From a virus, in IMG/VR virus record IMGVR_UViG_3300033991_000112, positions 1 through 29,870 of that record: a DNA stretch of 29,870 bases, one strand, 5' to 3'. The notes beneath the pieces are model-generated. The model saw only the letters and a program-made list of their open reading frames with translations, did not search any database and was not told where the DNA came from. The position numbers were made by a program, and so were the translations under genes. Positions 1 through 29,870 of the stretch are shown here, piece after piece; position 1 is the stretch's first letter, and each line of letters starts with the position of its first letter.

Positions 1-401
1 GCGCCCTCGGAGCAGAAATAAAGCCGATTATTCTGCTTGAACCATTTAAAGACAAATGACAATATGCCCTTGACATCATATCCCTTATTGCAAAGCACAG
101 CAGAGAAATAAGCAACCTTATATCTCTTGCCATCCTCGTAATCCTTATTCCTATACCTCATTACACGGATATATCTGCCCTTATGTGCCTTGTCAATTTC
201 TATCATCTTTGATATTGGTGGAGAGATGTTGACGCTATGATTTTCTCCGCCAGAGACTTCTATATGGGTATATACGGCGTTAGCTTTGCTGAACCCCGCT
301 TTTAACTGTTTGGCTATTATCCCCTTACTGAATAACCCGCCCTGATTTCGGTAAAGGATGAAGTATCCCATTCTAAACTTATCAAGTATTCTCTTTTCCA
401 T
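1..401 (-). CDS. Permuted papain-like (YiiX/NlpC-P60-type) enzyme, 3' end cut by window edge
   Basis: The first 133 residues are visible from an ATG at 401; the 3' end lies outside the window. The order of likely catalytic residues is that of circularly permuted NlpC/P60 (YiiX-like) cysteine enzymes: a His in an early strand (THIEV, His46) and a Cys near the helix start much later (YFCSEG, Cys130). Family members cleave amide or peptide bonds, and some act on cell-wall peptides. The gene lies directly downstream of a holin candidate, so a lysis or cell-wall role is plausible, although I see no export signal. The family assignment rests on the two motifs and their spacing; substrate is unknown. 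Confidence 0.6.
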   Translation of the reverse strand, partial: MEKRILDKFRMGYFILYRNQGGLFSKGIIAKQLKAGFSKANAVYTHIEVSGGENHSVNISPPISKMIEIDKAHKGRYIRVMRYRNKDYEDGKRYKVAYFSAVLCNKGYDVKGILSFVFKWFKQNNRLYFCSEG

Positions 402-413
402 TCCTCGCCTCAC

Positions 414-665
414 TTAGAGTAAGAGAATTTTTGCTTTCTCAATCCAATCATCGGGGGTATCAATCAACGTTCTAATTTCCATAACAATCTGTTCAAATTT
501 TATGTTATCTGGAAATAGGGGAAATAAAATATTTATAATCAAGATGATAATTTCCTTAATGAATTTTAGTCCCGCTTGGATTAACCCTAATAAACTTACC
601 AATAGAAGCACGGGGACTCTTGCCGCCCTGACAATAATTCCGCCCAAATATTTAAGAAATTGCAT
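414..665 (-). CDS. Small membrane protein, holin candidate
   Basis: 83 residues. Two hydrophobic stretches (about residues 16-31 and 37-51) are separated by a short basic turn, and the C-terminal 30 residues are charged and soluble. The size and the two-helix layout fit a small holin that would form pores in the inner membrane at lysis. It overlaps the end of the upstream gene by 14 bases and sits between an XhlA-like gene and a papain-like enzyme. A G-rich purine tract lies just before the ATG. No family is recognised from sequence, so holin is inferred from topology and position only. Confidence 0.5.
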   Translation of the reverse strand: MQFLKYLGGIIVRAARVPVLLLVSLLGLIQAGLKFIKEIIILIINILFPLFPDNIKFEQIVMEIRTLIDTPDDWIEKAKILLL

Positions 666-900
666 TCGTCTCCCCCCCAGATAACCTTCTGGCTATCTCA
701 ATAACATCCTGTATTTTAAATATACACTTCTTGAATATCTTCCCGTCAAAATGGAAACTTGAATTTGTTGATAATCTTTCATAAGAACGGAATATCTGCT
801 GTATCGGTATTAACTCATCGTGTATAATTTTATTTATTTCTTCGTTTTTTATTGGAATAAATTTATCTTCCATCTGTTTTCTCTGTAATTCCGAAAGCAT
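652..900 (-). CDS. Hypothetical small soluble protein in the lysis region
   Basis: 82 residues, charged, with predicted helices and no membrane segment or signal peptide. I do not recognise the family. A GGAG ribosome-binding site precedes the ATG. Its 5' part overlaps the last codons of the frame-disrupted zinc-ribbon ORF upstream (to 863), and its 3' end overlaps the holin candidate by 14 bases, so these genes are probably translationally coupled. Position suggests co-expression with lysis functions; nothing in the sequence gives a biochemical role. Confidence 0.5.
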   Translation of the reverse strand: MLSELQRKQMEDKFIPIKNEEINKIIHDELIPIQQIFRSYERLSTNSSFHFDGKIFKKCIFKIQDVIEIARRLSGGETNAIS

Positions 901-1053
901 CGCGTTCTCCGCAGAGCCAGTTATCGCAAATCAAACAATAAACCTCTCCCTCTATTACTGCCGTTCCCATAAACTTATCAATCTGCCTGTTACAACGATT
1001 GCAGAATAAAGTTTTTTTTTAAGATGCAGGGGTTCTTTATTATTCATTTTCAT
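863..1053 (-). pseudogene. Small zinc-ribbon protein split by a frame change in an A9 run
   Basis: An ATG at 1053 opens a short frame (MKMNNKEPLHLKKK) that reaches a run of nine A residues (plus-strand T run at 1012-1020). In the minus-one frame directly after that run there is a clear zinc-ribbon sequence with CNRC and, about 20 residues later, CLIC plus a further Cys, ending at a TAA at 863. The second frame has no start codon of its own before the first Cys pair. One extra A, or ribosomal slippage by minus one on the A run, would give one protein of about 63 residues. It could be a sequencing or assembly homopolymer error, a true mutation or programmed frameshifting. It follows the XhlA-like gene immediately (TAAATG). 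Confidence 0.5.
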
Positions 1054-1341
1054 TTATTTTATTACAAACCTTATCAATAAACTGGCGATGATATTAACAA
1101 TACTTACCGATAATCCCGCTATCAGGGCAATCCGCCATTGAGCTTGCTTTACCGAGTTTAATTTTTCCTTATCAATAATCTCAATTTGTTTTTCTAAAAC
1201 TTCTATCTTGGAGCGGTAAATCGGGCTTTCCTTGATATGTTCATTGATTTTCGCAACATTACCATTTAAAGTCTTATTTAAATTTTCAAGTTGAGCCTTT
1301 ATAAAACCAATGTCTTGTTCAAATTTACAAGGTTCGTTCAT
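1054..1341 (-). CDS. XhlA-like coiled-coil protein with C-terminal membrane anchor
   Basis: 95 residues. The first two thirds form a charged heptad-like coiled coil, and residues about 71-94 form one hydrophobic segment followed by a basic end. This matches the layout of the XhlA/haemolysin-type accessory proteins found next to phage holins, which associate with the cytoplasmic membrane and assist lysis. It lies at the head of the lysis-like group and has a GAGG ribosome-binding site before the ATG. The assignment is by architecture; other small phage anchors share this shape. Confidence 0.55.
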   Translation of the reverse strand: MNEPCKFEQDIGFIKAQLENLNKTLNGNVAKINEHIKESPIYRSKIEVLEKQIEIIDKEKLNSVKQAQWRIALIAGLSVSIVNIIASLLIRFVIK

Positions 1342-1349
1342 TTTATCCT

Positions 1350-2189
1350 CTACATAATTAACATAATCCTGCGGGCTGCCGCCGCCCCCGCCAATCCATT
1401 ATCCATAATGTCGTTGGCTTCGGTAGAACTTAAAACACGGTTAAACATAGCCCATTCTGTTGCTTTTCCATTTAAGCAATGAACTCTGCCAGTTCCCTCA
1501 GCAAATAAAAATAAATCTCCTTCACCCGCATCAGTTTCATAAGTAATATTCCCAGCATTTCCAGTATCGCCCGTAATTAAACTAACACCATCTTTATACA
1601 CTGTAATAATAATGGTATTATCTCCCCCATCTCGTGAAACAACAAATGCAATGTGAACCCAAATTGCGGTATCTGGAAGGAGGTTATTTGCTGTTTGTCG
1701 TTGAGCTCCTGTAGTATAGACCTGAGCATAATAGTTTATATCACTTGTGCGTATAGATTCTATATCATAAGAATAATATGGAGTGGTTGCTCCGTTATTC
1801 CACGCTTTATTAAATATTCTTCCATAATCCTCTGCACCTCCATCTCGCATTACCCATACACATACACTTAATTCCTGAGTAGGTTCAAATCCTGCTACGC
1901 CAGTAGCAGAAACACGTATATAGTCATCTACGCCATCAAAATCCGCATAATAAGGTGCATAAGAAGGAGCGTTAGTTCCAGACATTTCTCCCCATACAGG
2001 TTCGCCACTTCCCTTAAAATTACCCGTATAGCCATTTCCCGTAGCGTCCGCTACCGTTGTGCCAGAACCTTCGGTAAAAAGCCAAGCACCTTGGCAATTG
2101 GCATCTTGGGTGTAGTCGGTTGCCCATACTGGAATGTTCCAAAATAAAAATATTAAACTAAGGAATAATTGAAATAACTTCTGTGCCAT
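1350..2189 (-). CDS. Secreted LamG-like (concanavalin A-fold) protein
   Basis: Starting at the ATG at 2189 (a GTG lies one codon earlier), the protein has a Sec-type signal: a Lys, a hydrophobic core to about residue 22 and an AxA-like end (VWA) before TDYTQD. The rest resembles a LamG/laminin-G-3 jellyroll, a fold used for carbohydrate or protein binding: an early GAWLFTEGSGTTVADATGN stretch, then YADFDGVDDYI, a WVHIAFVV strand and a late WAMFNRVLSSTEA motif. The C-terminus is Ala-rich, then basic. It overlaps the upstream gene by 32 bases. A phage gene with a Sec signal is unusual; it could decorate the host surface or be a receptor-binding component. Confidence 0.75.
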   Translation of the reverse strand: MAQKLFQLFLSLIFLFWNIPVWATDYTQDANCQGAWLFTEGSGTTVADATGNGYTGNFKGSGEPVWGEMSGTNAPSYAPYYADFDGVDDYIRVSATGVAGFEPTQELSVCVWVMRDGGAEDYGRIFNKAWNNGATTPYYSYDIESIRTSDINYYAQVYTTGAQRQTANNLLPDTAIWVHIAFVVSRDGGDNTIIITVYKDGVSLITGDTGNAGNITYETDAGEGDLFLFAEGTGRVHCLNGKATEWAMFNRVLSSTEANDIMDNGLAGAAAARRIMLIM

Positions 2190-2625
2190 CACTTTTCACC
2201 GTCATATTAGTATCTACTATCCCATCATTATTAGTGTCTAACTGGATAAGGGAAGTATCTTTTGAGATAGTCGTATTGATTAAGGTTTTGAGATTTTTAT
2301 TTAAGATTTCTTGATTGTTTATCTCTATATATTTTTGTTGTATTAAACTACCAACGTGAGTATCAACATCTTGGACAATTTTTTCCTTAATCTGTGTATC
2401 GGTCATATTATAGAAATTCATAGCATTATATCGTGTGCAATAGACAGACTTCCCGTCTATCTTCGGGTATCGGCTCTCTACTTCTACCCCGTCAATTTTA
2501 TACTGTGTCCATACCCGAATATTGCCATTATCATCAATGTCTTTACTTACAATGGTTGCTTCCACTCCCGCAAACACACAACTTGCTATCAAACAAAACC
2601 CCAAAATCAAAATCAATAATCTCAT
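2158..2625 (-). CDS. Exported hypothetical protein with a Ca-binding-like loop
   Basis: 155 residues. It starts with a clear signal peptide: a short basic start, then a hydrophobic core with LIASCVFAG, which could be a lipobox-like LxxC or an ordinary AxA-type cleavage site. Near the C-terminus the stretch DTNNDGIVDT has the Asp/Asn spacing of dockerin or EF-hand-like calcium loops. An AAGGAGGG ribosome-binding site precedes the ATG. It lies between two other exported proteins and overlaps the LamG-like gene, so all three are probably made together. I do not recognise the family. It may be a small partner of the exported fibre-like or LamG-like protein; that is inference from context. Confidence 0.6.
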   Translation of the reverse strand: MRLLILILGFCLIASCVFAGVEATIVSKDIDDNGNIRVWTQYKIDGVEVESRYPKIDGKSVYCTRYNAMNFYNMTDTQIKEKIVQDVDTHVGSLIQQKYIEINNQEILNKNLKTLINTTISKDTSLIQLDTNNDGIVDTNMTVKSDGTEVISIIP

Positions 2626-2634
2626 ATACCCTCC

Positions 2635-4173
2635 TTAATCATCCAAAGTCATTGTTACGCAGACCGTGCAATGCCCTGGCGTTCCCGTAACCGTTCCTAC
2701 TTGTGCCCTTAACCAATTACCTGCGGCGACCCCTGCATTTCCTATTGTGCCATCATCAGTAGCACCATCAACATCGCAAGTCAAACTTTCCTCAAGTTTT
2801 GAATTTGCCGAACCGCAGTTATCCCCTGCACTATCGCACTCACTTACTACCACTACCGCAGAGGTGGCGCTTTCTACAATTCCGTCTATACTTGTAATGG
2901 TAACCGCATTATCAGGTCTAAAGAATAACAAATCATCGGCATCGGCTGGAGTTTCAATAAGAATACATTTGGTAGTAGTATATAATTCTGCATCGGCATC
3001 TAAGGTGTCGGGTGCTGCTCCAGTTAAAGTTAATGACCTACCTGCGATATTGGAATTTACATCATCACCATCTATTGTCGCCACACCATAAGCACCTGCC
3101 TCTATCGTTCCAACTAAAAAAACCATATCGGTTGCACCGCTAAAATCGTGTGTGCCAAGCCATACCGCACCGTCCGCCTTATTCACTAATGCCTTATCTG
3201 TTACAATAGCGTCCAATTCGGCAAAGGTGTCTATTTTGTCATCATCAATAATAGCGGAGGTAAGTCCGTCTAACCTGTCTAATTCTGCGGCTGATAGAGT
3301 AGTAGGTGTTGAGGTTTTTAAGTTACCCCATAAAATAATATCTTCCGCAGCACCGTTAGCACCTATATTAACATCGTCATTAAACTGCCATTCAGCCGCG
3401 CCATCTTTACACACAGCCGAACATAGAAAGTCATCCGCGTCCTCATACATCCATATCCCGCCGCCATCGTGGATATAGAAGTCAACAGGTTGAACATTAG
3501 TCCCTAAAATCGCCGTGCCTGAAGGGACAGATAGACCCCCTGCGGTTATTGAGTCGCCAGCAGAAATCAACCCGTCAATATAAAGATTGCCGTCAGCACC
3601 AATGGAAAATACGGTGTTGGGCGCTCCCGCACTATCATCTATACACCTGAAGAAATGAGCATTGGCATCGCCGTCATCCACATATTTTAGGGTAATTAAG
3701 TAAGTGTCATTATCTACATCGGCGTCGGTATTGGAGATTGTAAAGACGGTTTTTCCTGCGGCATCCAGGGTTGAAGTAATTGTGCTTTCAAAGCCCCCAA
3801 AGGCAATGGTAGTATCAGCGTCAGGGTCTCCGATGTCATCCCAAGCGGTTGCACCACCGCCGCCAGCGCCTATCTCTGTTTCTGCTCCGGCAGAAGTCAA
3901 TTTATATAACTTATCATCATTCTTAAAATAGAGTTTATCGTATCCTGCGGCAGGATTGGCAGGAGTAGCAATCTGTGGCATAAGAAGGGCATCGGTAAGA
4001 GACATAGCAACCTGACCAGAGGCATCTACCCGCAGAGGATAAAGCGCTCCGGTAGAGTCTTTGCCGTATATCACAACGGGAGCAGCATCGTAGACATCCC
4101 GTTCTCTCTTTTCGCCAAAAGCCAAATAGGTTATGAGAGAAAACATCAATATCAATAACAATACTTTTTTCAT
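2635..4173 (-). CDS. Exported fibre/adhesin-like protein
   Basis: 512 residues. The first 20 residues form a Sec-type signal (KK, then a hydrophobic core). Residues about 30-55 hold the module AAPVVIYGKDSTGALY, shared with the small anchored protein upstream. The body is rich in Gly, Ala, Asp and Thr with short repeated beta-strand patterns typical of phage tail fibres or adhesins. The end carries six Cys within about 80 residues, which could form disulfides outside the cytoplasm. The start codon overlaps the stop of the preceding gene (ATGA). Fibres normally lack Sec signals, so a host-surface display role is as likely as a virion role. No family is recognised with certainty. Confidence 0.6.
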   Translation of the reverse strand: MKKVLLLILMFSLITYLAFGEKRERDVYDAAPVVIYGKDSTGALYPLRVDASGQVAMSLTDALLMPQIATPANPAAGYDKLYFKNDDKLYKLTSAGAETEIGAGGGGATAWDDIGDPDADTTIAFGGFESTITSTLDAAGKTVFTISNTDADVDNDTYLITLKYVDDGDANAHFFRCIDDSAGAPNTVFSIGADGNLYIDGLISAGDSITAGGLSVPSGTAILGTNVQPVDFYIHDGGGIWMYEDADDFLCSAVCKDGAAEWQFNDDVNIGANGAAEDIILWGNLKTSTPTTLSAAELDRLDGLTSAIIDDDKIDTFAELDAIVTDKALVNKADGAVWLGTHDFSGATDMVFLVGTIEAGAYGVATIDGDDVNSNIAGRSLTLTGAAPDTLDADAELYTTTKCILIETPADADDLLFFRPDNAVTITSIDGIVESATSAVVVVSECDSAGDNCGSANSKLEESLTCDVDGATDDGTIGNAGVAAGNWLRAQVGTVTGTPGHCTVCVTMTLDD

Positions 4174-4355
4174 TGCATCATCATCTCTCCTGCGGTAGTT
4201 ACCTGAACAGAGTATATTGCACCCGTAGAGTCCTTGCCATAAGCCACAACAGGAGCGATATCAGTTGAGGTTGCCTCGTATCTTGGCACTGCCAAGGCAG
4301 TCAAGACAGTTCCCAATACAAGCCCGATTATTAACCCGATTATAAATTTTCTCAT
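4170..4355 (-). CDS. Small signal-anchored protein sharing a module with the downstream fibre-like gene
   Basis: 61 residues. Residues 4-23 are a hydrophobic Gly-rich helix (RKFIIGLIIGLVLGTVL) that could be an anchor or signal. It is followed by APVVAYGKDSTGAIYSVQV, nearly the same module as in the next gene's N-terminus (APVVIYGKDSTGALYPLRV). The start overlaps the stop of the coiled-coil gene upstream (TAATG), and its own stop overlaps the next start (ATGA). The shared module and tight coupling suggest a partial duplication or a shared docking element. The function is unknown. Confidence 0.55.
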   Translation of the reverse strand: MRKFIIGLIIGLVLGTVLTALAVPRYEATSTDIAPVVAYGKDSTGAIYSVQVTTAGEMMMQ

Positions 4356-4804
4356 TATCTAAGTTTGTTTATCTGAGCGATAATATTCTCCATAAGTTTC
4401 TTTCTTTCCTCAGCCAATGCCTCGCCTGCGGCAATAATCGCCTTCATCTGTCCGTCAATCGCCTTTTCCTTATCAATTAAGCGACTCTTATCGGCTAAAA
4501 TCTCATTTTTGGTCTGTTCCATCCAAGTATAGAAAGACTCTGATTGCGCCTTTAATTCCTTGCGCCCCACATCAAGCCTTCCTAAATCAGCCTTTACCTG
4601 TGCTTCTAAGGCGACTACATCCTCTACTTTCTTTACTGCCAATTCTCTGGCATTAAGTAATATTTCACGAGTAGTTAAGCCAGTGTCTTTCTCTTTTTGC
4701 ACGGCAAGCAGAGAATTTAACTTCTCAGTGTTATCCTTGAGTTCTCTTGTTTTCGCAAGGCAGAACTCCAAAGCCTCGTTTAACTTAATCAATACTTCAT
4801 TCAC
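4355..4804 (-). CDS. Coiled-coil protein after the tail fibre
   Basis: 149 residues, almost wholly helical and charged, with long heptad-like runs rich in Lys, Glu, Leu and Ala and no membrane segment. The start appears to be GTG at 4804, four bases into the spacing after the fibre stop, with a GGAGGAGTAAG ribosome-binding tract in front. It could be a fibre chaperone or a trimerising partner of the fibre, as small coiled-coil proteins next to fibres often are. I do not recognise a family. Confidence 0.55.
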   Translation of the reverse strand: MNEVLIKLNEALEFCLAKTRELKDNTEKLNSLLAVQKEKDTGLTTREILLNARELAVKKVEDVVALEAQVKADLGRLDVGRKELKAQSESFYTWMEQTKNEILADKSRLIDKEKAIDGQMKAIIAAGEALAEERKKLMENIIAQINKLR

Positions 4805-4805
4805 C

Positions 4806-6404
4806 TTACTCCTCCTTTTTTAGTCCTAATGCTTCCAGTTCCTCAATCATCAAACCTAAAGCCTTTAGTTTATCCAATGCTTTAAGCCTATTCTGTTTTT
4901 TTAATTCCTCATTCTGCCTTAATTGCTGTATCATCTGTTGCCTGGCGATTTCTTTATCCTGTTTTTCCTGAGCAGTTAATTTTAAGATTTTCCTTATCTT
5001 AATATAAGAAGGGATAGTCTCAATCAACACCGGCTCTTCATTTAGGAATTTGCCGGAATGCAAGGGTTGATAGACTCCCTCTTTTGTAGTATCAATCTTA
5101 AAATCCTCGTGGATTAAGGTAAGGATTGACTTGCCAGTTATCCTGCTTTCTTCCTTCAGCGCCTCTGTGGTTTCCTTATCCAGAAGGATTATCTCATATT
5201 TGTCTAAATCTGGGTTTCCAAAAGGATGAGGTAGTTTTTCAGGATCTCCGCCGTTGCCATAGCAAACATGGTCTGGCGCAGATGAACCGGAGACTATCTC
5301 ACCGGATATCTTATCTCTTAATAAAAATATCCAATGGTCTTTGCCGGATGCGGTAACATAGCGGCATTGGGCATAGATAGTATTAGTCTGACAGGCAAGA
5401 CTAATAGTTGTAACATAGGCAGCAGACCAACCTGTAAAGGCAGCATTGTCATCCCTGCCACAAATAAAGGCATTATGGGTCTGGCTAACAGAGTGAGACA
5501 TTTTTATTTGCGGATAGAAACAATACGAGCCACCAGTTATGGTATTATCCGTATATGTCCCAGACCGAGAGACTTCGGAAGTCCCAGTTTTAAGTGCTGT
5601 TGTATCTACCGAGTCGTCGGGCATATAGCCGGAAGTCCCCATTACCGGAATTTTGCTTGCAGCAGCGATGGATGATTTCTCGGTTGCGGCAACCTTTGTA
5701 TCAGCATAGGTCTTTACCGCTTTCTGTGTGGCAATTACAGCGTCGCTATTCGCTGTTAAAGTCCCGTCTGTATCAATGGGAAGGTTAGCGATAGGCGCAG
5801 AATAAAGCCCGCTTTTATTAAGCGCAGCCAGAACCTTTATCGGCGTCATATACTTGGTGTCGTTAGTCCCTGCCTCTGCATCTGAGGTTGAAGCCTTTTC
5901 CATAGCCGAGTCAAGGGTAATGGTCTTGTTCTCCAACGCAGTCCCTGCCGCGTTCCAGCCAATATATGCCTTTGCAGAAGCCGCAGGGAAAACTAAAGCA
6001 GCGCTCAAGTCCGGAGTCCGCAATAATGATCTGTCAATCTGCTCCTGCAACTGCTGGGCAATCATACATAAGCGGTCATAGACCTCTTCCAAAGTCGCTG
6101 CCGATGTTGCCTCATTATCCTCAAGGTCAACTTCCTGAGTTAAAGGCAAGACTCTGCGGATGACCAATTTGTAGGCAGCTGATATTGAAGCACATATAGT
6201 AGTAACATTTCCGCCAGAAGCAGTCCCTGCCCCGCTTATCGTATAATCGGTAGTCAGGGTTAGTGCAGATATTGTTCCGTCGGCAATGGTGATTTTCTCA
6301 ACCACAAGCTCGGTATCCTCATAGATTTTAAAGCTGTATGGGAATACCGAGGTTGCGCCATCGCCATTATAGGTCACTTTATTTGTTAGATTTGTGATAG
6401 GCAT
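4806..6404 (-). CDS. Tail fibre with T7 gp17-type N-terminal attachment domain
   Basis: 532 residues. Residues about 1-150 match the pattern of the podoviral fibre attachment domain: an early YNGDGATSVFPYSFKIYE stretch, a TDYTISG strand, LVIRRVLPLTQEVDLEDN and a helical LEEVYDRLCMIAQQLQEQIDR segment. This domain fixes the fibre to the tail. The middle (about 150-380) is beta-rich with Cys and Trp and would contain the distal part. The last 80 residues are a Lys/Glu-rich coiled coil, which is unusual at a fibre end and may help trimerise it or bind the next coiled-coil protein. A GGAGG site precedes the ATG, and gene order after the internal virion proteins is T7-like. Confidence 0.8.
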   Translation of the reverse strand: MPITNLTNKVTYNGDGATSVFPYSFKIYEDTELVVEKITIADGTISALTLTTDYTISGAGTASGGNVTTICASISAAYKLVIRRVLPLTQEVDLEDNEATSAATLEEVYDRLCMIAQQLQEQIDRSLLRTPDLSAALVFPAASAKAYIGWNAAGTALENKTITLDSAMEKASTSDAEAGTNDTKYMTPIKVLAALNKSGLYSAPIANLPIDTDGTLTANSDAVIATQKAVKTYADTKVAATEKSSIAAASKIPVMGTSGYMPDDSVDTTALKTGTSEVSRSGTYTDNTITGGSYCFYPQIKMSHSVSQTHNAFICGRDDNAAFTGWSAAYVTTISLACQTNTIYAQCRYVTASGKDHWIFLLRDKISGEIVSGSSAPDHVCYGNGGDPEKLPHPFGNPDLDKYEIILLDKETTEALKEESRITGKSILTLIHEDFKIDTTKEGVYQPLHSGKFLNEEPVLIETIPSYIKIRKILKLTAQEKQDKEIARQQMIQQLRQNEELKKQNRLKALDKLKALGLMIEELEALGLKKEE

Positions 6405-6455
6405 TAAATTACCTCCTTAATTTGGTTAGTTTGCTGATAAAATCTCCTTGCTATC

Positions 6456-9455
6456 CTAAAATTCACCTATTGTTTCTATAATTTCCTCAATCCCTTTTTT
6501 GGGTGCAATATAAGTTTCCTCAATACCTTTCTGAAATTCCATTCTTTGAGGTTCTTCCACTAAGGCAGGTGCAATATAATTCGCTAAATTTTGTATAGTG
6601 AAGAAAAACTCCTTTAAAAGTGAATAAGTCGGATTATCGGTTAGGGTATCCACTATTACTTTTCCCGTTACTATCTCTACCATATTATTAAGAGTTTCTG
6701 CCATACTTTTAACTATTTTACTGATTCTCTCATAACCCGCTTTTGCCAACTCCCAGTAAAGATACATTCCAATACCATAAAAAAGAAATGCCTTTGCTAA
6801 TCCCTGCGTATTTTTCCCGTTCTTTTTTCCTGCTTTTAATTCTTTAATAGTTCCTTTTATTAACCTATTTGTAAGCATAAAATTGGTTATCCGCCATCTA
6901 TTCATTTGCATAAACATCCTGCCATACCAAGTCTGTAAAATCAGGGGGGTTTCTGTCTTGGTAAATCTGCCCTGTGAAATAGCAATTAAATCATTTATCT
7001 TATGCAGTTTTTCTTGAGAAATTTCCCCCGTAATAAATTCCCTATCGGTTAATTCCGCCATAAACATACTGCCCCTGATTTCATATTCTCCCGCTCTCTG
7101 CTGTATCAATAATAAATCCTGAATTTTTTTAAATTTGCCTATTCCCTTTTGGGCATATTCGGCGAAAGTTCCCTCCAATACTCCATACTTATTAGCCATT
7201 TCTATCGCCTTTTTAGGGTTACTAAAAAATCTTTGCTTACCTATAAGGTATTTATGGAAATCCTGAACGATGATAGCATTTGCCTCGCCAGCGACTAAAT
7301 TCTTTAAACCAGACCAGATGCCTCGTGGAAGCCCAAGCAATTTTATGTATCCTAAATCCACAATCCCGTCGGCTAACCTGGCAACCCAAGCCATCTTACC
7401 AGTCCTAAAGTTCTGGTCTAATCCTCTGCCTTTTAAATTTTGCAAATATCGTTTCATCCACATAGCAGAACGGTTTTGCAGTAATAACTTGGTAATTGCC
7501 TGCCCTTCGGGCAATATCTGGTCTAATGCTTTTTTAGTCTCATAAAGATTGGAGTAGGCGTGTATAATCCGCCTTATATTAGTCGTGGGTTTTATTCCGC
7601 CCTTTCTTTCAAGGGCGAATTTAAAGAACTTCTCGCTACCGATAATATTATCAAGCTCAAGCATTAGATTTATTGGTATGTCGCTTGGCTTTTCTTTTTT
7701 GAAGAAATCGTCAATCGCCTTAAAAAATCCTTTACTGACTATTTTTTCCATCAATGGCTGTTCAAGATGGGTAACATAATGCTTGCGGTATTTTTCAAGC
7801 TGTAAATCTTTTCTGACCATTTTAAAGAAATTTTTAAGGTAAGCCACGACCGCAACTTCCTCTTTGGTTAAATCTATCCCCTTACCGCTTAATGCCTCTA
7901 AAATCTCTCTATTCTGCGGAGCAATAAGTCTTTTTATCTTTTCGCCAAGTTTAAGTTGTCTTGATTTTTCGGCTTTGGTAAGCATTAAGTTAAGTTGTAT
8001 ATTCCGCCTATTTACTTCCTGTCCGGCAAAAGTCAAAAGCTCATCAGCCTTATTTACTATCCCTTCAATCAGGGGATGCCCTTCTTTTATATCAACTGTC
8101 GGCATAAGCTCATTCATAATCCTGCCTGTTATTCCCACTGGCAAAATTTCTTCCTTATCTCCAAATTGGTCTATAACAATTCTTTTAGGCGTAATCTCTG
8201 GTTCGGGTAATTCCTTGATAATATCTTTTAATCCCTCAAGTTGTTTTTCGGATAATAATTTATCGCCCTTTTCAAATTTATCTAAATAATCTATTAATTT
8301 TTGCACTTGTGGTTGTATGGAATATTTTCCTTTCAATTCTTTTTGAAGTTGTTTAATATTTTCTATGCCGATAAACTTTTTAATCCTGCTGACTGTAATG
8401 TTGGAAAGCTCCTTCTCGGGCTGTAAGGATTTAACTTTAGTAATTAAATCTTGGAACGCAGTAATCTCTGGCTTGGTTACGACGGCAAGTTGAGGTATTG
8501 TCGGTTTTGTCTCCAATAATCCTACGGGTGCTTTCGTTGGTTTTTCGGCAGGTATAGATACCTTTTCTTGTATCGGCATAGTTCCAAATATACCTTTAAT
8601 TTTGCCCCAAAATGGCTTATCCACAATATTAATAACTTTTTCAGCAGGGATTTTTATGGTTACTCCCTGTTCTAATGAAGCCCTTAAATCCCGACCCGTA
8701 AGCCCTAATCCAACATATAGGGATTTCTGTTCGGCAGTAGTTAGCTCTCCCGATTGATAAATATTTCTAACTTGTTCACCTGTCAATGTTATCTCTCTCG
8801 GTAATTTATATTCAACAATTTTTTGTTTTGTAAAATTCTCAACCATTTTAGGAGCACGCCTGAAAATCCCGCGAACAATAAGCCCTTTGGTGATTAAATC
8901 AGCTAATTCAAGGACGGTTTTTGTCTCCTCTCCCACTTTCGCTTTTGCTATCCATTCGCGGGTAGGCACTATTTTATCTAATGCCGCATAAACAATAAGG
9001 CGCTTAGCCATACTTTTAGCCATATCTATCGGACTTGCAAATGCACCAGGAAATCCAGTTGCTAATGTATAAAGCATAACCATAGTGGTATATTCCTGTC
9101 TTTCCAAGTCAGGAGTAATTCCCGTTACTTTAGAATTCTGTCTCAATAAATCATAATTATTAGCGACATCCTTTAAGGATAATCCCGTAACTTCAGAAAG
9201 CGCATAGATATTGTGTGCTGTGGCAATTTCCCTTTCTGGTTTCTCTCCAAAAAAATTTTTAACCTTATCAAATATTTTCCATTCAGGAGCTTTGCTTATC
9301 TCTGGAATAACCCGATTATCAAATTCACCTATATCAGCATCGGTTAAAACTTTAGGTGCGAGCATATCCATATCAGAATCAGATAATATCTGGGATTGCT
9401 GTTCCTTGTCGTATTTTTCTATATCGCTATCTGTTAATGCTACTGGCTCATCCAT
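6456..9455 (-). CDS. Large internal virion (ejection) protein, gp16-like by position
   Basis: 999 residues, the largest protein here. It is mostly helical and Lys/Glu-rich, with hydrophobic stretches near residues 130-155 and in the C-terminal third (for example LFYGIGMYLYWELA). In T7-type phages the largest protein of the gp14-gp15-gp16 set is ejected into the cell envelope to carry DNA across. I see no lysozyme or transglycosylase motif at the N-terminus. Instead the first 50 residues contain three short similar segments: LTDSDIEKYD, LSDSDMDML and LTDADIGEFD. The start overlaps the preceding gene by 16 bases. Assignment is by length, composition and gene order. Confidence 0.65.
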   Translation of the reverse strand: MDEPVALTDSDIEKYDKEQQSQILSDSDMDMLAPKVLTDADIGEFDNRVIPEISKAPEWKIFDKVKNFFGEKPEREIATAHNIYALSEVTGLSLKDVANNYDLLRQNSKVTGITPDLERQEYTTMVMLYTLATGFPGAFASPIDMAKSMAKRLIVYAALDKIVPTREWIAKAKVGEETKTVLELADLITKGLIVRGIFRRAPKMVENFTKQKIVEYKLPREITLTGEQVRNIYQSGELTTAEQKSLYVGLGLTGRDLRASLEQGVTIKIPAEKVINIVDKPFWGKIKGIFGTMPIQEKVSIPAEKPTKAPVGLLETKPTIPQLAVVTKPEITAFQDLITKVKSLQPEKELSNITVSRIKKFIGIENIKQLQKELKGKYSIQPQVQKLIDYLDKFEKGDKLLSEKQLEGLKDIIKELPEPEITPKRIVIDQFGDKEEILPVGITGRIMNELMPTVDIKEGHPLIEGIVNKADELLTFAGQEVNRRNIQLNLMLTKAEKSRQLKLGEKIKRLIAPQNREILEALSGKGIDLTKEEVAVVAYLKNFFKMVRKDLQLEKYRKHYVTHLEQPLMEKIVSKGFFKAIDDFFKKEKPSDIPINLMLELDNIIGSEKFFKFALERKGGIKPTTNIRRIIHAYSNLYETKKALDQILPEGQAITKLLLQNRSAMWMKRYLQNLKGRGLDQNFRTGKMAWVARLADGIVDLGYIKLLGLPRGIWSGLKNLVAGEANAIIVQDFHKYLIGKQRFFSNPKKAIEMANKYGVLEGTFAEYAQKGIGKFKKIQDLLLIQQRAGEYEIRGSMFMAELTDREFITGEISQEKLHKINDLIAISQGRFTKTETPLILQTWYGRMFMQMNRWRITNFMLTNRLIKGTIKELKAGKKNGKNTQGLAKAFLFYGIGMYLYWELAKAGYERISKIVKSMAETLNNMVEIVTGKVIVDTLTDNPTYSLLKEFFFTIQNLANYIAPALVEEPQRMEFQKGIEETYIAPKKGIEEIIETIGEF

Positions 9456-10858
9456 TGTCCTTCCTTATTACGAATATATGTTTTACCATTAATAACTCTT
9501 TTATCGCCTTCCCGATATTTTTCTGTTCTTATCCTATCTAAATCGGTTTCTATCTGGTCTGAGATTATTTGATTAGACATATCTAAAACATCTTTACCTG
9601 CTACAATTCCACCTAAAAGTTGTTTAATCCGCAAGGCAAGTTCTTCATCGGTGGGGTTACTTTGTATTTTAAGCCGTTGTTTAAGTCCCTCAATAGCTGA
9701 CTTAATCTTTCCTGACTGCCTATTCCACTCTATATCTTCAAGATTTTGTTTTATTTGGTTAAGCAATTTTGCCTCTTGGGGATTAACTATTCCGTCGGCA
9801 TAAGCATTGGCTAAGATTTCTCTTGCTCTCCATAAATCAACATTATCGTCTATAAAATTGTCTATTAAGTCTAAATACTTTTTGGCTTCTGTTGCCCTTA
9901 CTGTGGGTTTTCTATCTCGTCTTTTTTCAGAAATTATCTTCTTTAAATCATTCTCTATCCCTCCCTGTAATCCTTTTTGATAACTAACTAATATCTTTTT
10001 CGGCACTCCTCCTTCTTCTTCGGGAATTGCCATTTCATTTTCTATGTCTTTAAAAGTAAGAGTATTGGTAGAAATCTTATCTAAAATATTATTATGTTTT
10101 ACATTTCTAAGTTCGTCTAAATCTCTTTTATATTTTTGGTTATTTTGAAATATCCTGCGTTGTGCTACCTCTATAAGTTCAAGCCTTGTCCCAGTAGTAA
10201 GATATTTATAAATCCCTTCTTCGCCTTTTTTGAGTTCATTCAAAACAAAAGAATCTTTTTCTTGCGTCGCCGTTTCATCATAAATCTTAAATTTAATATT
10301 ATTTATATCCCATTTCTGCTTATCCTCTTCTGCCTTCTCATAACTAATTGCCCCCTTTTGTGCCGCCTCATCAGCCGTCCTAAAAGCCGTTTCCCTGTCT
10401 GTAGTTTGTTCCATAAGTTTCTCATACTCCACCCGCCATTTATCCAGCGACTTCTTGGCAAATGTCCTCTGGAGTTCAACACCAGCGACAATCTCTTTCT
10501 GCTGTATTTCCAGATTAAACCTGTCTCTCTCAAAGGGTATGGAAATCATCCCCATTGCGTCGGTTCTGGCTTTAGTTAGCCGAGCCTGGTAGCGTTTTAA
10601 ACCCTCCTCTGAAGTATCAGGGTCATTTATGGCGTCAAGGTTTATTTCCTCAATAGTTTTAAGATAGAAATTCTGCCCTTTGAGTTTCTCCTCTTCAGTC
10701 CGGACTTTTTCCAAGAAAGCACCAATACCGCTAATAGTTCTTCCTGCTTCCTGGATAAGTTGACCAGAAGGAGTAAGCTCGTCTCGGGCAATCCTTCTTG
10801 TCGGTGCTTGCTCAGTTACTTGGCGAACCATTGGTTCTATGCGTGGGATTTTTACCAT
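9440..10858 (-). CDS. Internal virion protein, gp15-like by position
   Basis: 472 residues, highly charged and helical throughout, with long coiled-coil-like runs and no membrane segment. It follows the gp14-like gene by one base and precedes the largest ejection protein, as gp15 does in T7. The N-terminus has a conserved-looking short basic stretch (PRIEPMVRQV) and then a Gly-Ile-Gly helix start near residue 43. It would form part of the ejected channel. The family cannot be proven by motif; gene order and helical content are the evidence. Confidence 0.65.
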   Translation of the reverse strand: MVKIPRIEPMVRQVTEQAPTRRIARDELTPSGQLIQEAGRTISGIGAFLEKVRTEEEKLKGQNFYLKTIEEINLDAINDPDTSEEGLKRYQARLTKARTDAMGMISIPFERDRFNLEIQQKEIVAGVELQRTFAKKSLDKWRVEYEKLMEQTTDRETAFRTADEAAQKGAISYEKAEEDKQKWDINNIKFKIYDETATQEKDSFVLNELKKGEEGIYKYLTTGTRLELIEVAQRRIFQNNQKYKRDLDELRNVKHNNILDKISTNTLTFKDIENEMAIPEEEGGVPKKILVSYQKGLQGGIENDLKKIISEKRRDRKPTVRATEAKKYLDLIDNFIDDNVDLWRAREILANAYADGIVNPQEAKLLNQIKQNLEDIEWNRQSGKIKSAIEGLKQRLKIQSNPTDEELALRIKQLLGGIVAGKDVLDMSNQIISDQIETDLDRIRTEKYREGDKRVINGKTYIRNKEGQWMSQ

Positions 10859-10859
10859 A

Positions 10860-11405
10860 TTATTGTCCTATTTTGGTCTTATAATGAGATGACCTTATAA
10901 TATCCTGCATCTCACTTTCCGATAATTTGTAACCTTTATAATATCCTGGAGTAGTAGTTTTTGATGTAGTGAAATTGGAGGCATAAGTCGCTCCTGCCTT
11001 CAATAAAGTCATTCCGCCTCTGGCTATACTGCCATATAAAGCCTGTTTGCCATAGTAGCGCCTTAACTCCGCCTCACTTTCATATCCCATTGCCTGAACT
11101 TCAGTATTAAATCTATCAATGGCAATATCTAATTCAGCATTAGCAATACTATCTAACATCACATCTAAGGGGCTTCCCGTTGTTGTCTTTACTCCTGCCT
11201 TTGCGTAGCCAGCTCTTTGTGTGCCAAAGATATAGCCATACTGCTTGCGCTTCTGGTATTCGGTAAGCCTCATACCAATTCTGGTAGCTTCTGCCTGTTG
11301 CTCGGCTACTCTGGCGTTATATTCCTGGGCTTTCTTTTCCTGGATGCCGGAGATAATCACTCCGCCTGCTTCTAAAATACTACCCGCTACTGGAACCCAA
11401 CTCAT
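10860..11405 (-). CDS. Internal virion protein, gp14-like
   Basis: 181 residues. The N-terminal 20 residues (Gly/Ile/Ala rich) could be membrane-active, followed by an Ala/Glu/Gln helix and then a KRKQYGYIFGTQRAGYAKAGV segment (about residues 52-72). Next comes GSPLDVMLDSIANAELD, a pattern common in small podoviral ejection proteins. The start overlaps the stop of the tail tubular B-like gene by four bases (ATGA). In T7-type phages the corresponding protein inserts into the outer membrane during ejection. The assignment is by motif recollection and position. Confidence 0.7.
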   Translation of the reverse strand: MSWVPVAGSILEAGGVIISGIQEKKAQEYNARVAEQQAEATRIGMRLTEYQKRKQYGYIFGTQRAGYAKAGVKTTTGSPLDVMLDSIANAELDIAIDRFNTEVQAMGYESEAELRRYYGKQALYGSIARGGMTLLKAGATYASNFTTSKTTTPGYYKGYKLSESEMQDIIRSSHYKTKIGQ

Positions 11406-13666
11406 TTTTCCTCCACTTCACTACGCAAAATGACACAAAGTATATTTAATGGTAATGGTTGCGCCTGTCTTATCAACAATTCCGTATCCTTAAACCAACC
11501 TGTGCCGAAATGTTTTTCCACATCACCGGTTACAAGCTCAGGCGGTTCGCCCAATGGGTCATTGACTTTGCCGAAATAAACAGTATCTAAATTATCCTCA
11601 TCCGTGCCAATCTGCATACCCAGGCTTCTATATACTCTTAGTGTAGCCAAATAAATCCGCCTGTTTTTTGTCTGGCCTGTGCCGACAGGAGAGCCATCGC
11701 TTAACTTCAATAATTGCATATCTGCGGTATAGGGAAGCCCTGCGTGAACTACTGCTGCCTTATGCAGTAGGGTTATTGATCCTGATGGATTAACAAGGAA
11801 GGTCTGCTGTGCCGCAGGTATTCCGCCATCAACCTGGACTGTTACCGTTTCTCCTGCCAAGTGCGATAAACCGCTTATATCTGTTACCATTTCTCTTATC
11901 TCTCCGCCGGAGATATAAGTCCCATATCCTGTGCCATCTATGGTATCGCCTTCCAAGTTGGTCAATGCAAAAGCAGTAGCGCTTGTGCTGATTACTAAAT
12001 AATGCCTGTTGTTTATATCGGTCATACCTAAAACACCGGTAATCTTAATCTGTGTGCCTTCGGATAAGCCGTGAGAGTTTGAGGTTATCACAACCGGATT
12101 GGTTTTTGAAATAGCGCTTATATCAAGAGGATTATCAAGGGTAAGTGCAGAGTCAACCCTGACCGGGTCCCACTCATCGGTAAAATCCTCATCGGTAAAA
12201 TATTCAATATAGCGCTTGGTTACTCCGTTGATTACCCGCTTTACCACAACCCATATCTGATCATCATCATTGTCCCTGGGAATTATGGCGATACTCTCAA
12301 ATACGCCTGCGCCTTGTGCGTCGCTACCGGCGATAATCCTTGACCATCCCATAACTTCCTCCTCGGCATTACGGGTTAATACAGCAATCTGACCGTCATT
12401 CCTGACTACCCAGATCCTGTCATTAGGGGATTGCTGATAGGCGATGTCCTTAGCGCCCAAGCCGTCTTTTAATATATGCTCTGCCAATAGGTTCATATCT
12501 GAGGCACGCATCGCATCTATCTCAAGGAAATAAGCCAATTCTCTTAACTTATTCAAGTCTCTTTGTATGTAATAGACATTATTACCTAAGAAAACAGGTT
12601 TCAAGCCTGACGCCCCGTAAATAGTATCTAAATGTGCAACAATCTCAGTAGGCGTAATCGGAGATTGCTCTGTTCCTGAGCTTGCCGAGAAATTACCTCC
12701 AGCAGTTCCAATCTGCAAGTATTTTGTATTTGAGGCAAGCCATTTGATTGCATTAACTTGTCTGGCCGCCAAAGCATAGGCCACCGCTTCATCATCTGCG
12801 GCAGTTCCCACATCAAAATTATCATAAGAATTTATATTGCTTCCCCAGAACTTCATCGGTTCGTGGTCTGTATTTCCATAATAAAGCCGTTGTTCGTGAA
12901 ATTCTACCACGTGTGGCCAACCCCTTGTATCGCTAAATGCCCCCTCAGCCCAGTCGGTTGTTACTCCTCCAGCAACCCCTAAATTACCTGCTGTGCCATC
13001 TGGCTCTGCCTGGACTGTTGCGGTTACTGTTGTAGCAGAACTTACTCCATCTATCAAAACAACACCGTTTTTAATACGCCATAAAGCGCCTGAATGTAAA
13101 GCATTGAATAAATTAGCTCCAGCAGAGATAGTTATAGGACCACCTGTATCTGCTGATGCACTTAACGCTATAGTCGTAATATTTGTATCAAGGAAAGGCC
13201 CGCGTTTAAATGTTACATCTGTCAAAGTAAAACTGGTTGCGCTTACTCTTTCTAATTTTGCTGGCTTATGGTTTGGATGAGTAATGTATAAAGTATCGGC
13301 ATCCTGGGCAAAGTGCAGCTCAAATAATTCATCTGTTGCATAAGTGGTTGTAGTTTGGACAGGAAGTCCCCCGCTTTCTACCCTACCGTTATTAGCAAAG
13401 AAACGGATATAATTATTGCCAAACTCAAGGACATAATTTTGGGTAGTGGAGAACTGGAAGGGTATTAAGCGTACTGCGCCTGAGCTTGAGGTCTCGGCAA
13501 CATAATATGTGCCTGGCCTGAAATTCGCCCCGCCTAACTGATTTATGAACCAATTAGCCAGTATTTTGACGCCATTGGCAAACTTCGCCAAATCAAAGCG
13601 CCCCATCGCTTGAGGGGATATTTCTCCAGCCGTAAAGTTAGTCTGTTGCGTAGTTACTTTAGACAT
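11402..13666 (-). CDS. Tail tubular protein B-type (nozzle) protein
   Basis: 754 residues. The N-terminus has the signature seen in podoviral tail nozzle proteins: QTNFTAGEISPQAMGRFDLAKF in its early residues, then NGVKILANWFINQLGGANFRPGT and a strand ending VRLIPFQFS. The rest is beta-rich with repeated Asp/Gly turns. It would form the tip of the short tail below the adaptor and close the DNA channel. It follows the tubular A-like gene by nine bases with a GAGGTAG site before the ATG. Length is close to that of other such proteins. The family call is firm; the detailed relation to T7 gp12 is inferred. Confidence 0.8.
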   Translation of the reverse strand: MSKVTTQQTNFTAGEISPQAMGRFDLAKFANGVKILANWFINQLGGANFRPGTYYVAETSSSGAVRLIPFQFSTTQNYVLEFGNNYIRFFANNGRVESGGLPVQTTTTYATDELFELHFAQDADTLYITHPNHKPAKLERVSATSFTLTDVTFKRGPFLDTNITTIALSASADTGGPITISAGANLFNALHSGALWRIKNGVVLIDGVSSATTVTATVQAEPDGTAGNLGVAGGVTTDWAEGAFSDTRGWPHVVEFHEQRLYYGNTDHEPMKFWGSNINSYDNFDVGTAADDEAVAYALAARQVNAIKWLASNTKYLQIGTAGGNFSASSGTEQSPITPTEIVAHLDTIYGASGLKPVFLGNNVYYIQRDLNKLRELAYFLEIDAMRASDMNLLAEHILKDGLGAKDIAYQQSPNDRIWVVRNDGQIAVLTRNAEEEVMGWSRIIAGSDAQGAGVFESIAIIPRDNDDDQIWVVVKRVINGVTKRYIEYFTDEDFTDEWDPVRVDSALTLDNPLDISAISKTNPVVITSNSHGLSEGTQIKITGVLGMTDINNRHYLVISTSATAFALTNLEGDTIDGTGYGTYISGGEIREMVTDISGLSHLAGETVTVQVDGGIPAAQQTFLVNPSGSITLLHKAAVVHAGLPYTADMQLLKLSDGSPVGTGQTKNRRIYLATLRVYRSLGMQIGTDEDNLDTVYFGKVNDPLGEPPELVTGDVEKHFGTGWFKDTELLIRQAQPLPLNILCVILRSEVEEK

Positions 13667-13675
13667 ACTACCTCG

Positions 13676-14302
13676 CTAAAATGGATGCCATGTCGCTTCG
13701 CCTGGTCTATGCGTTTCAAATCCTACGCCAACATTACGAGCTAATTCCCACTCATCCATCCTCGCTGAAATCGGCGTTCCCTGTTGTGAATCAATAGCAA
13801 TCGCCCTGGGCAATTTTATCTTCTCGTATTCCTCCATAAGTGCCTGGGCTTTTGTGGCAGATTCAATAAGGTTATAACACAACTCAACCGCCAACCTACA
13901 AGCCAAAGCAGATACAAACTGCGGGAAATACTTTGTCGGGTCATCAATTCTTGCTGTATAGATAATCTTTAAGCCCGTAGTATCTGATAAAATCCCGTCC
14001 TGCTCAACCTTAACGATTGCGTTAGAGTCGCTAACAAAGTTAAGTTTCAGGAAATCAGAGGGTTTAGCATAAACTATTGTCATTCCATCTTCGGTCATAA
14101 CAGGCGTGGTAGACAATGTCGCCAGAACTGCCCGCTTCTGCGCAAAACTCCATAGATGTTCGGTCAAGACCTCATCTCTTATGTCATCATAAATAGCATT
14201 GACCGCCCTTGCCTCTGGAGTATTTTCGGTAAATGAGGATATGCGTTTAGCACCTATTTTTACTAAAGCCAAGTTGACTAAAGCCACTTTTGATTGTGCC
14301 AA
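13676..14302 (-). CDS. Tail tubular protein A-like (gp11-type adaptor), TTG start
   Basis: 208 residues. The N-terminal half shows the adaptor signature: ALVNLALVKIGAKRISSFTENTPEA, then RDEVLTEHLWSFAQKRAVLA. This protein joins the portal ring to the nozzle. The start codon appears to be TTG (14302-14300), supported by a strong AAGGAGG site about six bases before it, and no ATG lies near. It is the first gene after the terminator at 14315-14350, so it may begin a new transcription or processing unit. Confidence 0.85.
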   Translation of the reverse strand: MAQSKVALVNLALVKIGAKRISSFTENTPEARAVNAIYDDIRDEVLTEHLWSFAQKRAVLATLSTTPVMTEDGMTIVYAKPSDFLKLNFVSDSNAIVKVEQDGILSDTTGLKIIYTARIDDPTKYFPQFVSALACRLAVELCYNLIESATKAQALMEEYEKIKLPRAIAIDSQQGTPISARMDEWELARNVGVGFETHRPGEATWHPF

Positions 14303-14314
14303 TTTTTACCTCCT

Positions 14315-14350
14315 TAAAACTAAAGAGGGAAGGATTTCTCCTTCCCTCTT
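14315..14350 (-). terminator. Strong intrinsic-type hairpin after the head genes
   Basis: On the minus strand a perfect 11-base-pair stem (arms at 14350-14340 and 14333-14323, AAGAGGGAAGG and CCTTCCCTCTT) encloses a six-base loop (AGAAAT) and is followed by TAGTTTTA, a weak U-rich run. It lies between the head-associated gene and the tail tubular A-like gene. It probably reduces read-through or protects the capsid transcript end; the short U run suggests incomplete termination, so tail genes can still be expressed. Confidence 0.8.
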
Positions 14351-14357
14351 ATTGATG

Positions 14358-14786
14358 TTAATCCTGCGTATAGAAAATCGCTATCTTGATAGTTCCTGTT
14401 GCCGCTGAAGCACCAGAAGTCTTAATAACTATCTGATTGTCATTTGATGCTGTTCCTATCACATAGTCGAAACCATCAATGTGCGATAAGCGCGCAAAGC
14501 CAACAGTTGAAGCAATCACCGCAGAAATATATCTCATACTTGCGGCCGCGTCTCCAACCGATAGTTGGCAGGTTGCTTGCAAAGCATCCCAGGCAAGGAT
14601 GATTTCTTGTATCCTTGCGCCAGCAGGTAATGTATTACCCATGTAAATCTCAGAAGCTGTTGCTAAACTTGATGCCTCATAGCTATCTACAATGCACTTT
14701 ACCCGCGCATCATAAATGCCTCTTGCGGTCTGACTGGCAAGTCCGCCTGCTCTTGCTAATGTTGAATTAACTCCATAAACTGCCAT
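14358..14786 (-). CDS. Head-associated (decoration-like) structural protein
   Basis: 142 residues, rich in Ala, Gly, Ser and Thr with alternating strand patterns and no charged coiled coil. Features include LPAGARIQEIILAWDALQA and, at the end, SGTIKIAIFYTQD-like strands. It lies directly after the major capsid gene and before the terminator, with a very good ribosome-binding site (AAGGAGG) before the ATG, which suggests high expression like the capsid gene. These traits fit a head-stabilising or decoration protein. No specific family is recognised. Confidence 0.6.
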   Translation of the reverse strand: MAVYGVNSTLARAGGLASQTARGIYDARVKCIVDSYEASSLATASEIYMGNTLPAGARIQEIILAWDALQATCQLSVGDAAASMRYISAVIASTVGFARLSHIDGFDYVIGTASNDNQIVIKTSGASAATGTIKIAIFYTQD

Positions 14787-14810
14787 CGTAAACCTCCTTC
14801 TTAATTAATT

Positions 14811-15668
14811 TTATTCTGTGCAGGCAATCTCAACCACGCGTTCCTCTTCCAAACGAGTTGCACCTAATGCTATTCGCACATAAACCTGCCAAGCATAATT
14901 CTTATCTGGTCTCTCTGTGATACGACCTTCGGCGTCTTTCTGAACCGCAAGTTGAACACCTTTTCTCTGGAAAGCATAAACTCTCCTGTCAGAGCTGTTA
15001 TCAGTGGTAAGTTGCTCAGTATGGATAAAATTAAATCCTAACCAAGTAAGAATTTCGCCCTGAACCAATGCTTTGACTGTATTATAATCAACGCTGGTTA
15101 CTTCGGTTGTGCCGAGTAAATCCTCAAGTTGTTCTCCGCCATAAGTGCAGAAACGGTCTTCTTTATCCACTTCGGCTTTGTCAAGGATTTTTTTGGCATT
15201 GATGAGTTTGGCTTTGGTAAGACCTACAGAAGAACCACTGACTTTTTGTGCAGTTCCTAAAGTTACTGAAGTTGCTCCAGCCTGCCCTGTATAGGCTGTT
15301 CCATCAAGGGCTTGGATGATAACCAGGTCTTTCTTTCTGGCTATCGCCGCCTTCTTGGCTTGCATATAGGTTGACTTTGGATCGACCAGCATCTGCAATG
15401 CCTCAAAGGGGTCTTCCAATGTATTTGAAACAAAATACTGTGGAGTTACTCTGCGTCTGTAATGTGAAGCATCCTGGATAGGGGTATCCTGTAGACGAGA
15501 GGTAATTTCCACCATAGTATCCGTACCATACTGGTTATAGTATTTATGCTCCCCAGTCCAGTTGGTATCCACCATTACGCATGCTGATAGGCGTTCTTCA
15601 ACCTGTTGTGCAAGCAATGTAATGGCAGCCTGATACTGTCTAACAAATGCAGTAGAAGGTGCACCCAT
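14811..15668 (-). CDS. Major capsid protein
   Basis: 285 residues. Recognisable parts include an N-terminal AFVRQYQAAITLLAQQ helix, a THYRR-like turn (SHYRRRVTP) and DPFEALQMLVDPKSTYMQAKKAA. Next come a long helix with KKDLVIIQALDG, a LTKAKLINAKKILDKAEV helix, and a C-terminal part with YAFQRKGVQLAVQKDAEGRI. The order fits the HK97-type coat proteins of podoviruses, which assemble into the icosahedral shell on a scaffold. It follows the scaffold-like gene at a short distance, has an AAGGAG site before the ATG and is preceded by a 140-base leader with two hairpins. Confidence 0.85.
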   Translation of the reverse strand: MGAPSTAFVRQYQAAITLLAQQVEERLSACVMVDTNWTGEHKYYNQYGTDTMVEITSRLQDTPIQDASHYRRRVTPQYFVSNTLEDPFEALQMLVDPKSTYMQAKKAAIARKKDLVIIQALDGTAYTGQAGATSVTLGTAQKVSGSSVGLTKAKLINAKKILDKAEVDKEDRFCTYGGEQLEDLLGTTEVTSVDYNTVKALVQGEILTWLGFNFIHTEQLTTDNSSDRRVYAFQRKGVQLAVQKDAEGRITERPDKNYAWQVYVRIALGATRLEEERVVEIACTE

Positions 15669-15704
15669 CGTATTCTCCTTTTTAAGTTTCGGTTAAATTG
15701 TTAA

Positions 15705-15779
15705 TCTCTTACCAAGAGAGTATCCTTAAAAAGGGTCTCTTTATTACTATTTTTGAGGGCTTCTTACGAAGGTGTCCTC
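15705..15779 (-). promoter_or_regulatory. Capsid-gene leader with two RNA hairpins
   Basis: The 140 bases between 15808 and 15669 hold no gene. On the minus strand one hairpin at 15779-15755 pairs GAGG with CCTC outside and CTTC with GAAG inside a GTAA tetraloop; GNRA loops are unusually stable. A second at 15719-15705 is TCTCTT/AAGAGA with a three-base loop. Neither is followed by a long U run, so they are better read as a transcript-stability or processing leader than as terminators. I could not identify promoter boxes. The location before the most highly expressed gene supports a regulatory role. Confidence 0.5.
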
Positions 15780-15808
15780 TACTACTTTAGGGTTTGCTCT
15801 AAGATTGG

Positions 15809-16009
15809 CTATTTTCCCTTTGGGCTCTTCACAGAGTTATCCTTTGGGGCTTCACCAAGTGTCTCAATAGCAAACTTCCAAGCCTTTTCGGCAAGCTCAA
15901 AAACTTCTCCTTCCCGTAAACCTAGTATAGAAGCAGTCTTAATAAAAGGCTCTAAACACTTAATCCTTAATTCGCAAATTTCTTTATTAGTCAATCCTGC
16001 GGGGTTCAT
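15809..16009 (-). CDS. Small hypothetical protein between scaffold and capsid genes
   Basis: 66 residues, helical, with a Lys-rich C-terminus, no membrane segment and two Cys. The start overlaps the scaffold stop by four bases (ATGA), so it is translationally coupled. It contains NPAGLTNKEICELRIKCLEP at the start, a pattern seen in small phage proteins of unknown role next to capsid genes. I have no function to propose beyond a possible assembly accessory. Confidence 0.55.
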   Translation of the reverse strand: MNPAGLTNKEICELRIKCLEPFIKTASILGLREGEVFELAEKAWKFAIETLGEAPKDNSVKSPKGK

Positions 16010-16959
16010 TCTGCCCTCTCTTCAGGATATGCAATTTTATAAAGTTCCATTCTTTCTTTAACCAGCTTAGGATATTCGGGGTCATTCTGGCTCATCTTCA
16101 TTATTTCTTTTTCAATGATGTCAATTCTCTTCTTGGCATCCTGCGTTGATGTAGCCAAATCAGAAAATCCTGTATGCTCAATGGAGTCCTCGGATAACTT
16201 CTTGCCTATTGAGGCAAGGATTTTAAGAACTGCCGGATTATTGCCTAAATCTCCGAAGGCGTCCGTCCCTTCCTTACCACCGAATTTATCAACCAAACGC
16301 TTTGCTAAGGCAAGGTTAGTATCAAAATTCGCTCCCCATTCCTGGCGCAGTTTAGTTTCGGCTTCCTTCATTGCGGTTTCCTCAAGGTTCGCCTGGACTG
16401 TCAGACCTGCGCTCACTGTCTCTAAAAACCATTTATTCAGATTATCTGCCTGCGCCTGGGATAAACCTATCTTATGGGCTATCCCCTTGTAGGCATTTTC
16501 GCTTTCGGGTGTAATCTTAATATCGGGATGCAAGTTCTCAACAGGCGTAAACTTATATTCCTCCGGCTTCACCGGTCTGCCTAAAGCAATCTGAAATTTA
16601 TCTATTTCCTCTTGGGTTGCGCCTTCACCCGGAATAATTACCCCTTTTTTGCCGATGAGCTTGATTGTCTCAAGATGTCCTTTGGCTAACTCCTCAAGAG
16701 TTTTATATTTACTGATATTCGGGTCTTTACGGATGTCTTCCGGTATTGTCTCAATACTGCCGATAGAGGCGGCTTTCTTGGATACATCCTTATAACCCGT
16801 AGCTAAATCTTCAACTGTCTTGAATGTTGCTAAATCTTGGTCTTTGGTCAATGCTTCCGGCAAAGGTGTTGGCTCGTCGCCTTCCTCTGCAAAACTCATA
16901 CCCAATACAAAGGGCATCAGGTATCCTAACAATGGGCTGATGGTGTCCTTTAAAAACAT
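16006..16959 (-). CDS. Capsid assembly (scaffold-like) protein
   Basis: 317 residues, acidic and helical, located just upstream of the capsid gene, which is where podoviral scaffolds are found. It contains two related helical segments, DLATFKTVEDLATGYKD and NISKYKTLEELAKGHLE, and an RPVKPEEYKF loop; the C-terminal third is highly charged, as scaffolds are for shell binding. An oddity is the first 24 residues (LGYLMPFVLGMSFAEEG), which read like a signal or membrane segment; a later start would remove it, but the GGAGGAATAAA site fits the ATG at 16959. Scaffold is inferred from position and composition. Confidence 0.65.
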   Translation of the reverse strand: MFLKDTISPLLGYLMPFVLGMSFAEEGDEPTPLPEALTKDQDLATFKTVEDLATGYKDVSKKAASIGSIETIPEDIRKDPNISKYKTLEELAKGHLETIKLIGKKGVIIPGEGATQEEIDKFQIALGRPVKPEEYKFTPVENLHPDIKITPESENAYKGIAHKIGLSQAQADNLNKWFLETVSAGLTVQANLEETAMKEAETKLRQEWGANFDTNLALAKRLVDKFGGKEGTDAFGDLGNNPAVLKILASIGKKLSEDSIEHTGFSDLATSTQDAKKRIDIIEKEIMKMSQNDPEYPKLVKERMELYKIAYPEERAE

Positions 16960-16960
16960 T

Positions 16961-17224
16961 TTATTCCTCCTTTTTGGTTTGTAATTCTCTGGGTAACAAC
17001 CTGCTTTCTATATTCAATACCACCGCACGCATCCCCTCATTGAACGCCATTATATGGGCGTTGGGATTAAATGACGGTAAGTAAGAAAAGCAACGCTGGC
17101 GTAAGTCTTGCAATACCAGCTTGCCGTCGTCAGTATTAAAAACCCTCATATAAACTTGGTCTAACTGTTCACTGTTCAGATTGCTGAGTTGATTTGATAG
17201 CTTCAATCTCTCTTCGTCTGGCAT
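16961..17224 (-). CDS. Small phage protein resembling Bbp19-type proteins
   Basis: 87 residues. A central VFNTDDGKLVLQDLRQRC and a C-terminal AFNEGMRAVVLNIESRL recall the Bbp19-like small phage proteins, whose exact function is not established and which commonly lie near the portal and scaffold genes. The start lies inside the preceding gene, overlapping it by 56 bases in another frame. The stop lies one base before the scaffold gene. I rate the family as probable from these two motifs only. Confidence 0.55.
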   Translation of the reverse strand: MPDEERLKLSNQLSNLNSEQLDQVYMRVFNTDDGKLVLQDLRQRCFSYLPSFNPNAHIMAFNEGMRAVVLNIESRLLPRELQTKKEE

Positions 17225-17531
17225 TGGTCATCTCCTGAGCTTCAGGTAATCTGTGGAACTTTTTATAATCAATTCCCCTGTCCTTAAACATCTGCTTCCT
17301 TGCGTTAAATCCGCCTGCCTCGTCTTTCTTGAGCATCTGGGCGAAGCGGCCTAAAGCAAACTGCTCTTCATCATCTAAATCAACTTTCTTGCTCCAATGT
17401 ATAAAACTTAACTGCATCAAATTCTCGTCCACAAGGCTCATATTCTCTGGCTCGTAGATATGTTTTAAAATTAATCTGTAGAGCAATGGTAACGATGCTA
17501 CTTCTTTTGGCTTGACTAATATTAAGGTCAT
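17169..17531 (-). CDS. Hypothetical protein downstream of the portal
   Basis: 120 residues, charged, with a middle segment rich in acidic and basic residues (VDLDDEEQFALGRFAQMLKKDE) and a Lys/Arg-rich end. There is no membrane segment. It starts in the ATGA overlap with the small gene before it and overlaps the next gene by 56 bases. Such a small soluble protein between portal and scaffold is common in podoviruses, but its role is unknown. I see no catalytic motif. Confidence 0.55.
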   Translation of the reverse strand: MTLILVKPKEVASLPLLYRLILKHIYEPENMSLVDENLMQLSFIHWSKKVDLDDEEQFALGRFAQMLKKDEAGGFNARKQMFKDRGIDYKKFHRLPEAQEMTNARRREIEAIKSTQQSEQ

Positions 17532-17683
17532 CGGTTCAATAAGGTTTTCTTTTTTCTTTTATGTTTAAAATATTCTACTTGGGCAAGTCTAAGTTCTGCT
17601 GCTTTTCTGGTTTTATATGGTCCACCTAAATTCTTGCCTTTCTCCGAGACTACATAAAAACCGTCCTTGCGAGGAACTATCAT
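17528..17683 (-). CDS. Short conserved-type phage protein (KGKNLGGPYKT motif)
   Basis: 51 residues. The central stretch YVVSEKGKNLGGPYKTRKAA and then EYFKH resembles a small family of unknown function that lies close to portal genes in several podoviruses, as I recall it. The gene is bounded by a TAAATG junction on one side and an ATGA overlap on the other. It is strongly basic at its C-terminus, so it may bind nucleic acid or an acidic partner; this is inference. Confidence 0.6.
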   Translation of the reverse strand: MIVPRKDGFYVVSEKGKNLGGPYKTRKAAELRLAQVEYFKHKRKKKTLLNR

Positions 17684-17974
17684 TTATTCTCCTTGATAAA
17701 AACTAAATTTATTTTTATTAATCTGCCACCATTCACTGGCTTTCTCTTCGGATATTATTGATTTATTGAAACGGATTGCCTGAATTATTATTTTCCCTGT
17801 TTTTATATTTTCGCCTTTTACAAATGAAACTCCTAAAGAACCAGAAGGTTGCCTATAATATGAACCTTCGGCTATTAATTCAGGAAGATATAATCTAAAC
17901 CTGCCTTCATTTACGGTAGAGTTAGGGTCAAAAGCAAATGGACGGCTTAAACCTTTTTCCCATCTTTCAGCCAT
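17684..17974 (-). CDS. Hypothetical phage protein
   Basis: 96 residues with a beta-rich, Gly-containing middle (VNEGRFRLYLPELIAEGSYY) and a charged C-terminus (ASEWWQINKNKF). No membrane segment. It overlaps the membrane-spanning small ORF before it by eight bases. I do not recognise it. Its place between the portal and scaffold suggests an accessory structural or assembly protein. Confidence 0.5.
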   Translation of the reverse strand: MAERWEKGLSRPFAFDPNSTVNEGRFRLYLPELIAEGSYYRQPSGSLGVSFVKGENIKTGKIIIQAIRFNKSIISEEKASEWWQINKNKFSFYQGE

Positions 17975-18092
17975 TATTTAATTTCTCTATCAAATAATTT
18001 AGACTATAAAGCAGAATAGATAAACCAAACACAAATGTCCCTACAAAAATAATTCTGAAAAATTCCCCGATACTTTTATTTCCTTTATTCAT
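17967..18092 (-). CDS. 41-residue single-span membrane protein
   Basis: The frame starts at the ATG at 18092, which overlaps the portal stop (ATGA), and ends at a TGA eight bases into the next gene. The peptide has a basic start (MNKGNKSIGEF), one hydrophobic span of about 20 residues (IIFVGTFVFGLSILLYSL) and a polar end. The perfect nesting between two genes supports that it is real. A single-span peptide of this kind could be an unusual small membrane modulator; the function is unknown. Confidence 0.5.
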   Translation of the reverse strand: MNKGNKSIGEFFRIIFVGTFVFGLSILLYSLNYLIEKLNNG

Positions 18093-19699
18093 TTCTTCTC
18101 TGGTTGAGCTATCTTCTGCGCTTCCGTTCCAGTCTTAATTATATCCGCTCCCTGTTGTGCAAGGGCTAACTGTGCCTGTGCCTGTTGCATTTGTGCTCTC
18201 TGCTGTCTTATCTGGGCAACCTCGTTTTCATCTCTAATCAACTCAGGATTGATACCCTTAATCTTTCCGATAATATCAACCGCAGCGTCCTCATTGATTT
18301 TATCTAATGCCTCTGGTTTTGCTTGTGCAATCATTCCTACATCAGTAAGAAAACTCTCAATAGCAAATACCTCGCTTTCTCTTTGCATCTTGGCTAAGGG
18401 CGAGATATAAACAATATCCATTTCCTGACCTTGAATAATATCAGGGGCAAGAGGTAATTCCTGATTTCTGTAAAGGATATTAAACACTCTAACCAAAATC
18501 GGGTCTAAAACCTCATCAGTAAACCTGCCAATCACTGGTCCCAATAAAACCATATTCTCGGCAATCCTTCTCTGAACTTCCGGTATAGTCATCTGCTTGG
18601 TTACATCGGAGATTGCTTTGAACAATGGCACGAAGAAACCCTTCTCAATGTTTAACTGCATGTCCTGGATTATCTCTCTGGTAATGGGAATACCTGCGCT
18701 TACTGGTATCTGCTCCAATGCTTTTAACCCTACTTTCTCGTCTCTGTAATTCATCGCAGCCGGGTTAAGATTTAAGGGCAATATAAACCCTTTTGATGGC
18801 GCTAACATTGGCGGGTCTGTAACCTTCATTCCAGCCCTTAACATTGTCCTCTGCATAGCATTGATTAACTTAATATCAGCCAGAACATCCATTGCCGGAG
18901 AGAAGCCCATCACATCTAAAGCGTCCTTATAAAACCTTCCCACCGCATAAGGAAACTCCATAAACCCGCTCTCCTCTATCCTTTCTTTCTTGGATACCTC
19001 AAGCCAGACTGAGACATAGGGCATATTAATATTATCTGACTTGGTAGCGTCAAAACTATCTCTTGGACCGACATAATGGATGAAGTCAACCATATCCTGC
19101 GGCTTCTCTTTTATCTTCTCCGTAACTACGCTTCCTGCATTTTTATTCCATAATCCATAAGCCTGCTGGACTGTATATTTAAAATTGCGGTATAACCTGT
19201 TCACCCTGCCTTGAGCATCCTCTTCCATATTCACCTGATTAGGCGGAACTGGAGTAAACCTCACTTTATCCGAGACATCCTCAAGCGTTAAGACTATGCC
19301 TGTGCCAAAGCAACCACTGTCAACATAGAACTCCTGCATTGTGGTATCAAAGTTAGAGGAGTTAAGAACAGAGAATATAATGTCCTCAACTTCTTTAAAC
19401 CACATCTGAACAGAGCGTATTTTCATATACTCAACATTCCTGGTCTGCAACCCAAACCATTTTGAGGAAGGATTGGTAAGATAAGAGCGAAAACCCGAAG
19501 ACATAACCTTCAATGACCTTATCGCTGTTGAGTCGTAGAGATGAGTAAGGTTCAACCTCTCGCCCGTTACCCTTACTGTGGTCTGCCAGGCCTTACGAGG
19601 AAGGCAGAAATCCGCCAAGTCCTTATGGTAATTGCGCCAGTTCGCATTCATTGACTCCAGGAACCGCTGCCGCTTGATTAGTTTTTCTATGTCTAACAT
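18089..19699 (-). CDS. Head-tail connector (portal) protein
   Basis: 536 residues from the ATG at 19699, four bases past the upstream stop. The longer frame start at 19723 would overlap that gene and lacks a ribosome-binding site. Near the start are ERxxRLx-like helices (KRQRFLESMNANWRNYHKDLADFCLPRK) and HLYDSTAIRSLKVMSSGFRSYLT, typical of T7-type head-to-tail connectors. They are followed by WFxEVEDIIFSVLNSSNFDT and FGTGIVLT. The C-terminus is a Gln/Ala-rich helix (QQRAQMQQAQAQLALAQQGA). It forms the twelve-fold ring at one vertex through which DNA enters and leaves. Confidence 0.85.
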   Translation of the reverse strand: MLDIEKLIKRQRFLESMNANWRNYHKDLADFCLPRKAWQTTVRVTGERLNLTHLYDSTAIRSLKVMSSGFRSYLTNPSSKWFGLQTRNVEYMKIRSVQMWFKEVEDIIFSVLNSSNFDTTMQEFYVDSGCFGTGIVLTLEDVSDKVRFTPVPPNQVNMEEDAQGRVNRLYRNFKYTVQQAYGLWNKNAGSVVTEKIKEKPQDMVDFIHYVGPRDSFDATKSDNINMPYVSVWLEVSKKERIEESGFMEFPYAVGRFYKDALDVMGFSPAMDVLADIKLINAMQRTMLRAGMKVTDPPMLAPSKGFILPLNLNPAAMNYRDEKVGLKALEQIPVSAGIPITREIIQDMQLNIEKGFFVPLFKAISDVTKQMTIPEVQRRIAENMVLLGPVIGRFTDEVLDPILVRVFNILYRNQELPLAPDIIQGQEMDIVYISPLAKMQRESEVFAIESFLTDVGMIAQAKPEALDKINEDAAVDIIGKIKGINPELIRDENEVAQIRQQRAQMQQAQAQLALAQQGADIIKTGTEAQKIAQPEKK

Positions 19700-19701
19700 T
19701 T

Positions 19702-19974
19702 TTACACCGCCTTTATAGACCAATAATTAAATTTAGATAAATATCTTTTTCTATAATCTTCAATTGCTTCTCTTTTTAAAAATTTAGATGGGTCATATAT
19801 TCTTATTTTAGTTTTATCACGATTATGAGCCTTAGGGTCTCGTTTATCTAAACAAGAATAAATTTTATAATACAATTTAGTAACGCTATGGTTTCGTCGT
19901 ATTCCTATTTCTTGTATAATAATCTGCGGAGCAATAGGCAAACCACTTATAAATTTCAAAAGATTGCTTATCAT
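19702..19974 (-). CDS. Basic hypothetical protein, possible insertion in the packaging block
   Basis: 90 residues, rich in Lys, Arg, Ile and Tyr, more AT-rich in codon use than the neighbouring portal and terminase by eye. The C-terminal portion is strongly basic and helical (FLKREAIEDYRKRYLSKF). No domain is recognised. It lies between the acetyltransferase-like gene and the portal, ending three bases before the portal start. The basic content suggests nucleic-acid contact, and the base composition suggests a recently acquired gene; both are inferences. Confidence 0.45.
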   Translation of the reverse strand: MISNLLKFISGLPIAPQIIIQEIGIRRNHSVTKLYYKIYSCLDKRDPKAHNRDKTKIRIYDPSKFLKREAIEDYRKRYLSKFNYWSIKAV

Positions 19975-19976
19975 AT

Positions 19977-20417
19977 TTACACTGCCTTAAAGTATTGAAT
20001 CTCTAATTTTTGGAAACCTAACATCCTATAAAACCTGTCCACTACCTTTCCGTTGTTCATCGCAGGATGCCCGATAATCAGCCTTGTTATCTTCGTCTTT
20101 TTAAATGCTTCCTCAACCTGCCTTAAAAACTCTTTTGTAAACCTGCGATAATCCTCGTGTATGAAGAAGAACAGAGAATTAAATATAATATCGCTACTGA
20201 ACAGGCAAGGTGTAATCACCCCTGCCATCCCGCCGATAATCTTCTCGCTCTCTATACCAATGAAAGCACAGTTAATCCTGACCAAGCGAGATATTGCCTG
20301 TTGAGCCTTGTCCTTATCAAAAATAGTGCTGTAATCCCTCAGCGTCTCTTTGGTGTAATTATCAAAAAGCTGGTAAATCTCATCTAAATCGTCTTTTGTG
20401 GCTAAGCGGATATACAT
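19977..20417 (-). CDS. GNAT-type acetyltransferase-like protein
   Basis: 146 residues. The order fits the GNAT fold: an N-terminal IRLATKDDLDEIYQLFDNY strand-helix, an IGGMAGVITP strand, a DYRRFTKEFLRQVEEAFKK helix, RLIIGHP, and the C-terminal VVDRFYRMLGFQKLEIQYF, which matches the usual fold end (GF..xE..Y). These enzymes transfer an acyl group from acyl-CoA. The acyl-CoA binding Q/RxxGxG/A loop is not clear, so the protein may be degenerate or structural. It sits in the head-gene block next to a small protein; similar genes are found near podoviral portal genes. Confidence 0.6.
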   Translation of the reverse strand: MYIRLATKDDLDEIYQLFDNYTKETLRDYSTIFDKDKAQQAISRLVRINCAFIGIESEKIIGGMAGVITPCLFSSDIIFNSLFFFIHEDYRRFTKEFLRQVEEAFKKTKITRLIIGHPAMNNGKVVDRFYRMLGFQKLEIQYFKAV

Positions 20418-20418
20418 T

Positions 20419-20700
20419 TTATGCTCCTAACAATGTTTTCCTCTCCACATCGCCAGCACCCAATAAACTGCCGCCTGGAGAAGTCTTGATTGTCTCGCCT
20501 CCGCCTGCAAGGATGGATAATCTTTTCTTCTTAAGTTTCTCTGCAGCTTCTTGTGCCGCTTTCTCTGGCGATGGCGCTTCAGGCAAAGGTTTCTGTTCGG
20601 GTTGCTTTTGAGTCATTGACATAACCGTTCCTGCTACACTTGCCGCCATAGAAGCCGCTATCATTGCCGATATAACTGGATATGTTGCTACAAAAGCCAT
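20419..20700 (-). CDS. Small structural-type protein with hydrophobic start
   Basis: 93 residues. The first 30 residues are Ala/Met/Val rich and could span a membrane. Next comes a Pro/Glu/Lys helical linker, and the end carries SILAGGGETIKTSPGGSLLGAGDVERKTLLG, similar in pattern to the C-terminal tail of a small podoviral head protein. An AGGAGG site lies directly before the ATG. It lies immediately after the large terminase gene, which suggests head assembly; function is unknown. Confidence 0.55.
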   Translation of the reverse strand: MAFVATYPVISAMIAASMAASVAGTVMSMTQKQPEQKPLPEAPSPEKAAQEAAEKLKKKRLSILAGGGETIKTSPGGSLLGAGDVERKTLLGA

Positions 20701-20709
20701 AATCTCCTC

Positions 20710-22170
20710 CTAATGAAAATCTGTTTTTGCAAATGAAGGTAAATGCCTTCTTGTGTCAACCTGCTCGTCAGAAGTGTTAGCATAAGCGGGCAGTTTATTC
20801 TCATCATCAAAAAGCCCTCTGCGCTCATCTCTGTAATTCTGCTCAAATGCCCATTGGAGCATCTTCCAGCAATCAGCGCGGCCAGGAGATCTGCCAATAC
20901 GCTCTTTAATATCCTCTTTAGGAATAAGCCGTAAGAACCCTCTTTGTATCTCATACTCATCGGCTTTTAATTCCTCAACCAATGCAGTATCTTTAAAATT
21001 AACCCCAGCCCTGCCAGCCCAGCCTCGTTTCTGTGCTGTAAATGCCGCTTCAGTGCGCATATTCAAATACATAACTCTATCGCCTATCTTTATCTCGCTT
21101 GGCGCTGAACCGTGAAATTTGATAATATGAATACCCTGTAAATATGAGTCTGATAACTTAGTCAACTCTGTATAAGTCTCAATACCCAAACCGTCGCAGT
21201 CAACGATAATCCAGTAGCCGTTTATCTGCTTACACATCTCAACCGCTTTGATTGCCTTTTGGGATGGAGGCATAATAGTCTCGGTATAGATATCTAAAAC
21301 CTCTCCGCCCTTGCCAGACATAAACACATTGTCATCAGCACCTTCGCCTGATGGGTCAACTGCAACACCTGCATTAGCAGAGTGTCGAGCTAGTAACGCT
21401 TGTCGAGAATACATATGCTCAATTAACGGCTGAGGGAATACGATATTACGAATAGATACAGTCCAGTCATTTAAAACATATTGTCTGTATAACGGCTCAT
21501 TGACCTGCTGTAAAACTTTAAGTGAAGCGATAAAGTCAGGCTTGACGAACTTTCTATTTTCTTGAGCTAATGTCTCAGACTCTATCAATTCTGAGAAAGA
21601 ACCATAATTCTCCTGTTTTAATAATTCGGCAATCTCTTCAGTTACGCTCTGCTGGAGTTTACCCTCTTTCCATAAAGGCAACATCCAATGGTCTCCGGCA
21701 TTAGCAATCACCCAACCACTTCGCAAAGGCAGACCTAATTTAACAAACTCCGGGTCTGGAACTATATCGCGCCTTAACCTGCCGAATAACATAAAGAACT
21801 CTCTATTACTCTCAAGCTCATCGCCCTGCTCAATGTAAAACCAGCCGAGATTTATATTCTGTTGATTGATTGAGTCAATCTCGTCCAAGTGCCTGAACAT
21901 TATCATTGAGTTATTGGGATAAAGAACATTACGGTCAGAGTCAACTTTTAGTTTGGTGTAGGTTTCAAAATCACGGAGTGTTGAGTCGTGCAGGGAGCGG
22001 GCTGTCTTTCTGAATATAACGCCTAAGTTATTCGGTATGCCTTTTGAATAAGTAATTGCCCTGAAGATTGCTACGATTGTCTTACCGACATTCCAACCGC
22101 CGACAAAAGCCGGATGGCGGGCTTTGGAATAAAAAAATTTATATTGCGAGGGCGTTAATTCTATTTGCAT
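20710..22170 (-). CDS. Terminase large subunit
   Basis: 486 residues. An ATPase domain has a Walker A-type motif at residues 24-31 (GGWNVGKT) and a Walker B-type WFYIEQGDE at 110-118. A RNase H-like nuclease domain follows with three acidic positions in the expected order: Asp272 in VAVDPSGEG, Asp324 and Asp326 in IIVDCDG, and Asp433 in SPGRADCW. It pumps DNA into the procapsid and cuts concatemers. It starts 32 bases inside the small terminase candidate, with an AAAAGGAGAAG site. All key residues appear present; length is usual for this family. Confidence 0.9.
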   Translation of the reverse strand: MQIELTPSQYKFFYSKARHPAFVGGWNVGKTIVAIFRAITYSKGIPNNLGVIFRKTARSLHDSTLRDFETYTKLKVDSDRNVLYPNNSMIMFRHLDEIDSINQQNINLGWFYIEQGDELESNREFFMLFGRLRRDIVPDPEFVKLGLPLRSGWVIANAGDHWMLPLWKEGKLQQSVTEEIAELLKQENYGSFSELIESETLAQENRKFVKPDFIASLKVLQQVNEPLYRQYVLNDWTVSIRNIVFPQPLIEHMYSRQALLARHSANAGVAVDPSGEGADDNVFMSGKGGEVLDIYTETIMPPSQKAIKAVEMCKQINGYWIIVDCDGLGIETYTELTKLSDSYLQGIHIIKFHGSAPSEIKIGDRVMYLNMRTEAAFTAQKRGWAGRAGVNFKDTALVEELKADEYEIQRGFLRLIPKEDIKERIGRSPGRADCWKMLQWAFEQNYRDERRGLFDDENKLPAYANTSDEQVDTRRHLPSFAKTDFH

Positions 22171-22516
22171 CTTCTCCTTTTAAAACTTCTTTGGGGCTGA
22201 TGATGAATATTCGGGTATCGCCTGCAAATCCTTCACCGATGAGCTTCTGTTCAGCCTTACCTTCAAGTCTGTCAAAGATTTCCTTAATTGCGGTATTGTC
22301 TCCCTGCGCCGCATTAAGCAATAATCTCCAAACAATCGCATCCTTGACCTTGCCGTGAATAATTTTCTTTGTACCTGGGTCTTCGTAATCTATTTTCTTA
22401 TTTAGATATTTTTTGAGTAATGGAGTGAGATATTTCTTAGGACGGTTTTTATTGTGGTTGATTGGTTGGTGAGTAGGAGAAAATCTATTTTTTATTTGTT
22501 CAGTATTTTGTTTCAT
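22139..22516 (-). CDS. Candidate terminase small subunit
   Basis: 125 residues. It starts with a basic flexible segment (NRFSPTHQPINHNKNRPKK), a pattern seen in DUF5681-like phage proteins, followed by a helical region. The helical part carries DAIVWRLLLNAAQGDNTAIKEIFDRLEGKAEQ. It overlaps the large terminase by 32 bases. In phages the DNA-binding small subunit normally precedes the large subunit, so the role is inferred from position and basic start. No clear helix-turn-helix is visible. Confidence 0.65.
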   Translation of the reverse strand: MKQNTEQIKNRFSPTHQPINHNKNRPKKYLTPLLKKYLNKKIDYEDPGTKKIIHGKVKDAIVWRLLLNAAQGDNTAIKEIFDRLEGKAEQKLIGEGFAGDTRIFIISPKEVLKGEDANRINALAI

Positions 22517-22575
22517 CCGTGAACTCTCCGTAAAAGTTTCCCTTTAAATCTCTTTAAGATATTGAGTTTATTCAT
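22513..22575 (-). CDS. Possible 20-residue leader peptide before the terminase genes
   Basis: An ATG at 22575 opens a short frame (MNKLNILKRFKGKLLRRVHG) that ends in the ATGA overlap with the small terminase start. An AAGG tract lies about nine bases upstream. It is basic and amphipathic. It could be a leader peptide that couples translation to the terminase genes or to the folded element just upstream (22590-22642). It is short enough that chance cannot be excluded. Confidence 0.35.
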   Translation of the reverse strand: MNKLNILKRFKGKLLRRVHG

Positions 22576-22589
22576 AAAAATAAAGCCTT

Positions 22590-22642
22590 GACCCCAGCGA
22601 AAAGGAATTGCTTCCGTAAAAGCCCTTTTAATCTACGGGGTC
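22590..22642 (-). promoter_or_regulatory. Branched RNA element before the terminase operon
   Basis: GACCCC (22642-22637) pairs with GGGGTC (22595-22590) and closes two hairpins on the minus strand: a stem with CGTA/TACG and an AAAG/CTTT core, and GGAA-GCAA-TTCC, which has a GNRA tetraloop. The same sequence folds on the plus strand, where a T run follows. On the minus strand it precedes the short leader ORF. The 173 bases between 22689 and 22517 hold only this element and the leader ORF. It may be an attenuator, terminator or processing site; the U run on the minus side (TTTATTTTTA) is broken. Confidence 0.5.
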
Positions 22643-22689
22643 TGCTTTTTATCTTCTAATTAAAGTATATATTATGGGATTGTGATTAC

Positions 22690-23139
22690 TCAGCCTTCGT
22701 CCATATTATCAAAGGTTGAACAATCTATAACTGTAAGGTTGGCAATAGTTTGGGGAATTATATAGAATTTACATTTAGTCCTAAAATATTCACAATAAAA
22801 TAACTGAACTTTATGGTGCTTTTTGAAGTGATTGAAGATAGATTTATTTGAAACGAAGATAGATTTATTTGAAACAATGAAATTGTTCTCTCTTAAAAAT
22901 TGTTCAATATCTTCTCGCTTCTTTATAAGTCTGGTTTTAAGATGGAAACAATCTCTACAATTACTTAATTTGTGTATAACCTTTCCCTGCTTCTCTTTAT
23001 TTTTTTTACATATCCTTCTAATATCCCAACCGGTTAATATAATCTTGTAGGTTTTCTTAAAAAAATCCTTAATCCGCAAGTAGTTATCCTTTTGTCGCAT
23101 TACCCGTATTTGCTCTTTGTGCGCCTCTGTTAATATCAT
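22690..23139 (-). CDS. Hypothetical protein with HTH-like start and a tandem heptapeptide
   Basis: 149 residues, basic. The N-terminal 45 residues (EAHKEQIRVMRQKDNYLRI and then a second helix) could form a helix-turn-helix. A CRDC pair follows near residue 61, with further Cys later, so metal binding is possible. Near residue 88 the heptapeptide VSNKSIF occurs twice in a row, from a perfect 21-base tandem repeat at 22834-22875. It lies alone between two branched RNA elements and just before the terminase genes, which would suit a regulator; this is inference. Confidence 0.5.
   Translation of the reverse strand: MILTEAHKEQIRVMRQKDNYLRIKDFFKKTYKIILTGWDIRRICKKNKEKQGKVIHKLSNCRDCFHLKTRLIKKREDIEQFLRENNFIVSNKSIFVSNKSIFNHFKKHHKVQLFYCEYFRTKCKFYIIPQTIANLTVIDCSTFDNMDEG
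22834..22875 (+). repeat. Perfect 21-base tandem duplication inside a gene
   Basis: Two identical direct copies of GAAGATAGATTTATTTGAAAC (21 bases each, 22834-22854 and 22855-22875) lie inside the 149-residue gene. The unit is a multiple of three, so the reading frame is kept and VSNKSIF is duplicated. Perfect identity points to a recent duplication, or to selection to keep both copies. Confidence 0.85.
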
Positions 23140-23153
23140 TTTACCCTCCCTTT

Positions 23154-23219
23154 AAACAAAAAAGGCAAGGGCGCGGTATAATTCCGCATTTAAAGTCCGT
23201 ATATGGACTCCCTTGCCTT
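23154..23219 (-). terminator. Intrinsic terminator with a three-way-junction stem
   Basis: On the minus strand a 10-base-pair stem (AAGGCAAGGG at 23219-23210 with CCCTTGCCTT at 23171-23162) is followed by six Ts. The stem does not close a simple loop. It encloses two further hairpins: AGTCC/GGACT (23209-23205 and 23198-23194) and GCGG/CCGC (23187-23184 and 23176-23173). The branched form and the clean U tract make it a convincing terminator for the genes upstream (23252-26237 block) and before the isolated 149-residue gene. Confidence 0.75.
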
Positions 23220-23251
23220 ACTCCTATCAGAAAATCAGGCTTTAGGTTACT

Positions 23252-23332
23252 TTACCAATGTTTTCTTTTCCTGGGGAAATTTGGTTTTTTCCCTGTCTTT
23301 AAACATCTGGCTCTACGCCTGCCTTTTGGCAT
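23252..23332 (-). CDS. 26-residue very basic protein
   Basis: The ATG at 23332 overlaps the stop of the gene before it (TAATG) and is preceded by a strong GGAGGTG site. The peptide MPKGRRRARCLKTGKKPNFP and a short basic end (RKRKHW) has 12 Arg or Lys in 26 residues, one Cys and a terminal Trp. It is the last gene before the branched terminator. Its size and charge suggest nucleic-acid binding, or a ribosomal-protein-like zinc-free peptide. I see no known family. Confidence 0.55.
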   Translation of the reverse strand: MPKGRRRARCLKTGKKPNFPRKRKHW

Positions 23333-23694
23333 TATTTTTCACCTCCTTCATTTGTTTTCGCGCTCCAATTTGGTAAATCTATTCCCGTTATATCATCAAT
23401 ATATCCTACCGTCCACCATTCAAGACCATCCTCATATTCAGCCATCAAATAACCCCCCTTAGAAGAAGGAGAAATGTCTTTAGATAAACTCATTCTATAA
23501 AATTTAACTGTTACAGTAGCTATTATAAGACTATTAACTTCTTCAAGTGATGAATAATCCTCAAGACATTTAATATCTTGAAAATATTTTTTAACAAAGG
23601 GGATATCCAATAACTCTTCTTTGGTTTCAAAGTGCACTATTTGAGGTTCAACTCCTTCTACGAAATCAGGAATATGTTGTGTAATCGTTTTCAT
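23332..23694 (-). CDS. Hypothetical acidic protein
   Basis: 120 residues, acidic, soluble, with a strand/helix mix and a Trp-rich end (EDGLEWWTVGYIDDI). No signal peptide or membrane span. The start overlaps the preceding small gene in an ATGA junction, and the end overlaps the basic 26-residue gene. Acidic size and shape are compatible with small phage host-modulating proteins, including DNA-mimic types, but there is no specific evidence. Confidence 0.5.
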   Translation of the reverse strand: MKTITQHIPDFVEGVEPQIVHFETKEELLDIPFVKKYFQDIKCLEDYSSLEEVNSLIIATVTVKFYRMSLSKDISPSSKGGYLMAEYEDGLEWWTVGYIDDITGIDLPNWSAKTNEGGEK

Positions 23695-23855
23695 TTTATT
23701 CTCTCTGTTTCTCCTCCCGAAATCTTGGCATAAGTCTTATCCTTATCACCCCTGACCTCAATCGTCAAGTCGCCCTCGCCCATCTCCCAAATCTTTGAAA
23801 GACGCTGAAGAACCTTATTGATTAGTTCAGTATATTTAGTTACTTCTTCGGGCAT
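23691..23855 (-). CDS. 54-residue hypothetical protein
   Basis: The ATG at 23855 shares a TAATG junction with the previous small gene, and the TGA overlaps the next ATG. The peptide starts MPEEVTKYTELINKVLQRLS (helical, amphipathic) and ends in a strand-rich charged part (DLTIEVRGDKDKTYAKISGG). Tight coupling on both sides supports it being a real gene. Function unknown. Confidence 0.5.
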   Translation of the reverse strand: MPEEVTKYTELINKVLQRLSKIWEMGEGDLTIEVRGDKDKTYAKISGGETERIK

Positions 23856-23947
23856 TATTCTTTCAATATATTATCTTTTTGTGCAGGAGCTATTGTCCCC
23901 AATATATTATATTGCGTAAGTTCTTTCTGTAAGTAATCTTTTAACAT
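23855..23947 (-). CDS. 30-residue hypothetical protein
   Basis: Short frame (MLKDYLQKELTQYNILGTIA start) with a strong AAGGAGG site nine bases before the ATG, which is the best support for translation. It ends in a TAATG overlap with the next gene. A second, shorter open frame of ten codons lies just upstream (around 23950-23980) and is not called. Function unknown. Confidence 0.45.
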   Translation of the reverse strand: MLKDYLQKELTQYNILGTIAPAQKDNILKE

Positions 23948-23985
23948 TTTATCTTACCTCCTTCCTTGTTCTTGGATTTTTTCCA

Positions 23986-24372
23986 TTACATCTTCCTCCT
24001 TGCCTTAATCTGCTGTTGTCTCTTATTAAACAATCTATTCCAAAATCCTTTTTTCTTTTCTAACCTCGGCTTCTCAACTGGCACTTCCTTCAATCGTTGC
24101 TCCTTAAAATATTCCCTTAAATGTTGTTTGGTTACAGTCCCTTCAATATTCTTCTCCCGCTTAATCCTCTTCTTTAACTCCCGCAAGCCTGCCTTGCCCT
24201 CGCATTTCCAGCATACATAGACTTTAGTATAGCTGGCTTCATACTTCGGCGGGGCTGTCTTATCCTTGTTAGGAATACGCTTTGCTATCGGCACTAATAA
24301 CTCCTGGGGAAACTTATCGGTTCTGGCCTTATGCAAAGCGCCGCAGTTATAGCAACGGAGTTTTGGAGGCAT
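23986..24372 (-). CDS. Zinc-ribbon protein with basic C-terminus
   Basis: 128 residues. Two CxxC pairs (Cys7/Cys10 in RCYNCG and Cys54/Cys57 in VCWKC) form a likely zinc ribbon. The C-terminal half is a strongly basic helix (Lys/Arg/Glu runs such as ELKKRIKREKN and a terminal QIKARRKM). Such proteins bind nucleic acids or proteins; in phages they may regulate transcription. It starts three bases past the upstream stop, in a run of small genes. Confidence 0.6.
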   Translation of the reverse strand: MPPKLRCYNCGALHKARTDKFPQELLVPIAKRIPNKDKTAPPKYEASYTKVYVCWKCEGKAGLRELKKRIKREKNIEGTVTKQHLREYFKEQRLKEVPVEKPRLEKKKGFWNRLFNKRQQQIKARRKM

Positions 24373-24374
24373 AT

Positions 24375-24758
24375 TTAACCTTGTTGTGGAATTACAACTC
24401 CTTTAAAATAATCAAGTAAATATACATTGGGAGCAACTAATATTTTTCCGAGCTCAAAAATACTCATCCAACAAATTATAAAAAATATTATCCCAACACT
24501 AATTGATGGGATTGATAAAAATAACCAATAGTCATCCCACTCCGCTTCTTTTTGTTTTTTAATAGCAAACATCGCTAAATGATAGGCTATCACCATCATA
24601 CAAACTGAAAGCAAAATAATGCAAATATTGCCTACTATACCCCACGTTATTATCTGTTGACATAAAATAAGGAATTGTTCTGCGACTAGTTTGCTTCCCG
24701 AAACTAAACCTTGCTTCAAAATCTCCAATAATTCTGCTCCGATTTGTTTAATATCCAT
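24375..24758 (-). CDS. Two-span membrane protein
   Basis: 127 residues. Two hydrophobic spans at about residues 40-64 (IVGNICIILLSVCMMVIAY) and 80-105 (WLFLSIPSISVGIIFFIICWM) are separated by a charged loop (IKKQKEAEWDDY). The N-terminal 35 residues are amphipathic. A GGGAGG site lies before the ATG. It follows the large TMTC-like membrane gene, so both proteins may work in the same membrane; the role is not known. Confidence 0.5.
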   Translation of the reverse strand: MDIKQIGAELLEILKQGLVSGSKLVAEQFLILCQQIITWGIVGNICIILLSVCMMVIAYHLAMFAIKKQKEAEWDDYWLFLSIPSISVGIIFFIICWMSIFELGKILVAPNVYLLDYFKGVVIPQQG

Positions 24759-24773
24759 TACCCTTCACCTCCC

Positions 24774-26237
24774 TCATATCACTATCGCAACCTCTTCTAA
24801 ATTCATACTGACCTTGATTTTCCTCTCTTTTGCCTGTAATAATTTGCCGAGCAATATCTCTCGCTCCTCAATCCATTCCAACCTCGTCTTTTCCTGCCCC
24901 ATCAGCTCGTATTTCTTGGACTCCTCAAGGTAGACTATCGCCTTGTCAAATTCATTCAAGAATATATAGCAACTGGTGATGTTAAAATAAACTTTAAAAT
25001 TATTCTTCTCATAGTTAAGTGCCTCAAGGTAGTTTTGCAGGGCAGCGCCAAAATGCCCCCTGGCATACATCAGGTTGCCGAATAAAAGCCAACTGTAATA
25101 GTATCTGGGCTCATCTGCCAACTGATAGAAGTTATGCCACCAGTTATTCTCGTATTGCCTTCTTGCATATATCAACTGCCGCAGATACCAGCCTAACAAG
25201 AATATAGCCACGAATGGGTATTCCCTGGCGATTGCAGCAAGAAATATCATCAGTCCTATCCCCGGCAGGTAAAAGTAACGGCAGGTAAGATGCATCTGGC
25301 CAACAGAAAAGAAATTACAAAACATCGCTATATTAATCGTAAACCAAAGCAGACCGAAAAGCGCGGGGTTTTCGGTTAACATATCAACCCGCCAACTATA
25401 ATTCCAGATAAGATTGGTAATCAGAATATACAATACAATCAGGCCAATAAAAAAATACCTGTCCAATTTGGCACTATCTTTCACTCCGCGCTTGTGGGTA
25501 ATATGCTCGCTCATGTAACCCTGATAGAAAGAAAAATGAAGCCCTAGTACGCCATTGACGAAATAGTAGCCATAGAACTTTATCGCTACAATAAACTTGC
25601 GTATGTTTATTGATAGAGCTTCGGTATTTTCGGTATAGTGAACTATTTTGAGGTTCAACTTCGGAGATACCATATAGCGTATCTTTACCCAAAAAGTAAG
25701 GAATACAATCAAAGCAAGCCAACTCCAATGACTCGCCAGGGCAATATAAATCAAAGGCGAGACCATCATGCTTATCGTAAAATACCAGCGCTGGGCATTG
25801 ATAATTGCGGAAGGATAGGGTAGAACAGTCAGAGAATAGATAAATGGCGCAAGGAAAGGAACTGCCCAGGCAAGCATTATTAGAACAGCAGTTATGGCAT
25901 AGGGTTTGCCGGTTAAACCTGCCACAATCTCGGAATTAACCGGATGTGCAGCAAATAGTAAAGCAGCTAGACAAGCGATAGGTGTTCTGCCAAAAGCAAA
26001 ATAAATCATCAAGCAAGCAACAAAGTGAACAATTATTGGTATAGAATGAGCATAAGGATTAGGTCTGCCCCAGAATTTATCGCCCTTGAACTGCCGCCAG
26101 AGGAATTGCCATTTGCTTTTTGGCTTGATACCGGAGGAGGCATATATCGCAAAGTCGTCAATGATATAATCATACCAAAGCGCAGGGATATAGAAAACGA
26201 ATATCCCCAACAACAGTAAAAGAAATGCCCAGAACAT
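24774..26237 (-). CDS. TMTC/GT-C-like membrane glycosyltransferase candidate with C-terminal TPRs
   Basis: 487 residues with about ten hydrophobic spans over residues 1-370, then a soluble helical part containing two TPR-like repeats (near WLLFGNLMYARGHFGAALQN and NITSCYIFLNEFDKAIVYL). The first extracytoplasmic loop carries an acidic pair (Asp27-Asp28 in DYIIDDF), as in GT-C fold enzymes. Later come PYAHSIPIIVH and, at 98-103, HPVNSE followed by a Gly-rich helix, like the HPVHTE motif of TMTC proteins. GT-C enzymes use lipid-linked sugars to glycosylate proteins or polymers outside the cytoplasm. A ribosome-binding AAAGGAG is clear. In a phage it could alter the host surface; activity and substrate are unproven. 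Confidence 0.6.
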   Translation of the reverse strand: MFWAFLLLLLGIFVFYIPALWYDYIIDDFAIYASSGIKPKSKWQFLWRQFKGDKFWGRPNPYAHSIPIIVHFVACLMIYFAFGRTPIACLAALLFAAHPVNSEIVAGLTGKPYAITAVLIMLAWAVPFLAPFIYSLTVLPYPSAIINAQRWYFTISMMVSPLIYIALASHWSWLALIVFLTFWVKIRYMVSPKLNLKIVHYTENTEALSINIRKFIVAIKFYGYYFVNGVLGLHFSFYQGYMSEHITHKRGVKDSAKLDRYFFIGLIVLYILITNLIWNYSWRVDMLTENPALFGLLWFTINIAMFCNFFSVGQMHLTCRYFYLPGIGLMIFLAAIAREYPFVAIFLLGWYLRQLIYARRQYENNWWHNFYQLADEPRYYYSWLLFGNLMYARGHFGAALQNYLEALNYEKNNFKVYFNITSCYIFLNEFDKAIVYLEESKKYELMGQEKTRLEWIEEREILLGKLLQAKERKIKVSMNLEEVAIVI

Positions 26238-26238
26238 C

Positions 26239-26781
26239 TTATCTCTCCTTTGGCTCTTTAGTTTTTCTCAACAATTCCCTTATCTCTTTTGGTAAGCTTC
26301 CCCAATATGTCATCACTATAGTATTCAAATGAAACCAAAATTCTCTTATACTAAGCTGATTAAGTAGGCAATGAACTGCCTTATATTCGTCATAATTGTA
26401 ATATCCTGCTTTACTTGTCCTTCGCCAGCAGGCATAAAGAGTTCCTGCAAAAAGCAAATTGATGAATACCTCTGGCATTTTTTCATTATTCTCAATCCTT
26501 ACAATTTCTTCAAAATAATGAGGTAATGTGAGTTGTTTAATTTGATAGAAAAGTTCTGTTTGTGATGTTTTACCTTTAATCTCAAAAGCAAGATAGATAT
26601 GGACATTTCCTGGCATTTTTTCTTGTAAATAAAAAAACCTCTCTACTTTTTTTTCTATTATTTTTAAGATAGCATTAAAATATCTAAAAAAATCTTCATC
26701 TAATGGTGCCCCTATATATTCGCAATGTTTTTTTTGCCATTCTACATACCGCAAATTCAAATGTAACCAGTTTTTATTCAT
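26239..26781 (-). CDS. Hypothetical soluble protein
   Basis: From the ATG at 26781, which shares a TAATG junction with the previous stop, the protein has 180 residues; a longer start at 26832 lies inside the upstream gene and lacks a ribosome-binding site. It is Tyr- and Phe-rich with alternating helices and strands, and no signal peptide. Hydrophobic helices near the middle (VFINLLFAGTLYACWRR) could be buried. It ends one base before the TMTC-like gene. I do not recognise it. Confidence 0.5.
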   Translation of the reverse strand: MNKNWLHLNLRYVEWQKKHCEYIGAPLDEDFFRYFNAILKIIEKKVERFFYLQEKMPGNVHIYLAFEIKGKTSQTELFYQIKQLTLPHYFEEIVRIENNEKMPEVFINLLFAGTLYACWRRTSKAGYYNYDEYKAVHCLLNQLSIREFWFHLNTIVMTYWGSLPKEIRELLRKTKEPKER

Positions 26782-26978
26782 TATTTTAATTTTCTCTTTT
26801 TGCACGCTCTGTAACAAACGGCAAAATCCCAATACCCCACAGTATTAGTAAAAGCATTGATTTGTCGGGCTATTTTTATCCTATCTTCATATATATCACA
26901 ATTCTTACAAAAAACTTTTGGCGATAATGCGGGCAATTTAATATGTGATTTCAGGGAATAGTCTTTAACCTCATTCAT
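26781..26978 (-). CDS. 65-residue Cys-containing basic protein
   Basis: Cys24-x2-Cys27 (FCKNC) and Cys55-x3-Cys59 (VCYRAC) could bind one zinc ion. The N-terminus has a Lys/Pro/Leu-rich stretch and the C-terminus is very basic (KKRKLK). The start overlaps the stop of the 30-residue membrane peptide by eight bases. The pattern is that of a small DNA- or RNA-binding phage protein, not a named family. Confidence 0.5.
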   Translation of the reverse strand: MNEVKDYSLKSHIKLPALSPKVFCKNCDIYEDRIKIARQINAFTNTVGYWDFAVCYRACKKRKLK

Positions 26979-27063
26979 TTTTTCTTCTGTTTTTTTCTAT
27001 GTGTTGTAGTATGAGAAAAATACAGTAATAAAGAACCACAAGTATCATAAAGAATAAACCCAT
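26971..27063 (-). CDS. 30-residue membrane peptide
   Basis: Frame from ATG 27063: a hydrophobic span (LFFMILVVLYYCIFLILQ) directly after the start, then a basic end (EKNRRKNE). It overlaps the next gene by eight bases (ATGAATGA). An AAGGAG tract lies 16 bases upstream, farther than ideal; an internal ATG six codons in is an alternative start. A single-span peptide could modulate host membrane or act in superinfection control; unknown. Confidence 0.4.
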   Translation of the reverse strand: MGLFFMILVVLYYCIFLILQHIEKNRRKNE

Positions 27064-27093
27064 ATTATTTTTCTTTTATCTCCTTTTTGAATA

Positions 27094-27251
27094 GGTCAGC
27101 CCTGGACAGGATTTCACAGCTCTCTTGGTTTCGGACTTTCGTCTCCCGCACTACCTGCAAGCAAGGACGCTAATAACCTCGCCACTTTCAGTATCCTTTC
27201 GGATAATTAGCCCTACTGCTGTTTTCTTCTTTTCAGCCACCAGAGCCAACC
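27094..27251 (-). ncRNA. Probable structured RNA element, family not recognised
   Basis: On the minus strand the ends pair as a 12-base-pair stem with three G-U pairs: GGTTGGCTCTGG (27251-27240) with CCAGGGCTGACC (27105-27094). Inside, ACAGC (27222-27218) pairs with GCTGT (27120-27116). GCTAAT (27211-27206) pairs with ATTAGC (27174-27169) and stacks directly on a TATCC-GAAA-GGATA hairpin (27205-27192), leaving a 17-base bulge. A further GAC-GAAA-GTC hairpin is at about 27144-27135. GNRA tetraloops and nested stems suggest a folded RNA. It fills the gap between two genes and holds only short frames without good starts. I do not recognise a named class. Confidence 0.6.
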
Positions 27252-27253
27252 TT

Positions 27254-27445
27254 TTAGAGTTCTTCCAAAAACTTTGCAATTGTTTCTTTAAGCTTTCGTA
27301 TTTTCTTTCTTAAATTTTTTCTTCGTGTTCCTTTAAAAACTTTCAATGGAACAAAAAATGCTGTTAAGGGAAATTCATAATACTCTGCAATTCGTTCTAA
27401 AAGTTTAATGTCAATTTCTATCTTCCCCTTTTTCCTGTTAGTCAT
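27254..27445 (-). CDS. Short basic protein, possible HTH-derived
   Basis: From the ATG at 27445, which overlaps the stop of the gene before it by eight bases, the product is 63 residues. The segment LLERIAEYYEFPLTAFFVPL resembles the last helix and turn of Cro/C1-type helix-turn-helix proteins. The C-terminal 30 residues are strongly basic and helical. It ends directly before the structured RNA element. It may bind nucleic acid; family not certain. A longer frame to 27502 would overlap the upstream gene by 65 bases, so I prefer the shorter form. Confidence 0.5.
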   Translation of the reverse strand: MTNRKKGKIEIDIKLLERIAEYYEFPLTAFFVPLKVFKGTRRKNLRKKIRKLKETIAKFLEEL

Positions 27446-27614
27446 TGGGAATCTTATATTCATCTTTAAATACTGGGTCATAGTTCCATACCTTTTCAAC
27501 ATTATTTATTGTTTCTTTAAGCGAAGTTTCACTTGTGCTTAAAACCTCCTGTCCATTTTTCCACCAAGCAAATGCTCTCAATCCATCAATAAAACCTTGT
27601 TTATACTGGTTCAT
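27438..27614 (-). CDS. Small hypothetical phage protein
   Basis: Starting at ATG 27614 the product is 58 residues (MNQYKQGFIDGLRAFAWWKN start). A strong AGGGAGGAG tract lies directly before this ATG; alternative upstream starts at 27638 and at 27674 (TTG) are less likely. The Tyr/Trp-rich beginning and a conserved-looking GQEVLSTSETSLKE part resemble a family of small phage early proteins of unknown function. It follows the replication gene by 56 bases. Confidence 0.5.
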   Translation of the reverse strand: MNQYKQGFIDGLRAFAWWKNGQEVLSTSETSLKETINNVEKVWNYDPVFKDEYKIPND

Positions 27615-27670
27615 TTCTCCTCCCTTATCCCTTGTCATTTCCTCTCCCACATCAAAATCATCCAACCCAA

Positions 27671-28354
27671 TCAAGGGTTAATTATTCCTTTCAAAACCTC
27701 CCCCATCTTCTTGGTATCCCAAGTCTTTAAGTCATCCTGATGTTGCCTATGTAGGCTCTGATAGTAATACTCAAAGTTCTGCTTATCCTGACAGCGTTCC
27801 AGAACCGCAATAGCGCTTTCGGGTTTCATTCGGTATATGAGAGTCCAGAGTTTACCGCTCTTGGTCTTGGTTTGTTCGCTTTTAAGGATTTTTGTATTTA
27901 AGAGGGAATGGATTTGTTTAAAAAGTTCGCTTTTGTCTTTTTCAATGATTTCAGTGCCTTCCTTAACTTCCTTCCCTTCCTTCCTTCCTTCCTTCCTTAT
28001 AGCACTGATTTCAGTTGATTTCAGTTGATTAGGGTCTGGAAGGGGTAAATTTGTCTTGCGTTTTCTATCTATAATCTGATGCGTGGCAAGGTTTTTCACG
28101 AAAAGATACTGCTTATTATCGTTGTCATAAACTATAACTTTGCTTATTTTTTGGAGCTCTATCACTAATTTAGCAATATTTATTTTGTCATTGGGGAAGA
28201 TTTTTGCCTTTAAACCTATCAAATCATAGTCCAAAACCCCATTATCATCAGCAAAATTCCATAAACCAACATAAAAAAGGCGGGCATCCCGAGAAATTTT
28301 AAGCATATCTCCATCTGTCCAAAATTCTGGTTTTATGGTTCTAATTCGTGCCAT
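27671..28354 (-). CDS. Replisome-organizer-type (DnaD-like) phage replication protein
   Basis: 227 residues. The N-terminus, MARIRTIKPEFWTDGDMLKI then SRDARLFYVGLWNFADDNGVL, matches the winged-helix domain of phage replisome organizers, followed by LKAKIFPNDKINIAKL. These proteins bind the replication origin and recruit helicase. A charged linker (about 115-140, Lys/Gly/Glu rich) is encoded partly by a CCTT tetranucleotide tract. The C-terminal part is helical (AVLERCQDKQNFEYYYQSLHRQ) and could contact partner proteins. A duplicate of its first 14 codons lies at 28629-28673. Origin not located. Confidence 0.75.
   Translation of the reverse strand: MARIRTIKPEFWTDGDMLKISRDARLFYVGLWNFADDNGVLDYDLIGLKAKIFPNDKINIAKLVIELQKISKVIVYDNDNKQYLFVKNLATHQIIDRKRKTNLPLPDPNQLKSTEISAIRKEGRKEGKEVKEGTEIIEKDKSELFKQIHSLLNTKILKSEQTKTKSGKLWTLIYRMKPESAIAVLERCQDKQNFEYYYQSLHRQHQDDLKTWDTKKMGEVLKGIINP
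27975..27998 (+). repeat. CCTT tetranucleotide tract inside the replication gene
   Basis: Six perfect tandem copies of CCTT (24 bases) lie in the linker-coding part of the replication gene. Because the unit is not a multiple of three, loss or gain of one copy would shift the frame and cut the protein before its C-terminal domain. Homopolymer-like tetranucleotide tracts of this type are prone to slippage. It may also be a neutral consequence of a Lys/Gly/Arg-rich linker. Confidence 0.8.
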
Positions 28355-28357
28355 CCC

Positions 28358-28519
28358 TTATCCTATCTCTCGGTATCTCGGACATAATTTTATAATTCCT
28401 AATTTCTTACAATTCGCTGGACATTTTATTGCTGTTTTGGGAAAACCAACCTTCCGTAATGCTAAATAAGTGCAAGTATAAAATGGAGATTTCTCGTTTA
28501 TCACTTCTGGCTGGGGCAT
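28358..28519 (-). CDS. 53-residue Cys-containing hypothetical protein
   Basis: Frame from ATG 28519 (MPQPEVINEK start), with an AAGGAG tract 11 bases upstream. It has a helix ALRKVGFPKTA and a Cys cluster (KCPANCKK and LCPRYR) that could bind zinc together with an earlier Cys. It ends four bases before the replication gene start. It lies directly after a decayed gene copy, whose stop codon adjoins its ATG. Function unknown; the placement suggests an early regulatory or replication accessory role. Confidence 0.5.
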   Translation of the reverse strand: MPQPEVINEKSPFYTCTYLALRKVGFPKTAIKCPANCKKLGIIKLCPRYREIG

Positions 28520-28673
28520 TTACTTTATTATCTCCTTACCATTCCCCACCCATTCATAAATAAAATCCTTGCAGGTAAAACCCCTAAAGATTTTCTCATC
28601 CTCATCTAATTAACGAATAATAGGTTTCTTAATCTGTCCAAAATTCTGGCTTGATCGTTCTTATTCTTGCCAC
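28520..28673 (-). pseudogene. Decayed duplicates of replication-gene start and winged-helix gene end
   Basis: Two out-of-frame remnants occur here. At 28673-28629 a GTG-led stretch reads VARIRTIKPEFWTD then stop, matching the first 14 residues of the replication protein except for the start codon. At about 28627-28520 a second stretch reads KPIIR, stop, then LDEDEKIFRGFTCKDFIYEW and ends GNGKEIIK; this matches the end of the 81-residue gene at 29484-29729 (LIRKLSDDERVLRGF, SKDCWYEWMG). They are separate partial copies in different frames, so neither can be translated as a full protein. Confidence 0.75.
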
Positions 28674-28676
28674 TTC

Positions 28677-28802
28677 TCACTTCCCCACAAACATATCGGT
28701 TTGGGCGTTAAAAATCCATCTCTTGGCTATCTCGTAATACTTTGGTTCTATCTCTATGCCGATAAAGTTTCTACCGAGTTCTTTACAAGTATCTATTAAC
28801 AT
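28677..28802 (-). pseudogene. DNA methyltransferase 3' remnant
   Basis: Reading from 28802 (an ATG is by chance in frame), 41 residues contain DTCKELGRNFIGIEIEPKYY and then EIAKRW, with the usual C-terminal tail. This is the typical last motif of DNA adenine/cytosine-N4 methyltransferases, where the G.E.. motif (motif I-like, in permuted beta-type order) is located near the C-terminus. The upstream part of the gene is missing. The remnant overlaps the last codons of the HNH endonuclease in another frame, and no homologous N-terminal part is seen to 29870. Confidence 0.75.
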
Positions 28803-29202
28803 AAAATTTAATTTGTTTACTTGATAATTGTTTTAATCCCCATCTCCCATCAAAAATTGGATGATCACTTCTTGGCAATGTTATTAGATTTTTTTCTTTA
28901 TCGTTTAATTTATTTCCATCTCTATGATGAATAACATCGCCTTTTAATAATCTACCATATTTTTTAATCCAGATATATTTTGCTAACGGAATAGATATAT
29001 TGGGTTCTTTAATTTTTATGAAATTCCTTATTATCCCACCTTTTGTCTTACGCTGCGTGATACTGCTAATAGGTAACCAATTTCTTCCTTTCATCCCTTT
29101 TTTCCACTCTGATTTAGGAGAAAGATGTATTCCTTTTTTATTTTTATTCCACGGTTTGTGTCCTTTTATAAATCTTCCTTGTTTATTTTTTATGCAATAC
29201 AT
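28783..29202 (-). CDS. NUMOD3/HNH homing-type endonuclease
   Basis: 139 residues. The start contains a NUMOD3-like DNA-binding pattern (GRFIKGHKPWNKNKKGIHLSP), and the middle has an HNH fold signature: His92-His93 in VIHHRDGNKLN, Asn105 and His114 in LPRSDH. A GGAG site precedes the ATG by about ten bases. Free-standing enzymes of this type cut at defined sites and copy themselves into allelic genes. The last seven codons (FYVNRYL) run in the methyltransferase remnant's DNA in a different frame, which suggests insertion into, and deletion of, that gene. Active-site residues appear intact. Confidence 0.75.
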   Translation of the reverse strand: MYCIKNKQGRFIKGHKPWNKNKKGIHLSPKSEWKKGMKGRNWLPISSITQRKTKGGIIRNFIKIKEPNISIPLAKYIWIKKYGRLLKGDVIHHRDGNKLNDKEKNLITLPRSDHPIFDGRWGLKQLSSKQIKFYVNRYL

Positions 29203-29348
29203 ATAAGTAGAACTCCAATTAAAATCCTTATCACCCTGATATAATGGTCTCGCCAGAAAGTCTGTCTCTCATCATCCCAATAAAGGGATAAAGAAAACCA
29301 TCCATCAGTCAGACACCACATTCCACAGATTGTAAGTAGTTTAGTCAT
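29190..29348 (-). CDS. 52-residue small membrane-type protein
   Basis: Frame from ATG 29348 (MTKLLTICGMWCLTDGWFSL start), which overlaps the stop of the preceding ORF (ATGA), and ends 13 bases into the HNH gene. It has a Trp/Cys-rich hydrophobic start, a charged middle (DDERQTFWRDH) and a hydrophobic C-terminus (RVIRILIGVLLICIA), so two short membrane segments are possible. The packing suggests a real gene. It resembles small phage proteins of unknown role that I have seen without an assigned family. Confidence 0.5.
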   Translation of the reverse strand: MTKLLTICGMWCLTDGWFSLSLYWDDERQTFWRDHYIRVIRILIGVLLICIA

Positions 29349-29491
29349 TCTATCTTCTTAGTAATTATTTTAAGGGGGCGAGTCCCAAAACTGCAAAAAG
29401 TTACTCGCAACCGCTCTAATTCCTTCCAAAGCCTTTGCGGCCGATGGGAAGAAGTCAGGGAAATAGAACCCTGGCGTTTTCGGTTATGCAT
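29345..29491 (-). CDS. 48-residue basic hypothetical protein
   Basis: Frame from ATG 29491 (MHNRKRQGSISLTSSHRPQR start) to a TGA overlapping the next start. It overlaps the previous gene by eight bases. The product is Arg/Lys-rich with one Cys, so nucleic-acid binding is possible. The two tight overlaps are the main support; there is no independent ribosome-binding evidence, and chance cannot be excluded. Confidence 0.4.
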   Translation of the reverse strand: MHNRKRQGSISLTSSHRPQRLWKELERLRVTFCSFGTRPLKIITKKIE

Positions 29492-29729
29492 TAGGCATCC
29501 CCATCCACTCATACCAGCAATCCTTACTCATAAATCCCCTCAAAACCCTCTCATCATCAGATAACTTACGGATAAGTCCCCGCTTTAAAAAATCTGATTT
29601 TGTATTTGGTGCTCTGTTATAGTAATTTTGTCTGGCAAACTCCAAGCAATCGTGAGTGCTGAAAAATCCCTTTTGGCGCATCCACTCGGCTAATTGGTCT
29701 TCTTTGGTAATAAAGAGGTCAGTTTGCAT
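29484..29729 (-). CDS. Winged-helix-like small protein
   Basis: 81 residues. The N-terminal QLAEWMRQKGFFSTHDCLEF helix pair and the following NTKSDFLKRGLIRKLSDDER helix and turn fit a winged helix-turn-helix. The last part (GFMSKDCWYEWMG) recurs in a decayed copy at 28520-28627. Small proteins of this kind often regulate transcription or bind replication origins. The start follows directly on a 19-codon frame (29730-29789) that is not called because it is within the upstream gene's region. No family is certain. Confidence 0.55.
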   Translation of the reverse strand: MQTDLFITKEDQLAEWMRQKGFFSTHDCLEFARQNYYNRAPNTKSDFLKRGLIRKLSDDERVLRGFMSKDCWYEWMGMPNA

Positions 29730-29758
29730 TTAGATTAAGGTTTCTCTTTTCTCTTGGG

Positions 29759-29870
29759 TTAGTATTTTAAATATTCTAACAATTTCCATAGAAAAATACC
29801 AAAACAATACACTGCCCAACCATAGGATTTTCTCCAAACAAATATACTACTCAAAATTAAATTACCTATC
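29759..29870 (-). CDS. C-terminal end of a gene cut by the window edge
   Basis: The minus-strand frame from the right edge reads through 36 codons to a TAA at 29759-29761 (ending LWKLLEYLKY). It contains a Trp/Tyr/Phe-rich hydrophobic stretch (WAVYCFGIFLW), so it is probably the end of a small membrane protein. The start is outside the window, so length and function are unknown. A second frame of 19 codons (29730-29789) overlaps its 3' end and is adjacent to the next start. Confidence 0.4.
   Translation of the reverse strand, partial: IGNLILSSIFVWRKSYGWAVYCFGIFLWKLLEYLKY

Follow-up and report, generated by a model that had tools for sequence, protein, structure and literature searches.

The window analysed here is the whole of a 29,870-base virus record from an uncultured phage, whose long open reading frames (ORFs) lie nearly all on the minus strand and which encodes a connector-type portal protein, a terminase and a replication initiator. 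The segment under study occupies positions 27094-27251 on the minus strand, and every neighbouring gene is on the same strand. It is preceded by an ORF of 82 amino acids (27254-27502, minus), which has a gene-like codon score of 16.6 and no assigned function, searches of the Pfam and PHROG families having returned no match for it. Downstream lies a 30-codon ORF (26971-27063, minus) with no family match above chance, whose frame translation includes a predicted hydrophobic segment, MGLFFMILVVLYYCIFLILQHIEKNRRKNE, as expected of a small membrane protein. The sequence ahead of this ORF contains a probable ribosome-binding site of the AAAAAGGAG type (27079-27090, minus, with AGGAG around 27083). 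Elsewhere in the neighbourhood, positions 24774-26237 (minus) encode a multi-spanning membrane protein of 487 amino acids with TPR-like repeats at its C terminus, an unusual cargo for a 30-kb phage, which we take to resemble the GT-C/TMTC-type glycosyltransferases. The gene for the replication initiator itself contains three iteron-like copies of TGATTTCAGT (at 27946, 28006 and 28016), and this stretch, 27946-28027, is a possible replication origin.

The 192-nt gap between the two ORFs is closed by a stem on the minus strand. An earlier note on this DNA had described it as a stem of 12 base pairs; the stem is present, and its length is 13 base pairs (27252-27240 with 27105-27093), including three G-U pairs, with an energy of -25.2 kcal/mol. 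The 5' arm (27240-27252) reads AGGTTGGCTCTGG and the 3' arm (27093-27105) CCAGGGCTGACCT. In strength it is joint first among the minus-strand helices of the window, and an equally strong helix was obtained in 0.1% of 2000 dinucleotide shuffles of the gap, giving a p of about 0.001 that is partly post hoc because the stem was chosen after it had been pointed out. When helix z-scores are corrected for composition, the 310 windows of 192 nt on the minus strand include none more extreme than its own, save for the window overlapping it. Thus, the closing stem is non-random and unusual. Its pairing probability is 0.97-0.99 in the isolated segment and falls to 0.31-0.51 in longer transcripts because the 5' arm can pair locally instead.

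The interior of the segment presents a different picture from the nested architecture that had been drawn for it. All the complementary strings quoted in the earlier note are found in place on the minus strand, but most of the stems built from them are minority states: the ACAGC/GCTGT stem has a pairing probability of only 0.13, the GCTAAT/ATTAGC stem one of 0.005, and the second GAAA hairpin (GAC-GAAA-GTC) one of 0.19. The TATCC-GAAA-GGATA hairpin (27192-27205, minus) is predicted as claimed, with pair probabilities of 0.75-0.99, and by the same folding model one of the two GAAA tetraloops in that drawing is probably absent. When the proposed structure is forced, its energy is -42.0 kcal/mol against a minimum of -47.5 kcal/mol, a cost of 5.5 kcal/mol. 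The overall folding energy of the 158-nt segment is not supported as exceeding chance: its z against shuffled controls is -1.15, with 23 of 200 shuffles folding as well, and 46 of 372 minus-strand windows have a z equal to or below it. For the whole gap the z is -1.86, a value reached by 3.9% of the shuffles. The G+C content of the segment is 51% against 40% for the genome. At 53%, one 100-nt stretch here is richer than any in the other gaps, which reach 48-52%. The absence of a terminator, as asserted earlier, was borne out by a search of the minus strand that detected nothing resembling a terminator at the segment, and no promoter above chance was detected there.

Three further sites in the window also have folding potential. 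Positions 23158-23222 (minus) can form a three-way-junction hairpin in which AAGGCAAGGG and GCCCTTGCCTT enclose the hairpins AGTCC-ATATAC-GGACT and GCGG-AATTATA-CCGC, joined by TTAAAT, with a T-run following. With a z of -4.56 and none of 200 shuffles as stable, its structured-RNA signal is much stronger than that of the 27094-27251 segment; it is probably a branched terminator, and it was not found in 14 related contigs. The hairpin at 14323-14350, between two structural genes, has 12 perfectly matched base pairs and is flanked on either side by T-rich sequence (z -5.15); it is terminator-like. The gap before the gene at 22139-22516 can form a stem closed by GACCCC/GGGGTC (22590-22665, minus) with a z of -1.6, and a 158-nt window overlapping it has a z of -4.5.

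The description of the segment as intergenic holds insofar as it lies between the 82-amino-acid and 30-codon ORFs, but it left out of account a plausible short ORF that the segment overlaps. This possible ORF of 29 codons (27151-27240, minus) would start at a GTG (27240-27238), with an AAGG nine bases upstream, stop at a TAG (27153-27151) and encode (M)AEKKKTAVGLIIRKDTESGEVISVLACR. The edges of the closing stem fit the gene borders around it. The TAA stop of the 82-amino-acid ORF occupies 27256-27254 and the 5' arm begins one base later, covering the AGG of the AAGG site and the first G of the GTG; the 3' arm ends about ten bases from the AGGAG site of the downstream small ORF, which is just outside the stem. 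The order is therefore TAA, 5' arm, GTG, 3' arm and ribosome-binding site, and the configuration associated with translational coupling is found here, with a stable stem over the start region of a downstream ORF and adjoining the upstream stop.

The codon score of the GTG-to-TAG frame (+5.9) equals that of a true phage gene of the same length, whereas the continuation past the TAG (27076-27150, minus; CGRRKSETKRAVKSCPGLTYSKRR, ending in TAA) scores -8.0, and since this codon use is not gene-like the continuation is probably untranslated. The best ORF score of the gap was reached by 13% of the shuffles, and 34% of them contained an ORF of at least 29 codons; taken by itself, the ORF signal does not exceed chance. 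Taken across the TAG, which is the single stop in frame between the two gene-flush borders, the frame gives KRLALVAEKKKTAVGLIIRKDTESGEVISVLACR before the stop and CGRRKSETKRAVKSC after it, a beta-hairpin-like stretch followed by CRxCG. Recoding of the TAG was ruled out, this codon being the genuine stop of six of the 34 ORFs counted.

Searches with the 29-codon ORF recovered no family match, and tblastn with the frame of the segment recovered no relative. When the stop was read as tryptophan, Pfam DUF6980 and FBP_C were matched at non-significant E-values of about 0.02-0.03, and these matches vanished once the guessed residue was removed; the PDB entry 8q5b, "Small CPxCG-related zinc finger protein", was matched at a likewise non-significant E of 0.31. 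AlphaFold2 modelled the read-through frame as beta-beta-beta-alpha with a mean pLDDT of 71.6, and a Foldseek search with the model gave no match at an E of 0.001 or better. These structural results are uninformative because an antisense control ORF scored almost equally (pLDDT 70.2). In other phages, the 16-mer CTGAAAGTGGCGAGGT is found for the most part within open frames, often in the same frame, as ESGEV.

The claim that the segment belongs to no named RNA class agrees with our searches: Rfam 15 has no match in the window at the gathering cut-off, and none of the seven sub-threshold matches obtained on searching 26980-27520 permissively falls within the segment. A tRNA or tmRNA at the segment was rejected by search, as was a known riboswitch or ribozyme given the lack of an Rfam match. 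No homologue of the segment was found by blastn against phage and plasmid records, no usable homologue in viral contigs searched with the 82-amino-acid neighbour, the segment peptide and other neighbours, no match to a 20-mer in 84,980 GTDB genomes, and nothing usable from terminase alignment in the GTDB genomes. Two 16-mers had 12 and 24 matches in viral contigs, which look like chance. We also collected 14 related contigs, through the terminase (L014-L018 and L020-L027) or the replication protein (L019); neither blastn nor a covariance model built from the single sequence detected the element in them, and none of them covers the equivalent early region. Among these relatives the neighbouring replication gene is shared by L019 alone, and the L019 contig stops a few hundred bases beyond that match, which makes the absence of the element from relatives uninformative. 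One of the contigs related by terminase (L018, 76% identity) encodes in its early region (292-1326 and 5520-6200) a pair of proteins that consist of short tandem repeats (LAASGYSSQ... and CSFGEQ...) and have no counterpart in the window.

These observations lead us to favour, with a probability of roughly 0.35, a cis-acting intercistronic stem that couples or insulates the translation of neighbouring early genes. The segment would be intercistronic sequence within an early mRNA of the phage, with the 13-bp stem closing the gap and its 5' arm hiding the Shine-Dalgarno sequence and the first start base of the possible 29-codon ORF. A ribosome ending the 82-amino-acid gene at 27256-27254 would cover and open the 5' arm, thereby exposing the next start; at other times the stem would conceal the start and shield the transcript between the genes. 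We prefer this reading because of the strength and rarity of the stem and the fit of its arms to the gene borders, together with the gene-like codon use from GTG to TAG, the lack of a terminator and the same-strand neighbours. Counting against it are the drop in stem probability in longer transcripts, an ORF signal that shuffles can equal, the post hoc choice of the stem, the failure of the searches to find a homologue and, with the reservation given above, the absence of the element from the related contigs. Accepting it, we infer that the segment is transcribed, that the stem forms in vivo and that the small ORF is translated, the coupling itself being read from position only.

A close rival, which we rank second and hold as tentative, is that the segment is a small unannotated protein gene, either of 29 codons or a degraded one of about 55-67 codons broken by the TAG, and that the stem is fortuitous. 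The single in-frame stop between gene-flush borders, the codon use ahead of the TAG, the open frames in which CTGAAAGTGGCGAGGT mostly occurs and the predicted fold are all consistent with a gene, as is the weak, non-significant likeness to small zinc proteins (8q5b, and DUF6980/FBP_C with the tryptophan). However, there is no family match once that residue is removed and no tblastn relative, the codon score is negative past a TAG that ends six other genes, the antisense control models about as well as the frame itself, and the closing stem is left unexplained. A third reading is that the segment is a new structured non-coding RNA (27093-27252), regulatory or acting in trans as a small RNA, with a multi-branched interior unlike the one drawn earlier. 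We regard such an RNA as unlikely: the stem exceeds chance and the G+C content stands out in a 40% G+C genome, a signature used to find non-coding RNAs in A+T-rich genomes (PMC8632094), but the folding z-scores are slight for both segment and gap, the inner stems are minority states, other gaps are nearly as G+C-rich, no promoter rises above chance, and neither sequence nor single-sequence covariance searches yielded a homologue. Less likely again is an ordinary intergenic spacer, with the stem being simply the single extreme helix that inspection of an entire window can be expected to yield. The ordinary overall folding energy fits a spacer, as does a plus-strand stem of -26.6 kcal/mol within coding sequence; yet the closing stem ranks first of 310 on its own strand after composition correction, its overlapping window apart, and its arms coincide with gene borders.

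Several known systems are comparable with the segment. Long-range stems that hide a Shine-Dalgarno sequence bring about translational coupling, a principle known from the mRNAs of RNA phages and of ribosomal proteins. As in those systems, an arm covers the start region just past the upstream stop, so that a terminating ribosome would open the stem; in contrast to them, the downstream ORF here is putative and only 29 codons long, and the stem spans 160 nt. The intercistronic stems of T7 early mRNAs are RNase III processing sites and take the form of compact hairpins. The present stem shares with them a place between the early genes in a podovirus-like phage, the coding strand and the lack of a U-run, but its 13 base pairs, three of them G-U, enclose an interior of 134 nt rather than forming a compact hairpin. 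GC-rich intergenic candidates for non-coding RNAs in A+T-rich bacteria are backed by covariation over many homologues (PMC8632094); our segment shares with them a G+C-rich gap in a lower-GC genome and differs in being a single sequence. The frame of the segment would give a beta-hairpin-like stretch and then CRxCG, similar to the small CPxCG zinc-finger proteins (PDB 8q5b; PMC11241148), whereas its CRxCG has the TAG stop as the middle residue, there is one C-x-x-C only, and the E-value is 0.31.

Of the proposal of a regulatory or catalytic-type RNA, what survives is an intergenic element that lacks a terminator and whose closing stem is non-random; the nested architecture and a fold beyond chance are not supported. 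The catalytic part was drawn from the GAAA tetraloops alone, of which one is probably not formed, and there is no support for a free-standing ribozyme or riboswitch. The segment illustrates how structured RNA may be over-called from complementary words where the outer stem is the only exceptional one. Should the stem act as we propose, it would add a further case to those in which mRNA structure couples translation within an early operon of a phage. There is also a slim prospect that it belongs to a new class of phage intercistronic RNA, a closed 160-nt domain in which the start of a short ORF is hidden in the closing stem and which regulates early genes; covariation inside the stem in relatives, if later shown, would make it a genuine new RNA class.
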